Source: Verrucomicrobiia bacterium | GTDB taxonomy: Bacteria > Verrucomicrobiota > Verrucomicrobiia > Limisphaerales > Fontisphaeraceae | Assembly: GCA_026414565.1 (NCBI GenBank) | Contig: JAOAIT010000061.1 | Coordinates: 1 to 64,000, forward strand | Length of the DNA stretch: 64,000 nucleotides | Direction of reading: 5' to 3' | Made by a program: the position numbers and the translations under genes | The notes under the pieces: model-generated | What the model was told of the DNA's origin: nothing | Databases searched by the model: none | Seen by the model: the letters and a program-made list of their open reading frames with translations, nothing else | Shown here: one piece after another, positions 1 through 64,000 of the stretch | How the letters are laid out: each line of letters opens with the position of its first letter | How positions within the stretch are numbered: the stretch's first letter is position 1

Positions 1-3000
1 GGCCACCACCAGGTTGGCCCCGCTGCCGAAGTAGACGGTGGTGCCCGGCTGGATGGTCAAGGTGGCCCCGCTGCCAATGGTCAGCGTGCCGGTCACGTTG
101 TAGGGCCCGCTGGCCGCCAGCCAGGTGGTGTCCGCACTGATGGTGCCGGAGACGGGTTGGCTGGTGGTGTCATACCAGATGTCCGCCGTGGCGCTGGCGA
201 AAACCACATTGTTGCTGTTGAGGGACTGCACGAGCACGCGGTTGAGGCCGGGGCGGAGGGTCAGGCTGTTGGTCCAGCGTCCCTCCCAGGCGGACCAGAG
301 GGCGGCGTTGCCGTTGACCCAGACCTGGCGGGTATCAATGACGTTGGCCTGGCCGAAGAGGGTGACGTTGGGGGAGGTGGTGTAGAGGTAGCCGTTCTGG
401 GTGGGGAGGCTGCTGCTGACGGTGAGCGTGAGGGGAATCTGCGAGAGGACGACCGCCCGCCGGTTGAAGGCGTGGGTTTTCATTTCGCGGATTTTGGCGG
501 CGTCCGGCCCCCAGCCGGAGAGCAACTGATCAAAGAAGGGGAAGAGGTGGTCGGGGTGGAAGGTGGTGTCGCACAAGCGTTTAAGCTCGGCGAAGAAGAT
601 GGGGGCAAAGGGGGCGTTGGTCAGGAAGCGGCGCAGCAACGGCACATTCGGCTCGGGGCTGGGGGGGTTGAGCATGATCCAGATGGAGGAATTGGTCAGG
701 GTGGGGTAATAGGTGGTGGTATCGCCCTGGCCAAAGATGGTGTCGAAGTCATGGCCGATGAGCACAAAGCGGCGGTCCTTCATGCCGCGGTAGAGGGCGT
801 AGTCATCGCCGCGGCCGTTGAAGAGGGAGGTTTCGCCGTAATTCACCATGGAGCCATAGGCGAAGTAGCGCATCCACAACTGGACGTTGAGATTGGTGAC
901 GATGGCGTTGCGGTAGTCCTGTTCGTTGGCGATCTGGCTGAAGGCATAGGTCAGGTTGATCAAATCGCTCCAGTCATTTTCGGCGCGATTGGAGTTTTTA
1001 TAATAGCCGCTGGCCACGTAACTGGAGGGGTCGGTGCCCAGATAATTCAGGTTGGCGTTGTGGGGGAAGATGGAGGCGCGATAGACGTTGCCATCGCCAT
1101 CTTCCGGCCAGATTTCCTGGGCCAGCTCGCCGTTGACGGGATACAGGAGGAGGTAGGTGCCATAGCCGGCGCCGGAGCTGGTGCCGTTGGCGGGGGCGGT
1201 GACCGGCGCCAGGTTCAGGCCGTTGACCCGGTACTGCGCCAGCATGCAGTCGGCCGCCGGCAAACCCGATTTTTGGGCGAGGACGTTGCCGACGTATTGG
1301 GCGTGGATGAACTGGCAGTTGAGGTTGATGGCGCTGAGGTTTTTCCAGGGGTTGTCATTGGGGATGTTGATGCGGTTGTTTTTGGGGTTGCGCGAGCGCG
1401 AGCCGGCGCCGCGGATGCGCACGCCGCCGTTGTAGCGGACGTCGGTTTCATTGCCGTCCTGGAGGATGAGGGTGATGTGGGACTCGGCGTCGCTGGCGGT
1501 ATCGGTGGCGGGGAAGGTGGCGCGCTCGGTGGCGGTCATGACGATGCGCACGCCGAGCATGGTGTTGGTGAGGACTTCATTATCCACCTGGAAGAGGGCA
1601 TTGGCCAGTTGGCCATAGACGCCGTTGGTATTCCAGGCGGGGGCCGGCCAGGTGCGGCTCAATCCTGAGGTGTCGGTGGCCTGGAGGTAGAACTCGATGA
1701 TGGCGCCATTGGTGAAGGTGGGGAGGCGGGCGCCATACCAGCGGTCACCCGCCACGCCATCGCCGCTGAGTCCATCGTCGCGCATGGCCAGTGCGGTGAA
1801 ATTGCCGGGGGAGGTGGTGCTGTGATTGCGGTAATAGAGGGTGACGGCCTGGACGCCGTTGGTCAGTTCATCCACGATTTGCGCCCGCACGGTCACGGGG
1901 TCGGTCGAGCGGGGCACCAGGGGATAATGCGAGGCGGACAGGATGAGCGGGGCCACATTGTTGGTGGCCACGGAGTTGGCGCGCCCCGGGGTGCCGCCGG
2001 GGACGGTGCTGCTCAACCAATTTTGGCCGGAGGTATGGGGCAGGGCGGGATTGACCAGCTCGAGCGAGCTGCCGAAGCCGTCGGCGGCCGAGAACCAGGC
2101 CCAGCCGGAGGCGCCGTTATCGAGCACCTGGCGGCAGATGATGTTGCCGGTGGCCGGCGTGGCCGGGCTGCCGGAGACGGTGATGGTGAAGGTGCTGGCG
2201 CCCACGCTGTTGACCACGAAGCGGCCGTTGTATTCGGGCTGGTCGGCGCCGCTGATGAGGACGTGGTCATTGGCCGTGTAGCCGTGGCTGAAAATGGTCA
2301 CGGTGGCGGTGGTGCCGCTGCGCGTGATGCTCAACACGGGCTGGGCGCCGCGGCCGCGCTCGCGGGTGGCCCAGTCTCCTTCACTGGCGTAGCGCACGCG
2401 GTGGATTTCCTCGCCCTCGGCGGAGACGAGCGCGAGGGTTTCGCCGCCATTGGCCAACTGACCCGTCCAGCCGCCCACGACGTTGGTGACGGTGGGGTAG
2501 TTGGAGCGGAAGGCGGCGACATTGGCCGCCACGACCAGATAACCGTTGGCGGGCAGGGTCACGGCGGGGAAGGTGAAGGAGACGCCGCGGCTGAGACGCC
2601 AGCCGGTGAGATTTACCGGCTCGGCCGTGAGGTTTCTTAACTCGATCCATTCGAGGGCGGCCGCGCCGCCGCGGGGGTTGTGCATGATTTCATTGAAGAT
2701 GACCTTGTTGGCGTAGCTGAGGCCGGCCTGGAGGCGGTAGGTCCACTCGCCGCCGGCGAAGGCGTTGGGGGAGGGGGCCAGGTCCTGGATATTGGCCGCG
2801 GGGGACCAGCGGACTTCGACCACGCCGTTGGAGGGCGGCAGGTAGCTGAAGACGTACGGGCCCGCACCGCTGCCCGTCACGGAGCGCGCCGGGCGGCTGT
2901 TGATGAGGAGATCGGTGGCATCCACGCCGGTGACCGGCTCGCTGAAGAGGATGGTGATCTGGTCGAGGCGTCCCACGGTGGTGCCTGGCAGGGGGGTGAT

Positions 3001-6000
3001 GGCAATGACCGAGGGCGGCAGGGTGTCGGGGGTGGTGTAGGTCCACGAGGCGTTGGGCGCATTGCGATCAAAGCCGTTGGGGTTGGCGGCGAGGTCGGTG
3101 ATGCCGTGGCCGATGGCCCAGGCGACCTGAATCAAGGTGGAGTTGGGTTGCGGGAAGGTGAAGGTGTACTGGGCGCCACTGCCGCTGACGGCGGCTGCGG
3201 GCACGCCATTGATCAACAAATCCGCGGCGTCCACGCCGGTGACCGGCTCGGAGAAGCGCACGGTGATCTGGGTGAGGTTGGTTACCACGGAGTTGGGCGT
3301 TGGGGTGACGGAGATTAGCGTGGGGGGGATGAGGTCCACCAGCGTGTAGGTCCAGGAATTGCCGGCGCGGGTGTTTTCGAAGGCGTTGGCGGGGGTTTCC
3401 AAATCGGTGATGCCGTGATTGGCGGCCCAGGAGACACTCACCTGACCGTAGGCGGGCTGCGCCAGGGTGAAGGTGTAGGTGGCGCCGCTGCCGCTGACGG
3501 CGGTGGCGGGCAGGCCGTTGATGCGCAGGTCGGCGGCGTCCACGCCGGTGACGGGCTTGCTGAAGATGACGGTGATTTGGGTGAGGTTGGTCAGTTGGGC
3601 GCCGGCGGCCGGATTCTGGGCGGCCACGAAGGGGGCGTTGGGGTTGAGGAGCTGGTACTGCCAGGTGTTGCCCGGGGTGGCCGGCTCGAAGGCCTTGGGC
3701 GGATTGTCAAAGTCCACGATGCCATGATTGGCGGCCCAGGTGATGGCCACCGGCCCGTAAGCCGGCTGGGGGAAGCTGAAGGTGAAGGTGTCATTGCTGC
3801 TGCCGCCGGTGACGGCGACGGCGGGCACGCCGTTGAGGCGCAAATCCGCGGCGTCCACGCCGGTGACCGGCTCGGAGAACTTGACGGTCAGATTGGTCAG
3901 GGTGAAGACGGGGCCGGCGGGAGGCATCACCACCTGGACGGTGGGCGGGAGCAGGGAGACATCGGCGAGATAAGTGTACCAGATGCTTTCGAGGAGGAGG
4001 TCGGAGCTGGCGAGGCTGGTGTTGAACTGCATGATGGCCAGGAGGTTGGTGCCCTCGACGAGATAGGTGCGCGGGTCGGGAAGGGTGTAGGTGTAGGTGA
4101 CCAGGGGGCTGGGGGCGTTGTTGGCGAGGGTGGTGTAACTAGGCTCGCCGTTGGGGATGGCGTAGCGGGCCACTTCGACGCCGTTGATCCAGGCGGCGAA
4201 GCCGTCATCGCAGCGGAATTGCACGAACATATTGGTGATGGCCTGGACGTTGCGCACCACGAAGGCATGCCGCAGGAAGACGCAGGTGTAGTTGTTGCGC
4301 ATGTCATTCAGCGCCGTGTTGCCCGAGTACACCGGCGGGGTGTTGGCATCGTAGTAAAACGGCGCCATGCCGACCTCCCAGGCCGAGTCGTCAAAGTTCA
4401 ACAGGCGCCAGGCGTTGTAGGGATCGGAGGCTTCGGTGCGGCCGCGGAAGAAGCGGTACACGGCATTGCTGGCCACGAGGACGGTGCGGTTGTCCAGGGT
4501 GTAGCTCCAGGTGTTGCCGGCGGTGGCGGGGTTGAAGGCATTGGGTGGAGAGACCCGGTCGGTGATGCCATGATTGGCGGCCCAGGTGATGTTCACCGTG
4601 CCGGGGGCCGGCGGGGCGAAATAAAAGGTGTAGGTGGTGTCGGCGCCGGTCACGCCCACGGCCGGGGTGCCGTTGACCAGGAAATCGGCGGCGTCCACGC
4701 CCTGCACGGGTTTGCTGAACACGACGGTGACCTGATTCAGGTTGGTGAGGGTGCTGCCGGCGGGGGGATTTTGGGAGGCCACCACCGGGGGGGTGCGGTC
4801 CACCAGCTCGTAGGACCAGGTGTTGCCGGGGGTCTGCGGGTCAAAGGGCAGGGAGGCGGGCCAGCCGATGTCGGCAATGCCATGATTGGCGGCCCAAGTG
4901 ATGGCCACGAGGCCGAAGGCGGGCTGGGTGACGGTGAAGGTGTAGTTGGAGCCGCTGCCGGTGACGGCCGTGGCCGGCACGCCATTGACGAGCAAATCCG
5001 CGGCATGGACGCCGGTCACCCGCTCGCTGAAGATGACCTGGATGCTGGTGAGACTGGTGACGGTGGCGCCGCGGGCCGGGGTGACGCTGGCGACCACCGG
5101 GGGGTTGGTGTTGCGGGGCGGCTCGTCAAGGATGAGGGTGACGACGGCGGAGGTGGCTTTGCGGCCCTGGCCGTCAGTGGCCACGGCGGTCAGGGCGTTG
5201 GTGCCGAAGCTGGCGTTGCTCCAGGTCAGGCTGTAAGGCTCGGTGGTGTCGGTGCCCAGGGTCAGGCCGTTGGCCCGAAATTCCACCTGGGCCAGGCCGC
5301 CCACGCCGGCGGCGAGGGCGGTCAGCAAGACGTTGGTGGGCATTTCCAGGCCGGAGATGCGGGTGCCGTTGGTGGGGCTGGTCAGTTGCACGAGGGGGGT
5401 GGCCTGGGCATCATGAATGGAAACTTGCAGGGTGCTGCTGCCGCGGGCGCCCTCGGCATCCACGGCAGCGGCCTCCAGGGTGTGAAAGCCCACTGCGGGA
5501 GCATTCCAAGTCATTTGATAGGGGCTGTTGGTTGCCTGGCCCAGGAGCAGGCCATCCACCCGAAACTCCACGTAGGCCACGGTGCCATCGGGGTCGGTGG
5601 CCTGGACTTGGAGGGTGACGGCGGCGGGGCCGGCCAGGGCGGCCTGGTTGGTGGGATTTTGCCAGGTAACTAGGGGGGATTGATTGCGGACGATGACGGG
5701 GTAGCCGCGCAGTTCCAAATCAAAACTCAGGTCGGAGCTGGTGGCGCTGTTCTGGTGCACTTCCACGGCGAGGACGTTGGTGCCGGCCACGAGCAAATTG
5801 GCGATTTCCGCCTCATAATAAACGGTGCCGTCGTCGCTGGCCGAGGTCGAGGCATAGGTGTTGTAGGTGATGGTGCCGGCGGGCATGTTTTGGCGGTTGA
5901 CCTCCACGCCGTTGAGGTAGATGACGGCGCCGTCGTCGCGCAGCACGCGGAGGAGCAGGGCCGAGTAGGCAGCGGGGTTGGCCACCATAAAGCGATGGCG

Positions 6001-7215
6001 GAAATAAATGGTGGGGAAACGGGCGTTGTCCGGCCCGATGTTGATGACGGTGGCCTCCGGGCGGCCGTCGGCGGAGTCGCCGGCGCCCAGTTCCGCCGGG
6101 CCCTCGGGCCAGGCGGAGTCGTTGAAGGCCGGGTCCCGCCAGGCCGTGCCCTGGTCCACGCCGGTATCGAGGTATTTCCAGACAGAGCCGGTGGGCACGA
6201 TGGTCTGCGCGATGGCCACATAGACGGGCGGGGAGGTGTAGGTGAGGCCGGTGTTTGCCCAGCCGATGGCCCGGAGGAGGTGCAAGCCCTGGCTTACGTT
6301 GGTCCAGGTGAAGCTGAAGGGGGCGGTGGCATCAAAGCCGAGCAGGTTTTCATCGCCGTAAAAGGCCACATTGGTGATGGCGCCGGAGGGGAGGACGGTC
6401 ACGGCGGAGATGTTAATGACATTGGTGGCCAGGTTGGCGCCGTCGGGGGGGGCGGTAATGGCCACGCCGGGGTTCATGATGGTCACGGTGGCCACGGCTG
6501 AAGTGGAGCGGGTGTTGGCGCCATCCACCAAGACGGCATAGACGCCGTAGGTGCCCAGCGGGAGGTTGCTTGTCACCAGGGAGTAAGGCGCATTGCTCAC
6601 GGTGCCAATGAGGGTGGTGGCCCGGTAAAATTCCATGCGCACGATGGGGGGGGTGGGCGGGGTGCCGGTGGCGGTGAAGGGGACGGGGGCTCCTGCGGCG
6701 TAGAGGCTGCCGTTGGTGGGGGAGCTGAGGATGACCGGCAACTGCATGGCCACATTCAGCACGATATTGCCGCGGGCGGTGGTATTGCCGCCCCCGGGCC
6801 GCCGGCCGCCGACCTGGATTTGGTATTGGGTGTTGGCGGTGGCCTCGAAGGTTACGCGGCTTTGCACCTGATTGGTGGCGATATTGTCATTGGCGGCCAC
6901 CACAGTGAGAAAGAAAACAGATGTGCCGGTGTAGATGCCGAGGACGGTGTCGAAGTCGCTGCCCACGGTGTCAATGGTGACGCGGCCACTCATGGGGGCC
7001 GTCCAGCTCCACCAGACAGTGCCATCCAGGCGTCCCACTTGGTTGGGGTTGTTGGGCTCTCCAAACTCCATGTCGGCCCCGACATTGCTGCCGGTGGCGG
7101 TGGCGGTGACGCCGGTGAGGGGGATGCGGTTGCCGAAACTATTGTTGGCCGGTTGCCCGATGGCCGATGCCAGCGAAAGGCCGAAGGCGGCCAAGGCCCA
7201 AAGAATGTTTCTCAT
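1..7215 (-). CDS. Giant secreted CotH-kinase / lamin-tail / Ig-repeat protein (3' end outside window)
   Basis: The frame is open from an ATG at 7215 to the left edge, about 2405 codons with no stop, so the C-terminus is missing. Residues 1-18 (MRNILWALAAFGLSLASA) form a signal peptide. Next come a PPC-like beta domain (about 20-150), two Ig-like domains (158-335), a jelly-roll-like module with LRDDGAVIYLNG (335-507), two more Ig domains (508-695), and SbsA-type Ig repeats of about 100 residues carrying FSEPVTGVDAADL and WAANHGI. Six such repeats lie between about 700 and 1495, interrupted by a second jelly-roll-like module (about 912-1085). A lamin-tail domain starts near 1503 (FNEIMHNPRGG...EWIELRN). 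A CotH kinase-like domain follows (GVRIRGAGSRSR near 1925; HDFDTIFG near 2153). The last residues look like the start of a beta-helix. CotH proteins can be secreted protein kinases; the substrate is unknown. The long open frames on the opposite strand here are antisense artefacts. Confidence 0.88.
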   Translation of the reverse strand, partial: MRNILWALAAFGLSLASAIGQPANNSFGNRIPLTGVTATATGSNVGADMEFGEPNNPNQVGRLDGTVWWSWTAPMSGRVTIDTVGSDFDTVLGIYTGTSVFFLTVVAANDNIATNQVQSRVTFEATANTQYQIQVGGRRPGGGNTTARGNIVLNVAMQLPVILSSPTNGSLYAAGAPVPFTATGTPPTPPIVRMEFYRATTLIGTVSNAPYSLVTSNLPLGTYGVYAVLVDGANTRSTSAVATVTIMNPGVAITAPPDGANLATNVINISAVTVLPSGAITNVAFYGDENLLGFDATAPFSFTWTNVSQGLHLLRAIGWANTGLTYTSPPVYVAIAQTIVPTGSVWKYLDTGVDQGTAWRDPAFNDSAWPEGPAELGAGDSADGRPEATVINIGPDNARFPTIYFRHRFMVANPAAYSALLLRVLRDDGAVIYLNGVEVNRQNMPAGTITYNTYASTSASDDGTVYYEAEIANLLVAGTNVLAVEVHQNSATSSDLSFDLELRGYPVIVRNQSPLVTWQNPTNQAALAGPAAVTLQVQATDPDGTVAYVEFRVDGLLLGQATNSPYQMTWNAPAVGFHTLEAAAVDAEGARGSSTLQVSIHDAQATPLVQLTSPTNGTRISGLEMPTNVLLTALAAGVGGLAQVEFRANGLTLGTDTTEPYSLTWSNASFGTNALTAVATDGQGRKATSAVVTLILDEPPRNTNPPVVASVTPARGATVTSLTSIQVIFSERVTGVHAADLLVNGVPATAVTGSGSNYTFTVTQPAFGLVAITWAANHGIADIGWPASLPFDPQTPGNTWSYELVDRTPPVVASQNPPAGSTLTNLNQVTVVFSKPVQGVDAADFLVNGTPAVGVTGADTTYTFYFAPPAPGTVNITWAANHGITDRVSPPNAFNPATAGNTWSYTLDNRTVLVASNAVYRFFRGRTEASDPYNAWRLLNFDDSAWEVGMAPFYYDANTPPVYSGNTALNDMRNNYTCVFLRHAFVVRNVQAITNMFVQFRCDDGFAAWINGVEVARYAIPNGEPSYTTLANNAPSPLVTYTYTLPDPRTYLVEGTNLLAIMQFNTSLASSDLLLESIWYTYLADVSLLPPTVQVVMPPAGPVFTLTNLTVKFSEPVTGVDAADLRLNGVPAVAVTGGSSNDTFTFSFPQPAYGPVAITWAANHGIVDFDNPPKAFEPATPGNTWQYQLLNPNAPFVAAQNPAAGAQLTNLTQITVIFSKPVTGVDAADLRINGLPATAVSGSGATYTFTLAQPAYGQVSVSWAANHGITDLETPANAFENTRAGNSWTYTLVDLIPPTLISVTPTPNSVVTNLTQITVRFSEPVTGVDAADLLINGVPAAAVSGSGAQYTFTFPQPNSTLIQVAWAIGHGITDLAANPNGFDRNAPNASWTYTTPDTLPPSVIAITPLPGTTVGRLDQITILFSEPVTGVDATDLLINSRPARSVTGSGAGPYVFSYLPPSNGVVEVRWSPAANIQDLAPSPNAFAGGEWTYRLQAGLSYANKVIFNEIMHNPRGGAAALEWIELRNLTAEPVNLTGWRLSRGVSFTFPAVTLPANGYLVVAANVAAFRSNYPTVTNVVGGWTGQLANGGETLALVSAEGEEIHRVRYASEGDWATRERGRGAQPVLSITRSGTTATVTIFSHGYTANDHVLISGADQPEYNGRFVVNSVGASTFTITVSGSPATPATGNIICRQVLDNGASGWAWFSAADGFGSSLELVNPALPHTSGQNWLSSTVPGGTPGRANSVATNNVAPLILSASHYPLVPRSTDPVTVRAQIVDELTNGVQAVTLYYRNHSTTSPGNFTALAMRDDGLSGDGVAGDRWYGARLPTFTNGAIIEFYLQATDTSGLSRTWPAPAWNTNGVYGQLANALFQVDNEVLTNTMLGVRIVMTATERATFPATDTASDAESHITLILQDGNETDVRYNGGVRIRGAGSRSRNPKNNRINIPNDNPWKNLSAINLNCQFIHAQYVGNVLAQKSGLPAADCMLAQYRVNGLNLAPVTAPANGTSSGAGYGTYLLLYPVNGELAQEIWPEDGDGNVYRASIFPHNANLNYLGTDPSSYVASGYYKNSNRAENDWSDLINLTYAFSQIANEQDYRNAIVTNLNVQLWMRYFAYGSMVNYGETSLFNGRGDDYALYRGMKDRRFVLIGHDFDTIFGQGDTTTYYPTLTNSSIWIMLNPPSPEPNVPLLRRFLTNAPFAPIFFAELKRLCDTTFHPDHLFPFFDQLLSGWGPDAAKIREMKTHAFNRRAVVLSQIPLTLTVSSSLPTQNGYLYTTSPNVTLFGQANVIDTRQVWVNGNAALWSAWEGRWTNSLTLRPGLNRVLVQSLNSNNVVFASATADIWYDTTSQPVSGTISADTTWLAASGPYNVTGTLTIGSGATLTIQPGTTVYFGSGANLVVA

Positions 7216-7229
7216 GTAAAAACTTAATA

Positions 7230-7246
7230 CGTCTTTGATTTAGACG
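7230..7246. promoter_or_regulatory. Small inverted repeat in the CotH/guaB divergent intergenic region
   Basis: CGTCT and AGACG arms flank a 7-nt AT-rich spacer, 15 bp upstream of the CotH-protein ATG and about 130 bp upstream of guaB. It could be an operator or a 5'-UTR hairpin. No T-run follows on either strand, so it does not look like a terminator. Confidence 0.25.
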
Positions 7247-7378
7247 CCAATTCTGACTGAACGGTTACAAAAGCGCAACAAAGCAAGCGGGCCTTGCTTC
7301 TGCTCCCGCCGCCGGTGCGGGGGGGTGGGGGTGATTTTCCGGGCTTGCGTTCGGGCGGCAAGCCAGACACAATACCGC

Positions 7379-8947
7379 ATGGCGACCAAATCGTTTCGCA
7401 ACGCGACCGATAACCAGTTCTACCTGCCGGCGGACGCCTTTTTTCGGGCTCACGCCGCGCTGGCGTTGACGTACGACGACGTCACGCTGGCAACGAATTA
7501 CTCGGAGATTCTGCCCCGGGACACCGTGCTGCAAAGTGTGCTGGCGCCGGGCCTCACCCTGAACATACCGATCATCTCGGCCGACATGGACACGGTGACG
7601 GAGTCGGCGATGGCCATTGGGATGGCACTGAACGGGGGTCTGGGGCTGATCCATTACAACATGAGCGACCGCGAGCAGCTTTCGGAGGTCTCGCGGGTCA
7701 AGCATCATGTGCACGGGCTGATTCAGGATCCGGTGACGGTCAGCCCGGAGCAGCACATTGGGGAGGTGCTGGCGATGGTGGAGGAGCGGCGGTTTCAGTT
7801 TCGGACGTTTCCGGTGATTGACGCCCAGCGGAAGTTGCTGGGGCTGCTGCCGGGGCACGTGGTGAAGCCGCGCTATGCCAGGCACACGGTGGCGGAGATC
7901 CTCACGCCGCGCGCGCAGGTGCAGACGATTCAGAAGCGGGAGCTGGGGCGGGATCCGATTGCGCGGGCGGACAAATTTTTCTCGGAGCATCCGGGCATCA
8001 ACAAGCTGCTGGTGGTGGATGATCAGGACCGGCTGTACGGGCTGTTCACCATCAGCGATGTGGAGCGTATCATCCAGGAGAAAAAGGCCCTGTTCAAACC
8101 GGCGCGGGATGACAAATGGCGGTTGATTTGCGGTGCGGCGGTGTCGGCCACGCGCAATGCGTTTGGGGAGATTGACCGGGAGCGGCTGATCTCGCACGTG
8201 GGGGGGCTGGTGGAGCGGGGGCTGGATGTGGTGGCGGTGTCCACGGCGCATGGTTTTTCGCGGGGGGTGGGGGAGGCGGTGCGGATGATCCGGCAGGCCT
8301 TTCCCAAGCTGCCCATCATTGCCGGGAATGTGACGACAGCGGCGGGGGTGGAGTTTCTGGCCGATTGCGGGGCCAACATCGTGAAGGTGGGGCAGGGGCC
8401 GGGCAGCATTTGCACGACGCGGCTGGTGGCGGGGGTGGGGGTGCCGCAGTTGACGGCGCTGTACGTGTGCAGCCAGGCCGCCAAAAAGAAGCGCGTGACT
8501 TTGCTGGCCGATGGGGGGATCACCAAATCGGGCGACATTGTCAAGGCGCTGACGCTTTCGCAGGCGGTGGTGTGCGGGGGCATCCTGGCGGGTTGTGATG
8601 AGGCGCCGGGGGAGGTGATTGAGATCAGCGGGAAACTGTACAAGCAGTATCGCGGCATGGGCAGCCTGGCGGCCATGAAGGCCGGCTCGGCCGCCCGCTA
8701 CGGCCACAGTACGCCGGATCCCACGCGCAAGGTGGCGGCCGAGGGCATCGAGGCGCTCAAGGAGGCCGCCGGGCCGTTGAATCGCGTGCTGACGCAGTTG
8801 ATTGGGGGCATCCAGTCCGGGATGGGCTATCTGGGGGCGGCGAATCTGGCCGAGCTGCGGCAGAAGGCGCGGTACATTCGGGTGAGTCCGGCGGGGATGC
8901 GCGAGGCGGGGCCGCATGATGTGGTGGAGGTGAAGACTTCCACCTGA
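7379..8947 (+). CDS. guaB: Inosine-5'-monophosphate dehydrogenase
   Basis: Oxidises IMP to XMP with NAD+, the committed step of guanine nucleotide synthesis, in the cytosol. The 522-residue product has the TIM-barrel start ([14 protein letters not shown]), two CBS domains at about 115-230 ([25 protein letters not shown]), the catalytic loop [16 protein letters not shown] with the nucleophilic Cys, the ADGGI phosphate-binding segment and the [10 protein letters not shown] flap. The ATG at 7379 (MATKSF) was chosen over an in-frame GTG at 7325, because the 18 extra residues do not resemble the family. Length is normal. It is followed 75 bp later by a transporter gene on the same strand. Confidence 0.96.
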
Positions 8948-9022
8948 GCGTATGGTTGGGCCATCTTCACGGGCGGGAGGGGATACCGCCGCGGCGGGGC
9001 CGGGGTGCCGGCTGGATGACGC

Positions 9023-10507
9023 ATGAGCGCCCGGTTTTCGCCGGTCTTCCGCCAGATGGCGGGGCGTGTGATGGTGCTGCGGGGCGCGGCGCGGGAGCTG
9101 TGGCTTGTGTTCCTCGCCAAGCTGCTGGCCATCACGGCCTACGGGGTGATGAACGCGTGCCTGATTTTGTGGCTTTCCAGCGATTTGGGCTACAGCGACG
9201 TGCAGGCGGGGGACATTGTGATGTTGTGGTCCACGCTGATGACGATGGCGACGGTCATGGTGGGATCGCTGGTGGATGCGATTGGGTTGCGGCGGGCGTT
9301 TTTGCTGGGGATCAGTGTCTGCATTTTTGCGCGGGGGACCATGACGCTGAGCACGGTGCCGTGGCTGGCGGTGGGGGTGGGGCTGATGGCGCTGGCGGTG
9401 GGCGAGGCATTGATGACGCCGGTGATGGTGGCGGCGGTGCGCCGGTATGCCACCACGGCGCAGCGCTCTCTGTCGTTTTCCATTTTCTATGTGATGATGA
9501 ATTTGGGCTTCCTGCTGGGGGCCTATATTTTTGATCACGTGCGGGCGTGGCTGGGGGAGACGGGGCGCTACACGCTGCCGCTGCTGGGGTGGGAGTTCAG
9601 CACGTATCGCGTGTTGTTTCTCATCAGCTTTTTACTGACCTTGCCCAACCTGGTTTTGCTGTATTGGGGGGTGCGGCCGGGGGTGGAGGCCACGGACGAG
9701 GGCCTCAAAATCACGCCGGAGCAGCCCAAATACGCGGATCGCGGAGTGTTCAAGGGGCTGGCGCTGACGGTGCGGGATGCGGTGGATGACACTGTGCGCA
9801 TTTTTGCGGGGCTGTGGCGGCAGCCGGCGTTTTTCAAGTTTCTGGCGTTCTTAACGCTGGTGGTGGCGGTGCGGCTCATCATGTATCACATGAACTACAC
9901 CTACCCCAAGTTTGGGATTCGGGAGCTGGGGGACGGGGCGCCGATCGGGCGGTTGTGGGCGATCAACCAGATGCTCATTATTTTCCTGGTGCCGCTGATG
10001 GGCACGCTGACGTTGCGGTGGTCGGCATATCGGGTGGTGACGCTGGGCAGCGCGGTGGCGGTGGCGGCGGTGTTTGTGATGGCGCTGCCGCCGGAGTGGT
10101 TTGCGCCGCTGGCGCAAAGCTGGCTGGGGGCGTGGTTGTATCACGGTTATCTGGGCCTGCAGGGGGCGTTCATTCATCCGTACTACGTGATGATTTTCCT
10201 GTTTGTGGTGGGGTTGTCGCTGGGCGAATCGCTGTACTCGCCGCGGTTGTATGAGTACCCGGCGGCCATTGCGCCCAAGGGTCAGGAGGCTTCCTACATG
10301 TCGCTGTCGTACCTGCCTTTTTTTGTGGCCAAGGTGTTTGTGGGGATGTCCTCCGGCCGGTTGCTGGAGCAGTATTGTCCGGCAACGGGCGAGCGGATGT
10401 CGTGGATGTTGTGGACGTATATTGCGGTGATGGCGGCCGTCACGCCGTTGGGGCTGATTTTCTTCCAGCGGTTTATCCGGGTGAAAGAAGCGGGGCGGAC
10501 GGATTAA
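9023..10507 (+). CDS. MFS transporter (POT/PTR-like)
   Basis: An integral membrane protein of 494 residues with about 12-14 hydrophobic segments. The N-terminal half carries the MFS loop after TM2-TM3 (GSLVDAIGLRRAFLLG) and FSIFYVMMNLGFLLGAY, which resembles the FYxxINxG region of proton-dependent oligopeptide transporters. The substrate cannot be read from the sequence; peptide or nucleoside-like solutes are possible given the neighbours. It lies between guaB and a dUTPase gene on the same strand. Confidence 0.8.
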   Translation: MSARFSPVFRQMAGRVMVLRGAARELWLVFLAKLLAITAYGVMNACLILWLSSDLGYSDVQAGDIVMLWSTLMTMATVMVGSLVDAIGLRRAFLLGISVCIFARGTMTLSTVPWLAVGVGLMALAVGEALMTPVMVAAVRRYATTAQRSLSFSIFYVMMNLGFLLGAYIFDHVRAWLGETGRYTLPLLGWEFSTYRVLFLISFLLTLPNLVLLYWGVRPGVEATDEGLKITPEQPKYADRGVFKGLALTVRDAVDDTVRIFAGLWRQPAFFKFLAFLTLVVAVRLIMYHMNYTYPKFGIRELGDGAPIGRLWAINQMLIIFLVPLMGTLTLRWSAYRVVTLGSAVAVAAVFVMALPPEWFAPLAQSWLGAWLYHGYLGLQGAFIHPYYVMIFLFVVGLSLGESLYSPRLYEYPAAIAPKGQEASYMSLSYLPFFVAKVFVGMSSGRLLEQYCPATGERMSWMLWTYIAVMAAVTPLGLIFFQRFIRVKEAGRTD

Positions 10508-10615
10508 AAACTCACCGTTGGCGGCGGATGGACAAGCCCAACCGCTTGCGCACGTGTGAATAACTTCTCGTGATTTTCCTTGTCGCCGGAGGCGGGCTGG
10601 GGCATCACTGCGGGC

Positions 10616-11053
10616 ATGGATGCACCCGATCAACTGCGCGAGCTGTTCCGAATGCAAAAGGCCCTGAATGAACGCATCGGGGTCCGCACGGAAGGCATGA
10701 CGGAGGCCGAGCGGATTCAGTGGGTTCTGAACTACTGCCGGGCGATGTCCCAGGAGATAGCGGAGCTGACCGACAGCGTGCCGTGGAAGTGGTGGGCGCG
10801 ATACCAGAAGTTTGACGAGCAGAATGCGCGGGTGGAGGTGGTGGATTTGTTTCATTTTCTCATCAGCCTGGCGCAGGTATTGGGGATGAGCGCCGATGAC
10901 GTGTTTCAGGCGTACGTTAAGAAGAACGAGATCAATTTCAAGCGGCAGGAGAGCGGGTACACGGAGAAGGACGAGAATGACTGCCGGCACATCGGGGTGG
11001 AGAAAGCCCCCGCGGCGGCCGCTGAAACTTGCAGCGCCGCTGCCGGAGGTTGA
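10616..11053 (+). CDS. Dimeric-type dUTP diphosphatase (all-alpha NTP pyrophosphatase)
   Basis: 145 residues, all-helical. The family's metal-binding acidic motifs are visible: SQEIAEL (ExxE) followed by TDSVPWKWW, then VEVVDLFHFLISLAQ (ExxD), and KNEINFKRQESGY. This is the dUTPase_2/MazG-like fold, which hydrolyses dUTP to dUMP and keeps uracil out of DNA. The ATG at 10616 (MDAPDQLRELFRMQKALNE) gives the expected N-terminal helix; an alternative start 36 bp upstream adds unrelated residues. The low-complexity Ala-rich C-terminus after residue 130 looks lineage specific. Confidence 0.85.
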   Translation: MDAPDQLRELFRMQKALNERIGVRTEGMTEAERIQWVLNYCRAMSQEIAELTDSVPWKWWARYQKFDEQNARVEVVDLFHFLISLAQVLGMSADDVFQAYVKKNEINFKRQESGYTEKDENDCRHIGVEKAPAAAAETCSAAAGG

Positions 11054-11174
11054 GCGTTTTACCTTGCACGCCAGCGGCCGCTGGGGATAATTCCTGATTA
11101 AGTCCCCGCCGGTGTTGTGTGCCGGTATGGGCGGTTAATGAAAAGCACTTAAAAGCTCCCAACCATCCAACGCC

Positions 11175-11936
11175 ATGAAACACCTGCTGTTTGCTTCGCT
11201 GGCCGCCGCGGTGGCGGTTTCCCTGAACGCGCCCGCGCCGGTATGTGCCGCCGACAACGAGCCGCCGCCCGGGTTTATTGCCCTGTTCAATGGCAAAGAT
11301 TTCACGGGCTGGCGGGTGCCGGAGGGGGACAATGGCCATTGGAAGGTGGTCAATGGGGTGATTGATTACGACGCGGAGAGCGAGGCCAAGGGCGACAAGA
11401 GCCTGTGGTGCGAGCGGGAGCTGGGCGATTTTATTTTGCGGGTGGACTGGCGCATCAAGGCCACGCCCTACACCAATCCGCATGTGCCCTACATTCTGCC
11501 CGATGGGACGCATGCGCGCGACATCACCGGCAAGGAATTGCAACTGGCGCTGCCGGACTCCGACAGCGGGATCTTCCTGCGGGGCTCGGGGACGTACCAG
11601 GTGAACATTTGGTGCTGGCCCATCGGGTCGGGGGAGATGTACGGCGTGCGCATGAATCCCAAGACGCCGCCGGAATTGCGCGCGGCTGTGACGCCGCGCC
11701 ATCAGGCTGACAAGCCGGTGGGTGAGTGGAACCGGTTTGAGATCACGGTGCGCGGGCGCACGGTGACGGTGGTGCTCAACGGGGTGACGGTGATCCCCGG
11801 GGCCACCATTCCGGAGCTGCCCCTGCGGGGGCGCATTGCGCTGCAACATCACGGCGGCAAGGACGCGCAGGGGCGGTGGAACAGCCCGCCGAGCCTGCTG
11901 CAGTTCAAAAACATCTTCGTGCGCGAGTTGAATTAA
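11175..11936 (+). CDS. Secreted DUF1080 (3-keto-disaccharide hydrolase-like) protein
   Basis: 253 residues with a clear signal peptide (MKHLLFASLAAAVAVSLNA). The DUF1080 jelly roll starts at LFNGKDFTGWRVPEG and contains the typical SDSGIFLRGSGTYQVNIW strand and the late segment GRIALQHHGG. Members are exported glycan-binding or glycoside-processing proteins that are strongly expanded in Planctomycetes and Verrucomicrobiota. The individual substrate is unknown. It lies 121 bp after the dUTPase gene and 35 bp before a nucleoside transporter. Confidence 0.88.
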   Translation: MKHLLFASLAAAVAVSLNAPAPVCAADNEPPPGFIALFNGKDFTGWRVPEGDNGHWKVVNGVIDYDAESEAKGDKSLWCERELGDFILRVDWRIKATPYTNPHVPYILPDGTHARDITGKELQLALPDSDSGIFLRGSGTYQVNIWCWPIGSGEMYGVRMNPKTPPELRAAVTPRHQADKPVGEWNRFEITVRGRTVTVVLNGVTVIPGATIPELPLRGRIALQHHGGKDAQGRWNSPPSLLQFKNIFVRELN

Positions 11937-11971
11937 AGGGGGGCGGGCGGGGGCGAATACCCTGGGCGACG

Positions 11972-13228
11972 ATGCATGGTCTGCTGACGGGGCTGTTGGG
12001 GCTGGGGGTGTTTTTGGGCGTGGCGTGGGCGCTTTCCGCCAACCGCCGGGAGGTGCCGTGGCGCACGGTGTTGTGGGGGCTGGGCCTGCAAACGGCGCTG
12101 GCGTTGTTCATCCTTAAAACCCGGGCGGGCCAGTTGGTTTTTGATTATGCGGGGCGGGGCATCCGGGCGCTGATCGCTTTTGCCAATGAGGGGTGCGCCT
12201 TTGTTTTCGGCCCGCTGGCGCGGCCGGCCACGCTGGAGCAGGCGTTTGGGCCGGGGCAGACGTTTATTTTCGCCATCACGGTGGCGGGCACGATCATTCT
12301 GGTGTCGGCGCTGTCTTCGCTGCTGTATCACTGGGGGGTGCTGCAACGGGTGGTGCAGGCCATGGCGTGGCTGATGCGCCGCGTCCTGCGCACCAGCGGC
12401 AGCGAAACCCTGGCGGCGGCCGCCAATATTTTCATGGGCCAGACGGAGGCGCCGCTGGTGGTGAAGCCGTACCTGGCGCGCATGACGCGCAGCGAGCTGT
12501 TGTGTTTGATGACCGGCGGCATGGCCACGCTGGCGGGCGGGGTGGCATCGGTTTATGTCAAGCTGGCCAGCGAGGCGGGGCATCCGGATTTTGCGGGGCA
12601 TCTGCTCACGGCCTCGGTGATGAATGCGCCGGCGGCGTTGTATCTATCCAAGATGTTGCATCCCGAGACGGAAACCAGCGAGACGGCCGGGCAGGCGGCG
12701 GGTTTTGTGCCGCGGACCACCACCAACAGCCTGGACGCGCTGTGCCAGGGGGCGGCGGACGGCATGAAACTTTCGCTCAATGTGATGGCGATGTTGATAG
12801 CATTTGTGGCGGTGGTGGCGCTGGCCAACGCGCTGCTGGTGGGGGCGCAATCGGTGGCGGGCATCACCTCGCCGGCGAATTTGCAGACGGTGCTGGGCTG
12901 GCTGAACGCGCCGCTGGCGTGGCTGATGGGGGTGCCGGCGCAGGATTGTCTGGCGATTGGCGCGGTGCTGGGGGAGCGGGTGGTGTTGAATGAGTTTATC
13001 GGTTATGTGTCCCTGAACGCCGCGCCGGTGGAGGCGCGCAGTTACACGATCGCGATCTATGCGCTGTGCGGTTTCGCCAATTTTGCCAGCATCGCCATTC
13101 AGGTGGGCGGGATTGGGGCGTTGATTCCGGAGCGCCGGGGGGAGCTGGCGCGGCTGGGGTTGCGCGCCATGCTGGGGGGGCTGCTGGCCTGTTATGTATC
13201 GGCCACGCTGGCCGGATTGATGATATGA
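11972..13228 (+). CDS. Concentrative nucleoside transporter (CNT/NupC family)
   Basis: 418 residues with about 10 hydrophobic helices. The CNT signatures are present: RTSGSETLAAAANIF followed by MGQTEAPLVVKPYL (conserved GQTEAPL), MTGGMATLAGGV, and the C-terminal segment GERVVLNEFIGY. The family imports nucleosides with Na+ or H+. The ATG at 11972 is preferred over an in-frame start at 11876 that would overlap the DUF1080 gene. The stop overlaps the next start by 4 bp (ATGA), indicating translational coupling to the HAD phosphatase. Confidence 0.93.
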   Translation: MHGLLTGLLGLGVFLGVAWALSANRREVPWRTVLWGLGLQTALALFILKTRAGQLVFDYAGRGIRALIAFANEGCAFVFGPLARPATLEQAFGPGQTFIFAITVAGTIILVSALSSLLYHWGVLQRVVQAMAWLMRRVLRTSGSETLAAAANIFMGQTEAPLVVKPYLARMTRSELLCLMTGGMATLAGGVASVYVKLASEAGHPDFAGHLLTASVMNAPAALYLSKMLHPETETSETAGQAAGFVPRTTTNSLDALCQGAADGMKLSLNVMAMLIAFVAVVALANALLVGAQSVAGITSPANLQTVLGWLNAPLAWLMGVPAQDCLAIGAVLGERVVLNEFIGYVSLNAAPVEARSYTIAIYALCGFANFASIAIQVGGIGALIPERRGELARLGLRAMLGGLLACYVSATLAGLMI

Positions 13229-13884
13229 ATGCTTCGAGGATTACGGCGGTCATCTTTGACATGGATGGCGTGCTGACCGATTCGGAGCCGCTGATCAATG
13301 CGGCGGCCATTGCCATGTTCAAAGAGCGCGGGCTGGTGGTGCAGCCGGAGGATTTTCATCCGTTTATTGGCACGGGGGAGCTGCGGTATTTGGGCGGGGT
13401 GGCGGAGAAATATGGTTTTGCGCTGAATCTGGAGGAGGCGAAACGGCGGACGTACGAGATTTACCTGGAGCTGGTGCCTGCCCAACTGCGGGCCTTTCCG
13501 GGGGCGGTGGAGCTGGTGCGGCGGTGCCGGCAGGCGGGGTTGAAGACGGCGGTGGCTTCGAGTGCGGACTTGATCAAGATCGAGGCCAATCTGGACAAGA
13601 TCGGGCTGCCGCGGGCCACGTGGGAGGCGGTGGTCAGCGCGGAGGACGCCGTGCACAAGAAGCCGGCGCCGGATTTGTTTCTGGCGGCGGCGCGGCGGAT
13701 GGCGGTGGCGCCGGGGGAGTGTGTGGTGATTGAGGATGCGGTGAGCGGGATCCAGGCGGCGCGCGCCGCCGGGATGCGTTGCGTGGCGGTGGCGTCGAGT
13801 TATCCGCCCGAGCGACTGGGGGAGGCGGCGGTGGTGCGGGCCACGATTGCGGAGGTGACGCTGGAGGATTTGCGGGGGGCCTGA
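13225..13884 (+). CDS. HAD-superfamily phosphatase, beta-phosphoglucomutase-like
   Basis: 219 residues with all four HAD motifs: the nucleophile DxD in VIFDMDGVLTDSEP, the motif II Ser in VASSAD, the motif III Lys in HKKPAPD, and the motif IV acids in VIEDAVSGI. The cap domain between residues 15 and 80 fits the beta-phosphoglucomutase/sugar-phosphatase subgroup. It is coupled to the upstream nucleoside transporter by an ATGA overlap, so a role on sugar phosphates or nucleoside monophosphates is plausible but inferred. Its stop lies 25 bp from the convergent end of the phage portal gene. Confidence 0.88.
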   Translation: MNASRITAVIFDMDGVLTDSEPLINAAAIAMFKERGLVVQPEDFHPFIGTGELRYLGGVAEKYGFALNLEEAKRRTYEIYLELVPAQLRAFPGAVELVRRCRQAGLKTAVASSADLIKIEANLDKIGLPRATWEAVVSAEDAVHKKPAPDLFLAAARRMAVAPGECVVIEDAVSGIQAARAAGMRCVAVASSYPPERLGEAAVVRATIAEVTLEDLRGA

Positions 13885-13909
13885 GGGGGCAGGGCAGGCG
13901 GGGGGCCGT

Positions 13910-15145
13910 TCAGGGTTTTTGGTGCCCGTCCACGGGTTGCACATTGTGCGGCAGGTAGGGGCGGTCGCCCCACGGGTAATGGGGCAGGCCGAGGTCCAGG
14001 ACCTGATTGATGTCATTGAGGGGGACGCCCAGGTGAAAGAGCGTGCGGGCGGCATCCACGCGGCCGCGGCGGGCGTCCTGCATTTCGGGGAGGTCCTCCA
14101 GGTCGAAGCAGGCCGACAGGGTGGCCCGCGGTTCCAGGGCGGCCAGGAGCGGTTGGAGGCCGGCTTCGAGACGGCGGCAGAGGGGGGCCAGCACGTGATG
14201 AATCCAGTGCAGGAGCTGGGCTTCGGCGACGGCGCGGTTGGCATCTTCGGTGAAGCCGAGGATGGTGTCGGGCACGCGAAAGACGGCCAGGATTTCCTGG
14301 CGGTTGAATTTGCGGTTTTCGAGGAATTGAAGGTCTGCGGCGTTGAGGGCGGGTTTTTCGACTTTGACCCCGCCGGAGAGGAAGAGGGGGCGATCGGCCA
14401 TGCCGGCGCGGGCTTTGCGCTCGCGCAAGGCGGCCTGGACCTGGTCCATCTGGGCCTGGGAAAGGTGGTGCTCGGTGGTGACGATCAGGCCGGTGTCGGC
14501 GTTGTTGAGGATGAGGCCTTTCATGAACTGGGCGGAGTGGTAATCGGTTTGGGCGGCGAGGTGGGCCACGCTCAAGGGGGAGAGGCCGCGCCAGGGATGC
14601 CAGGGGTTGGGCAGGCGCAGGTGCAGGACTTCCTCCGGCAACAGCACCATGCCGGGCAGGGGGTCGTGGGGGCTGGCGGCCTGATAACGCCAGCCGGCGA
14701 GGGTGTGATGCTCGATGATTTCGGTGAATTGGTCGGGGGGCAGCGGCAGGAGGTATTGGAGGGCGGCGCCGGGGCGCAAGGCGGCCACGGCGCCTTGACG
14801 GTCCACGGGAAGCAAAAAGACTTCGCCGCGCAAATCCAACCAGGTGGCCACCAGTTCCCAGAAGGCAAAGCGGTCGAGGTGGGGGTGCGGGCGTTGGAGC
14901 AGTTGGTAAGCGGGGCCGGAGAGGATGAGATTCTCGCCCTGATAGAGTTTGAGCGGGATTTGAGCGAGTTTGGCGGCTTTGGCGGCGATGGCGGCATAGA
15001 CCCAGGCGGATTGCTGATGGGCGTTGAGGAAGGCGCCGGAGGCCTCGGCGGGGTCGCCGCGCAACCAGGCGGCGAGGGTGGGGGCGCAGGCCTTGGTGGT
15101 GGGGGCGGGGGTGAGCCAGTGGCGGAGGGAGTGCAGGAGGTTCAT
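13910..15145 (-). CDS. Phage portal protein (HK97 family), isolated island
   Basis: 411 residues starting MNLLHSLRHWLTP. The HK97-portal pattern runs throughout: SAWVYAAIAAKAAKLAQIPL near the N-terminus, WLDLRGEVFLLPVDRQG, PLSVAHLAAQTDYHSAQFMK, FRVPDTILGFTEDAN, then AEAQLLHWIHHVLAPLCRRL near residue 325. In phages this dodecameric ring docks the terminase and passes DNA into the capsid. The frame has no stop or shift and its length is normal. No capsid, protease or tail gene is adjacent; it sits between a HAD phosphatase and an oxidoreductase. The frame stays open upstream to 15745, but that part lies antisense to the oxidoreductase and was not included. Confidence 0.9.
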   Translation of the reverse strand: MNLLHSLRHWLTPAPTTKACAPTLAAWLRGDPAEASGAFLNAHQQSAWVYAAIAAKAAKLAQIPLKLYQGENLILSGPAYQLLQRPHPHLDRFAFWELVATWLDLRGEVFLLPVDRQGAVAALRPGAALQYLLPLPPDQFTEIIEHHTLAGWRYQAASPHDPLPGMVLLPEEVLHLRLPNPWHPWRGLSPLSVAHLAAQTDYHSAQFMKGLILNNADTGLIVTTEHHLSQAQMDQVQAALRERKARAGMADRPLFLSGGVKVEKPALNAADLQFLENRKFNRQEILAVFRVPDTILGFTEDANRAVAEAQLLHWIHHVLAPLCRRLEAGLQPLLAALEPRATLSACFDLEDLPEMQDARRGRVDAARTLFHLGVPLNDINQVLDLGLPHYPWGDRPYLPHNVQPVDGHQKP

Positions 15146-15232
15146 GGGCCTTATGAGTTGAGGTTCAGCGCCATCAAAGACCCGGTCACGCCGGGTGGGC
15201 GAAGCGTGAAGCATGAGGTGGCGGAGCGGAGT

Positions 15233-15243
15233 GCTCCGGGAGC
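15233..15243. promoter_or_regulatory. 11-bp palindrome upstream of the portal gene (phage-island motif, copy 1)
   Basis: GCTCCGGGAGC, 5-1-5 perfect dyad, ends 87 bp before the portal ATG. The same sequence (its reverse complement) occurs upstream of the terminase gene and of the lysis-type cluster. The plus-strand flank 15221-15245 aligns with 62078-62103. A shared operator or promoter element is the simplest reading. Confidence 0.55.
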
Positions 15244-15327
15244 AGAAATTGGCCGGGTGTGGACGGCCTCGGGCGGCCGGGCGCGCCGGCCGGCGGGGCT
15301 TTTTCCGGCTGGTGCAGCGGCCCGGTG

Positions 15328-16692
15328 TTAGAGGGACCAGCCTTTGCGATATTCGGCCAAGAGGTGGCGGTTGGCGTCGCGGTGATTGGTGAACTGCGCG
15401 CGCGCCGCATCCCATTGCAAGCGCGTGCCCGGATAGCGGAAGGCAATGACCCCCAGCAGGGCGATTTCCGTCAGCGGCCCGCCGTAATCGAAATGGGACA
15501 GGGCCGGCGGCCCGCCTTTGCAGGCGCGCAACCATTCCGCGTAGTGGCCGGGGGATTTGGGGACGGGGTTGGGGGGCAGGGTTTTTTCCAGCTCGCGGTA
15601 CTCGTCCATTTTGGCATCGGGGATCATGCGGCAACTGCCGGCGCCATGGGAGCCGTACACGATCTTGCCTTTTTCGCCCACCACCACGGCGCCGATGCCG
15701 GGGAGTTTTTCGGTGCCCATTTCCTCCGGGGTGGGCGGGGACCATTTGCCGTCGTACCAGATTAATTTAAGCGCGGGGCGCGTGCCCTGGGCGGCGAACT
15801 CATAGGTGATGCGGGTGCCGGGGGGGCAGGTTTCGGCGTGCAATTTGGGGTCGTAGTCCATGACTTCGGCCTGCAGCGCGACAGGGGCGGTTAGATTGAG
15901 CGCCCAAAAGACCGGATCCACCACGTGGCATACCCAGTCGCCAATGACACCGGTGCCGAATTGCAGCCAGCCGCGCCATTTGCCCGGCACGTAGCAGGAG
16001 TTGTAGGGGCGCCACGGGGCCGGCCCGAGCCACAAGTCCCAGTCCAGCGTTTCGGGGACGGGCATTTCCTGTTTGGCGCGCTCCAGCTCGGCGACGCGGC
16101 TGTAGTTGCTGCCACAGAAGGCATGAATTTCCCGCACCGGGCCGATGAAGCCGCTTTGGATCATTTGATGGAAGCGGCGGATGGAATCGGAGGAGTGCCC
16201 CTGGTTGCCCAGTTGGGTGACGACTTTGTACTGGCGGGCGGCGGCGCGCAGGGCGCGGATTTCCTGCACGCAATGGGCCAGCGGTTTCTCGGAATAGACA
16301 TGCTTGCGCTCCTTGATGGCGCGCATGAGGGCCACGGCATGGGTGTGGTCGGGCGTCGAGACCACCACGGCATCGAGGGTGCGCCCGACTTCGTCCATCA
16401 TTTTGCGGTAGTCCTGGAAGGCTTTGGCCTGGGGGAAGCGCTCCTGCGCCTTCTGGAGGCGGGCGCGGTCCACATCGCACAGCGCCACGATATTTTCCCC
16501 GGCGCAACCGTCCAGGTTGGCCCCGCCGCGGCCGGCGACGCCGATGAAGCCCAGGTTCAATTTGCTGCTGGGGGGGGTGGCGCCATGCAGGCCGAGAATG
16601 TGGCCGGGCAGAACCGTGGCGGCGGCGAGGGTGGCCGCCGAGGCGCGTAAAAACCGGCGGCGCGAGCAGAAGGCAGAGTTGGGTTGCTTCAT
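15328..16692 (-). CDS. Tat-exported Gfo/Idh/MocA family oxidoreductase
   Basis: 454 residues. The N-terminus has a twin-arginine signal (SRRRFLRASAATLAAA), so the folded protein is exported. A Rossmann fold follows (LGFIGVAGRGGANL; IVALCDVDRARL; VVVSTPDHTHA), then the conserved EKPLAHC (Lys of the EKP motif), GNQGHSS and an HFDYGGPLTEIALLG C-terminal region. The family oxidises or epimerises sugars and polyols with NAD(P). Exported paralogues are abundant in Verrucomicrobiota and Planctomycetes. The substrate is not readable. A 182-bp gap to the portal gene downstream carries the phage-island motif. Confidence 0.92.
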   Translation of the reverse strand: MKQPNSAFCSRRRFLRASAATLAAATVLPGHILGLHGATPPSSKLNLGFIGVAGRGGANLDGCAGENIVALCDVDRARLQKAQERFPQAKAFQDYRKMMDEVGRTLDAVVVSTPDHTHAVALMRAIKERKHVYSEKPLAHCVQEIRALRAAARQYKVVTQLGNQGHSSDSIRRFHQMIQSGFIGPVREIHAFCGSNYSRVAELERAKQEMPVPETLDWDLWLGPAPWRPYNSCYVPGKWRGWLQFGTGVIGDWVCHVVDPVFWALNLTAPVALQAEVMDYDPKLHAETCPPGTRITYEFAAQGTRPALKLIWYDGKWSPPTPEEMGTEKLPGIGAVVVGEKGKIVYGSHGAGSCRMIPDAKMDEYRELEKTLPPNPVPKSPGHYAEWLRACKGGPPALSHFDYGGPLTEIALLGVIAFRYPGTRLQWDAARAQFTNHRDANRHLLAEYRKGWSL

Positions 16693-16778
16693 AAGCTGCG
16701 TGCCGAGGTTAGACGCTGGCCGAAGCCGCCTTATTCAACCGTGGGGGGCTTAAGCCATGAGCAGAGGCGGGAGTCCGT

Positions 16779-16812
16779 GCCGGAGTGGCCGAGCTGGGTC
16801 GGAGGCCCCGGC
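16779..16812 (+). other. tRNA-like 5' fragment / hairpin
   Basis: CGGAGTGGCCGAGCTGGGTC and the following GGAGGCCCC resemble the acceptor/D-arm half of a class II (Ser/Leu) tRNA. GCCGG/CCGGC and GGCCGA/TCGG-GGCC pairings make a stable hairpin. A possible anticodon stem GCCCC/GGGGC follows, but position 33 is G and no T-arm is present, so it is not a working tRNA. It may be a degraded tRNA or att scar, or just a hairpin. Confidence 0.3.
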
Positions 16813-16896
16813 AGCAGGGGCAGACATTACCTTATAGGCAGGACCTTTGCTTTTGTCCTGGCAGTCGGCGGCGATGTTTGAGGCTGGTTTGCGCGC

Positions 16897-17235
16897 TTAC
16901 GAGGAACGGGAAATTTCCACTATCGCATTGCCCTGCTTGATGAAGTCCAAGGCCTTTGGCAGCGTCGTCTTCAGCAACTGGCGAAGTGTGGCATTGCTGG
17001 TGTTGCCGCAGGTCAGCCAAATCACGCATGGGGGTGGCCCAAGGCGTTCCACCATCTCCACAAAATCCTCGTCCTTGGTCATGACGATGGCATTGGCCTG
17101 GCGGGCGGCGGCGAAGATATCCTTGTCCTTGGCATGAGCGAGCCCCAGCTCGCGCACGGAGCGGGCGTCTTCGCCAAATTCCGTGGTGAGCCACGGTGCC
17201 AGGGCAGGCGACAAGTGGGCGTCCACCCAAATCAT
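16897..17235 (-). CDS. DUF5615 PIN-like toxin of a toxin-antitoxin pair
   Basis: 112 residues from the ATG at 17235: MIWVDAHLSPALAPWL is the typical DUF5615 opening with the first acidic residue. AHAKDKDIFAAARQ and IVMTKDEDF supply the remaining conserved acids of the PIN-like nuclease fold. Members are predicted RNases that act with a DUF433 antitoxin. Its start overlaps the antitoxin stop by 4 bp. A longer in-frame start at 17286 would overlap the antitoxin and was rejected. Confidence 0.88.
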   Translation of the reverse strand: MIWVDAHLSPALAPWLTTEFGEDARSVRELGLAHAKDKDIFAAARQANAIVMTKDEDFVEMVERLGPPPCVIWLTCGNTSNATLRQLLKTTLPKALDFIKQGNAIVEISRSS

Positions 17236-17447
17236 GAAGAGAGCAAGACAGGGTGATTGAGCTTGCGGCTGGCGTATTGGAGGCAAGCCTGAATGTCTTC
17301 TGGCTCAAGGTCTGGCAATTCCTCGAGCACCTGCTGTGGAGTCAAGCCATGGGCCAGCAGATCCAAAACGTCAATCACACGGATGCGCAGGCCCCTGATA
17401 CAGGGGCGGCCTCCGCATTGGTCTGGATCAATCGTTATTCGATTCAT
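17232..17447 (-). CDS. DUF433 antitoxin
   Basis: 71 residues. The DUF433 signature is complete: ITIDPDQCGGRPCIRGLRI, then the helix-turn-helix-like segment VIDVLDLLAHGLTPQQVLEE and LPDLEPEDIQACLQYA. This small antitoxin neutralises the DUF5615 toxin encoded immediately downstream (4-bp overlap) and probably represses its own promoter. The last residues (HPVLLSS) are encoded in the overlap region. Confidence 0.9.
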   Translation of the reverse strand: MNRITIDPDQCGGRPCIRGLRIRVIDVLDLLAHGLTPQQVLEELPDLEPEDIQACLQYASRKLNHPVLLSS

Positions 17448-17448
17448 A

Positions 17449-17470
17449 CTTGTACTATACCCCTAACAAG
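17449..17470 (-). promoter_or_regulatory. Candidate promoter/operator of the toxin-antitoxin pair
   Basis: On the minus strand CTTGT and ACAAG half-sites flank a TATAGT -10-like hexamer, ending 1 bp before the antitoxin ATG. This spacing suits an autoregulated, nearly leaderless TA promoter. No convincing -35 box was seen. Confidence 0.35.
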
Positions 17471-17659
17471 CTGGTTTTGCCCATTCAATTCGAGTGAGCG
17501 CCAGCTTTGTTGGGGCTCCACTTTTGAGGGAATCTAGCGCTCACGCAATGGGGCGGGGGGATCGTTAGAAAAGGGCTTCACTTCTCTTGGCGGTCTAACT
17601 AAAGTGCCGGTCTTAATTTGGCGTGCAGGTTGAATAAGTTAATGAAATGACGATGTTTT

Positions 17660-19726
17660 ATGGGTGCTGATACGACCGTGGTGCAGGCGGTGGAAGCGCC
17701 GCCGTTGAAACCGTTGGCCTTGCGTTCCCGCCTGGCGGGCACTCCCTCGCAACCCCCGAAGTATGCGGTTACGGTGCGCAACCGGGCCGGGCAGCCGGTG
17801 GTGCTGGCGGATCCGCGGGCCACGCGGGCGCTGGTGGCCCTGATGAACATCCACGCGGTGAACGGCGGGGCGGCCTGCCACTGGGGCGGGCCGGCGGCGT
17901 TTGCGGAGATCAATGCGGCGCTGCACGGCCTGATGTTTGCGGTGCAGGGGCGTCCGTGGCACGAGGCTTACAATTACGTGAATGACGCGGGGCATGCGGA
18001 GAATGGCATTTATGCGTTGCGCGCCCTGTATGGTTTTGACGGGATGACGTTTGATGATTTGAAGGGTTTCCGGAGCCTGCAGAGCAAGCTGACCGGCCAT
18101 GGCGAATCGCACCTGAATCCTGAGGGCGTGCTGCTGAGCAACGGGCCGCTGAGTTCGGCCATTGGGCAGGCCGAGGGGCTGGCGATGGCGGACAAGCTGG
18201 CGGGGAATGACCGGGTGACATTGTGCGTGGCGTCGGACGGGGCCTCGATGGAGGGGGAGGCGCGGGAGGCGTATGCGTCCATTCCGGGGCTGGCGGGCAA
18301 GGGGCGGCTCAATCCCTTCGTGCTGGTGATTTCGGACAATGACACCAAGTTGAGCGGGCGGATCAGCAAGGATGCGTTTTCCATGCAGCCCAGCCTGGAG
18401 GCGATGGCGGTGCTGGGGTGGAAGGTGCTCAAGGTGGCCAACGGGCACGATCTGGAGGCGGTGTATCAGGCCATGGAGGCGGCGATTGAGGCCGCCCGCG
18501 GCAATCCGCAGCAGCCGGTGTGTGTGTGGGTCAAGACCATCAAGGGTTACGGGGTGAAGGCCACGATGGAGAACGCGGCGGGCGGGCATGGTTTTCCGCT
18601 GAACAACGCGGAGAAGATCGTGGAATTTGTGCAGGAAATCTACGGCGGCCAGCCGCCGGAGGAGTTGGCGCGGTGGGCTGCGGCGTTGCGGGCGGAATGG
18701 GAGCAGAAGGAGGCCGCCAAAAAGGCCAAGGCGGCGGCCGCGCCAGCGGCGGGGCCGGCGGTGAAGAAGGACAAGGTGCAGACCGGCCTGGCCAAGGCGG
18801 CGGTGCGGGCGGCCACGGAGGGGTTGCCGGTGTTCAGTGTGTCCTCGGACGTGCAGGGATCCACGGGCATGAGCCTGTTTCAGAAGAGTTTTCCGGAGCG
18901 CTGGGTGGAGGTGGGCATTGCCGAGGCCAACATGGTGAGTGTGGCGGCGGGTTTGTCCAAGCTGGGTTTTGTGGCCATCGCCGATACGTTTGGGCAGTTT
19001 GGGGTGACCAAGGGGAATCTGCCGCTGACGATGGCGGCGTTGTCGCAGGCGCCGGTGATTGCGGTGTTTTCGCATATTGGGCTGCAGGATGCGGCGGATG
19101 GGGCGTCGCACCAGGCGACGACGTATCTGGCGGCGACGTGCGCGATACCGCATACGGTGGTAATTGCGCCTTCCTGCGCGGAGGAAGCGGAGGCGTTGAT
19201 GTATGAGGCCATCCGGCGGCAGGTGGCGGACCGGCTGGCGGGCAGGGACGGGGAAAGCTACATCTTTTTTGTGGGCCGGGAGAATTACCCGCTGCGGTGG
19301 GTGGAGGGGGCCACGTATCCGTGGGGCAAGGCGCAGGTGTTGCGCGAGGGCAAGGATGTGGTGCTGGTGGGGTGCGGGGTGCTGGTGGAGAAGGCCCTGG
19401 CGGCGGGGCAGAAGCTGGCCGAGGCGGGGATTCAGGCCACAGTGATCAACAACCCCTTCATCAACCGGGTGGATGTGGCGACGATTGGCGCCGCGGTGCA
19501 GCGGTGCGGGGGGCGGGTGGTGACCATCGAGGATCATCAGGTGCAGGGCGGGATGGGGGCGCAGGTGGCCCATGCGCTGGCCTGCGCGGGCATCCCCCAT
19601 CGCATGAAGTCGCTGGGCATTCCGGGCGAGTTTGGGCGCAGCGCCTATGTGGCGGAGCATCTGTATCAACACTATGGGTTGACGGCCGAGCGCATGGCGC
19701 AGGCGGCGCGGGAATTGTTGGGGTGA
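17660..19726 (+). CDS. tkt: Transketolase (thiamine diphosphate enzyme)
   Basis: 688 residues. It moves two-carbon ketol units between sugar phosphates in the pentose phosphate pathway. Visible are the TPP-binding N-terminal domain (ASDGASMEGEAREAY, then VLVISDN), the pyrimidine domain from about residue 375 (EVGIAEANMVSVAAG with the catalytic Glu; FGQFGVTKGNLP) and the C-terminal domain (VTIEDHQVQGGMG). An Ala/Lys-rich linker at about 350-372 (KKAKAAAAPAAG) joins the first two domains. The usual GDG of the TPP motif is SDG here. The ATG at 17660 follows a 200-bp intergenic region, so the gene probably has its own promoter. Confidence 0.9.
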   Translation: MGADTTVVQAVEAPPLKPLALRSRLAGTPSQPPKYAVTVRNRAGQPVVLADPRATRALVALMNIHAVNGGAACHWGGPAAFAEINAALHGLMFAVQGRPWHEAYNYVNDAGHAENGIYALRALYGFDGMTFDDLKGFRSLQSKLTGHGESHLNPEGVLLSNGPLSSAIGQAEGLAMADKLAGNDRVTLCVASDGASMEGEAREAYASIPGLAGKGRLNPFVLVISDNDTKLSGRISKDAFSMQPSLEAMAVLGWKVLKVANGHDLEAVYQAMEAAIEAARGNPQQPVCVWVKTIKGYGVKATMENAAGGHGFPLNNAEKIVEFVQEIYGGQPPEELARWAAALRAEWEQKEAAKKAKAAAAPAAGPAVKKDKVQTGLAKAAVRAATEGLPVFSVSSDVQGSTGMSLFQKSFPERWVEVGIAEANMVSVAAGLSKLGFVAIADTFGQFGVTKGNLPLTMAALSQAPVIAVFSHIGLQDAADGASHQATTYLAATCAIPHTVVIAPSCAEEAEALMYEAIRRQVADRLAGRDGESYIFFVGRENYPLRWVEGATYPWGKAQVLREGKDVVLVGCGVLVEKALAAGQKLAEAGIQATVINNPFINRVDVATIGAAVQRCGGRVVTIEDHQVQGGMGAQVAHALACAGIPHRMKSLGIPGEFGRSAYVAEHLYQHYGLTAERMAQAARELLG

Positions 19727-19859
19727 GGCCTCCCCGGCAAGGGCCAGGCCCCGTACTGCGTTCCGGGCGTCCGTAGGGATGGGGCGGCGGGGCGGGGCAA
19801 GATTGTGGCTTGCTAAAACCCAGACAGCCCGTAAATTAGTCGGCTTAATTTAATTGAAT

Positions 19860-20219
19860 ATGTGGTTTATGAGCATAGGGCTATTGGCCGGAGCAACCCC
19901 GCCGGGCACGCAGTCATCGGCACCGTTCTGGGTCAACCTGTTCCCCATCATTTTGATGTTTGTGGTGTTCTACTTCCTGCTGATCCGCCCCCAGACCAAG
20001 CGGCAGCGGGAGCTGGAGAACATGCAAAAGAACCTGAAAAGCGGCATGAAGGTGTTGACGGCCAGCGGGATTGTGGGGACGGTGCTGACCGTGCGCGAGC
20101 GGACGCTGACGCTGCGCTCCGGCGACGCCAAGCTGGAGATCACGCGCGGCGCGGTGACGGAAGTGTTGGAGAAGGGCGAGGCGGCGGCCGAGGAGGAGCC
20201 CGCCCCGCCGAAGAAGTAA
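19860..20219 (+). CDS. yajC: Preprotein translocase subunit YajC
   Basis: 119 residues with one membrane segment (NLFPIILMFVVFYFLLIRPQ) followed by the family motif QTKRQRELENMQKNLKSG and the beta-rich domain (VLTASGIVGTVLTV). YajC joins SecDF in the accessory Sec complex. The ATG at 19860 was chosen; a TTG two codons earlier is in frame. secDF follows 57 bp later on the same strand, the standard arrangement. Confidence 0.95.
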   Translation: MWFMSIGLLAGATPPGTQSSAPFWVNLFPIILMFVVFYFLLIRPQTKRQRELENMQKNLKSGMKVLTASGIVGTVLTVRERTLTLRSGDAKLEITRGAVTEVLEKGEAAAEEEPAPPKK

Positions 20220-20276
20220 CCGTGGGCGCAGGGGCATGAGCCGGTATCGGGAAGCAACGGAGCGTCATCCTGTCTT

Positions 20277-22790
20277 ATGAAGCAAAGTCATCTCTGGAAA
20301 TTGTTGTTGATTGTGTTTGTGGTGGCGTGGTCGGCGGCCGAAATGTATCCGCCGACCAGCCGGGATTTGCTGGAGTACTTCCAGGCGCGGGCGGTCAACA
20401 CGGACACAAATTTTCAGGCCATGGTGGCGAAGGCGAAGGAGCTGAACGCCAAGAATCCGTTGCGGACGTTTGGGAACTTGCGGGACGCCATTGGGGAGCG
20501 GATGATCACCAACTACTTCCCCTTTGTGAACGTGAGCAAGGAAGTGGGGGCCTCCAACATGACGGTGGTGATTCTGGCGCAGTTGCAGCGGGAGGCGGCG
20601 GGCAAGATCAAGCTGGGGCTGGATTTGCGGGGCGGCACTTCGTTTTTGGTGGGTTTGGACACCAATTATTTGTCGCAGGTGGGCGAGCGGAGCGAGGAGG
20701 AGCGCAACATTGCCATTGCGCAGGCCATCGAGGTGCTGCGGCGGCGCGTGGACAAGTTTGGGGTGGCGGAGCCGATCATCCAGCCGGCGGGGTCGGATCG
20801 GATCATTGTGCAGATTCCCGGGTTGTCCGAGGACGAGAAGGAGGCGGCGCGGCGGCAGATTGAGAAGGCGGCGTATCTGGAGTTTCGGCTGGTGCATCCG
20901 GAGAGCAGCGAGCTGCTGGCGCAGGAGATTATTCCGGCGGGGTATGAGGTGCTGAAGGAGGTCTCCACGCGGGAGGGCAAGGAGACGGCGATTCCCTATC
21001 TGGTGGCCAAAAAGGCGGTGATGACGGGCGAGTACATCAAGGAGGCGCGGTTTGACCGGGATCCGCTGACCGGCCGGCCGCAGATCGCCTTCAGTCTGAC
21101 GGCCAAGGGGACGGATTTGTTTGGGCGGATCACGGAGGAGAACGTGGGGCGGCAGTTGGCGATTGTGCTGGACGGGCAGTTGCAGTCGGCGCCGGTGATA
21201 CAAACGCCGATCACGGGGGGGCGGGGCCAGATCACGGGCCGGTTCACGGAAAAAGAGGCGGTGGAGCTGGCCAGCGTGCTGGAGAATCCGCTGCGCACGC
21301 CGTTGAAGATCATCGAGAGCCGCGAGGTGGATCCGTCGCTGGGGGCGGACTCGATTCACAAGGGATTCCGGGCGGCGGTGATTGGGGTGGTGTTGGTGAG
21401 CGCTTTCATGCTGGTGTATTACCTGGTGGCGGGGCTGGTGGCGAATGTGGCGCTGTTGTTGAACATCATCATCCTGCTGGGGGTGATGTGCAGTTTTGGG
21501 ACGACGCTGACGTTGCCGGGCATAGCGGGCATTGTGCTGACGATTGGCATGGCGGTGGACGCCAACGTGCTGATCTACGAGCGCATGCGGGAGGAGCTGG
21601 CGGCGGGCAAGTCGCTGCGCGGGGCGGTGGCGGCGGGGTATGAGAAGGCGTTCAGCACGATTTTGGACTCGAACGTGACGACGCTGATTGCCTCGGTGAT
21701 TTTGATTTACATGGGGACCGGGCCGGTGAAGGGGTTTGGCGTGACGCTGACCATTGGCGTGAGCGCGAGCATGTTCACGGCGCTGGTGGTGACGCGGCTG
21801 ATTTTTGACGCGATGATTCACTTCAATTTGGTGAAGTCGCTGCCCATGTTGCAGTTGATCCACAACCCGAACATCAATTTCATGCGTTACGCCAAGCCGG
21901 CGTTCATTGCCTCGTGGGCATTGATTGTGGCGGGGCTGGTGGTGGGCATCTTCCGGGGCTCGCACATTTATGGCGTGGACTTTGCGGGGGGCGACCGGGT
22001 GACACTGGCGTTTGCCCAGAAGGTGGAGGTGGACAAAATCCGCCAGGAAATGGATCGCATTCGCATGGGCGATGTGAACATTCAGTACCAGAAGGACATT
22101 GGCTCGAATGAGGAGACGCTGACTTTGGTCACGCCGTACGAGAAGGGCGAGGAGGCGGTGGCGGCGTTGAAGAAGGCGTTTCCTGACGCCGGCTGGAAGG
22201 TGATGGGGGTGGACAAGGTGGGGCCGACGGTGGGGAAGGAGATCAAGAAATCGGCGATGGTGGCCATCTTCCTCGCGCTGCTGGGGATTCTGGTGTATGT
22301 GGCGATGCGCTATGAGTTTTCGTTTGCCATTGGCGCGATTGTGGCGGTGTTGCATGACATTTTGATGACGCTGGCGGTGTTCTTCATCTTTGGGCGGCAG
22401 CTCAGTGCGCCGGTGGTGGCGGCGGTGTTGACCATCATTGGTTTCTCGATCAATGACACCATCGTCATTTTTGACCGCATCCGGGAGGATTTGAAGCTGG
22501 GGGTGCGGGGCAGCTTCCTGGAGATCATGAACAAGGCGCTCAACCAGACGCTGAGCCGCACGATCATCACCTCGGGGACGGTGTTTCTGGCGACGCTGTC
22601 GCTGTATTTGTTTGGCGGCGGGGTGATCAATGATTTCTCGTTCTGCTTCCTGGTGGGGATTCTGACCGGGACCTATTCCTCGATCTACATTGCGGGGGCG
22701 CTGGTGTTGTGGCTGAACAAGGGCGAGCGGCCCACCCTGGCCACGAATGTGGCCATCGAGACGCCGGTGTCGCGTCCCCGCACGGCTTGA
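20277..22790 (+). CDS. secDF: Fused protein-export membrane protein SecDF
   Basis: 837 residues, both halves in one frame. SecD part: an N-terminal TM, a large periplasmic region with KIKLGLDLRGGTSFLVGL, and a five-TM block containing GMAVDANVLIYERMREEL. SecF part, from about residue 540: YGVDFAGGDRVTLAF, then a TM block with IIGFSINDTIVIFDRIREDL. The conserved Asp residues in TM4 of each half, which carry protons, are present. It uses the proton gradient to pull exported proteins through the Sec channel, fitting the many secreted proteins in this window. Confidence 0.97.
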   Translation: MKQSHLWKLLLIVFVVAWSAAEMYPPTSRDLLEYFQARAVNTDTNFQAMVAKAKELNAKNPLRTFGNLRDAIGERMITNYFPFVNVSKEVGASNMTVVILAQLQREAAGKIKLGLDLRGGTSFLVGLDTNYLSQVGERSEEERNIAIAQAIEVLRRRVDKFGVAEPIIQPAGSDRIIVQIPGLSEDEKEAARRQIEKAAYLEFRLVHPESSELLAQEIIPAGYEVLKEVSTREGKETAIPYLVAKKAVMTGEYIKEARFDRDPLTGRPQIAFSLTAKGTDLFGRITEENVGRQLAIVLDGQLQSAPVIQTPITGGRGQITGRFTEKEAVELASVLENPLRTPLKIIESREVDPSLGADSIHKGFRAAVIGVVLVSAFMLVYYLVAGLVANVALLLNIIILLGVMCSFGTTLTLPGIAGIVLTIGMAVDANVLIYERMREELAAGKSLRGAVAAGYEKAFSTILDSNVTTLIASVILIYMGTGPVKGFGVTLTIGVSASMFTALVVTRLIFDAMIHFNLVKSLPMLQLIHNPNINFMRYAKPAFIASWALIVAGLVVGIFRGSHIYGVDFAGGDRVTLAFAQKVEVDKIRQEMDRIRMGDVNIQYQKDIGSNEETLTLVTPYEKGEEAVAALKKAFPDAGWKVMGVDKVGPTVGKEIKKSAMVAIFLALLGILVYVAMRYEFSFAIGAIVAVLHDILMTLAVFFIFGRQLSAPVVAAVLTIIGFSINDTIVIFDRIREDLKLGVRGSFLEIMNKALNQTLSRTIITSGTVFLATLSLYLFGGGVINDFSFCFLVGILTGTYSSIYIAGALVLWLNKGERPTLATNVAIETPVSRPRTA

Positions 22791-22852
22791 GGCCGGGGCG
22801 GGGCGACATAATCATTTGGCGTTTTTGGCCTTTAAGGCCATTTATATAGGCC

Positions 22853-23839
22853 ATGCTGGCACTGGCAGAGATCACCGTCTGGCACTGGGTGGGATTTATC
22901 ACCATCGTCCTGTTTTTTCTGGCGATGGACCTGGGGGTGTTTCACAAGCACGCGCATGTGGTGCAGGTGAAGGAGGCGCTGGCGTGGACGACGGTCTGGT
23001 TTTCGATGGCGATGTTGTTTGCCGGGGCGGTGTATTACTGGCGGGGCAAACAGGAGGCGGTGGAGTTCATCACCGGCTATGTCATCGAGTACTCGCTCTC
23101 GATGGACAACGTGTTTGTGATCGCGATGATCTTTGCCTACTTTCGCGTGCCGGACAAATACCAGCACCGGGTGTTGTTCTGGGGCATCCTGGGGGCGCTG
23201 ATCATGCGGGGTGTCATGATTGGCGCCGGCAGCGAGCTGGTCAAACGCTACCACTGGATTCTCTACTTCATGGGCGCTTTTCTGGTGTTCAGCGGCATCA
23301 AGATGCTGTTTGTGGACGATGAGGGGGTGCATCCGGAGAAGAATCCGGTGTTGAAGCTGGCGCGCAAGCTGTTCCCCGTGACCCCGGATTTCCACGAGCA
23401 GAAATTTGTGGTGCGGGTGCCGGCGGCCGATGGCACGGGGCGGCTGACCGTGGCCCTGACGCCGCTGGCGATGGTGCTGCTGATGGTGGAGACGACGGAC
23501 TTGATTTTCGCGGTGGATTCCATACCGGCCATTTTTGCCATTACACAGAAACCGTTCATTGTGTTCACCTCCAATGTGTTCGCCATTTTGGGGCTGCGCT
23601 CGCTTTACTTTTTGCTGGCCGGGGCCATCCGCTATTTCCGTTATTTGAAGACGGGGTTGTCTCTTGTGCTGGTGTTTATTGGGTTGAAGATGCTGCTGCC
23701 GTGGGTGCAGGAGAAGTTTGAGTTGTGGCCCGGGGTCAAAATTCCCACCACCCTTTCGCTGGGGGTGGTGTTGTCCATCATTCTGCTTTCGATTGCCGTG
23801 TCGGTGCTGAAATCCTGGCACGAGAACCGGGCGCGGTGA
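22853..23839 (+). CDS. TerC/Alx family integral membrane protein
   Basis: 328 residues with about 8-9 membrane segments. Signature segments are FFLAMDLGVFHKHAHVV, YSLSMDNVFVIAMIFAYF and LLMVETTDLIFAVDSIPAIFA, holding the conserved intramembrane acids. Alx/TerC proteins export Mn2+ or other metal ions and are often linked to exoenzyme metalation. The ATG at 22853 lies within a short leader after a TGGCC/GGCCA hairpin (22826-22840) that may weakly terminate secDF transcripts. No manganese riboswitch was recognised in the 62-bp gap. Confidence 0.92.
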   Translation: MLALAEITVWHWVGFITIVLFFLAMDLGVFHKHAHVVQVKEALAWTTVWFSMAMLFAGAVYYWRGKQEAVEFITGYVIEYSLSMDNVFVIAMIFAYFRVPDKYQHRVLFWGILGALIMRGVMIGAGSELVKRYHWILYFMGAFLVFSGIKMLFVDDEGVHPEKNPVLKLARKLFPVTPDFHEQKFVVRVPAADGTGRLTVALTPLAMVLLMVETTDLIFAVDSIPAIFAITQKPFIVFTSNVFAILGLRSLYFLLAGAIRYFRYLKTGLSLVLVFIGLKMLLPWVQEKFELWPGVKIPTTLSLGVVLSIILLSIAVSVLKSWHENRAR

Positions 23840-23935
23840 GCGCGGGGGGGCAGGTTGGGGGGATTTTCGCGGCGGGCGGCCCTCGCCGGCGGGAAGGGTT
23901 GCATTGTTGGGGTTTTTAAGGGATGGTATAGGCGT

Positions 23936-26900
23936 ATGATTTCACGCCGCGGGGCGCCGTGGTTGGGCGCCGTTGTACTGGTGGCGGTCATGGCCGTCTG
24001 GATGCTTCAACGACAGCCAGCGCCGCCGGAAGCCTCCGGTTTTTCATCATTCCAGGCCGTTCCAAGTGAGCCAAGCCCCACCCAGGCAGTGGGCGTCCAG
24101 CCCGCGCCGCAATCTGCTGCGCTGGCGAGGGAAGCGGGCCACGATCATGCGGAGCCTGCGCATGCGGCCCCGGCAGCCGCGTTGCCGCCGCCGCGCCGGC
24201 CGGGAGCAGCCTGGGCGGTTTCGCCGCCGGAGCCGGCCCTGGCGGCATTTCATCGGTGGGTGGAGCGGTATTGGGAGGCGGGGGCGGCGGAGCGGGAGGC
24301 ATTGGCAGCCGAGGGGGAGGCGCTGGCTCGGGCGCGGCTGGCAGTGATGCTGGAGCTGATGCAGCACGATCCGGAGCGCGCGCTGGCGCGGGCGGTGCCG
24401 CCGTGGGTGTGGGCGCAGTTGCCGGCGGCGGTGCAGGCGCAGGTGGAGCAGCCGGTGAACGCGGTGGCTGATTATGAGGTGCTGTGTGTGCTGCCGGCGG
24501 GCGAAAACCAGCCGGGCGGGCTGGTGCGCACGGTTCGGATGGGGGACGTGCAGAGCCGGGTGTTCACGTTTGGACGGGGGCTGGAGTATGTGACGCGGCC
24601 ACGGGTGCCGGTGCAGGGCATCCTGGTGGCGCGGCCGCCGCAGGTGGCGCTGGCCCATGAAAGATTGGCGGCGGCCACGCACTGGATGGTGTTGGATCCG
24701 CAGCCGGCCCGTTACCTGGAGGGGCCGGAGCTGGAGTCCCTGCGCGCGGCGGTGGGGGAGGCGGCGGCCTGCGCGGCCACCGGGGAGGCGTGGACGGCCC
24801 GGGGGACGCCGGCGGCCTTGCAACTGGGGGGCGAGGTGCGGTTGTTTGCCAGCCCGGAAGTGGCGGCGGCCTGGGTGGCGGCGCAGCCGGCCGTGCAGGA
24901 TTTGGATGAGCCCCTGCCGCCGGGGAATCTGCCCACGGCGGCGTCGTCGTACACGGAGGGCCGGAAGCGGTTCATATTGTTCCGGGTGGATTTTCCGGAT
25001 TATGCGGGGGAGGTGATGAGCACGAATGAGGCGCTGACGTTGATGCGCGATCTGGCCGCGTGGATGTCCGAGGTCTCGCAGGGGCGGCTGAATATTGCGC
25101 CGGTGGGGGAGGGATCGGACATCACGCCCACGATGCGGCTGCCCAATGAGGTGGAGAGTTACCAGAACATGGGCACGCTGCTGGGGGCCTGCCGTACGGC
25201 GGCCACGGCGCTGGGGTATGACATGAACAAGTACGATTTTTATTTTGTGTGCACGGCCGGCAAGCCGACGGCCACGTTTGCCGGGCTTGGGTATGTGGGG
25301 GGGGTGGGTTTCTGGCTGGCCAACCGGTATTGGGATGTGCGGACGGGGGCGCATGAGTACGGCCACAATCTGGGGCTGGGGCATGCGAACTGGTGGAACA
25401 CCAGCGGGGCGAGCATGTTGGGCACCGGCACCAGCGAGGAATATGGGGATCCGTTTGACACCATGGGCGGGAGCGGCGGTGGGGCGCGGCATTTTTCGTC
25501 GTTCAGCAAAAACAAATTGGGGTGGATCCCCGATGCGGATTGCCCGACGGTGAGCGGCAGCGGATTTTACCGGCTGTATGCGCATGATGATCCGCGGGCG
25601 AGCGGCGTGCGGGGGCTGCGGTTCCGGCGGGCCAATGGGGATTATTGGATGGAATTCCGGCAGTTGTTCACGGGCAACCGGGCGATGATGAACGGCCTGG
25701 CGTTCCGGTGGGTGGGGGGCAGCACGACGTTGCTGGATGCGACGCCCGGCTCGGCCGGCAGCAAGGATGATCATCCGCTGGTGATTGGGCGCACGTTCAG
25801 CGACCGGAAGCTGGGGCTGCACGTGACGCCGGTGGGCAAGGGCAACACCTACCCGCAATCTTTGGATGTCATTATTCAGGTGGGCAGTTTCCCCAACAAT
25901 CGCAATCCGCAGGCGCGGGTGACGGCCTCGGCCACGCAGGTGGCGGTGAATGCGCCGGTGCAGTTCAGTGTGACGGCGAGCGATCCGGATGGGGATGGGC
26001 TGGCTTATTATTGGGACTTTGGCAACGGGAATTACAGCGTGGAGAACCAGCCCACCGCGACGCAGTCGTTTGCGAGTGCCGGGGATTACGTGGTGCACTG
26101 TCTGGTGAGCGACATGAAGGGGGGGCTGGGCGTGGGGGCGGTGATGGTGCGGGTGGGCAGTTCCACCAGCTACCAGATTGCGGGCCGGGTGGTGACCACC
26201 AATGCGCAGCCGGTGCCGGGGATGCTGGTGCGGGTCAATGCCTCGCGGTATGCGTGGGTGCAGGACGATGGCTCCTATTTGCTGACGCAACTGGGGGCGG
26301 GCAGCCATCAACTGACGGTGTACGAGCCGTTTTACAACGAGCTCAATTTTGTAAATCCCTTCTTCAACAACCCGGTGACGGTGGGGCCGAATTTCAGCGG
26401 GGCGGATTTTGTGCAATTTCCGGGGGCGTTGTTCATCAGCACCACCCTGGTGGCGAAGGAGAGCCGGTGGAAATACCTGGATGACGGTTCGAATCAGGGC
26501 ACGGCGTGGCGGCAGGCGGGGTTCAATGACAGCGCGTGGGCGAGCGGCGACGGCCCGCTGGGGTATGGGCAGGGCGGGGAGCGGACGATCCTGAGCTACG
26601 GGGGGGTGAGCACCAACAAGCACATTACCTATTACTTCCGCACCACCTTCACCAACAGCACGCCGCCGAGTGCCTTCACGAATCTGGTGCTGGAGGTGAA
26701 ACGGGATGACGGGGTGCTGGTGTGGCTCAATGGGCAGGAAATTTTCCGCGACAACCTGCCCACCGGCGCGGTGACTCACACCACGCGGGCGCTGGCGGCG
26801 GTGGAGCCGGACAATTATTTGCGGGCGGAGCTGGCGCCGGGGGTGCTGCAAACCGGGGTCAACACGCTGGCGGTGGAGGTACATCAGGTGGAGCCCACCA

Positions 26901-29900
26901 GCTCGGATTTGTTCTTTGACCTGGCGCTCACCGGCATGAGCCGCACGAATGCGGCCAATGTGCAGATGTTGTATCTGGCCAGCCCGCGGTCGGGGGAGGT
27001 TTTCATCCATCCCACCAACATCAGTTTGAGTGCCGTGGCGCAGAGCGATGCGGCCGCGGTGTCGCAGGTGCGGATTTATGCCAATGACCAGCTTTTGATT
27101 GCGGATTCCACCGCGCCGTATGCCGGTTTCTGGCCGCAGGCGCCGGTGGGCCAGCATCAACTTTATGCCGTGGCCGTGCTGGCCAATGGCCAGATGTTGA
27201 CCAGCGCGCCGGTGGCCATCACGGTGCGGCTGCCGGAGCCTGCTCCGCCGCCGTCGGTGACGAATTTGCTCATTGCCGCGGGGGCGCGCTGGCAATTTTT
27301 CACGGGGCCGACCGGCGCGCCGCCGGCGTGGGCGGCGGTGGACTTTGATGCGTCAGGCTGGAGCAATGGGCTGGCGGAGCTGGGTTATGGGGAAAACGAC
27401 GAGGCGACACGCCTGAGTTACGGGACCAACAGCAACAACAAATGGATTACGGCCTATTTCCGGCATGCCTTTGTGGTGAGCGATCCGTACGCCATCACCA
27501 ACGCCGTGCTGCAGTTAAAACGCGATGACGGGGCGGTGGTGTATCTGAACGGCCAGGAAATCCTGCGCGATTTGATGCCCGAGGGGCCGATCAGGTATGA
27601 CACGCTGGCCACCATGGCGGCGGAAGATGATGGGAAGACGTTCTTCAGTTTTCCTTTTGCCGCCCTGCCGTTTCTGCCGGGCACCAACGTGCTGGCGGTG
27701 GAGGTGCATCAAAACGCCGTGACCAGCTCGGATTTAAGTTTTGATTTGAGCCTGACGGTCTGGATGGCCACCAACCGCCCGCGGGGGGTTTATTGGGTGA
27801 CGCCGGCGGCGGGGGCCGAGGCGCCGGCAGGCGCGCTGCCGCTGGCCGTGCAGGTCGTCAGCGGTGGCGGCGCTCCTTTCCAACGGGTGGCGTACTACGC
27901 CAATGGCCAGTGGCTGGCCGAAGTGCCGGCGCCGTTTGCGTGGACGTGGGCCAGCCCGCCGGTGGACCGGGTGGAGCTGGTGGCGGTGGCCAGCGATGGG
28001 GTGGGGGGCAGTGTGACCAGCGCGCCGGTGCAGGTGAGCTTCACCGCGCCGCCGCCGTGGCAAAGCGTGGTGGCGTGGGGCGAGGTGTGGAAATACTGGG
28101 ATGACCGGCTGCCGCCGGCGGGGGCGTGGACGAACCTGGCTTATGCGGATCAGAACTGGAAAGCCGGCGCGGCGCGTCTGGGCTATGGCGGGGATGGTGA
28201 ACGGACGGTGATTTTTGATGGAGGGGATCCTGCGTTCCGGCACATCACGGCGTGGTTCCGCAAGACGTTCCTGGCCAACCCGGCGGGGTTGACGCAGCTT
28301 GAGCTGCGGCTGATTTGTGATGATGGGGCGGTGGTGTATCTCAACGGGCAGGAGGTTTTCCGGCATAATCTGCCCGCCGGGTTGATCAGTTACAACAGCC
28401 TGGCGTTGACGGCGGTTTCCGGCGCGGATGAAACCACACCGGTGCGGGTGACGTTGAGTCCCACGGTGTTGCGGAGCGGCACCAATGTGCTGGCGGTGGA
28501 GGTGCATCAGAACAGCATCACCAGCAGCGATCTGGGATTTGATTTGGAATTGATCGGGCGGCGCATGGTGCCGTCCGCGCCGGCCACCGTGTATGTGACG
28601 GCGCCGGCGCAGGGGGCGCGGCTGGTGGCGCCGGCGGCGGTGACCCTGACGGCCTTTGCCGTGTCCAATGCGCAACCGGCGCAACGGGTGGAATACCTGA
28701 TCAACGGCCAGCGGGCCGGTGCGGCTTCGGTTTATCCCTATGCGCGGGGATGGACCAACCCGCCGGCGGGGGATTATGTGGTGATGGCGGTGGCCGACTT
28801 TGGCGGCGGGGTGGTGATGACCAGCGCGCCGGTGGCCCTGACTGTGGCGCCGTTGCCGCCGCCGGTGCAGCCGGTGCTGGCGACGTGGATTCCGGCGGGG
28901 GCCACCTGGCGTTATTGGGACAACGTGGCGGCGGTGGCGCCGGGCTGGAATGAAAGGGCCTTCCAGGACGCCGCGTGGCCGGTGGGTCAGGCACGTTTTG
29001 GGTGGGGCTGGGATGGGGAGCGCACGGAGCTGACGGCCGGGCGCATTACGCATTATTTCCGTTATACCTTTACGGTGACCAATCCGGCTTTGTACACGGA
29101 GATGGTCTTTCAACTGGTGCGCGACGACGGGGCGGTGGTGTATTTGAACGGGCGGGAGGTTTTTCGCAGCAACATGCCCGAAGGGACCGTTACCGCGGCC
29201 ACGCTGGCGGCCGGCACGGTGAACACGCCGGAGGAGACCACCTTTTTTGAGACGGTGGTGCCGGTGGCCGGGGCGGGGCTGGTGGCGGGGACGAATGTGG
29301 TGGCGGTGGAATTGCATCAGTCCAGCGCCACCAGCTCGGATGGCGGGTTTGATATGCAGCTCATCGCGCGGGGCACCACGGAGCCGCGGTTGTGGTTGCT
29401 GCGGCCCGCCCGGGATGAGGTGGTGGTGGCGGGCCAGCCGCTGATCCTGGAGGCGGCGGCGTGGACCGGTCTGGCGCCGGCGGGGGAGACGATCGAGTTT
29501 TACGCCGGGGCGCAGAAGATTGGGGAAACGGCTCCCGGGGAAACCCAGTGGACGTGGGCCAACCCGGCACTGGGGGTTTATGCCGTGAGCGCGCGGCTGC
29601 GGCTGGCCAGCGGGGTGACGCTGGTGTCGGCGCCGGTGACGGTGACGGTGCAATATCCGCCGTACGTGGCCACCCTCATCAGCACGGGGGCGGTGTGGCG
29701 GTACTGGGATCGGGGGACGCTGCCGGCCACGAATTGGGCGCGGCGCGGGTACAGTGATGCGGCCTGGAGCGCCGGGCCGGGGCGGCTGGGGTATGGGGAT
29801 GACGGCGAGGTGACGGTGCTGCAGACCGGGCCGACCAACAATAAATACACGGCGTATTATTTCCGGCGGTGGTTTTCCGTGCCCTCCGGGGTGACGCTGA

Positions 29901-30406
29901 CGAATCTGGTATTCCGGCTGCTGCGCGATGATGGGGCGGTGGTGTACCTCAATGGCGGGGAGGTGTTCCGCAGCAACATGCCGCCGGGGCCGGTGGGCTA
30001 TGCCACGTTGGCCAGCAGCGCCGTGTCCGGGGCGGATGAACAAACCTATTTTGAGTTTGTGGTGCCGGTGGCCGGGGTGCTGGGGGGGTTGAATTTGGTG
30101 GCGGTGGAGATTCATCAAAACTCGGCGACGAGCAGTGATCTGGCCTTTGATCTGGCGCTGGAGGGGCGGGGTTTCCAGGGGCCGCCGCCGACGGCGGTGG
30201 CGCCGCCGCCGGAGTGGCAGGCGGGGCAACTGCAGTTGTTGTGGCCCACCAACATGCATGGGTGGGAGCTGTACTCCTCCCCCACGCTGGGCCCGGAGGC
30301 GCTCTGGCAGCCGGTGGCGGGGACGCTGCTGCAGACCAATGGTTTTTATCTTTTCCGCACGGCGCCCACCGGGGCCAGCCGTTATTTCCGGCTGGAGCAG
30401 CGTTGA
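23936..30406 (+). CDS. Giant surface/secreted metalloprotease with PKD and five jelly-roll-like modules
   Basis: 2156 residues. The N-terminal hydrophobic segment (WLGAVVLVAVMAVWML) is a signal or anchor. A zinc metalloprotease domain (about 340-650) contains HEYGHNLGLGH at 473-483, the HExxHxxGxxH pattern of M6/M11-type metzincins. A PKD domain (660-741; YYWDFGNGN) and a carboxypeptidase-regulatory-like domain (743-828) follow. Then come five modules of about 170 residues (832-1001, 1107-1278, 1373-1541, 1645-1811, 1908-2078), each with LxRDDGAVVYLNGxE, NxLAVEVHQ and SSDLxFDLxL, separated by Ig-like domains. The C-terminus ends in ASRYFRLEQR. The same module occurs twice in the CotH protein. 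Probably an exported protease with adhesion modules. The ATG at 23936 was preferred over a TTG at 23855. Confidence 0.88.
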   Translation: MISRRGAPWLGAVVLVAVMAVWMLQRQPAPPEASGFSSFQAVPSEPSPTQAVGVQPAPQSAALAREAGHDHAEPAHAAPAAALPPPRRPGAAWAVSPPEPALAAFHRWVERYWEAGAAEREALAAEGEALARARLAVMLELMQHDPERALARAVPPWVWAQLPAAVQAQVEQPVNAVADYEVLCVLPAGENQPGGLVRTVRMGDVQSRVFTFGRGLEYVTRPRVPVQGILVARPPQVALAHERLAAATHWMVLDPQPARYLEGPELESLRAAVGEAAACAATGEAWTARGTPAALQLGGEVRLFASPEVAAAWVAAQPAVQDLDEPLPPGNLPTAASSYTEGRKRFILFRVDFPDYAGEVMSTNEALTLMRDLAAWMSEVSQGRLNIAPVGEGSDITPTMRLPNEVESYQNMGTLLGACRTAATALGYDMNKYDFYFVCTAGKPTATFAGLGYVGGVGFWLANRYWDVRTGAHEYGHNLGLGHANWWNTSGASMLGTGTSEEYGDPFDTMGGSGGGARHFSSFSKNKLGWIPDADCPTVSGSGFYRLYAHDDPRASGVRGLRFRRANGDYWMEFRQLFTGNRAMMNGLAFRWVGGSTTLLDATPGSAGSKDDHPLVIGRTFSDRKLGLHVTPVGKGNTYPQSLDVIIQVGSFPNNRNPQARVTASATQVAVNAPVQFSVTASDPDGDGLAYYWDFGNGNYSVENQPTATQSFASAGDYVVHCLVSDMKGGLGVGAVMVRVGSSTSYQIAGRVVTTNAQPVPGMLVRVNASRYAWVQDDGSYLLTQLGAGSHQLTVYEPFYNELNFVNPFFNNPVTVGPNFSGADFVQFPGALFISTTLVAKESRWKYLDDGSNQGTAWRQAGFNDSAWASGDGPLGYGQGGERTILSYGGVSTNKHITYYFRTTFTNSTPPSAFTNLVLEVKRDDGVLVWLNGQEIFRDNLPTGAVTHTTRALAAVEPDNYLRAELAPGVLQTGVNTLAVEVHQVEPTSSDLFFDLALTGMSRTNAANVQMLYLASPRSGEVFIHPTNISLSAVAQSDAAAVSQVRIYANDQLLIADSTAPYAGFWPQAPVGQHQLYAVAVLANGQMLTSAPVAITVRLPEPAPPPSVTNLLIAAGARWQFFTGPTGAPPAWAAVDFDASGWSNGLAELGYGENDEATRLSYGTNSNNKWITAYFRHAFVVSDPYAITNAVLQLKRDDGAVVYLNGQEILRDLMPEGPIRYDTLATMAAEDDGKTFFSFPFAALPFLPGTNVLAVEVHQNAVTSSDLSFDLSLTVWMATNRPRGVYWVTPAAGAEAPAGALPLAVQVVSGGGAPFQRVAYYANGQWLAEVPAPFAWTWASPPVDRVELVAVASDGVGGSVTSAPVQVSFTAPPPWQSVVAWGEVWKYWDDRLPPAGAWTNLAYADQNWKAGAARLGYGGDGERTVIFDGGDPAFRHITAWFRKTFLANPAGLTQLELRLICDDGAVVYLNGQEVFRHNLPAGLISYNSLALTAVSGADETTPVRVTLSPTVLRSGTNVLAVEVHQNSITSSDLGFDLELIGRRMVPSAPATVYVTAPAQGARLVAPAAVTLTAFAVSNAQPAQRVEYLINGQRAGAASVYPYARGWTNPPAGDYVVMAVADFGGGVVMTSAPVALTVAPLPPPVQPVLATWIPAGATWRYWDNVAAVAPGWNERAFQDAAWPVGQARFGWGWDGERTELTAGRITHYFRYTFTVTNPALYTEMVFQLVRDDGAVVYLNGREVFRSNMPEGTVTAATLAAGTVNTPEETTFFETVVPVAGAGLVAGTNVVAVELHQSSATSSDGGFDMQLIARGTTEPRLWLLRPARDEVVVAGQPLILEAAAWTGLAPAGETIEFYAGAQKIGETAPGETQWTWANPALGVYAVSARLRLASGVTLVSAPVTVTVQYPPYVATLISTGAVWRYWDRGTLPATNWARRGYSDAAWSAGPGRLGYGDDGEVTVLQTGPTNNKYTAYYFRRWFSVPSGVTLTNLVFRLLRDDGAVVYLNGGEVFRSNMPPGPVGYATLASSAVSGADEQTYFEFVVPVAGVLGGLNLVAVEIHQNSATSSDLAFDLALEGRGFQGPPPTAVAPPPEWQAGQLQLLWPTNMHGWELYSSPTLGPEALWQPVAGTLLQTNGFYLFRTAPTGASRYFRLEQR

Positions 30407-30456
30407 GGGGCCGGGGCCGGCGGGGGGGCAGGGGGGTTGCGCTGGCGCAAAATTGT

Positions 30457-30473
30457 TCCAGTAAAACACTGGA
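30457..30473. promoter_or_regulatory. Inverted repeat upstream of carB half-gene
   Basis: TCCAGT and ACTGGA arms around AAAAC form a perfect 6-bp dyad, 65 bp before the carB start. There is no T-run, so an operator or leader hairpin is more likely than a terminator. The function is not shown. Confidence 0.25.
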
Positions 30474-30538
30474 CAAATGCTGCTTCCCAAGCTTTTATTT
30501 GCCGGATTTTGCGGGCACCCCGCCGCGCAATCCCGCGC

Positions 30539-32344
30539 ATGAACATGGAATTGATTAAACGCGCCAAAGCGCTTGGTTTCTCCGACCGGCAAATCGCCCA
30601 TTTAACTGGCCAGACTGAGGACGCCGTGCGCGCCTGGCGTCTGGCGCACGGGTTGACGCCTTGTTACCGGCTGGTGGACACCTGTGCGGCGGAGTTTGAG
30701 GCGTACACGCCGTATTATTACTCGACCTATGACCGGGGGGATGACGAGGTCAAACCCAGTGACCGGCCCAAGATAATGATATTGGGCGGCGGTCCCAACC
30801 GCATCGGGCAGGGCATCGAGTTTGATTACTGCTGCGTGCATGCCGCCTTTGCGTTGAAGGAAATCGGGTATGAGACGATCATGGTCAACTCGAATCCGGA
30901 GACGGTATCCACGGATTATGACACCAGTGACCGGCTGTACTTCGAGCCGTTGACCCTGGAGGACGTGCTGCACATTTATCACCGGGAGAAGTGTCAGGGG
31001 GCGATTGCGCAGTTTGGGGGGCAGACGCCGTTGAACCTGGCGCTGGGTTTGCAGCGCAACGGTGTGAACATCATCGGGACCTCTCCGCAGAGCATTGAGA
31101 TTGCCGAGGACCGGAAGCTGTTTGCGGCCATGCTGCGGAAGCTGGACATTCCGCAGCCGCCCAACGGCATTGCCACCAATGAGACGGAGGCGCTGGCGGT
31201 GGCGCGGGAGCTGGGGTATCCCGTGCTGGTGCGGCCGTCGTTTGTGCTGGGGGGGCGGGCCATGCAGATTGTGTATTCCGATGCTGATCTGGCCCATTAC
31301 ATGCGCTTTGCGGTGGAGGCCTCCCCCGAGCGGCCGGTGCTGGTGGACAAGTTTCTGGAGGATGCGATTGAGGTGGACGTGGATTGCATTGCGGATGTGG
31401 GCTTGTATTCCCGCCCGGAGCAGGGCCTGGTGGTGGTGGGCGGCATGTTGGAGCACATCGAGTTTGCCGGGGTGCACTCGGGGGATGCGGCCATGGTGCT
31501 GCCGCCGCACACGCTGAGCCAGGAGACGATCGCCACCATCCGGGAGTACACCCACGCCATGGCGCGCGAGCTGCGTGTGGCGGGGCTGATGAATGTGCAA
31601 TACGCCGTGAAGGAGGGGCGGGTGTATGTGCTGGAGGTGAACCCTCGTGCCTCGCGCACGGTGCCGTTTGTGAGCAAGGCCATCGGGGTGCCGCTGGCGA
31701 AGCTGGCCGCCAAGGTGATGGCGGGCCGGCCGCTCAGTGAGCTGGGTTTCACGGCGGAGATCTGGCCTTCCTACTGGGCGGTCAAGGAGTCGGTATTCCC
31801 CTTCAGCCGGTTTCACGGGCAGGACATTTTGCTGTCGCCGGAGATGCGCTCCACCGGGGAGGTCATGGGACTGGATGCGGATCTGGGGATTGCCTATGCG
31901 AAATCGCAGATGGCGGCCGGCTCACCGCTGCCCACTGCGGGGCGGGTGTTCATCAGCGTGAGCGATGCGGACAAGCCGCACATTGCGGCGGTGGCGCGGC
32001 AGTTTTTGGAGCTGGGTTTTGAGCTGGTGGCGACGCACGGCACGGCGGCGGCCATCAGCCGGGCGGGCCTGCCGGTGAAGACGGTGTTCAAATTAAGCGA
32101 AGGGCGGCCCAATTCGGTGGACATGCTGAAAAACCGGGAGATTCAACTGGTGATCAACACCCCGTCCGGGCAGGCGCCGCGCGCGGACGAGATCAAGATA
32201 CGGACGACGGCGGTGTACACGGGGACGCCGATCATGACGACGCTGGGCGGGGCCAAGGCGGCGGCACTGGGGATAGCGGCGTTGAAGCAGCGGGGTTATG
32301 AGGTGAAGACCTTGCAGGAGTATCACACCGTGCGGCCGGCTTAA
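30539..32344 (+). CDS. carB2: Carbamoyl-phosphate synthase large subunit, C-terminal half (split CarB)
   Basis: 601 residues matching roughly the second half of a normal 1070-residue CarB. It begins in the oligomerisation domain (MELIKRAKALGFSDRQIAHL; VDTCAAEFEAYTPYYYSTYD), then has the second ATP-grasp domain (MILGGGPNRIGQGIEFDYCC; NPETVSTDYDTSDRLYFEP; FGGQTPLNLALGL; LEVNPRASRTVPFVSKA) and the MGS-like allosteric domain (VFISVSDADKP; VYTGTPIMTTLGGAKAAA). This half makes carbamoyl phosphate from carbamate. The N-terminal half, which makes carboxyphosphate, is not upstream: the preceding gene is the metalloprotease. Split CarB is known in some archaea and Aquifex. The start is an ATG with no truncation signs. 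Confidence 0.9.
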   Translation: MNMELIKRAKALGFSDRQIAHLTGQTEDAVRAWRLAHGLTPCYRLVDTCAAEFEAYTPYYYSTYDRGDDEVKPSDRPKIMILGGGPNRIGQGIEFDYCCVHAAFALKEIGYETIMVNSNPETVSTDYDTSDRLYFEPLTLEDVLHIYHREKCQGAIAQFGGQTPLNLALGLQRNGVNIIGTSPQSIEIAEDRKLFAAMLRKLDIPQPPNGIATNETEALAVARELGYPVLVRPSFVLGGRAMQIVYSDADLAHYMRFAVEASPERPVLVDKFLEDAIEVDVDCIADVGLYSRPEQGLVVVGGMLEHIEFAGVHSGDAAMVLPPHTLSQETIATIREYTHAMARELRVAGLMNVQYAVKEGRVYVLEVNPRASRTVPFVSKAIGVPLAKLAAKVMAGRPLSELGFTAEIWPSYWAVKESVFPFSRFHGQDILLSPEMRSTGEVMGLDADLGIAYAKSQMAAGSPLPTAGRVFISVSDADKPHIAAVARQFLELGFELVATHGTAAAISRAGLPVKTVFKLSEGRPNSVDMLKNREIQLVINTPSGQAPRADEIKIRTTAVYTGTPIMTTLGGAKAAALGIAALKQRGYEVKTLQEYHTVRPA

Positions 32345-32673
32345 TCCGGGGGCCCGGTTTTTTCCGTGGCGGCGCGGGAATCCTGCACGATTTTTTCCAG
32401 CAGGTTGAGGTATTCGGCAAAGGCGCGGCGGCCGGCTTCGGAGAGCGCGAGGGTGGTAAGGGGGCGTTTGTTGAAGGTGCTTTTGGTCATCACCACGTAA
32501 CCGGCCTCCTGCAGGGTGCGGAGGTGGGTGGTGAGGTTGCCGTCGGTCATCTGCAACAAGGCCCGCAGGTCGGTATAGGAAAGCTCCGGATTGGCCGCCA
32601 ACAGGGACATGATGGCCAGCCGCCCTTTTTCGTGGATCACGCGATCCAGATGGCGGAATGCCTCCGGGTCCAT
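32341..32673 (-). CDS. Winged-helix transcriptional regulator (HTH_34/MarR-like)
   Basis: 110 residues. The fold is read from RLAIMSLLAANPELSYTDL, the recognition region MTDGNLTTHLRTLQEAGYV and the wing MTKSTFNKRPLTTLALSEAG. These small regulators often control a membrane protein encoded next door; here the partner gene ends 3 bp upstream. Its stop codon overlaps the convergent carB stop (TTAA shared at 32341-32344). Confidence 0.85.
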   Translation of the reverse strand: MDPEAFRHLDRVIHEKGRLAIMSLLAANPELSYTDLRALLQMTDGNLTTHLRTLQEAGYVVMTKSTFNKRPLTTLALSEAGRRAFAEYLNLLEKIVQDSRAATEKTGPPD

Positions 32674-32676
32674 GCG

Positions 32677-33294
32677 TCAGGAGGTTTTTTTCTCGGTGAA
32701 ATAAAGGTAAATCCCGTAGGCCAGATGCGGCCCGCCGAAGAGCGCCCCCGCCCACAGATGCGCCCCGGCGCCGGCGGCGGGGGGGCCGGCGTGCAGGAAA
32801 TAACCGCCGAGGGCCAGTCCCAGCAGCGCCATCAATCCGCCAAAAAGCCGGATGCCCCGGCGCATGAAGAAGCCGGCGGCGTTCAAGGCCAGGCCATAAA
32901 GGAGCAGCCACAAGAGGAGCAGCTCATACACGCTTTCCGGGGCGGGCTGCCCCAGGCACCAGTACACGCTCAACACGACGGCGGCCACGGCGGGGAGGGC
33001 CACGGCCTGCGCCACGCGCCGCATGGGCGGGGACCAGAAAGGCTCGGCGGCCTTGAAGGCCTGCCGGCGAATGAGCAGGCTGACGAGGACCATCGCCACC
33101 AGCGCGGTGCCGCCCCAGAACAGGACAAAGGGGATGGGCTCGCCCAGATTCAACTTCCAGCCCAGCAGGCCCGCCGCCAGCCCGAGCGCGCCGGTGAGGG
33201 TGGTCACCGGCGCCAGCGCGCGCCGATACAAGGCGGAGCGCTCCATCAGGGTGCGGATGGTGTGCAACTGTTGTGCCGCCCAGTCAGAGTTCAT
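32677..33294 (-). CDS. Uncharacterised multi-pass membrane protein
   Basis: 205 residues with about 6 hydrophobic segments (for example LTGALGLAAGLLGW, FVLFWGGTALVAMVLVSLLI and LLLLWLLLYGLALNAAGFF), preceded by a cytosolic helix HTIRTLMERSALYRRAL. It is found with HTH_34 regulators but its function is unknown. It precedes the regulator by 3 bp, so the two form an operon. The ATG at 33294 was chosen because the longer frame (to 33375) overlaps the end of the TPR gene. Confidence 0.75.
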   Translation of the reverse strand: MNSDWAAQQLHTIRTLMERSALYRRALAPVTTLTGALGLAAGLLGWKLNLGEPIPFVLFWGGTALVAMVLVSLLIRRQAFKAAEPFWSPPMRRVAQAVALPAVAAVVLSVYWCLGQPAPESVYELLLLWLLLYGLALNAAGFFMRRGIRLFGGLMALLGLALGGYFLHAGPPAAGAGAHLWAGALFGGPHLAYGIYLYFTEKKTS

Positions 33295-33353
33295 GAGCGT
33301 ACTTTGCCCGGAGCGGGCCGGGGCAGCAAGTGCGAAGCCGGGCGGGGGGCGGG

Positions 33354-34925
33354 CTAGGGGTGCTGCCGCAGCCACTCGCGGAGGGCCGCAGCCTGGGGAT
33401 GATTGGGCTGCAGTTCGAGCAGGCGCTGGTAATGAGCGCGGGCCTTGGGCACGTCGTGCAATTCCTGCAGGTAGATGTTGGCCACAAACATGCGGCCGTT
33501 GGTTTCCTGGGGCTGGGCGGCGTAGAAGCGTTCAAATTCGGCCACCGCATCGGCGGCAAAACCGGCCTGGTGCAGAGCGAGCGCAAAATTGAAGCGGGTG
33601 CTGGCGGCCTCGGGTTGCAACACGAGGGCCTGCTCATACGCCGACAAGGCCCGGGGCCAGTCCCGGTTTTCCATGGCCACGCGCCCGAGCATGGCATGGG
33701 CTTCAAAGAGCGTGGGATCGGCTTTGACGGCGGCTTCGTAATGCTTCTGGGCGTCAGCCCAATTTTGGGCCTGGCGGGCGGCTTCGCCCGCCTGATAGTG
33801 CGTCAGGGCTTTGGTGCGGTCGCCGGGCTCCGGTTTGGGGGGGCGCAGATAGGTGTAACGCCGGGCGGCTCCCGGCGGCGGGGGGGGTGCCGGTTCGGGG
33901 GCGGCGGGCGGCGTGGTGGTAGTGGTGGTGATGGCGGGGGCCGCCGGGGGCGCAGAAGTGGCGGGCCGGGTCACGGCGGCCACTGCCTCGGGGTTGGCCG
34001 GCCGGTTGGTGCGGGGCGGCGGGGAGGGGGCGACGGCAGGATTGGTTGCCGCAGGCCCGCGGGCCAAGTTGGTGGGGGCGGTGAGGGCGGGGGGCGGGGG
34101 CGAGGTGGGTGGGGGAGGCGTTGGGGTGGTGACAAGGTTGGTGGTGGCGGAGGCGGCGCCGTGCAGCTCGGCCTCCAACAGTTTGGCCACCTGCGCCACC
34201 TGGGCGCGGAAAGGCGGCTCGGGAGTGAAACTGAGGTAGCGCTGATAGTATTTCAGGGCCAGCGGCTTGTTGCCCAGATGGGTGTGATGCAGGATGGCGA
34301 GGTTGAGGGTGGCGGGCCGATGCTGGGGCGCGATCTGCAACACATTTTGCAGGGAGGCGGCGGCTTCCTGGGGGCGGTTGCGCATCCATTGGGCGATGGC
34401 CAGGCCGTTCAGCGCCTCGGGTTGCGCGCCGCGGGCGGCGAGGTAACTTTTGAAGCTGCGTTCGGCTTCATCGGCCTTGCCGGCGCGCACCAGCGCGATG
34501 GCATGCATCAGTTGGAAGTCCGCGTTTTTGGCGTCGAAAACGAGCACACTGCCGAAGTGCTGGGCGGCATCGGCCGCCCGGTTTAATTCCAGGCAGAGGC
34601 AGGCCAGATTCCAGCGGGCCGCCACCAGATTGGGATTGATGGCCAGGGCCTTGCGGTAGGCGGTTTCGGCGCCATCGGGCAGGCCGGCGTAGTGATGGGC
34701 CACGCCGAGCTGGTTCCAGGCGAGCGCGTTGTTGGGCAGGAGAGCGGAGGCTTTTTGGAGGGGCTTGATGGCCTCGTGGTATTGCCCCTCGCGCACCAGG
34801 CGGTCTCCCTCCAGCAATTCCTTGACGCCGGGGGGCGAGCAACCCGCCGTCAAGGCGAGTGCCAGCGCCCACCAGCTCCAGGGGGCGCTGCGCGATACAC
34901 CCCGTTTTTTGGTGGTGACCATCAT
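33354..34925 (-). CDS. TPR-repeat lipoprotein
   Basis: About 523 residues. A lipobox (ALALTAGC) at the end of the hydrophobic N-terminus predicts a lipid-anchored envelope protein. TPR repeats fill residues about 35-235 (AWNQLGVAHHYAGLPDGAE; ALNGLAIAQWMRNRPQEAA) and 375 to the end (AHAMLGRVAMENRDWPRAL). A Pro/Thr/Ala-rich linker of about 120 residues (TTTTTTPPAAPEPAPPPPP) joins them. It likely scaffolds an envelope complex; the partner is unknown. Adjacent ATG codons at 34925 and 34922 are equally good starts. Confidence 0.82.
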   Translation of the reverse strand: MMVTTKKRGVSRSAPWSWWALALALTAGCSPPGVKELLEGDRLVREGQYHEAIKPLQKASALLPNNALAWNQLGVAHHYAGLPDGAETAYRKALAINPNLVAARWNLACLCLELNRAADAAQHFGSVLVFDAKNADFQLMHAIALVRAGKADEAERSFKSYLAARGAQPEALNGLAIAQWMRNRPQEAAASLQNVLQIAPQHRPATLNLAILHHTHLGNKPLALKYYQRYLSFTPEPPFRAQVAQVAKLLEAELHGAASATTNLVTTPTPPPPTSPPPPALTAPTNLARGPAATNPAVAPSPPPRTNRPANPEAVAAVTRPATSAPPAAPAITTTTTTPPAAPEPAPPPPPGAARRYTYLRPPKPEPGDRTKALTHYQAGEAARQAQNWADAQKHYEAAVKADPTLFEAHAMLGRVAMENRDWPRALSAYEQALVLQPEAASTRFNFALALHQAGFAADAVAEFERFYAAQPQETNGRMFVANIYLQELHDVPKARAHYQRLLELQPNHPQAAALREWLRQHP

Positions 34926-35041
34926 CGCTGGTGGTACCATCCGCCCCGCCGTGTGTCAAGAAACCCGGCCTGAGAACCTACAGGCGGTGACGGACGGCGG
35001 GGCGGGAGTTTGAGCGAGGCCGCCCCTGGAAGTGTTGGATT

Positions 35042-36112
35042 ATGGGTACGAAGGCAATGAACAGGTGTGGTTGGGTCAGGCGTTGCGCGCTGGCGGTGGC
35101 GGTGGCGGTGGCGGGCCTGGGCGGCCTGCCGGCGGCCGCCGCGACGTCTCCGCCGGCGCCCTCCCGGGTGGTGATGGTGCATCATCCGGAGGCCACGCGC
35201 CATTTGCAGCCGCAGCCGGAGGTGATGCAGCGGATGGTGGAGGAGGGGTTGCGGCGCTGTTTTGGGCGGGCGGACAGCGGGGAGGTTTGGCGGAGCCTCA
35301 TGCCCACGCAAACGGTGGTGGGGATCAAGGTGTATGCGTTGCCGGGCAAACTGAGCGGCACGCGGCCGGAGGTGGTGGCGGCGCTGGCCCGGAGCCTGAT
35401 CCAGGCGGGTTGGGAGCCGAAGCGGGTGATCATCTGGGACAAGAGCCGCGAGGCCCTGTGGCGCGCCGGTTATGGGGAGCTGGCGGCCACTTTGGGGGTG
35501 CGCGTCGAGGCCGTCAGCGAGGGAGGCTATGATCCCGAGGTGGCGTATGAGCGGCCGGTGCTGGGCAATCTGGTGTATGGCGATGTCGAGTTTGGCCGGG
35601 AAGGGCCGGGGGTGGGCAGGCGGTCGCACGTGGCGCGATTGATCACGCAAAAGATACAGCGGCACATGGTGGTGACGCCCCTGTTGAATCACAACCAGGT
35701 GGAGATCACGGGGCATTTGTACAGCCTTGCGCTGGGGGGCGTGGATAATGTGCAGCGGTTTGAGGCCAACGCCACGCAGCTCATGGAGGCGGTGCCGGAA
35801 ATTGTGGCGCTGGAGTGTTTTGCCGATCGGCTCCTGTTTTGTGTTACGGATGCGTTGATCGCCCAGTATGAGGGTCAGCAGCGCAGCTTGTTGCATTACT
35901 CGGTGGTGCTCAATGAGCTTTGGTTCAGCCGCGATCCGGTGGCGCTGGATGTGCTGGGGCGTGACCGTCTCCAGCGATTGCGCGACGCGGCCCGGGCGGT
36001 GCCGCGCAAAATACAAAATGAACTCTTTAGCAACGCCGCGCTGCTGGAGCTGGGGGTGGCCGATGTGTCGCGCATCAAAATTGAGCGGGTGAATCTGCCG
36101 GCGGAGCCGTGA
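35042..36112 (+). CDS. Exported DUF362 domain protein
   Basis: 356 residues. A signal peptide (CALAVAVAVAGLGGLPAAAA) is followed by the DUF362 pattern: VVGIKVYALPGKLSGTRPEV, ARSLIQAGWEPKRVIIWDKS and a later VTPLLNHNQVEITGHLYSLA. DUF362 proteins are poorly characterised; some carry ferredoxin domains, but no Fe-S Cys cluster is visible here. It is 128 bp upstream of parB on the same strand. Confidence 0.82.
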   Translation: MGTKAMNRCGWVRRCALAVAVAVAGLGGLPAAAATSPPAPSRVVMVHHPEATRHLQPQPEVMQRMVEEGLRRCFGRADSGEVWRSLMPTQTVVGIKVYALPGKLSGTRPEVVAALARSLIQAGWEPKRVIIWDKSREALWRAGYGELAATLGVRVEAVSEGGYDPEVAYERPVLGNLVYGDVEFGREGPGVGRRSHVARLITQKIQRHMVVTPLLNHNQVEITGHLYSLALGGVDNVQRFEANATQLMEAVPEIVALECFADRLLFCVTDALIAQYEGQQRSLLHYSVVLNELWFSRDPVALDVLGRDRLQRLRDAARAVPRKIQNELFSNAALLELGVADVSRIKIERVNLPAEP

Positions 36113-36240
36113 AGCCTGCGGCAGGGCGGGTCCGGGGGGGGCAGGCAGCCTTCGGCGTTTGCCCGGGGCGCGGGCTTTTGGATCAACGGGCGCATAAAAC
36201 TTTTGCCTTTTTTGGGAAGGTTGGACACTCTCCTTGGGCG

Positions 36241-37200
36241 ATGAAACCTGTTTTGGGCCGTGGTTTGGATGCATTGCTGGGCAAGAGCAGCCCGGCCGCC
36301 CGGCCGTCACCAGCCGGGACTGGCGCCGCAGGGACGGGCGCCGCCGGGGTGACCGCCCCGGCGGGAGCGGCCGCGGCGGCGGGGCCGTCCGACAGCCGGG
36401 AGCGGGTGTTGCAGGTGCCGGTGCAGCGGATTCATCCGTGTCCCCTGCAGCCGCGGAAAGATTTTCCGGAGGAGTCGCTGCGCGAGCTGGCTGAATCCAT
36501 CAAGGCGCAGGGGATCATCCAGCCGTTGATCGTGCGTGAGCGCGGCGAGGGGTTTCAACTCATTGCCGGCGAGCGGCGGTATCGGGCGGCGAAGCTGGCG
36601 GGGCTGGCCACGGTGCCGGTGGTGGTAAAGCAGGCGGATGACCGGACGGCGCTGGAGATGATGCTGGTGGAGAACCTGCAGCGGGAAAACCTCAATCCGA
36701 TGGAGGAGGCGCTGGGGTATGCGGAGTTGATTCATCAATTTCAACTTACCCAGGAGGAAGCCGCCGCCAAGGTGGGGCGGAGCCGGGCGTCGGTGGCGAA
36801 TGCGCTGCGGCTGCTCAAGCTGCCGGTCGAGGTGCAGCAGTGGCTCAAGGAGGGCCAGCTCAGTGTGGGCCATGCCAAGGTGCTGCTCAGCCTGCTGGCG
36901 CCGGAGCAGCAGCGGCTGGCGGCGGAGAAGACGATCAAGGAAGGCCTGAGCGTGCGGCAGTTGGAGGAATTGGCCGCGTTGTGGCAGTCGCAGCCGCCGC
37001 CCAGGAAGAGCAGCGCGGCGGCCGCGCCCGCGCCGGCGCGGGATGTGCACATTGTGGATTTGGAGCAGCGGCTGCAGCAGCGGTTTGGGACGCGGGTGAC
37101 GCTGCGATACCGGAAGGGGAAGGGGGCGGTGGAAATCCGTTTTTACAGTGACGCCGAGCTGGAACGAATACTTGACATCAGCGGCATAAAACTGGAGTAA
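36241..37200 (+). CDS. parB: Chromosome-partitioning protein ParB
   Basis: 319 residues. The start is [16 protein letters not shown], the standard ParB N-terminus. After a Gly/Ala/Pro-rich spacer comes the ParB/Spo0J CTPase domain ([51 protein letters not shown]). The parS-binding helix-turn-helix is [20 protein letters not shown]. The C-terminal dimerisation region ends [15 protein letters not shown]. It loads on parS sites and organises the origin region. parA is not adjacent. Confidence 0.95.
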
Positions 37201-37240
37201 TAGCGGTCTTTAATTGATAACAGAAACTAATTATTGAAAC

Positions 37241-38374
37241 ATGAGCCAGATGTTGGATAACCAAGCCTTCCGCGATGCCTGCGCCGGCCGACTGGAAGCC
37301 GCCGCCGCCCGAGTGCCGCAACTGACCGCGTTTGTGGGGCTGGACGGATTTGTGGATCAGATCATCCATGTGGTGGACAAGCGGGAGAATGCCGAGAAAT
37401 TTGACCGCATGCACCGCATGGCGCAGTTGGGCGAGCGCATCATTGCCGCGGCGGGGCGCAGCACCAACGTTGAGCTGGTGCGGGTGATGACCAAGCTGGG
37501 GGGCAACGGCCCCATCATGGCCAACGCGCTGGCCGCCTTTGGCATTCAGGTTTCTTATGTGGGGGCGCTGGGGTGGCCGGAGCTGCATCCGGTGTTCAAG
37601 GAGTTTGCCCAGCGGGCGGAGGTGGTGACCATCGGGGAGCCGGGTTACACGGACGCGCTGGAGTTTGACGACGGGAAGCTGATGTTCGGCAAGCTGACCC
37701 AGTTGGCCGAGGTGAACTGGGCCAATCTCATTGCGCGTTACGGGAAGGACAAGTTTGCGCAGCGCTTCCACAACGCGTCGCTGGTGGGCTTTGTGAACTG
37801 GACGATGCTGCCGTACATGAGCGACATCTGGACGGCGATCCTCCAGGAGCTGTGTCCCGAGGTGAAAGGGCCGCGGCGGACGATGTTTTTTGATTTGTGC
37901 GATCCGGAGAAGCGCTCCAACAGCGACATTGCGCGGGCGATGGAGCTGATCGGCAACTTCAACCGCTATTTCAGCGTCATTCTGGGGTTGAACGAGAAGG
38001 AGGCTTTCGAGGTGGCCGAGGCGCTGGGGCTGTCCGCCCCGGCGCACACCCCCGAGGGGCTGGCGGCGCTGGCGCTGGAGATCAACCGAAAAGTGCCGGT
38101 GGACACGGTGTTGATTCATCCCACGTCCTATGCGCTGGCGTGCAGCCGCGGCGAGGTGTCCATGGTCAAAGGCCCGTACACGGAGAAGCCGTTCATCACC
38201 ACGGGCGCGGGCGATCATTTCAACTCCGGGTTCTGTCTGGGCAAACTGCTGGGGCTGGACAACGCGACGAGTCTCTGCTGCGGGGTGTCCACCAGCGGAT
38301 TCTACGTGCGCACGGCGAAAAGCCCGGCGGTGTCCGATCTGGTGAACCTGATGCGCCAGTGGCCGGCGTCCTGA
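37241..38374 (+). CDS. PfkB-family carbohydrate kinase
   Basis: 377 residues, longer than a typical ribokinase. The C-terminal signature TTGAGDHFNSGFCLG contains the catalytic Asp and anion hole of PfkB kinases. The N-terminal half has VKL-type sugar-site residues (MTKLGGNGPIMANALAAFGI) and YVGALGWPELHPVF. The substrate is not identifiable. It lies 40 bp after parB and 6 bp before def, so it may share their transcript. Confidence 0.88.
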   Translation: MSQMLDNQAFRDACAGRLEAAAARVPQLTAFVGLDGFVDQIIHVVDKRENAEKFDRMHRMAQLGERIIAAAGRSTNVELVRVMTKLGGNGPIMANALAAFGIQVSYVGALGWPELHPVFKEFAQRAEVVTIGEPGYTDALEFDDGKLMFGKLTQLAEVNWANLIARYGKDKFAQRFHNASLVGFVNWTMLPYMSDIWTAILQELCPEVKGPRRTMFFDLCDPEKRSNSDIARAMELIGNFNRYFSVILGLNEKEAFEVAEALGLSAPAHTPEGLAALALEINRKVPVDTVLIHPTSYALACSRGEVSMVKGPYTEKPFITTGAGDHFNSGFCLGKLLGLDNATSLCCGVSTSGFYVRTAKSPAVSDLVNLMRQWPAS

Positions 38375-38380
38375 CCGCTC

Positions 38381-38956
38381 ATGGTTTTGGAAGTTGTCCA
38401 GTATGGTCATCCGGCCCTGCGCCAGAAGGGGGCGCGGATTGAGCAGATCACGCCGGAGCTCCGGCGGTTGATCGCGGACATGCTCGAGACGATGTATGAG
38501 TACGAGGGGGTGGGGCTGGCGGCGCAGCAGGTGGGGCTGGCATTGCAACTGACAGTGGTGGACGTGCGCGGGGCCACGGATCGTCCCTCCACCCTGGAAA
38601 TCCACGGCCAGCCGGCGGAGATTGCGGCGCACATGCCCATGGTGCTCATCAACCCGCAAGTCACGCCCGTGGGCGCGCCGGAAACCGGGCCGGAGGGGTG
38701 CCTGAGTTTTCCGGAGGTTTATGGGGACATCACCCGGCCGGGGGCGGTGGAGGTGGAGGCGCAGGATCAGGAGGGACGGCCGATCAAATTTCGTTGTGGC
38801 GGGTTGCTGGCGCGGGCCATTCAACACGAGGTGGATCATCTGAACGGCATTCTCTTCATTGACCGCATGCCGGCGGAGACGCGCGAGAAATGGCAGCCGG
38901 AGCTGGAGCGGATGCGCGCCGCCACGCAGGCGGCGCTGGCGCGCAAGAAGAAGTAA
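38381..38956 (+). CDS. def: Peptide deformylase
   Basis: 191 residues with all three active-site motifs: GVGLAAQQVG, EGCLSFPEVYG (metal Cys) and QHEVDHLNG (HExxH with catalytic Glu). It removes the N-formyl group from nascent proteins. There is an insertion of about 10 residues between beta strands (TDRPSTLEIHGQPAEIAAHM). The ATG lies 6 bp after the kinase stop. Confidence 0.96.
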   Translation: MVLEVVQYGHPALRQKGARIEQITPELRRLIADMLETMYEYEGVGLAAQQVGLALQLTVVDVRGATDRPSTLEIHGQPAEIAAHMPMVLINPQVTPVGAPETGPEGCLSFPEVYGDITRPGAVEVEAQDQEGRPIKFRCGGLLARAIQHEVDHLNGILFIDRMPAETREKWQPELERMRAATQAALARKKK

Positions 38957-39028
38957 ATCCATCGGGAGCCATGGGCTGGGGCGGTCGGCGCCATTCGGTC
39001 AGTCCAGCGCTGATTTCAGCCGGGGCAA

Positions 39029-39060
39029 AAAAATGCCCCCTCCCCGGAGAGGGGAGAGGG
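39029..39060 (-). terminator. Rho-independent terminator after the peroxiredoxin gene
   Basis: On the minus strand CTCCCC-TCTCC-GGGGAG forms the stem, followed by GGGGCATTTTTTTG. It sits 27 bp past the peroxiredoxin stop, in the convergent gap with def. Confidence 0.65.
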
Positions 39061-39086
39061 CGGAGCAAGGAGGGAAGCATCCCCCG

Positions 39087-39566
39087 TTATTTCAATTTTT
39101 CCAGCGTGGCCTTGATGGCCTGGAAATTGGGCAGGTCTTTCACCGTGGGCGTCTGCTCGCTGTATTGGACGATGCCATTTTTATCAATCACAAAGGCGGC
39201 GCGGGCGGAGACCGAGCCGAGGCCGATCAAATCGGGGAGCAGCACGCCGTAGGCTTCGGCGGTTTTCTTGTTGAGGTCACTGCAGAGGGTGATGCCGATT
39301 TTTTCCTTTTGCGCCCAGGCCTCCTGGGCGAAGGGGCTGTCCACGCTGATGCCGATGACGTCGGCATTGAGGCTCTGGTAGGCGTTGAGGCCGGCGGTGA
39401 TGTCGCACATTTCCTGCGTGCAGACGCCGGTGAAGGCCAGGGGGAAGAACAGGAGGACGGTGTTTTTGACGCCGAAATTTTTGCTCAGCGTCACGTCCGC
39501 CAGGCCGGCGGCGTTTTTGGTTTTGAGGGTGAAGTCCGGGGCTTTGGAGCCAACAGGTATTGCCAT
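39087..39566 (-). CDS. Peroxiredoxin (AhpC/TSA family)
   Basis: 159 residues, thioredoxin fold. The peroxidatic Cys lies in FPLAFTGVCTQEMC, the PxxxT/SxxC active site. A second Cys four residues on (EMC) and one in ITLCSDLN could resolve the disulfide. It reduces hydroperoxides in the cytosol. It lies 50 bp downstream of a PrxQ gene on the same strand, so the two likely act together. Confidence 0.92.
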   Translation of the reverse strand: MAIPVGSKAPDFTLKTKNAAGLADVTLSKNFGVKNTVLLFFPLAFTGVCTQEMCDITAGLNAYQSLNADVIGISVDSPFAQEAWAQKEKIGITLCSDLNKKTAEAYGVLLPDLIGLGSVSARAAFVIDKNGIVQYSEQTPTVKDLPNFQAIKATLEKLK

Positions 39567-39616
39567 AGTTCCGATTGAGTTTTGGGTTTAGGGTTTCAGC
39601 GTTTGACGAAAAGGGT

Positions 39617-40135
39617 TCAAGCCTGCCGGGGCGCGGACTTCGCCGCGGCCAAGTCCCGCACGGCGGCCAACACCTCGGCGGCGTGCGTGGCGGGTTTGAC
39701 TTCGGTCCAGACCCGGCGCACCAGGCCGTCCGGCCCGATGAGAAAAGTGACCCGGTGCGTGCCCTCGTACTCGCGGCCCATGAAGGTTTTTTTGCCCCAG
39801 ACGCCGTAGGCCTGCACGATGTGGCGGTCCTCATCCGCGAGCAGGGAGAAGGGGAGGTTGTATTTGCGGGCGAATTTATCGTGGCTGGCCGCCGAATCGG
39901 TGCTGACGCCCAGCACGACGGCGCCGGCCTGCTGCAGGGCGGTGTGTTCATCGCGGAAGGCGCAGGCCTCGGTGGTGCAGCCGGGGGTGTCGTCCTTGGG
40001 ATAGAAATACAAGACCACCACCTGCCCGCGCAACTGGGAGAGGCGAAGGGTGCGCCCGTGCTGGTCTTGGGCCGTGAAATCCGGGGCCGGGTCCCCGACC
40101 CCCACCGCGGGGTTGAATGCCATTTTTTTAGCCAT
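39617..40135 (-). CDS. bcp: Thiol peroxidase, PrxQ/BCP type
   Basis: 172 residues from the ATG at 40135 (MAKKMAFNPAVGVGDPAPDF). The active site YPKDDTPGCTTEACAFRD has the paired Cys separated by four residues that defines BCP/PrxQ. Later conserved segments are LGVSTDSAASHDKFA and YGVWGKKTFMGREYEGTHRV. It detoxifies peroxides using thioredoxin. A longer frame upstream (to 40195) is unlikely to be translated. Confidence 0.93.
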   Translation of the reverse strand: MAKKMAFNPAVGVGDPAPDFTAQDQHGRTLRLSQLRGQVVVLYFYPKDDTPGCTTEACAFRDEHTALQQAGAVVLGVSTDSAASHDKFARKYNLPFSLLADEDRHIVQAYGVWGKKTFMGREYEGTHRVTFLIGPDGLVRRVWTEVKPATHAAEVLAAVRDLAAAKSAPRQA

Positions 40136-40246
40136 GATTACTCTGCCATGATGGCGTTTCGCTGTTTCGCGACGCGGCCCCAACATAGCCTGCAACCTGC
40201 CAACCGCAACTGTCCCCGGCGGGCATGTCCCCCCCTGGGTATGGCC

Positions 40247-41167
40247 TCAGGCCAGCCATTCCCGCAGGCGGGCCAGGGAATCCTTGTAACCCTGCAAGGT
40301 TTCCTGCTCATTGCCCATGGGGTATTCAAAGTGCATGGAGATGGGGCCGGCAAAGTTGCCGGCTTTGAGCTGCTGGAAGAAGGCGCGGGGGATCATGCCT
40401 TCGCCCAGGGGACACCAGCGCGTCCGCCACTGCGAGCCGGTCTTTTCCCAGTAAAAATCCTTCACATAGACGGCGTGGAAGCGGGCTTCGAGCAGCTTGA
40501 CCTGGACGGGCCAGGAGGAGCCGCCCTCCACGGTGGCGTGGCCGATGTCAAAATGGACGCCCATGGCCTGGGGATCGGTGCCTTCCAGCAACAGGTGCAC
40601 ATCCCACAGCGGCCCGCCCACATAACCCGTGCCGGAGTGATTTTGATAGCCCGCCCGCAGGCCCAGCTCGCGGCTCAGGGCGGCCACCTCCTGAAACCGC
40701 GGTTTGAGCCGCGCCAGTTGCTCGACAATGGGTTGCCGCAGGTCGTAGCGGAAATGCGTCATGCGAAAATGCTTGATGCCCAGCCGGCTCAAGGTGCGCA
40801 GGACTTTTTCGTTGAGCGGGTTCACCTCGCCCACATCGGTGGTGGCGATGTAAATCTGTTTGCCCCGCTGGCGCAGGGCGTCCATGAGTTTGGGCAGGTC
40901 TTCCTCGATGCGCTCCGGCAGGACCTGACCGCCCTTGCGAATGGGGCATTCGATGCCGTCCCAGCCGACTTCGGCCACGAGGTCGGCCGTGGCCTGGGGG
41001 TTGAGTTGCTGGAAGGCCTTGGAGAAAACGACGACGGGGCGGCGGGGCGGCGCGGGGGTGTCGGCGGCCAGCGTGGCGCGCGGGGCCAGGGTTGCGCCCG
41101 CCGCGGCGGCGGCGGTGAGGCCGAGGAATTGACGGCGATTAAAAACGGGCGGTGATGATGGCTGCAT
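40247..41167 (-). CDS. Tat-exported sugar phosphate isomerase/epimerase-like TIM-barrel protein
   Basis: 306 residues. The N-terminal NRRQFLGLTAAAAAGATL is a twin-arginine signal. The mature part follows the xylose-isomerase-like barrel: WDGIECPIRKGGQVLPERIE, GLRAGYQNHSGTGYVGG, VHFDIGHATVEGGSSW (metal-binding Asp/His) and ISMHFEYPMG. These proteins isomerise or epimerise sugars; the specific reaction is unknown. It follows PIG-L by 43 bp in a run of minus-strand carbohydrate genes. Confidence 0.88.
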   Translation of the reverse strand: MQPSSPPVFNRRQFLGLTAAAAAGATLAPRATLAADTPAPPRRPVVVFSKAFQQLNPQATADLVAEVGWDGIECPIRKGGQVLPERIEEDLPKLMDALRQRGKQIYIATTDVGEVNPLNEKVLRTLSRLGIKHFRMTHFRYDLRQPIVEQLARLKPRFQEVAALSRELGLRAGYQNHSGTGYVGGPLWDVHLLLEGTDPQAMGVHFDIGHATVEGGSSWPVQVKLLEARFHAVYVKDFYWEKTGSQWRTRWCPLGEGMIPRAFFQQLKAGNFAGPISMHFEYPMGNEQETLQGYKDSLARLREWLA

Positions 41168-41210
41168 GGCCTCATCTTACGCCGGGGCGGCTTCGAGGAA
41201 AAGCGCGATG

Positions 41211-42071
41211 TTAGGCGCCAAACAGGAGGTGCGGCTTTTCGGCCAGGGAGAGGAAACGGCCCCCTTCCCAGCGGGGCTGCCATTGGCTCTCGCGCCACGT
41301 GCGCACGCGGTAGAGTGTGGCAAAGGTGAAGGGCGGCGCGGCGCCGCCCTGGCCGCCCACCACTTCGCCGCCGCGGCGGACATTGTCCATCATCCAGGCG
41401 GGGAGGGAGAGGTGGTAGGGATTGCGCTGGACTTCGCCCACGTGAAAGGTGAGGGCGGCGATCAAATCCCCCAGGTCGGTGGGGGAGATTTCCACCATCA
41501 GATTGGGGGAGGCCATGGGCGCCCAATATTCCGTTTCCACGATTTCGCAGGTGAACGCCGGGAGGGAGCGCAGCGCGTCCACCACCAGATGATGCACGCC
41601 GATGTGGGTGCTGTTCCAATCGGCGTCGTGGGGAAAGAAAATAACGCGGGGCTGCTCGCGTTGCAGGATTTGCACGATGACGGCGACGCACTGCTGCCAG
41701 TGCCGGGGATCTTGCGCGCGGGTGCGGGGATTGATTTTTTCGAGGCCGTGGGGCGCGGTTTGGAGCAGCTCGAAACCGATGTGGGCGCAACACTGCTTTA
41801 ATTCCTCCCAGCGGGCGGCCTGACGGGCCTTGTTGCTGCCCTGGGTGACGGCCACGTTGATGATGCGCCAGCCTGATTCGCGCAACAGCCGCAGCGCCAG
41901 GCCGCCGATGATGACCTCGTCATCGGGATGGGGCGAGAAGATCAACGCCTTGGGGGCGTTGGGTGCCGGGGCGGGTGGCGGGAGTGGGGCAAAACCGCCG
42001 AGGGGATAGGTTTTGGCTTCGTGAATCAGCCGGGCCAGATTGGCCACCAGTTGATGGTAGGGAGTGGACAT
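41211..42071 (-). CDS. PIG-L family deacetylase
   Basis: 286 residues. The metal-binding motif PHPDDE (in LIFSPHPDDEVIIGGL) and the later His pair in STHIGVHHLVVDAL mark a LmbE/PIG-L zinc hydrolase that removes acetyl groups from N-acetyl sugars. FPHDADWN fits the active-site loop. It stands between a ROK kinase (45 bp upstream) and a TIM-barrel protein, which suggests amino-sugar catabolism. Confidence 0.92.
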   Translation of the reverse strand: MSTPYHQLVANLARLIHEAKTYPLGGFAPLPPPAPAPNAPKALIFSPHPDDEVIIGGLALRLLRESGWRIINVAVTQGSNKARQAARWEELKQCCAHIGFELLQTAPHGLEKINPRTRAQDPRHWQQCVAVIVQILQREQPRVIFFPHDADWNSTHIGVHHLVVDALRSLPAFTCEIVETEYWAPMASPNLMVEISPTDLGDLIAALTFHVGEVQRNPYHLSLPAWMMDNVRRGGEVVGGQGGAAPPFTFATLYRVRTWRESQWQPRWEGGRFLSLAEKPHLLFGA

Positions 42072-42116
42072 AAAGGGATTGGATGCGTTTGGGGGTGTGG
42101 GACGGGGAAGCGGGGT

Positions 42117-43535
42117 TTATGGTTTATCCTCCACCACCGGCAGGCTGGCGGCGGCGATGGCCTGGCCGTGGCGTTTTTCCTTTTCACCGGGCACGTGGAG
42201 GGCGATGCGCCGGGCCAGCTCGGGGAATTCCCCCTGTAAAACCTCCTGCGCGGCGCGCAGGATGACATCGCCGCCGGCGCCGGTCATGACGCGGCCCAGC
42301 ACCAGCACGTTTTCGATGGTGTAGAAAGCGGCATAGTGGGCCAGGGCGTAGCCGAGGCAGGTGCCGATGGTTTGATAGACGGGCACGGCGCGGGGGTCGC
42401 CCTGGGCCATCAACGCCTGCAACACCTTCAAGCGCTCGGCCAGGGGCATGTCGGCGGGGGTTTCGATGCCCGCGCGGGGGAGGAGGCGGGCGACGGCCTG
42501 TTGCGAGAAATATTGCACGCCGCAGCCGCGGTCCTTGCTCCATTCGTCCACCGGCGCGTTAAGGGCGTAATCCACCGGCATGAAGGCCACTTCGTTGAGC
42601 CAGGAGGTGATGTTGCCGGCGGGGGTGACGTAACCGCCGGCCATGCTGGTGCCCATGGCGAGGCCCAGGACGGCGTTGCGTTCCAGCGCCATGCTGCCGG
42701 CCAGGGCGGTGACTTCGCCATCGTTGACCACCTCCAGGGGGAGGTTGTTCCAGGCGCGGCGGATTTCCAGGAAGAGGTCTTTGACGCGGGACTGAAACAA
42801 GTCCGGGGGCACGCCCCGAAAGAGGGAGGCGACTTTGACGCGGTTGTTCACATAGACGCCGGCGGCGCTGCCGCCAATGGCGTCCACGCGGGGCAGGTGC
42901 CGGGCGGCGCGTTGGAGGGAGTCCATGATGCCGTCGAAGTGGTATTGGGGATCGCGTTGGGGGACGGGGTCCCAGACCACCTCTTCGCTGAACACCACCC
43001 GGCCATCCACGACGGCCGCGGCTTTGCGGTCGCTGCCGCCCAGGTCAAAGCCGATACGGCAGCCGTTGAGATGCCGGCCCAGGGGACGGGTGACCGCCCG
43101 CTCCGGGGGCAGGGTGGCGGCGTCGGCCGCCACCACTTCGAAGGGGCGCTCATAGATGCGCTGGCCCATGATTTCGGCGTCAAACCGGCCGGTGGCGGTC
43201 TGGCGGTAATACCAGTCGAGGTCCGCCGCGAGGGAGGGCGGCCCGGCCACATACACGCGGAAACCGCCGCGGGACCAGAGCAGGAACTTCACCAGGCGCT
43301 CCAGGAAAAAGGCATTGGCGCTGGCCAGCGGATGCGCCGCCGGCAGGAGCGCGGTGCGATGATGATAGAGCGAGCCGTCGGCCTGTTCCAGGGCCAGGAT
43401 GACAGGCTCCCCGCCGCCGGCCTCGTCCACGGCGCGCGCGAAGGCCTGATGGGCCAGCACGGCCGGCCGGAAATCCGGGTCCAAGGCCGGGGGGAAGCGG
43501 GGAGGGCTGAGAAAATGCGCAAAGGCTTGTGCCAT
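42117..43535 (-). CDS. ROK-like sugar kinase
   Basis: 472 residues from the ATG at 43535 (MAQAFAHFLSPPRF). The ATP-binding ASKHA motif GFDLGGSDRKAAAVVDG lies near residue 170, and VVNDGEVTALAGSMAL (catalytic Asp) and LGLAMGTSMAGGYVT follow. An N-terminal extension of about 160 residues before the kinase core is unlike ordinary 300-residue ROK proteins. The canonical ROK zinc motif (CxCGxxGC) is not seen. Likely phosphorylates a hexose or amino sugar handled by the neighbouring PIG-L and TIM-barrel proteins. Confidence 0.82.
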   Translation of the reverse strand: MAQAFAHFLSPPRFPPALDPDFRPAVLAHQAFARAVDEAGGGEPVILALEQADGSLYHHRTALLPAAHPLASANAFFLERLVKFLLWSRGGFRVYVAGPPSLAADLDWYYRQTATGRFDAEIMGQRIYERPFEVVAADAATLPPERAVTRPLGRHLNGCRIGFDLGGSDRKAAAVVDGRVVFSEEVVWDPVPQRDPQYHFDGIMDSLQRAARHLPRVDAIGGSAAGVYVNNRVKVASLFRGVPPDLFQSRVKDLFLEIRRAWNNLPLEVVNDGEVTALAGSMALERNAVLGLAMGTSMAGGYVTPAGNITSWLNEVAFMPVDYALNAPVDEWSKDRGCGVQYFSQQAVARLLPRAGIETPADMPLAERLKVLQALMAQGDPRAVPVYQTIGTCLGYALAHYAAFYTIENVLVLGRVMTGAGGDVILRAAQEVLQGEFPELARRIALHVPGEKEKRHGQAIAAASLPVVEDKP

Positions 43536-43685
43536 GGGAGCAGTCAAAAAAAAATCGTGCCGGGGGGCAAGTCCTTTTGGCATGGCTTTTTTTAAGACAT
43601 GGGCGGCGGGAGGGCCGCCGGGGTCAACCGGCGGGGCGGGGGCGGCGCCGTTGCGGTGCCGGGCAGATGCGCTAACTTATGAGTG

Positions 43686-44789
43686 ATGAAGGCACGGCCT
43701 TCCACCGGATTCAACTGGCCGGCCGCGGTTCGCTGGTGTGCCGGCGTGGCGGCGGCATGGTTGCTTTGCATGGTTCCCCTGCTTATGGCCCAGAACAAAC
43801 CCGCATTTACCAAGCCGGACGCCGCCGAGCTGAAGAAGAAGCTTGATCCGTTGCAATACGCGGTCACGCAACAGTGCGGCACGGAGCCGCCGTTCCGCAA
43901 CGCCTATTGGGACAACAAGAAGCCGGGCATTTACGTGGATGTGGTCAGCGGGGAGCCGTTGTTCAGCTCGCTGGACAAGTATGATTCAGGCTCCGGCTGG
44001 CCCAGCTTCACCCGTCCCCTGCCGGGGACGCAGTTGGTCGAGAAACCGGATTTTTCCCATGGCATGGAGCGGATGGAGGTGCGCTCGAAGGTGGCGGATT
44101 CCCACCTGGGCCATGTGTTTCCCGACGGGCCCAAACCCACCGGCCTGCGCTATTGCATCAACTCCGCGGCGCTGCGGTTCATTCCGGTGGAGAAGATGGC
44201 GGAGGAAGGTTACGGCGATTACCTGGAGCCGTTTATCAAGGCGGGGGTGTACCGCCCGCCGGCCGCGGCCGCGGCGGCAGCCCCGTCGGGTGTGGCTACG
44301 CAGAAGACCGAGGTGGCGACGCTGGCCGGGGGGTGTTTTTGGGGCATGGAGGAGATAATTCGAAAAATCCCCGGCGTGCTGGAGACGACGGTGGGCTATA
44401 CCGGCGGCACCACCGAAACGCCGACGTACAAGGAGGTGTGCACGGGGCGCACCGGGCATGCGGAAGCGGTGCAGGTGGTGTTTGATCCGGCGCGGCTGAG
44501 CTACGAGGAGCTGCTGGGATACTTTTTCCGGATGCATGATCCCACCACCCTGAACCGGCAGCACAACGATGTGGGGACGCAGTATCGCTCGGCCATTTTT
44601 TATCATTCGGAGGAGCAGCGGCAGACGGCGGAAAAGGTCAAGGCGCGCGTGAACGCCAGCGGCAAGTGGAAACGGCCCGTGGTCACGGAGATTACGAAAG
44701 CGGGCAAATTCTGGCCGGCCGAGGAGTATCATCAGGATTATCTGCAAAAAAATCCGGGCGGGTATAATTGTCACTTCCTGCGGGATTAA
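43686..44789 (+). CDS. msrBA: Exported bifunctional methionine sulfoxide reductase (MsrB-MsrA fusion)
   Basis: 367 residues. An N-terminal hydrophobic signal ([18 protein letters not shown]) precedes MsrB (about 40-190: [25 protein letters not shown]; catalytic Cys in [13 protein letters not shown]). An Ala-rich linker leads to MsrA (from about 205: [11 protein letters not shown] with catalytic Cys; [24 protein letters not shown]). MsrA reduces Met-S-oxide and MsrB Met-R-oxide, so this protein repairs both in exported proteins. The order B then A is one of the two known fusions. The ATG at 43686 directly follows an in-frame GTG. Confidence 0.94.
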
Positions 44790-44954
44790 GCGGCTGCGTC
44801 AGGCAGAGGCCGGGTCGTTTTGCCGGGATCGGGGTCCGGGCGGCGGAGGCCGCCGCCGAAGTCGGTTTTCTTCCGGGGCGTGCGGGTCAAGTTTTGCCGT
44901 TGGCAAGGGGGCGGGTTCCCGTTTTAATGACAGTCCAATCCGATACACAATTTT

Positions 44955-47072
44955 ATGCGCAAGCTTAGGTATTTTGGGCTGGTGGTTTTCGTCCCTGCAT
45001 TGTTCTGGTGGGCTGGGTGCGAGTCTGGTTCGCGGGAGGGCACGGCCGGGGTGGGGAAACTTGGGCCGCGGGCGTTTTTTGTGGCCCCGCAGGGAAATGA
45101 TGCCGCCAATGGCGCCCGCCCCACCGTGAAGGGCAAGGACGGTCCGGTGGCCACCTTGGAGCGCGCGCTGGAGCTGGCCCGGCAGGTGCGCGCCACCAAT
45201 GCAGGGATGCCGCTGCGGATTTATCTGGCTTCGGGCACGTACCGATTGACGCGCCCGCTGGTACTCAAACCCACGGACAGCGGCCTGGAAATTGCGGCGT
45301 TGCCGGGGGCCACGCCCATCCTCAGCGGGGGGCGTCCCCTAAGTGGCTGGAAGGCCGTCACACGCGAAGGGAAAAACCTGTGGATGCTTGAGCTGCCGGA
45401 AGTGCGCGAAGGCCGGTGGTATTTTCGCCAGCTTTGGGCGGGGGAGCAGCGGCTGGTGCGGGCGCGGCATCCGAATCAGGGATATTTTGAGATTGCGGCG
45501 GTGCCGGATGCCAAGCCTGACTCGCCATGGAATGTGGGTCAGGCGCGTTTCCGGGTAAAGGCGGGGGAGATTCAGGACTGGCCCACATTGAAGGAAGGGG
45601 AGGTGCGGGCGATGACGCGCTGGGTGGAGTCGCATCTGCCGGTGCGGGCGTTTGAGGCGGCCAATCAGGAGTTGAGCTTCACCAAGAACAGCGTGTTCAA
45701 GCTGGATCCGGGGGATCAGTATTACCTGGAGAATACGTTTGAGACGCTGGATCAACCCGGGGAATGGTATTTGGAAAAGGCCAGCGGGCGTTTGTACTAC
45801 TGGCCGCGGCCGGGCGAGCAGGCGGAGAAATTCACGGCGGTGGCGCCGGTGTTGTCGCAGGTGGTGCGGCTGGAGGGGGCGTCGAATCAACCCCTGAGCC
45901 GGGTGGCCTTTCGGGGGCTGACGTTTGCCCATACCGAATGGTATTTCCCGCCGGGTTTTGACACGGGGCGCGACAAGGTGGAGGTGTGGCCGCCGCCCAA
46001 GGCGAGCATTGGCGGGTTTGCGCAGGCGGCGGTGGGGGTGAGCGGGGCGGTGTGGGGGGAGCATGTGCACGTGGCGGTGTTTGAGCACTGCCGGTTTGTG
46101 CACCTGGGCGGCTATGCGCTGGAGCTGGGGCGGGGCTGTCAAGACAACACGGTGCGTTGGTGTGAGATGGCGGATCTGGGGGCGGGCGGGGTGAAGCTGG
46201 GGGAGACGGCGTTGCGGACGGCGGAGGCGGACATGGCGCGGGGCAACGTCATTGCCGACTGCCACATTCATGACGGGGGCCAGATATTTCACAGCGCCAT
46301 TGGCATCTGGCTGGGGCAGACGCCGGGCAACCGGCTGGTGCACAATCATATTCATGATTTTTACTACACGGGGATCAGCATCGGGTGGACGTGGGGGTAC
46401 ACGCGGGCGCTGGCGACCAACAATCTGGTGGAGTTTAATCATGTGCATCACATTGGGCGGAAGAGCAACGGGGACGGGCCCATATTGAGCGACATGGGGG
46501 GCATTTACACGCTGGGGTTGCACGAGGGGACGGTAATCCGCAACAACCTGTGGCATGACTGCTACGGCCGCCGTTATGGCGGGTGGGGGATTTACTTTGA
46601 TGAAGGCACCACGCGCATTGTGGCGGAGAACAACGTGGTGTACCACACGACGCACGGCGGGTTTCACCAGCATTACGGGCGGGAGAACGTGGTGCGCAAC
46701 AACATCTTCGCGTTTGCGCGGGATCATCAAATCCAGCGCTCGCGCAACGAGCCACATCTGAGCTTCACCTTTGCCCACAATCTGGTGTTGTGGAAGGAGG
46801 GGGTGGCGCTGGGCGGCACCTGGGCGGGCGGTCCCACGAATTTTCTGATGGTGTCCAATCTTTACTGGCGGGTGGACGGCGGGGAGATTCGTTTTGGCAA
46901 GCAGACGTTGAGCGAATGGCAGCAAGGGGGGCAGGACGTGGGCAGTGTGATAGCGGATCCGCTGTTTGTGGATCCGGCCCGGGGCAACTTTGCCCTCAAG
47001 CCGGGGTCGCCGGCCGCGCGGGTGGGATTCCAACCGTTTGATTTGAGCAAGGTGGGGCCGCAGAAACCCTGA
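44955..47072 (+). CDS. Beta-helix lipoprotein (right-handed parallel beta-helix)
   Basis: 705 residues. The lipobox FWWAGC predicts lipidation. The FFVAPQGNDAANGARPT segment opens the pectate-lyase-like helix typical of secreted polysaccharide-active proteins, followed by IYLASGTYRLTRPL. Repeated coils run from about 380 (ALELGRGCQDNTVRWCEMAD; GNVIADCHIHDGGQIFHSAI; NRLVHNHIHDFYYTGISIGW). A middle domain (about 140-300) has no name I recognise. Probably binds or cleaves a plant or algal polysaccharide. It is not obviously co-transcribed with msrBA (165-bp gap). Confidence 0.84.
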   Translation: MRKLRYFGLVVFVPALFWWAGCESGSREGTAGVGKLGPRAFFVAPQGNDAANGARPTVKGKDGPVATLERALELARQVRATNAGMPLRIYLASGTYRLTRPLVLKPTDSGLEIAALPGATPILSGGRPLSGWKAVTREGKNLWMLELPEVREGRWYFRQLWAGEQRLVRARHPNQGYFEIAAVPDAKPDSPWNVGQARFRVKAGEIQDWPTLKEGEVRAMTRWVESHLPVRAFEAANQELSFTKNSVFKLDPGDQYYLENTFETLDQPGEWYLEKASGRLYYWPRPGEQAEKFTAVAPVLSQVVRLEGASNQPLSRVAFRGLTFAHTEWYFPPGFDTGRDKVEVWPPPKASIGGFAQAAVGVSGAVWGEHVHVAVFEHCRFVHLGGYALELGRGCQDNTVRWCEMADLGAGGVKLGETALRTAEADMARGNVIADCHIHDGGQIFHSAIGIWLGQTPGNRLVHNHIHDFYYTGISIGWTWGYTRALATNNLVEFNHVHHIGRKSNGDGPILSDMGGIYTLGLHEGTVIRNNLWHDCYGRRYGGWGIYFDEGTTRIVAENNVVYHTTHGGFHQHYGRENVVRNNIFAFARDHQIQRSRNEPHLSFTFAHNLVLWKEGVALGGTWAGGPTNFLMVSNLYWRVDGGEIRFGKQTLSEWQQGGQDVGSVIADPLFVDPARGNFALKPGSPAARVGFQPFDLSKVGPQKP

Positions 47073-47224
47073 GCCGCGAGCGCCGTGACACCGCGCGGGT
47101 GGCGAAGCCCGCGCCGGCCGGGGGCCGGTGTGGTTTCTTTGGCATTGCGTTGCGGGGGGAAAGTCTTTTAGGTTGAGGCCGCGCGCCGAAGCCAGCCCCA
47201 ACTTTGTTTCGGCGATTAACCGAC

Positions 47225-48001
47225 ATGAAAGTGGTGATATTGTGCGGCGGATTAGGGACGCGCTTGCGCGAGGAAACGGAATTCCGGCCCAAGCCGATGG
47301 TGCCCATTGGGGGGCGTCCCATCTTGTGGCATATCATGAAAATTTATGCCCAGTACGGGCATAAGGAGTTCATCTTGTGCCTGGGATACAAGGGCGAGAT
47401 CATCAAGGACTATTTCCGCAACTATCAGTGGAACACCAGCGACGTGACCTTGAAACTGGGGCGCGTGCCGGAAATCCGGTATCACACGCAGCACGATGAG
47501 GAGGACTGGACGGTGACGCTGGTGGACACGGGGTTGGAGACCCAGACCGGGGGGCGGTTGCGGCGGGTGATGCCGTATATTGACAGCGACACGTTTTTGA
47601 TGACTTACGGGGATGGGCTGACCAACAGCAACATCAACGAGACCATTCGTTTTCATCAGCAGCATGGCGCCATTGCCACGCTGACCGCGGTGCAGCCTTC
47701 GGGGCGGTTTGGGCGGCTGGCGCTGGAGGGGGACAAGATTGTGCTGTTTCACGAGAAGCCGGAGAAGGAGAGCGGTTTCATCAGCGGGGGTTTTTTTGTC
47801 TTCAACCGCGCCATAGAGAAATACCTGGGGGAGGAGGATGGGTGCATTTTGGAGCATGAACCGTTTCAGCGGCTGGCGGCGGAGGGGCAGTTGCGGGCGT
47901 ATCTGCACAGTGGCTTCTGGCAGTGCATGGATACGTTTCGCGAGGCGGAGCTGTTGAACAAGCTGTGGAAGAGCGGGCAGGCGCCATGGAAAATCTGGTA
48001 G
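47225..48001 (+). CDS. rfbF: Glucose-1-phosphate cytidylyltransferase
   Basis: 258 residues. The nucleotidyltransferase signature MKVVILCGGLGTRLREETE is followed by FRPKPMVPIGGRPILWHIMK and LTYGDGL-like MTYGDGLTNSNI. These are diagnostic for RfbF, which makes CDP-glucose from CTP and glucose 1-phosphate. It is the first gene of a five-gene CDP-sugar operon; the next frame overlaps its end by 16 bp. Confidence 0.94.
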   Translation: MKVVILCGGLGTRLREETEFRPKPMVPIGGRPILWHIMKIYAQYGHKEFILCLGYKGEIIKDYFRNYQWNTSDVTLKLGRVPEIRYHTQHDEEDWTVTLVDTGLETQTGGRLRRVMPYIDSDTFLMTYGDGLTNSNINETIRFHQQHGAIATLTAVQPSGRFGRLALEGDKIVLFHEKPEKESGFISGGFFVFNRAIEKYLGEEDGCILEHEPFQRLAAEGQLRAYLHSGFWQCMDTFREAELLNKLWKSGQAPWKIW

Positions 48002-49104
48002 GCATGTTCAAGGGCTTTTATCAGGGCCGCCGGGTGTTGGTGACCGGCCACACCGGTTTCAAGGGGGCGTGGCTGTGCCTGTGGCTGCAGGCGCTGGGGG
48101 CGCGGGTCAGCGGCTTCAGCCTGCCGCCGCCGACGCGGCCGAGCCTGTATGAGCTGCTGGATCCGGCGGGGTTTGCGCATGAGCGGATGGCGGATGTGCG
48201 AAATCTGGAGGCGCTGGCGCAGGCGTTGCGCGAGGCCCGGCCGGAGGTGGTGTTTCATCTGGCGGCGCAGGCGCTGGTGCGGCGGTCGTACCGGGAGCCG
48301 CTGGAGACGTTTGCCATCAATGCGCTGGGGACGGCGCACCTGCTGGAGGCGTTGCGGCAGATGGAATCGCCGGCGGCGGTGGTGGTGGTGACCAGCGACA
48401 AGTGCTACGAGAATCAGGGATGGGATTATGCCTACCGGGAAGGGGATGCGCTGGGGGGACATGATGTGTACAGCATGAGCAAGGCCGCGGCCGAGCTGGT
48501 GACGCAGGCGTGGCGGCGCTCGTTTTTCGAGACGCATCCGGCGCTGGGGCCGGTGGCGAGCGCGCGGGCGGGCAACGTCATCGGGGGCGGCGATTACGCC
48601 GAAGACCGGCTGATTCCGGACTGCGTGCGCGCGCTGGTGCAGGAGCGGGCGATCGGCATCCGGAATCCGGCGGCCACGCGGCCCTGGCAGCATGTGCTGG
48701 ACTGCCTGAGCGGTTATTTGTGGCTGGGGGCGCGGCTGGCGACGGCAGGGCGGCCCAACCCGCTGGCGACGGCGTTCAATTTTGGTCCGGGCCCGCTGGC
48801 GAATGTGCCGGTGCAGCAGGTGGTGGAATTGTTTTTGCGGCACTGGCCGGGCCAGTGGCAGCGGCTGCAGGAGAGCGCGGCGCCCAAGGAGGCGCCGCTG
48901 TTGAATCTGACCATTGACAAGGCGGTGCGGCTGCTGGAGTGGCGGCCGGTGTGGGGTCTGGAGGAGGCGGTGGCGCACACGGCCCGCTGGTATTATGAGC
49001 GGCATGTGGTGAAGCAGCCGGACATGGCCGCGTGGAGCCGGCAACAGATTGAACAATATTGCGCTGACGCGGCGGCGCGCGGCGCGGTGTGGACCCGTCC
49101 ATGA
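47986..49104 (+). CDS. rfbG: CDP-glucose 4,6-dehydratase
   Basis: 372 residues from the ATG at 47986 (MENLVGMFKGFYQGRRVLV). An alternative ATG at 48004 sits just after the rfbF stop. It is a short-chain dehydrogenase/reductase: NAD site TGHTGFKGAWLCLWL, catalytic region VVVTSDKCYENQGW and YSMSKAAAELV (YxxxK), then GNVIGGGDYAEDRLIPD. It converts CDP-glucose to CDP-4-keto-6-deoxyglucose, the branch point for CDP-linked deoxysugars. Confidence 0.93.
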   Translation: MENLVGMFKGFYQGRRVLVTGHTGFKGAWLCLWLQALGARVSGFSLPPPTRPSLYELLDPAGFAHERMADVRNLEALAQALREARPEVVFHLAAQALVRRSYREPLETFAINALGTAHLLEALRQMESPAAVVVVTSDKCYENQGWDYAYREGDALGGHDVYSMSKAAAELVTQAWRRSFFETHPALGPVASARAGNVIGGGDYAEDRLIPDCVRALVQERAIGIRNPAATRPWQHVLDCLSGYLWLGARLATAGRPNPLATAFNFGPGPLANVPVQQVVELFLRHWPGQWQRLQESAAPKEAPLLNLTIDKAVRLLEWRPVWGLEEAVAHTARWYYERHVVKQPDMAAWSRQQIEQYCADAAARGAVWTRP

Positions 49105-50339
49105 GCCAGGAGCTGCCGGATTTTCGTTGTCGGGCGTGCGGCGCCGCGGGGGCGCGGCTGATTCTCGATCTGGGGGTGCAGCCGCTGGCCAACAACCTGT
49201 TGCGGGAGGAGGATTTGGCCCGGCCGGAGCCGAAATTTCCGCTGCGGCTGGTGGTGTGTCCGGCCTGCTGGATGTTGCAAATTGCGGATGATGTGCCGCC
49301 GGTGCAGCTTTTCAGCGAGTACCTGTATTTTTCCTCCTTTTCGGACACCATGCTGCGCCACGCGCAGGCGGCCGCGGAGCGGTACTGCCGGGAGTTCCGG
49401 CTGGGGGCGCAGAGCCTGGTGATAGAAATTGCCAGCAATGATGGTTACCTGCTGAAAAACTTTGTCGCCGCCGGGGTGCCGTGCCTGGGGATTGAGCCAG
49501 CGGCGAACATTGCGCAGGTGGCCAGGGAGAAGGGCATCCCGACGCTGGTGGAGTTTTTCGGGCTGGCGCTGGCGCAGCGGCTGGCCGGGGAGGGGCGGCG
49601 GGCGGATTTGATCCTGGGCAACAACGTGTTTGCGCATGCGCCGGACACCAACGATTTTGTGGCGGGCTTGAAGCATCTGCTGCGGCCGGGCGGGCGGGTG
49701 ATTTTGGAGTTTCCGTACGGGGTGGAGTTTTTGGAGAAGACGGAGTTTGACACGATTTATCACGAGCACGTGTATTACTTCACGCTGACGGCGCTGCAGC
49801 CGCTGTTCCGGCGGCACGGTCTGGAGGTGGTGGGGGTGGAGCGGCTGCCGATTCATGGGGGCTCGCTGCGGCTGTTGGCGGCGCATGCCGGCACGGCGGA
49901 GCCGGCGCCGGCGGTGGCGGCGCTGCTGGCGGAGGAGCAGCGGGCCGGGTTGACCACGCTGGCGCCGTATGAGGCGTTTGCGGCGCGGGTGCGGCGGTTG
50001 AAGGCGGAGCTGACGGCGCTGGTGGGGCGGCTCCGGCAGGAGGGGCGGACGGTGGCGGCGTATGGCGCCTCGGCCAAGGGCAGCACGCTGTTGAATTATT
50101 TTGGCCTGGGCCGCGGGCAACTGGAGTTCATTGCGGATCGCAGTCCGTACAAGCAGGGGCGGCTGAGTCCGGGCGTGCATTTGCCCATTGTGCCGCCGGA
50201 GGAATTGCTGCGGCGGCGGCCGGATTACACGCTGCTGCTGACATGGAATTTTGCGGAGGAGATTTTGCAGCAACAGGCCGCCTACCGCGCGGCGGGCGGC
50301 AAGTTCATCCTGCCCATCCCGGAGGTGCGCATCATCTGA
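49101..50339 (+). CDS. Sugar C-methyltransferase (zinc-binding, Methyltransf_13/11/14 type)
   Basis: 412 residues. N-terminal zinc motif CRACGAAGA...CPACWMLQ, SAM-binding core VIEIASNDGYLLKNFVAAGV, then FPYGVEFLEKTEFDTIYHEH and HGGSLRLLAAH, and a C-terminal Rossmann-like domain (VAAYGASAKGSTLLNYFGL). This architecture is that of TylCIII/NovU-type enzymes that C-methylate a nucleotide keto-sugar. Its ATG overlaps the rfbG stop (ATGA), so it probably methylates the RfbG product. Confidence 0.88.
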   Translation: MSQELPDFRCRACGAAGARLILDLGVQPLANNLLREEDLARPEPKFPLRLVVCPACWMLQIADDVPPVQLFSEYLYFSSFSDTMLRHAQAAAERYCREFRLGAQSLVIEIASNDGYLLKNFVAAGVPCLGIEPAANIAQVAREKGIPTLVEFFGLALAQRLAGEGRRADLILGNNVFAHAPDTNDFVAGLKHLLRPGGRVILEFPYGVEFLEKTEFDTIYHEHVYYFTLTALQPLFRRHGLEVVGVERLPIHGGSLRLLAAHAGTAEPAPAVAALLAEEQRAGLTTLAPYEAFAARVRRLKAELTALVGRLRQEGRTVAAYGASAKGSTLLNYFGLGRGQLEFIADRSPYKQGRLSPGVHLPIVPPEELLRRRPDYTLLLTWNFAEEILQQQAAYRAAGGKFILPIPEVRII

Positions 50340-50346
50340 GGCTGCC

Positions 50347-50883
50347 ATGATTTTCACGCCCGCCCAACTGCCCGGTGTGTGGGTGATCGAGCTGGAGAAG
50401 CGCGAGGACGAGCGCGGGTTTCTGGCGCGGACGTATTGCGAGCGCGAGTTTGCGGCGCAGGGTTTGAACACGCGGTGGCCGCAATGCAATTTGACGCTGA
50501 CGCGGCGCCGGGGCGGGCTGCGGGGGCTGCACTATCAGGCGGAGCCGCATCCGGAAATCAAGCTGATCCGCTGCGCGGCGGGGGTGATTTTTGATGTGCT
50601 GGTGGATGTGCGCCGCGGCTCGCCCACTTATGGGCGGTGGGCGGCCTTCGAGCTGAGCGCGGCCAGCGGGCGGATGTTGTATGTGCCGGGGGGGGTGGCC
50701 CATGGCTTCCAATGTTTGACGGAGAATTGCGAGGTGTTTTATCAGATGTCCGAGTTTTATCATCCGGAGCTGGCGCGGGGGGTGCGGTGGGATGATCCCC
50801 AGTTGGCGATTCCGTGGCCGATTCCGGAGCCGAGCCTGAGCGAGCGGGATCGGCAGTGGCCGTATTTGAGCGAGCTGCCATGA
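50347..50883 (+). CDS. NDP-4-keto-6-deoxyhexose 3,5-epimerase-like protein
   Basis: 178 residues, RmlC-like cupin: DERGFLARTYCEREFAAQGL, NLTLTRRRGGLRGLHYQ, IKLIRCAAGVIFDVLVDVRR, and GGVAHGFQCL. The His and Asp used in catalysis are in RGLHYQ and DVRRGS. It lies 7 bp after the methyltransferase, so the substrate is presumably the CDP-linked keto-sugar rather than dTDP-rhamnose precursors. Confidence 0.9.
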   Translation: MIFTPAQLPGVWVIELEKREDERGFLARTYCEREFAAQGLNTRWPQCNLTLTRRRGGLRGLHYQAEPHPEIKLIRCAAGVIFDVLVDVRRGSPTYGRWAAFELSAASGRMLYVPGGVAHGFQCLTENCEVFYQMSEFYHPELARGVRWDDPQLAIPWPIPEPSLSERDRQWPYLSELP

Positions 50884-51776
50884 ATTTGCTGGTGACCGGC
50901 CCCACGGGTTTCATTGGCCGCGCGGTGCTGCGGCGGGCGGTGGCGCGGGGGCACGCGATCACGGCGCTGGTGCTGCCGGGGGAGGCGTTGCCGGAGGAGC
51001 TGGCGCGCCGGGAAGGGGTGCGCGCCTGTGTGGGCACGCTGGCGGAGCCGCCGTGGGAGGAGCTGGCCGCGACGCCGTGGGAAGCCTGTTTGCACACCGC
51101 CTGGATCACCACGCCAGGGGTGTATCTGGAGTCGCCGGAGAACGAGCGGCTGCTCGAGTGGAGCCGCCATTTTGCCCGCGCGTTTTTTGCGCGCGGCGGC
51201 CGGCACTTCATGGGGCTGGGCAGTTGCGCGGAGTATCGCCCGGCGCGGCAGCCGCTGGCCGAGGAGAGCGCGGCGTTGAACGAGGCCACGCTGTATGCCC
51301 GATGCAAAAATCAGTTGCGGCTGGCGCTGGAGGATTTGGCGCGTGAGTTTGGGGGCACGGCGTGCTGGGGGCGGGTGTTTTATCCCTTTGGCCCGGGGGA
51401 GCATCCGGAGCGGTTGTGCAGCGCGCTGATTCGGCGGCTGGCGCGGGGCGAGGCGGTGACGTTGAAAACGCCGGAGAGCACCAAGGATTACATCTACATA
51501 GACGATCTGGCGCTGGCGATCGTGATGGCGCTGGAGCAACGCTGTGGGGGGCCGTTGAATCTGGGGACGGGCCGCGGGGTGACGGTGCGGCAGATGGCGG
51601 AGATGATCGCCGGCCTGCTGGGCAGGACGGGGCTGGTGCGCGAGGCGGCGGGGGGGGTGGCAGATCCGCTGGATTACATGGTGGCGGATGTCACGCGGCT
51701 GCGGGGCCTGGGCTGGCGCGAGGAGGTGGGACTGGAGGAGGGGCTGCGCCGGCTGTGCCGGCATCTGACGGGTTAA
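50880..51776 (+). CDS. NAD(P)-dependent nucleotide-sugar reductase/epimerase (SDR)
   Basis: 298 residues. Extended-SDR Rossmann start MNLLVTGPTGFIGRAVLRRA. The usual YxxxK appears as YARCKNQL, then RVFYPFGPGEHPERL and KDYIYIDDLALAIVMAL. Its ATG overlaps the preceding stop (ATGA). As the last enzyme it probably reduces the 4-keto group to finish the sugar. The stop overlaps the convergent regulator stop (TTAA). Confidence 0.88.
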   Translation: MNLLVTGPTGFIGRAVLRRAVARGHAITALVLPGEALPEELARREGVRACVGTLAEPPWEELAATPWEACLHTAWITTPGVYLESPENERLLEWSRHFARAFFARGGRHFMGLGSCAEYRPARQPLAEESAALNEATLYARCKNQLRLALEDLAREFGGTACWGRVFYPFGPGEHPERLCSALIRRLARGEAVTLKTPESTKDYIYIDDLALAIVMALEQRCGGPLNLGTGRGVTVRQMAEMIAGLLGRTGLVREAAGGVADPLDYMVADVTRLRGLGWREEVGLEEGLRRLCRHLTG

Positions 51777-52465
51777 TCCACCAGCCGCTCCTCGAGGGCG
51801 AAGCGCATGAGTTCGGCGTTGGTTTTCATGCGCAGCTTGGCCAGCAGGCGGACGCGGTAGGTGCTTACGGTTTTGACGCTGAGCGAGAGGAGGCCGGCGA
51901 TTTCCTTGACGGTGCGGCCGCTGCCGATGAGGCGGAGCACTTCCATTTCCCGATCACTGAGGCGTTCGAGGGCGGACTTGGCCTGGCGGCGTCCGCGCAT
52001 TTCATCGGCGAGTTTCTCCGCCAGGGCGGGGCTGATGAAGGTGCGGCCGCCGAGGATGCGTTCGACGGCCAGCAAGAACTGCTCCGGGGCGGTGTCCTTG
52101 CTGAGGTAGCCGGCGGCGCCGGCCTTGAGGGCGCGCAGGGCGTATTGGTCCTCCGAATGCACGCTGATGACGAGGGTGGGGGTTTTGATGCTGGCGGACT
52201 TCATTTCCTTGAGGACGTCCAGGCCGGAGCGGCCGGGCATGTTGATGTCCAGCACCAGGAGGTCCCAGGGATGGCTGCGGAGGGCGGCCAGGGTTTCCGG
52301 GACGGTGGAAGTTTCGCCAAACTCGGCATTGGGGAAGGCGTCCGCGAGGATTTGGCGCAGGCCGCGGCGCACCAGGGAATGGTCATCCGCAATCAACATC
52401 CGCAAGGGATGTGACGGCTCGCCACGGGCATGGGTTGCACCATGAGTTTGACTTTGCGCTTTCAC
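51773..52465 (-). CDS. NarL/FixJ-type response regulator with LuxR DNA-binding domain
   Basis: About 230 residues. Receiver domain: LIADDHSLVRRGL, phospho-acceptor Asp in LLVLDINMPGRSGL, the Ser/Thr position in LVISVHSE, Lys in GYLSKDTAPEQF. The C-terminal LuxR HTH is LSDREMEVLRLIGSG, then TVKEIAGLLSLSVKTVSTYR. A GTG at 52465 with AAGG five bases upstream was chosen, because the ATG at 52399 would clip the first beta strand. No histidine kinase is adjacent. The upstream region is AT-richer than its surroundings and probably holds the promoter. Confidence 0.88.
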   Translation of the reverse strand: MKAQSQTHGATHARGEPSHPLRMLIADDHSLVRRGLRQILADAFPNAEFGETSTVPETLAALRSHPWDLLVLDINMPGRSGLDVLKEMKSASIKTPTLVISVHSEDQYALRALKAGAAGYLSKDTAPEQFLLAVERILGGRTFISPALAEKLADEMRGRRQAKSALERLSDREMEVLRLIGSGRTVKEIAGLLSLSVKTVSTYRVRLLAKLRMKTNAELMRFALEERLVD

Positions 52466-52483
52466 GACAACCTTGCTGCTCAA

Positions 52484-52715
52484 ACACCTTTGGGGTGCCT
52501 TGCGGAAACAGCCTTAAGGCCAGATGATTGAGCTGTCTTCAGGCCACGGCCACAATCAATATAGTTTAACCCGCCCACTATATCCATCAATAAAATGCCT
52601 GCCAATTCGCCATTATTCCGACATGCCCGTGGATGGGGTAGGATAAACGCCGACATTATTTTCGGATTCCTTCCGCATGGCAAAGCGTTTCTTAAGAAGG
52701 TTAAAGTAATGTCGC
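52484..52715. other. AT-richer non-coding stretch upstream of the response regulator
   Basis: This is the left part of a 420-bp gap without a convincing gene. On the minus strand TTGATG and a TATA-like AAACTATAT about 17 bp downstream (52557-52590) could be a promoter for the regulator. A 94-codon frame here (52480-52764) has no recognisable motif. Confidence 0.35.
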
Positions 52716-52834
52716 GTTCGGGAGCGGGGTTCCCGTCTGCACGTGACGCTGCTGCGCACCCCACGCCTCGAGCTGGCCAGAGGCAAGCGTGGCATTTAAG
52801 GCGTTACGACGAGACGGGAACCCTCGCTCCCGAA
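52716..52834. repeat. Long imperfect inverted repeat (MITE/REP-like or structured RNA)
   Basis: The arms 52716-52749 and 52801-52834 match over about 29 of 34 positions as reverse complements; both carry TTCGGGAGCG and GGTTCCCGTCT. Each arm also contains its own small hairpin (CGGGA/TCCCG). The 51-bp centre has nested pairing (CCACGC/GCGTGG; GCCTC/GAGGC). A run of seven T follows on the plus strand, so a plus-strand structured transcript or terminator is possible. No coding frame lies in it. Confidence 0.6.
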
Positions 52835-52903
52835 TGTTTTTTTACGGGGGATTTTTCCAGGTTCGGGCCGCGGGGGTCCGGTGTTTTCGGCCATGTATTT
52901 CGT

Positions 52904-54406
52904 TTAATCCATGATGACCGCCTGCACGGCACCCGCCACCGGCCGTGCCCGGCTGGCCAGGGCGCCCGCCCACGCCAGGTCGCCGTGGGAGGCGGGATTG
53001 AGGGGGTTGGCACTTTCCAGGAAGCACCACCGGCCCTGCCGGCAGCACTTGCGCAGCGCGAAAAAATCCGCGCCCACGTCTGGCTCGCTGCGGGGAAAGC
53101 GTTTGCGCACGGCGGTGAGTTCCTGCATGAGTTGAAATCCGAGGGCGGCTTTTTCGCGGGCAAAATTGACCGGCACAAAGCGGCCGGGATACCGCTGCGC
53201 GGCCTCCCAGCAGATTTGGCGGCCGAGGCCGGTTTCGTCGCCGGCGGCTTGGAGCTGCGGAAAGTTGTCCATGAAAAAGGCGAGGGCGGCCTGCAGGAAA
53301 TGCCAGTCCTGGGTGCGGCAGGTGAGGAGGGCGCAGAGGCGGGCCTCGTTCTGGAGGAGGCGGTCGAGGTAGAAGGCGGAGAGATCGCCGGCGCCGGAGG
53401 CGGCCACATCGAAGCCCAGCGCGAAACCCTGGTTGGGGAGCTGGCCGGCCGGACCGAGGGTTTGGGCCAGCAGGGAGTGAATGCGATGGCCTCTAGCGGG
53501 CGCGTGGGCGGGGGCAAAGGCGCCGAAGAGATGCTGGATTTCCGCCTCCTCCAGATGGAGGCGTGGGATGCGGTCTTCGGTGGCGCATTGTTCAATGACG
53601 CTCCAAGGCACCAGGGCGCCGGTGGCGCCGGAGGGCTGGCAGAGGTATTCCTGCTCGAAGATTTCGGGGAGGCGGGCACGGGCGCGGCAGTCCTCGACGA
53701 AGGATTCGCGGGTGAAGGTGGCGCCGGTGGCGGCATTGATTTTCTCCACCAGCCCCAGGGCGATGGCGTCGGGCAGGGTCACGCGGTAATAGCTCCAGCC
53801 GCCTTTGCCGGCGGCGGCTTCCTGGGCCAGGCGATGGAAGAGGGTCTGGCTGCCGCAGTGGGAGGACCAGAGGGCGAGATCGAAGCCCCAGGTGACCCGG
53901 CCGGAGACGGTGGCATACAGCTCCTCGGGCCGCGGGTGGAAGGCGAATTCGTCCACGCCCACATCGCCGCCGAAGGCGCGGAGGGCGTTGGGGTTGGAGC
54001 TGAAAGCCAGGATGCGGGAGCGGTTGGCGAACTTGATGACGCCGGCCTTGAACTCCTCCACCTGCCAGGGATGCCGCGCGCCCGGCCGGGGGGCGCGCAA
54101 CCGCTCCACGCCGTGGGCGAGCATCACCCCCGCGCCGCCAAACCATTCGCAGAACTGCCGGCACAGGCGGATGTATTCGAGGGCCGTGGCCTCGTCCTTG
54201 GTGGTGAACAGATAATCACGCCGCGGATGGAGCAGGCGTTTGCGGACGTTTTTGAAGGCGTCGGCAAACGTCCAGCCGATGCGCACAGATTTCTCCGCCA
54301 GGCACAAGCGCGATTCATCCAGAATCCAGGCGATTTGATAGGGCAGGAAGATCTGTGCCATCGCGTCGGCGGCGGCGCGGTGGCGGGCAGGAAGTATGGC
54401 CGCCAT
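52904..54406 (-). CDS. Phage terminase large subunit (Mu gp28-like), isolated island
   Basis: 500 residues. ATPase part: the Walker-A-like LAEKSVRIGWTFADAF, LFTTKDEATALEYI, and the Walker-B-like DVGVDEFAFHPRPEELYA. Nuclease part: GFDVAASGAGDLSAFYLDRL from about residue 340, with the first acidic residue of the RNase-H-like fold. The frame and length are complete. In a phage this motor cuts and pumps DNA into the procapsid through the portal. There is no small terminase, portal or capsid gene next to it; it lies 66 bp after hisF and before a regulator gene. The first ATG (54406) was taken; 54370 (MAQIFLPYQ) is an alternative. Confidence 0.9.
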   Translation of the reverse strand: MAAILPARHRAAADAMAQIFLPYQIAWILDESRLCLAEKSVRIGWTFADAFKNVRKRLLHPRRDYLFTTKDEATALEYIRLCRQFCEWFGGAGVMLAHGVERLRAPRPGARHPWQVEEFKAGVIKFANRSRILAFSSNPNALRAFGGDVGVDEFAFHPRPEELYATVSGRVTWGFDLALWSSHCGSQTLFHRLAQEAAAGKGGWSYYRVTLPDAIALGLVEKINAATGATFTRESFVEDCRARARLPEIFEQEYLCQPSGATGALVPWSVIEQCATEDRIPRLHLEEAEIQHLFGAFAPAHAPARGHRIHSLLAQTLGPAGQLPNQGFALGFDVAASGAGDLSAFYLDRLLQNEARLCALLTCRTQDWHFLQAALAFFMDNFPQLQAAGDETGLGRQICWEAAQRYPGRFVPVNFAREKAALGFQLMQELTAVRKRFPRSEPDVGADFFALRKCCRQGRWCFLESANPLNPASHGDLAWAGALASRARPVAGAVQAVIMD

Positions 54407-54449
54407 AGTCCACGGCGGAGCTTCGACGGCACGCGGGGGAGGGCGGGCT

Positions 54450-54460
54450 GCTCCCGGAGC
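54450..54460. promoter_or_regulatory. 11-bp palindrome upstream of the terminase gene (phage-island motif, copy 2)
   Basis: GCTCCCGGAGC, 43 bp before the terminase ATG and 12 bp past the hisF stop. The surrounding TGCTCCCGGAGCGG is identical to the copy at 62090-62103. Confidence 0.55.
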
Positions 54461-54472
54461 GGCAAGGTGGGG

Positions 54473-55273
54473 TCAGGCGCGGGCGGGCAAGGACGGCAAG
54501 GGGCGCACGGGGATGCCGCGGGCGGCCAGGTACTCCTTGACCTGGCCCACGGTGTACTTGCCGTAGTGAAACACACTGGCGGCGAGGACGGCGCTGGCAT
54601 GGCCTTCGAGGACCACCTCGGCCATGTGCTCGAGGGTGCCGGCGCCGCCGCTGGCGACGAGGGGCACGGAAATAAGCTGGCTCAAGCGGCGCATGACGGG
54701 GATGTCGTAGCCGGTTTGCATGCCGTCGGCATTGATGCTGTTGAGGACGATTTCGCCGGCGCCCAAGGCCACGGCGCGCTGCGCCCATTCGAGGGCGTCC
54801 CAGCCGGTGGCCTTGCGTCCGCCGGCCACGTACACCTCCCAGCGCTCCTCGCCCGGGACGCGGCGGGCGTCAATGGACACCACGATGCACTGGCTGCCGA
54901 ATTTTTCGGCGCCGGCGCGGATGAGATCGGGGTTGGCCACGGCGGAGGAGTTGATGCTGACCTTGTCGGCGCCGGCTTTGAGCATGGCGCGCATGTCCTC
55001 GACGGTGCGCAGGCCGCCGCCGACGGTGAGGGGCATGAAGCATTGATCGGCCACGCGCTGGATGACGTCAATCATGGTGGCGCGGCCGTGGGCGGTGGCG
55101 GTGATGTCGTAGAACACCAGTTCATCAGCGCCCTGCTCGTTGTAGCGCAGGGCCAGCTCCACCGGATCGCCGACGTTGCGCAGGCCGCCCTTTTCGGCCA
55201 CGCCGAATTGCTGGCCACGGGTGACCTGGCCGGCGTGAACATCCAAACACGGTATGATGCGTATTGCCAACAT
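54473..55273 (-). CDS. hisF: Imidazole glycerol phosphate synthase, cyclase subunit
   Basis: 266 residues. The TIM barrel begins [20 protein letters not shown] with the catalytic Asp of IPCLD, and continues [54 protein letters not shown] (second catalytic Asp) and [10 protein letters not shown]. With HisH it makes the imidazole ring of histidine and AICAR. hisH and other his genes are not adjacent. Confidence 0.96.
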
Positions 55274-55528
55274 GCGCTTGAAATACGGCGGGGATGGTGT
55301 CGCCCGCTGACAGGCAAGCTAACACGGCCGGGCTTTGCGGGAAAGATTAAAGGCCGGAAGGCGGGGGAAGATTTGCGGGGGCGGATCGGGGGGCGCAGTG
55401 CAAACGGCTTTTTCCCTCCGGCGTCGTTGGGGTCAGGGGCGGTCAAAAATAATTTGGCGCAGGTGGGTTCAAAGCTATGTTTCAACGGTTCCAACCCAGC
55501 AGCCGGTCACTTAGCATTTGGGCGGGGC

Positions 55529-56341
55529 ATGATGATTTATTGGCGCAGCAGATCGTTTTGTTCCCGATGGGTCCACATGGCCCTGGCGGCCGCCGCCGGT
55601 GGGGCGGTGGTGTCTTTTTTGGTTTCGTGCGCCTCGGTGGAGCGGGCGGTGGTGCGGCCGCCGGACATTCCGGGCGCCAGCTTTGTGGGGAATGCCGCCT
55701 GCGCCGATTGCCATTCCAACCTGGTGCAGCAGTTTCCGCTGAGTCCTCATGCGCGGGTGCACTTTGCCGGGGCGCCGCTGGCCGGTCAGACGAGTTGCGA
55801 GGCGTGCCACGGGCCGGGCAGCCTGCATATTGCGCAGGGGGGCGGGCGCCAGAACATTGTGAATCCGGGCAAGGATCCGGCGGCGTGTCTGGCGTGTCAC
55901 AAGGACATCGAGATGGAGTTTCGGCTGCCGTCGCATCATCCGGTGCTGGAGGGGCGGATGAATTGCGTGCAATGCCATGATCCGCACGGGCGCGACATCA
56001 TGAAGGCCGCCGGGGGCCTGGCGATGGCACGGGTGAATCAACAGTGTGCGGGGTGCCATCAGGAGCAGAGCAAGCCGCATGTGTTTGAGCACGAGGCGCT
56101 GCGCGAGGGCTGCACGGTGTGCCATCGTCCGCACGGGACGGTGGCGGCGAAGCTGTTGCTGGAGCGCGATGCCAATCTCTGTTTGAAATGCCATGCCCAA
56201 ACCCCCGGGCCGGGGGCGGCGGGGGACATCTACATTGGCAAGGTGCCCCACGGGGCCTATTTGCGGCAGGGCACCTGCTGGTCGGCCGGCTGCCATAGCG
56301 CGGTGCATGGCTCAAACCTAAACCCCCGCCTGAGGTACTGA
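55529..56341 (+). CDS. Periplasmic multiheme c-type cytochrome (DmsE/MtrA-like)
   Basis: 270 residues. After a hydrophobic N-terminus with a possible lipobox (VSFLVSC), seven CxxCH heme motifs follow (CADCH, CEACH, CLACH, CVQCH, CAGCH, CTVCH, CLKCH) plus a final CWSAGCH, a CX4CH site. The end SAVHGSNLNPRLRY is typical of the DmsE-like family. Such proteins wire electrons through the periplasm to an outer-membrane porin. The next gene starts 1 bp after the stop and encodes a beta-barrel, so the two form a unit. The start is the first of two adjacent ATG codons. Confidence 0.9.
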   Translation: MMIYWRSRSFCSRWVHMALAAAAGGAVVSFLVSCASVERAVVRPPDIPGASFVGNAACADCHSNLVQQFPLSPHARVHFAGAPLAGQTSCEACHGPGSLHIAQGGGRQNIVNPGKDPAACLACHKDIEMEFRLPSHHPVLEGRMNCVQCHDPHGRDIMKAAGGLAMARVNQQCAGCHQEQSKPHVFEHEALREGCTVCHRPHGTVAAKLLLERDANLCLKCHAQTPGPGAAGDIYIGKVPHGAYLRQGTCWSAGCHSAVHGSNLNPRLRY

Positions 56342-56342
56342 C

Positions 56343-58766
56343 ATGGCGCGTCATCTCCATCTGCTGGGGCTGTGGGCCGGGGCGCTGCTGGCGGCGGCGG
56401 CGGGGCCGGAGCTGGCGCGGCTGCCGGCGCCGGTGGCGTTCAAGGTGGATTACCTGCGGGACATCAAACCGATTTTTGATCGCTCCTGTTTGCGCTGTCA
56501 CGGCAATGAGCGGCCGAAGAGTGATTTCAGTCTCATGACGCGGGAGGCATTGTTGCGCGGGGGGGCGGAGGGCCGGGCGGTGATTCCCGGCAACAGCGCG
56601 CAAAGCCCGCTGGTGCATTACATTGCCGGCCTGGTGCCGGACATGGAGATGCCGCCGCCGGGCAAGGCGCCGCCGGTGAGCACGCAGGAGTTGGCGCTGA
56701 TTCGGGCGTGGATTGACCAGGGGGCCGCGTGGGATGAAACGGCCGATGCGCTGGCGTATGCTCCCCGTTTGACGCTAACCACCACAGCGGGCGGGCTATG
56801 GGTGGGGGGGCGGCAAAATCTATTTCGTGAACACACAGGGCAGCGGGAGGGGGTGTGGGGCGGGGTGCAGGAGTTGAGTTATGCGCAGCGCCTGACGAAT
56901 GGGACGTTGATTGAGGTGGAGACCCGCGCGGTGGCGGGCACGCCCGAGTATGCGGCGCGGTTGTCGCTGAGCCGTCCGGGGTTGGGCTATGTGCGGGCGG
57001 GCATGGAGCAATATCGGCGCTATGAGGACGATGCGGGCGGGTATTATGGGGGGCTGGCGAGCGAGGCGTGGAGTTTGGGGCGGGAATTGAAACTGGACCT
57101 TGGCCGGGCGTGGATTGAGGCCGGATTGAGGCGGTCCCGCGGGCCGCAGGTGACGGTGGGGTATGAGTATCGTTACCGGCAGGGCGACACGGCGCTGACC
57201 CAGTGGGGGGATGTGACGGATGGGGCGGGGGAGGTGCGGCGGATATATCCGGCGTGGAAACGGCAGGATGAAGGGACGCACGTCGTGCGATTGGAGGCGG
57301 CGCACGCGTGGCGCGGGTGGCAGATGAGCGAGGCGCTGCGGGTGGAGTTTTCCCGGCTGCAGCATGAGCGGGAGCTGGCCACGCTGGTGGCGGGGAAGGA
57401 CGGGCCGGACAAGGTGGCGCGGATCGTGGAGCAACTGCGGAGTTTTCAGGCGGTCAATACGTTGCAGGTGGAGCGGCAGATTCGTCCCTGGTTGTTTGGG
57501 GCGGTGGGTTATCTGTACCAGACGTATGATGCGCGGGCCAACCATGAGCAGGGGGTGACGTATCTGCCGCCGAGCCTGGTGGCGCCGGCGCCGGGGCCGT
57601 GGCCGGATGACAAGTTCTGGTCGTTCAACCATCTGACGTTGCGGCAGGAGTCGCACGTGGCCAACGCGAATGTGCAGCTCAGGCCGTGGCGGCATCTGAC
57701 GGTGGCGGCGGGGGTGCAGCCGGAATGGCAGAGCCAGGAGGGGTTGGGGCACGTAATTTTGGACGAGGGGGTGCCGGTGTTTGCGCAAACGGCGTGGATC
57801 AACGCCACGCATGACCGGGTGTCGCTCAGCGAGGATGTGGGGCTGCGATTGACGGCGATCCCGCATACGGTGTGGTTTGCGGATGCGCGTTTCCGGCAGG
57901 AGAGTTTGGAGCAGCAAGAGTTCATCGGGCCGGGCAATTTTTACGAGTTTGGCCGCCGCACCGATGCCTCGGCGGATCAGCGGGATTATCGGGCGGGCCT
58001 GAGTGTGTCGCCGTGGAGCCGGTTTTCGTTCACGGGTCATTTTCGGCGGCGCGAGCGTTATAATCACTATCATCACCCGGAGGACATCACCTTCATGAGC
58101 GCGGGAGGATTTCCCAACGACGGCTACTCGGCCTTCATCACCCGCCGGCGGGATATGACGGATGAATGGGAGGCCAAACTGGCATGGCGCGCGCATAAAA
58201 CGGTGAAGGTCACCCTGGGTTACCGGCATCGCGTGACCGACTGGTTCAGCGCCACAGATGAATTGCCGTGGGATGTTTCCCCCGGTGGCGGGCTGCAGAC
58301 GGCGGTGAGCCGCGGTCATACCTTCAGCGCCACGCTGACGCTGACGCCGCATCCGCGGTTTTATGCGTCGTCCACGCTGGCGTGGACGGACAGCAAGACG
58401 GCGGCTTATGCGGCGGACTTTGCGGCGATTGCGCCGTGGCGGGGGACTACGTGGACGGTGATGAACCGGATGACGTACCTGCTCAGCCGGACGACGGATG
58501 TGAATGCGGGCTATGCGTTGACGCAGGCGGATTACCGCCAGCCCCGGGGCGCCGAGGGACTGCCGCTGGGGAGCGAATTCACCAGCCACGTGGCGCAGGC
58601 GGGGTTGACGCGGCGATTTGGTGCGCGGGTGGTGGCCGGGTTGAACTATGTGTTTTATCACTTTGACGAGGCCTGGGGCGGGGCGGGGCGGTCGTATGTG
58701 GCGCATGGGGTGCTGACGAGCCTGCGGGTGGATTTTACGCCCCGGCCCCCGCCCGCCGCGCCTTGA
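56343..58766 (+). CDS. Fusion of PSCyt1 heme domain with outer-membrane beta-barrel (MtrB-like)
   Basis: 807 residues. A signal peptide (LLGLWAGALLAAAAG) is followed by a planctomycete-type cytochrome domain at about 35-130: IKPIFDRSCLRCHGNERPKS (heme), VIPGNSAQSPLVHYIAGL and MEMPPPGKAPPVS. The rest (about 140-807) is a long run of alternating amphipathic strands rich in Tyr, Arg and Trp with short turns, ending near LTSLRVDFTP, as expected for an outer-membrane porin of about 24-28 strands. Together with the upstream cytochrome this resembles MtrAB/PioAB conduits. I know of no standard family where the heme domain is fused to the barrel. Confidence 0.8.
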   Translation: MARHLHLLGLWAGALLAAAAGPELARLPAPVAFKVDYLRDIKPIFDRSCLRCHGNERPKSDFSLMTREALLRGGAEGRAVIPGNSAQSPLVHYIAGLVPDMEMPPPGKAPPVSTQELALIRAWIDQGAAWDETADALAYAPRLTLTTTAGGLWVGGRQNLFREHTGQREGVWGGVQELSYAQRLTNGTLIEVETRAVAGTPEYAARLSLSRPGLGYVRAGMEQYRRYEDDAGGYYGGLASEAWSLGRELKLDLGRAWIEAGLRRSRGPQVTVGYEYRYRQGDTALTQWGDVTDGAGEVRRIYPAWKRQDEGTHVVRLEAAHAWRGWQMSEALRVEFSRLQHERELATLVAGKDGPDKVARIVEQLRSFQAVNTLQVERQIRPWLFGAVGYLYQTYDARANHEQGVTYLPPSLVAPAPGPWPDDKFWSFNHLTLRQESHVANANVQLRPWRHLTVAAGVQPEWQSQEGLGHVILDEGVPVFAQTAWINATHDRVSLSEDVGLRLTAIPHTVWFADARFRQESLEQQEFIGPGNFYEFGRRTDASADQRDYRAGLSVSPWSRFSFTGHFRRRERYNHYHHPEDITFMSAGGFPNDGYSAFITRRRDMTDEWEAKLAWRAHKTVKVTLGYRHRVTDWFSATDELPWDVSPGGGLQTAVSRGHTFSATLTLTPHPRFYASSTLAWTDSKTAAYAADFAAIAPWRGTTWTVMNRMTYLLSRTTDVNAGYALTQADYRQPRGAEGLPLGSEFTSHVAQAGLTRRFGARVVAGLNYVFYHFDEAWGGAGRSYVAHGVLTSLRVDFTPRPPPAAP

Positions 58767-58880
58767 GGCGCGGCAGGGGGGCGTGCGAGATTTTGTTTTT
58801 TCCACCGATTTGATGCTTCTGGCTGAGGGCAAGACCGAGGCTTGCCTTTTTCGGCCGGTCCGGCTCCAATGCGCGCATCC

Positions 58881-60269
58881 ATGAAATTGAATCGCTACTT
58901 GTTTTTCAGCGCGCTGGTGGCCGCGCTGGGGGGATTGTTGTTTGGTTTTGATACCGCCGTCATTTCGGGCACGACGGACTGGCTGCGGGAGGGTTTTGTG
59001 GCGCAAATCACCCAGGCGTTGGCGCCGCACGTGACGTGGGTGTCGGCGGAGCGGCTGGGGAGTTTCATGCAGGGGTTCACGGTGGCCAGCGCGCTGCTGG
59101 GGACGATAGTGGGGGCGGTGGTGGTGGGGCGTCCGGCGGATCGTTACGGGCGGCGCGAGGTGTTGTTTGCGCTGGCGGTGCTGTTTCTGGTGACCAGCGT
59201 GGGTTGCGCGCTGGCGTGGAGCTGGGCGTCCTTTGTGATCTTCCGTTTTATTGGGGGTCTGGCGGTGGGCGGGGCGTCGGTGGTATCGCCGATGTACATC
59301 GCGGAGATTTCGCCGGCGCGGTACCGGGGGCGGCTGGTGGCGATTACGCAGTTCAACATCGTGCTGGGCATTCTGCTGGCCTATTTTTCCAACTACCTCA
59401 TCGGGAGTCTGAATCTGGGGCCGGCCACCTGCCGGTGGATGTTTGGGGTGATGGCGGCGCCGTCGGCGCTGTTTTTTGCGCTGTTGTTTTTTACGCCGCA
59501 AAGCCCGCGCTGGCTGGTGGCGCAGAAGCGGGCGGGGGAGGCGGTGGAGGTGCTGGTGCGGTGCGGGGAGGAGCCGGGGGTGGCGGAGGCGATGGTGCGG
59601 GAGATCCAGGAGTCCCTGGCTACGGGGAGCGGGGTGGAGAAGGAGCCGTTTTTCTGCCGGAAATACCGCAAGCCGATATTGCTGGCGGTGGCGATCGCGA
59701 TGTTCAACCAGCTTTCGGGCATCAACGCGGTGATTTATTACACCATGCACATCTTCAAGATGGCGGGGTATGACAGCGTGGATGCGTTGTGGCAGTCGGT
59801 GATCATTGGATTCACCAACCTGGTGTTCACGATGGCGGCGATGGCGGTGATTGACCGGTTTGGGCGGCGGAAGCTCATGCTGGTGGGGTCGGTGGGGTAC
59901 ATTATGAGCCTGCTGGTGGCGGCGTATTCTTTTTACTCCGGGACGGGCGGCAAGCTGCTGCTGGGGGCGCTGGTGGTGTTCATTGCCTCGCACGCGTTTG
60001 GGCAGGGGGCGGTCATCTGGGTGTTCATCAGCGAGATTTTCCCCAACCGGGTGCGGGCGCGGGGGCAGGCGCTGGGGAGCTTTACCCATTGGATCATGGC
60101 GGCGCTGATTTCGTGGACGTTTCCGCTGATTGCCGATGTTTCGGGCGGGCATGCGTTTTTGTTCTATGCTTTGTGCATGGTGGGGCAGTTGGCCTGGGTG
60201 ATCTTTATCATGCCCGAGACCAAAGGGATCACGCTGGAGGAAATCCAGCACCGGTTGGGCATTAAATAA
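58881..60269 (+). CDS. Sugar porter (MFS) transporter
   Basis: 462 residues, 12 TM helices. Sugar-porter motifs are all present: FGFDTAVISG in TM1, GRPADRYGRREVL, MYIAEISPARYRGRL (PESPR-type region follows: FTPQSPRWL), IAMFNQLSGINAVIYY, DRFGRRKLM and PETKGITLEEI. It imports a hexose or pentose, usually with H+. ATGs at 58869 and 58881 are both possible. It is separated from the cytochrome pair by 114 bp and converges with ssrA. Confidence 0.94.
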   Translation: MKLNRYLFFSALVAALGGLLFGFDTAVISGTTDWLREGFVAQITQALAPHVTWVSAERLGSFMQGFTVASALLGTIVGAVVVGRPADRYGRREVLFALAVLFLVTSVGCALAWSWASFVIFRFIGGLAVGGASVVSPMYIAEISPARYRGRLVAITQFNIVLGILLAYFSNYLIGSLNLGPATCRWMFGVMAAPSALFFALLFFTPQSPRWLVAQKRAGEAVEVLVRCGEEPGVAEAMVREIQESLATGSGVEKEPFFCRKYRKPILLAVAIAMFNQLSGINAVIYYTMHIFKMAGYDSVDALWQSVIIGFTNLVFTMAAMAVIDRFGRRKLMLVGSVGYIMSLLVAAYSFYSGTGGKLLLGALVVFIASHAFGQGAVIWVFISEIFPNRVRARGQALGSFTHWIMAALISWTFPLIADVSGGHAFLFYALCMVGQLAWVIFIMPETKGITLEEIQHRLGIK

Positions 60270-60294
60270 ACCAGCCGGCCTGGCGGCCGGCTGG
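60264..60294 (-). terminator. Rho-independent terminator of ssrA
   Basis: On the minus strand a perfect 10-bp stem CCAGCCGGCC/GGCCGGCTGG with a 4-nt loop is followed by TTTATTT. It lies 17 bp beyond the tmRNA 3' CCA and overlaps the convergent transporter stop. Confidence 0.75.
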
Positions 60295-60310
60295 GGCGAG
60301 AGGTGGAAAA

Positions 60311-60665
60311 TGGTGGAGGCGGCGGGAGTTGAACCCGCGTCCCTGACCGATTCCCCGGTCGTGACTACATGCTTAGCCGAAAGGGAGTTTCAGCCGGTGG
60401 TGTGGCTTTCGGCAACCCACCGCCGGCCCAGCCGGCAGAAAGAGTCTCAGGCATCAGCGCGTCGGCACCGCTTCTGCCCCAGCCTGCTGTGGCGTCCCGC
60501 TGCCGTAGCAGGCGTCCAGCGGGGGACGTCGCGGCTCAATTAGGCCGCGAGGGCCAATTCTTCGTTGGCACTTGTTCGTGTTGATCCGGTGATTAACGAG
60601 GCCAACGGATCATCCTCGGCATGCCACTTCCGGCGTCTCGACCAGGTCGAAACCAGTACGCCCCC
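60311..60665 (-). ncRNA. ssrA: Transfer-messenger RNA
   Basis: 355 nt. The 5' end GGGGGCGTACTGGTTTCGAC and the 3' end GGGTTCAACTCCCGCCGCC followed by TCCACCA form the tRNA-Ala-like domain with the acceptor stem GGGGGCG/CGCCTCC. The tag frame at 60540-60569 reads ANEELALAA then TAA, the normal proteolysis tag ending in LAA. Between them lie GC-rich stems that make the pseudoknots. With SmpB it rescues ribosomes stalled on broken mRNA. ssrA is also a common phage attachment site, and a phage-like gene cluster starts 66 bp away at its 5' side. Confidence 0.96.
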
Positions 60666-60730
60666 GGTTGAGCTGCGAGGGTAATGTACCACGGGGCCGC
60701 CGTCATTTCAAGCAGGGGCGGAAAAGGGGA

Positions 60731-60982
60731 TTACAGGCCCAGCTCCTGCTCGGCCAGGGAAGCGCGTCCGGCGCAGGTGATTTTCCAGAGGGTGTGGCCG
60801 GCAGCGGCGCGGACGCCCACGGCCCAGCCGAGGCGCTCGAAGTGACGGAGGGTGTGGCGCACCTCGGTGAGGGTGGCGGGCGGGGCGAGCCAGGAGTTGA
60901 CCTCCAGCGCGAGGACTTCCTCGCGGGCCAGATGGGGGTGGAGGCGGTCCAGGGCGGTGAGCAGGAGGAGCGGGAGGTTCAC
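60731..60982 (-). CDS. Small winged-helix-like phage protein
   Basis: 83 residues from a GTG start at 60982 (VNLPLLLLTALDRLHPHL). The GTG overlaps the previous stop (GTGA). EEVLALEVNSWLAPPATLTE and VRHTLRHFERLGWAVGVR fit a winged helix with a short wing (HTLWKITCAGRASLAEQ). Similar small proteins occur in phage late clusters. The role is unknown. Last gene of the five-gene island. Confidence 0.65.
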   Translation of the reverse strand: MNLPLLLLTALDRLHPHLAREEVLALEVNSWLAPPATLTEVRHTLRHFERLGWAVGVRAAAGHTLWKITCAGRASLAEQELGL

Positions 60983-61380
60983 GGGATGCGTTTGAGTTCG
61001 CCGCGCAGGACGCCGATTTCCTCGGAGAGCTTGAGTCCGAGGGCATCCATGCGCTGGTGAAGGCGGCGGGCGCGTTCTTCGCCGGCGTCCAGGAGGGCCT
61101 GGCGGTCGGCGGCCAGTTGGGCGCGCAGCTCGGCCAGGCCGGTCTCGGTGGCGTCGAGGCGCGCGGCCAGGGCCAGGCGCAGGTTGTGACATTCGGAGCG
61201 GGAGACCCATTCCTGGGCGGGCTGGATCACCAGCGGTTGGGGGGCGATTTCGTGTTTGCGGCCGCGGAGGCGGTCGGCCAGGTGCAACAGTTGATTCACG
61301 CCGGCGACGAGAAAAAACAGGATGGCCAGAAACCAGGCGAGGTGCTGGGGTTCCACGGGGATTTGGGCCAGGAGGGTCAT
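60979..61380 (-). CDS. Small phage-type membrane protein with coiled coil
   Basis: 133 residues. A TM helix (AWFLAILFFLVAGVNQLLHL) is followed by a basic stretch and a long heptad-rich helix (RLDATETGLAELRAQLAADR; MDALGLKLSEEIGVLRGELK). Such TM-plus-coiled-coil proteins are common in phage lysis/late regions. Its start overlaps the preceding stop by 4 bp (ATGA), and its stop overlaps the next GTG. Function unknown. Confidence 0.65.
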   Translation of the reverse strand: MTLLAQIPVEPQHLAWFLAILFFLVAGVNQLLHLADRLRGRKHEIAPQPLVIQPAQEWVSRSECHNLRLALAARLDATETGLAELRAQLAADRQALLDAGEERARRLHQRMDALGLKLSEEIGVLRGELKRIP

Positions 61381-61652
61381 GGGCGGGCGGGGGGCGATTG
61401 GGTTTCCAGTTCAAGGATGCGGTCGGCCACGGCGCGGCGGGTGCGCTGGTAAAGGGCATCGCTGAGAAACCAGCCGTCGCAGGGGGCGGTGAAGGGGCGA
61501 TGTGCTTCAACGCGGAGCACCAGTTGATCGGCGGGGATGACTTTGGGCGCGTGACAGCCGCTCCAGCTCATCCAGATCATCAGCCAGGCCGCGGCGGGGA
61601 GCCGCCGGCTGGCCGGGAGGCGTGGAGGCCATTTCACGGTCAATGTTTTCAT
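61377..61652 (-). CDS. Phage-type lipoprotein overlapping the upstream gene (o-spanin-like)
   Basis: 91 residues. The N-terminal hydrophobic stretch (LPAAAWLMIWMSWSGC) ends in a lipobox Cys, then HAPKVIPADQLVLRVEA and GWFLSDALYQRTRRAVADRI. It overlaps the preceding gene out of frame by 146 bp, the arrangement seen for Rz1-type outer spanins. The sequence is not a close match to any spanin I know. The start at 61652 (MKTLTVKWPP) is the only ATG giving a sensible signal. Confidence 0.6.
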   Translation of the reverse strand: MKTLTVKWPPRLPASRRLPAAAWLMIWMSWSGCHAPKVIPADQLVLRVEAHRPFTAPCDGWFLSDALYQRTRRAVADRILELETQSPPARP

Positions 61653-61764
61653 AGCGCAAACGATGGCGGTGGAGAGGGTCCGCCTGCCGGGCGGCGCGGC
61701 GGCGCCACCACCAGAACAGCAGCGCCAGCAGAGTGCCCAGCAGTCCGAGCAGAGTTTCAATCAT
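61507..61764 (-). CDS. Small single-pass membrane protein of the phage island (i-spanin-position)
   Basis: 85 residues: an N-terminal TM helix (MIETLLGLLGTLLALLFWWW) followed by RRRAARQADPLHRHRLRYEN, an acidic helix (GLADDLDELERLSRA) and a basic tail. It holds the position of an inner-membrane spanin, but the Arg-rich stretch after the TM would keep the C-terminus in the cytosol, which is not spanin-like. Overlaps the holin-like gene by 8 bp and the lipoprotein gene by 146 bp. Confidence 0.55.
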   Translation of the reverse strand: MIETLLGLLGTLLALLFWWWRRRAARQADPLHRHRLRYENIDREMASTPPGQPAAPRRGLADDLDELERLSRAQSHPRRSTGAPR

Positions 61765-61942
61765 GGGGGTGCGGGGTGGAGCGGCGTTTGTGCCAGATGG
61801 ACCAGGCAAAGCCGGCGAGGGTGAGCAGGGCGCCCACGGCGGTTTCGAGGCTGGCGGGGTCGGTCCAGCCGCGGGAGACGAGCACGCCGCCCACGGCGGT
61901 CAGGAGGTGACGGGCGATACCGAGGAGGATGTCCGGTTGCAT
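61757..61942 (-). CDS. Holin-like small membrane protein
   Basis: 61 residues with two short hydrophobic helices (ILLGIARHLLTAVGGVLVSR; TAVGALLTLAGFAWSIWHKR) and a basic/His-rich tail, matching the Pam3-gp28-like phage holin pattern with RGW between the helices. First gene of the island. The ATG at 61942 (MQPDILLG) was chosen over an in-frame start 123 bp upstream. Holins open the inner membrane to release endolysin; no endolysin is recognisable here. Confidence 0.72.
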   Translation of the reverse strand: MQPDILLGIARHLLTAVGGVLVSRGWTDPASLETAVGALLTLAGFAWSIWHKRRSTPHPHD

Positions 61943-62090
61943 AAGCAGGTGGTCAGGTGTTGGCGTCAAGCTGGGCGGGGCGCAGGGTTTGGAGAGCAGG
62001 CCCCAGCCCGGGGCCGAGCTCAGCGGCGGGGATGTCCCGCCTGCCGCGCCCCACGGGGAGAGCATGGGGCCACGCGTGCGGAGGCGAAGT

Positions 62091-62101
62091 GCTCCCGGAG
62101 C
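62091..62101. promoter_or_regulatory. 11-bp palindrome upstream of the lysis-type cluster (phage-island motif, copy 3)
   Basis: GCTCCCGGAGC, 148 bp before the holin-like start, in a 251-bp gap otherwise without a gene. The flank 62078-62103 aligns with the portal copy (GCGGAG then AGTGCTCC), and AGCATG occurs just upstream in both. Confidence 0.55.
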
Positions 62102-62193
62102 GGGATCCGGGGGGAGCGGTCAAGCTGCGGGCTGGTTCTGGCCCGGGCAGGGGCAGGGAGCCTGCGGCGAATTTGGGGCGTGAGTCGAGCTTC

Positions 62194-62946
62194 CTATTTG
62201 CGGGTCATGGGGACGAAGCGGACGGGGAGGACGGCCTGCTGGCGGACGTGGTCTTTTTCTTTGGTGAGCAGATAAAGCTCCTGGGCGTGGAGGGGGCCGA
62301 CGGGGATGATCATGCGTCCACCGTCCTTGAGCTGGCGGACGAGGGGTTCGGGCACGCGGTCTGGCGCGCAGGTGACGATGATGGCGTCAAAGGGGGCATG
62401 CTCCGGCCAGCCGAGGTAGCCGTCGCCGGCTTTGACGGTGACGTTGGTGAAGCCGAGGCGCTTGAGGGTGGCCTCCGCCTGGCGGGCGAGGGGTTCGATG
62501 ATTTCGATGGTATAGACTTCCTTGACGAGGGGGGCAAGGACGGCGGCCTGGTAGCCGCTGCCGGTGCCGATTTCCAGGACGCGATGCTGCGGCTGGGGAT
62601 CGAGGCACTGGGTCATGAAGGCGACGATGTAGGGCTGGGAAATGGTCTGGCCGTGGCCGATGGGGAGGGGGTAGTCCTCGTAGGCCTCCTTCACAACGTT
62701 GGCCGGGACGAACTCATGGCGGGGAATTTGGCCCATGACTTCGAGCACGCGGCGGTTGGTGATGTCGCGGCCGAAACCGGCGAGCTGGTGTTCGACCATT
62801 TGGCGGCGGGCGTGGGCGTAGGGGTCAGCGGCGCCGTCCGGGTTGGGCGGTTGTGTGGCGGAATTGCAGCCCCAAAACGACCACCAGCTCATGGTTGCCA
62901 GCAGGAAGATGCCACAGGAGCGACGGGCTGATAAAGGCATTTTCAT
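62194..62946 (-). CDS. pcm: Protein-L-isoaspartate O-methyltransferase, lipoprotein form
   Basis: 250 residues. An N-terminal signal ends in a lipobox (SWWSFWGC), so the enzyme is exported and lipid-anchored, unlike the usual cytosolic Pcm. The catalytic domain is complete: RHEFVPANVVKEAYEDYPLP, IGHGQTISQPYIVAFMTQCL, LEIGTGSGYQAAVLAPLVKE (SAM site) and FDAIIVTCAPDRVPEPLV. It methylates isoaspartyl residues to start their repair. ATG at 62946 (MKMPLSARR). Confidence 0.92.
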   Translation of the reverse strand: MKMPLSARRSCGIFLLATMSWWSFWGCNSATQPPNPDGAADPYAHARRQMVEHQLAGFGRDITNRRVLEVMGQIPRHEFVPANVVKEAYEDYPLPIGHGQTISQPYIVAFMTQCLDPQPQHRVLEIGTGSGYQAAVLAPLVKEVYTIEIIEPLARQAEATLKRLGFTNVTVKAGDGYLGWPEHAPFDAIIVTCAPDRVPEPLVRQLKDGGRMIIPVGPLHAQELYLLTKEKDHVRQQAVLPVRFVPMTRK

Positions 62947-63068
62947 GTTTTGTGCGGGCGGTTGATCAGGGGAAATATAAGCCCATTGGCGGCAGCGTGC
63001 CAGCCCGAGGGAGGCTGCCGGGGTGCGGGGAGTGAAGCTGAAGGGGGCGCGGGGAGGGGCGGCGAGGC

Positions 63069-63533
63069 TCAGAGCTTGCCCTGGCTCAGGCGGTCCTGGG
63101 TCTGGCGGTAGGGGGCCAGGAAGAGTTCGTTGTCGCTGATGATTTTGCCGAGGATGCCTTCGAGGTTGGGGAAGTCGGAGCGGTTGATGATGCCGTGAAC
63201 GCTGAGGGCGAAGGCCTGAAGGGGGTTGAGGGTTTGGTAATTTTCGGTCAGGAGGACGACGGTGGAATGCCGCCGGAGGTGCATGGGCAGGTTTTGGAGG
63301 TAAATCAGGCTTTGATTTTCCGGGAGCGAGGCACAATGGAAGGTTTCCTCGATGATGGTGACCTGGTACTGGTACTGGGTGAAGCGGGTCATGAAGTCCT
63401 CATGGTCGAGGGCGGCGTGGACTTTGTAGCCCATTTGATCGAGCACGCCCATGACCTGGACCTGCCATTCGAGGGTGCTGATGCCCAGGAGGGCGGGTTT
63501 GTCGGCCAGGGTTAAAATTTCGTATTGTTGCAT
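63069..63533 (-). CDS. Receiver-like protein without the phospho-acceptor Asp
   Basis: 154 residues. The order of strands and helices follows a CheY-like receiver: WQVQVMGVLDQMGYKVHAAL, VTIIEETFHCASLP (strand 3, Glu where the Asp should be), TVVLLTENYQ (strand 4 Thr), GIINRSDFPN (strand 5, no Lys). This suggests a pseudo-receiver that does not use phosphorylation. Its ATG lies 6 bp after the pilT stop, so it probably serves twitching motility. Confidence 0.6.
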   Translation of the reverse strand: MQQYEILTLADKPALLGISTLEWQVQVMGVLDQMGYKVHAALDHEDFMTRFTQYQYQVTIIEETFHCASLPENQSLIYLQNLPMHLRRHSTVVLLTENYQTLNPLQAFALSVHGIINRSDFPNLEGILGKIISDNELFLAPYRQTQDRLSQGKL

Positions 63534-63539
63534 GGGAGG

Positions 63540-64000
63540 TTATTTGAGTTTGAGGACGGGCGGGATGGGGATGTCGGTCTTTTTTTCCTCGGTTTTTTTC
63601 ATCTGCAGGTCGCTGTAGGCGGAGGTGATTTCGCCGCGTTTCTTTTTGATGTTGTCAATGCCGCGGCTGACGATGGCGCGTTTGCTGGCGGCCATGAGGG
63701 CGGTTTCCTCGGAGATGATGTTGTTTTCGAAGGCTTCGAGGCAGGCCTGGTCGAAATGGCGCCAGCCGAAGGGATAGGCGGCCTCGATGATTTCGTAGAA
63801 GCTCTTGCCCTCGCTTTCGCCGTGGATGATGGAATCCTTGGTGCGGAGGTTGTTGCCCATGATTTCGAGGAGGGCGTAGCGGCCGCCGCCGATTTTGGGC
63901 ACCAGGCGCTGGCTGATGACCCAGCGGAGGGTGTCGGCGAGGCGGACGCGGACCTGCTCCTGTTCCTCCGGCTCGAACATGCCGAGGATGCGGTTGATGG
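63540..64000 (-). CDS. pilT: Type IV pilus retraction ATPase PilT (C-terminal part; 5' end outside window)
   Basis: About 153 codons of the C-terminus. The frame enters at INRILGMFEPEEQEQVR and continues with SQRLVPKIGGGRYALLEIMG, NNLRTKDSIIHGESEGKSFY and ILFGWR-like AYPFGWRHFDQACLEAFENN, all diagnostic for PilT. An extra Lys/Glu-rich tail (KKTEEKKTDIPIPPVLKLK) extends the end. PilT depolymerises the pilus and drives twitching. Confidence 0.93.
   Translation of the reverse strand, partial: INRILGMFEPEEQEQVRVRLADTLRWVISQRLVPKIGGGRYALLEIMGNNLRTKDSIIHGESEGKSFYEIIEAAYPFGWRHFDQACLEAFENNIISEETALMAASKRAIVSRGIDNIKKKRGEITSAYSDLQMKKTEEKKTDIPIPPVLKLK

Follow-up and report, generated by a model that had tools for sequence, protein, structure and literature searches.

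A 64,000-nucleotide window of a Verrucomicrobiia genome (Limisphaerales, Fontisphaeraceae; GCA_026414565.1, contig JAOAIT010000061.1, positions 1 to 64,000) holds a multiheme cytochrome gene followed by a gene whose product joins a heme domain to a large barrel. What does a heme do on the barrel of a putative porin-cytochrome pair, and which way would electrons move through it? The first gene of the pair (55529..56341, + strand; 270 aa plus stop) encodes an octaheme c-type cytochrome related to MtrA/DmsE and predicted to be a lipoprotein, and the second (56343..58766, + strand; 807 aa plus stop) encodes a fusion of PSCyt1 to an MtrB-type barrel. In the window sequence they are separated by 1 bp, and the coordinates, gene order and gap given by the initial annotation were all correct.

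The octaheme cytochrome and the fused barrel

The octaheme protein possesses seven CXXCH motifs and one CX4CH motif, which bears out the eight heme sites first proposed, and a motif script returned the same 7+1 count in 67 of 68 aligned relatives. On the + strand, the CXXCH motifs are CADCH (55700..55714), CEACH (55796..55810), CLACH (55886..55900), CVQCH (55964..55978), CAGCH (56045..56059), CTVCH (56111..56125) and CLKCH (56180..56194), all invariant in the 68-row octaheme alignment, as are C250, C255 and H256 of the eighth motif (CWSAGCH; 56276..56296). Residue 34, the cysteine of a candidate lipobox (LVSC; 55628..55630, + strand), is invariant in the same alignment, in which 54 of the 68 rows match a simple lipobox pattern, and the protein is probably a lipoprotein. 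At the sequence level it is clearly related to MtrA (6r2q_A; E 1.8e-27 by sequence and 7.7e-35 by profile), while its matches to NF041028 (E 6.9e-52) and TIGR03508 (E 5.4e-42) lie below the curated cut-offs. Modelled alone and without an alignment, it gave an AlphaFold2 pLDDT of 34.4.

MtrB has 26 strands. The alignment-based AlphaFold2 model of the fusion protein (mean pLDDT 87.9, pTM 0.83) likewise contains 26 strands, all lying within residues 142-797 (56766..58733, + strand), and its best solved structural match is MtrB (6r2q_B; VIA Z 21.5 vs 16.8 for the next match). The superposition (rmsd 3.7, 571 aligned) spans residues 137-798 of the fusion protein, and Foldseek matched the barrel to MtrB with E 3.4e-15. 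The initial annotation had made its interpretation depend on the C-terminal 670 residues forming a transmembrane barrel, which this prediction supports. TonB-dependent receptors were found among the following fold matches. At the profile level, the Pfam family MtrB_PioB (PF11854) had no match in the fusion protein of the window and none above cut-off across its genome; among 60 relatives, nine matched at E ≤0.1, the best with 6.9e-7.

Ahead of the barrel, residues 37-138 (56451..56756, + strand) form a cytochrome c domain, helical in the AlphaFold2 model, and the Pfam PSCyt1 HMM covers residues 49-107 (E 2.4e-15), in agreement with the heme domain first annotated at this end of the 807-residue protein. 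Its CXXCH motif (CLRCH, residues 49-53; 56487..56501, + strand) and an MPP motif (Met103 at 56649..56651, + strand) are conserved, with C49, C52, H53, M103, P104 and P105 invariant in 60 aligned fused proteins. Met103 is a candidate second axial ligand, which would give the fused heme His/Met ligation. The same genome encodes a free 151-aa PSCyt1 protein with 48-49% identity to the fused domain.

Distribution and gene neighbourhood of the fused pairs

The initial annotation proposed a survey of the fusion in other Verrucomicrobiota; genomes of the order were searched here. At least 110 of the 293 sampled genomes carried the fusion at full length and at least nine more in incomplete form, both being lower bounds as mostly three candidates were scored per genome; the counts of a second survey, with two candidates per genome at most, are lower bounds as well. 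In view of this spread, a one-off fusion or an assembly artefact was no longer considered. Relatives were taken as the best 80 of 184 from a search seeded with two PSCyt1 peptides, and PSCyt1 was detected in all 60 relatives chosen as complete fusions. The octaheme gene lay upstream of the fused barrel in 70 of 71 loci, the exception starting at a contig edge. Conservation of the pair throughout the order, heme residues included, makes the observation more than a chance one.

Six odd loci were checked for a missing PSCyt1 domain: four ran off the contig end, one was frame-broken and had the domain, and one (G059) encoded a fused-type barrel without a PSCyt1 match while keeping the octaheme gene, which indicates that the domain can be lost. 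Two of the 59 complete fused proteins carried two tandem PSCyt1 domains.

A quick barrel tree with unknown root was built from 57 rows, comprising the barrel of the window, L153, 22 unfused barrels and 33 from the set of 59 complete fused proteins; all 35 fused barrels in it fell on one side of a branch with support of 88. The corresponding octaheme tree, also quick and with unknown root, had 56 rows, L075 being left out as its contig has no octaheme gene; it separated the fused-pair genes and a sister lineage (L133) from the other unfused pairs with support of 100, the fused group by itself being weakly supported (40).

For the gene neighbourhoods, removal of repeats gave 101 loci, of which 79 were fused and 22 unfused; after exclusion of loci with less than 6 kb of total flank, 59 fused and 21 unfused loci were kept (L100 and L110 were assigned to the fused class by hand). 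Other genes with at least four CXXCH motifs within 6 kb flanked none of the 59 fused pairs but 19 of the 21 unfused ones, and NapC-like genes flanked 0/59 and 14/21, respectively. Cupredoxin genes showed the opposite distribution (22/59 fused vs 0/21 unfused, absent beside the other 37 fused pairs), although the seven seeds of the cupredoxin-domain HMM all came from fused loci, so that these seed loci count by construction; a 12-row profile (A5) was likewise built from fused loci. The cupredoxin-domain HMM replaced a neighbour cluster initially labelled cupredoxin, into which other Ig-domain proteins were mixed. SCO1/CusF-type copper proteins occurred beside seven of the 59 fused pairs, and the frequency of SCO-type neighbours was not significantly different in the two classes (7/59 vs 1/21). 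Fisher p values for these comparisons ignore relatedness and are descriptive only, because fused and unfused pairs are two deep branches.

Within the window, no other CXXCH-bearing frame longer than 100 aa was found; the reported absence of an adjacent MtrC-like cytochrome therefore holds at this scale. Elsewhere the genome possesses a second, unfused porin-cytochrome cluster, whose neighbourhood includes NapC-like and b-type-linked multiheme genes and a 9-CXXCH gene. A search with PF00127 found no cupredoxin in this genome.

Relation to described conduits

As in MtrAB, MtoAB and PioAB, an MtrA-related multiheme gene here adjoins the gene for a 26-strand MtrB-type barrel. The fused pairs further resemble MtoAB and PioAB in having no adjacent surface cytochrome; for these two systems, the absence of a surface multiheme gene alongside is stated in a published paper. 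In this they differ from MtrCAB, as none of the 59 fused loci contained a surface multiheme candidate (at least four CXXCH motifs, within 6 kb). The lipobox, the CX4CH last motif and the barrel-borne heme domain set the locus apart from MtrAB, MtoAB and PioAB, as does the absence of an adjacent NapC-like gene. MtrA has 10 hemes, whereas the plug here has eight, invariant across relatives, and a reading of the alignment indicates that MtrA hemes 3 and 4 are those missing. PSCyt1 might have been taken to stand in for these two hemes, but this idea was abandoned, as the plug of the genome's unfused pair likewise has eight hemes. With the Geobacter OmbB-OmaB-OmcB system, the likeness considered here is the heme number (eight).

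Cyc2 acts alone through a smaller barrel of 16 strands, unlike the fusion protein here with its 26 predicted strands and conserved octaheme partner gene. In published accounts, Cyc2 is presented as an N-terminal monoheme cytochrome fused to an outer-membrane porin, an arrangement that the fusion protein shares. Hence, the statement of the initial annotation that MtrAB-type barrels carry no heme stands for MtrB, but a cytochrome-barrel fusion as such was already known, and the novelty lies in a heme domain on a 26-strand MtrB-type barrel with a multiheme partner. Published PSCyt1 proteins of the planctomycete type are described in the accessible text of PMC5615132 as combining the domain with PSD or carbohydrate-binding domains; the domain is common to both, and here it is attached to a barrel.

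Verrucomicrobial porin-octaheme clusters have already been published. In the cluster text of He et al. (2017; PMC5615132), a verrucomicrobial porin, predicted to have 20 or more transmembrane motifs, lies next to an eight-heme cytochrome, several clusters include an extracellular multiheme cytochrome, and no porin-borne heme domain is mentioned (figures and supplements lie outside this text); these clusters may be of the unfused type of this study. The same paper, again apart from its figures and supplements, was the only one found with both 'PSCyt1' and 'porin', and neither PMC8805035 nor PMC4245776 mentions Verrucomicrobia in its main text. No description of a PSCyt1-barrel fusion was found in the literature searches.

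Candidate roles of the fused heme

Outer-membrane barrels generally have their N-terminus on the periplasmic side, which would place the PSCyt1 domain there. Such a position disfavours one of the two roles first suggested for the extra heme, that of bridging plug and surface, whereas the other, accepting electrons from a periplasmic donor, is supported by the same position and by the gene context. The homology of the plug and the predicted fold of the barrel also favour the MtrAB-type conduit originally put forward. The reading we prefer, with a probability of roughly 0.6, is an MtrAB-type conduit whose periplasmic relay is tethered to the barrel, which serves soluble carriers and in which inward flow is favoured. 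The octaheme lipoprotein would form the plug inside the 26-strand barrel, and the class-I-type heme domain would sit at the periplasmic mouth, beside the periplasmic end of the plug. There, PSCyt1 would take over the function proposed in other systems for unattached periplasmic cytochromes. One of these is MtoD, a class-I monoheme protein that published work suggests as the inner link of MtoAB. MtoD is free and bis-His ligated, whereas PSCyt1 is part of the barrel protein and contains a methionine that is invariant. The potential reported for MtoD (155 mV) is lower than is typical of its class (200-250 mV), so that a class-I fold would not by itself fix the redox potential of the fused heme.

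Such a relay would probably exchange electrons with soluble carriers of the periplasm, namely small c-type cytochromes and, in some members of the order, cupredoxins resembling plastocyanin, rather than with a dedicated quinol dehydrogenase from a neighbouring gene. Electrons would then pass from an extracellular donor through the plug and PSCyt1 to these carriers and on to a terminal oxidase; the genome contains two COX1-family genes. Electron uptake is the direction favoured, as a hypothesis.

It is possible, if rather unlikely, that the net flow through the same conduit is outward, from the respiratory chain through periplasmic carriers, PSCyt1 and the plug to an outside electron acceptor (manganese(IV), iron(III), humics or oxygen, for example). 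He et al. (PMC5615132, cluster text) propose transfer to humics for the verrucomicrobial porin-octaheme clusters, and a published paper notes that such conduits may run either way. However, the NapC-like and b-type-linked multiheme neighbours belong to the unfused paralogue and accompany none of the 59 fused pairs, whose context fits Fe(III) or electrode reduction, the activity that the initial annotation proposed to assay, less well than that of the paralogue. Moreover, an entry heme of high potential, if such it is, would suit high-potential acceptors only.

It is very improbable that PSCyt1 relays no electrons and serves instead in sensing, assembly or anchoring, with its heme binding incidental. 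The loss of the domain in G059 and the occurrence of PSCyt domains in proteins of unknown function, noted in PMC5615132, are compatible with this, but the invariance of its cysteines, histidine and MPP methionine argues against it, and the two copies in tandem seen in two relatives suggest a chain. A metal-handling porin, with a barrel passing ions or chelates and hemes that change the redox state of these so that they can be taken up or detoxified (copper, for instance), would accord with the SCO1/CusF-type proteins and cupredoxins beside some fused pairs and with the TonB-dependent receptors among the next fold matches, but is very unlikely given MtrB as the clearly best match with 26 strands, the absence of a TonB-dependent-type plug domain by Pfam at E ≤0.1, and an invariant octaheme partner that seems more than ion reduction needs.

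On the preferred tethered-relay reading, the pair would act as a wire that leads electrons across the outer membrane and has its own plug for cell-internal carriers. Tentatively, and as a joint proposal, the pairs may represent a distinct class of trans-outer-membrane conduit, a nine-heme module with a barrel-borne periplasmic redox port for soluble high-potential carriers. This class would have arisen once, in the order's ancestor, and would provide a large group of mostly uncultured bacteria with a hitherto unrecognised form of electron uptake, the source outside being iron(II), humics in reduced form or other cells. A tethered relay, if borne out, would show that the periplasmic hand-off, usually made by a diffusing or membrane-bound partner, can be built into the barrel. 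The fusion is carried by more than 100 sampled genomes of one verrucomicrobial order, and the presence of fused and unfused conduits with different neighbours in the same genome offers a natural comparison of how conduits are wired to respiration.

Gene pair and predicted fold

The octaheme cytochrome gene (55529-56341; seven CXXCH motifs and one CX4CH motif) is followed after a gap of one base by a gene encoding a PSCyt1 heme domain fused to a barrel (56343-58766), with the PSCyt1 match at residues 49-107 (E = 2.4e-15). The initial annotation had proposed an outer-membrane barrel behind the heme domain. The AlphaFold2 model of the fused protein, based on 60 aligned proteins (mean pLDDT 87.9, pTM 0.83), comprised a helical domain (residues 37-138) and then 26 strands between residues 142 and 797; the MtrB barrel also has 26 strands. 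MtrB (6r2q_B) was the top match both in Foldseek against the PDB (E = 3.4e-15, target TM 0.70; runner-up 7.8e-11) and in VIA (Z = 21.5, rmsd 3.7, 571 aligned over residues 137-798; runner-up Z = 16.8). As the final helix stops at residue 138 and the first strand begins at residue 142, the linker between heme domain and barrel is predicted to be very short. Among 60 relatives, Pfam detected PSCyt1 in all 60 and MtrB_PioB in nine. Two of 59 complete fused proteins possessed two tandem PSCyt1 domains ahead of the barrel (L079, 1099-3894; L087, 972-4067), and one locus carried a separate PSCyt1 protein gene immediately upstream of the octaheme gene (L105, 1763-2218).

Compared with solved structures, the octaheme cytochrome matched MtrA as solved within the Mtr complex (chain 6r2q_A, carrying the molecule name cystathionine beta-synthase in the structure listing), both as a single sequence (1.8e-27) and as a profile of 31 relatives (7.7e-35). 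NCBIfam decaheme families gave strong matches that nevertheless fell below the family cut-offs, which would be expected when a protein lacks two of the ten hemes. Our reading of the alignment suggests that the first two hemes of MtrA correspond to octaheme hemes 1-2, and its last six to the last six of the octaheme. The eight heme motifs and the lipobox cysteine were invariant columns in an alignment of 68 relatives, and a motif script recovered seven CXXCH and the CX4CH in 67 of them.

The sections of He et al. 2017 (PMC5615132) considered here describe Verrucomicrobia porins beside eight-heme cytochromes and propose extracellular electron transfer, while a heme domain on such a barrel was not found in the open literature searched. 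The PSCyt1-barrel pair is a real, conserved variation on known porin-cytochrome conduits, with predicted wiring.

Distribution and history of the fusion

A full-length fused match was present in at least 110 of 293 genomes sampled from the order Limisphaerales, and a shortened match in at least nine more. In the phylum sample, at least 13 of 387 genomes matched at 1e-45; matches outside the order included at least ten unfused barrels and at least one PSCyt1-only match, and no fusion was seen there among the two candidates assessed in each genome. A scan of one genome per species (~85,000 species) yielded 71 barrel loci among the best 80 of 184 relatives, all titled Verrucomicrobiota except L056 (Klebsiella) and L067 (plain "bacterium"). 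The titles of L056 (Klebsiella pneumoniae) and L098 (Akkermansia muciniphila) look wrong, as the records appear to correspond to genomes filed in the window's order (G160 and G203, respectively). The octaheme gene lay upstream of the barrel in 70 of these 71 loci and in 29 of 29 loci taken from the order sample (L012-L040); the two sets share many contigs.

In a tree of 57 barrels, all 35 fused barrels fell on one side of a branch (support 88), with the unfused L133 (genome G418, outside the class) beside them and the remaining 21 unfused barrels distant (support 100). The octaheme tree had the same deep split, with weak support (40) for the fused group alone. This pattern in the two trees, both unrooted, fits a single fusion event and joint inheritance of barrel and octaheme. 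In genome G059 (L174, 1270-4190), a fused-type barrel had no PSCyt1 match and kept its octaheme, so its heme domain was apparently lost. The L133 cluster (4629-12358) encoded an octaheme, an unfused barrel, a c554-type tetraheme and a one-CXXCH membrane protein. Close by were two Crp-like regulators and a protein resembling a copper nitrite reductase extended by a cytochrome tail; these three and the membrane protein were assigned by eye.

Gene context and direction of electron flow

The window pair has non-redox genes on both sides: upstream, on the opposite strand, a gene of histidine biosynthesis (by eye, hisF), and downstream a sugar transporter gene. A second, unfused porin-octaheme cluster lies on another contig of the same genome (C24; L007, 3638-12689). 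Its octaheme is 54% identical to that of the window and its barrel, without a heme domain, 27%; its neighbours encode a protein with nine CXXCH motifs, a NapC-like protein, and a protein with 11 CXXCH motifs that weakly matches cytochrome b561. Among loci with enough flank, an additional gene of at least four CXXCH occurred within 6 kb in 19 of 21 unfused loci (12 of 12 within the order) compared with none of 59 fused loci, and NapC-like genes adjoined 14 and none, respectively. Cupredoxins showed the reverse distribution (22 of 59 fused, seven of the 22 being seeds of the search model; 0 of 21 unfused).

When 20 genomes were searched with a cupredoxin profile, six had their top match next to the fused pair (G187, G158, G022, G021, G025 and G076; the G187 protein was one of the profile's own sequences), two had no match, and in others the top match was on a different contig. 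In the window's genome, the profile covered the Ig part only among the matches listed (4 of 18), and PF00127 gave no match. One Ig-part match lies in the window (5416-5697, reverse strand) within a 2413-aa open frame.

Outer-membrane barrels with an even number of strands have both ends in the periplasm, so the N-terminal heme domain should be at the periplasmic mouth, where the N-terminal end and lipid anchor of the plug would also be placed. In the simplest reading, the PSCyt1 domain, tethered to the barrel, would relay electrons between the plug and soluble carriers. Precedents are MtoD, which has been proposed to link MtoAB to the inner membrane as a shuttle, and the cytochrome-porin fusion Cyc2. 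Fused pairs lack neighbouring NapC-like and surface multiheme genes, some of those in the order have cupredoxins beside them, and the window's genome carries two genes of the COX1 family. These features favour inward net electron flow; outward net flow through the same conduit is the less likely alternative.

Near several fused pairs (including L050, L077, L094 and L109), genes for an ECF sigma factor, its membrane-type partner and a prepilin were recognized by eye; one such partner tested had no Pfam match. LeuS, RdgB and IMPase genes, also assigned by eye, recur around fused pairs. In the window, a terminase large subunit-like gene (52904-54406, reverse strand; phrog_2, E = 4.1e-17; Pfam Terminase_6N) adjoins the histidine-biosynthesis gene.
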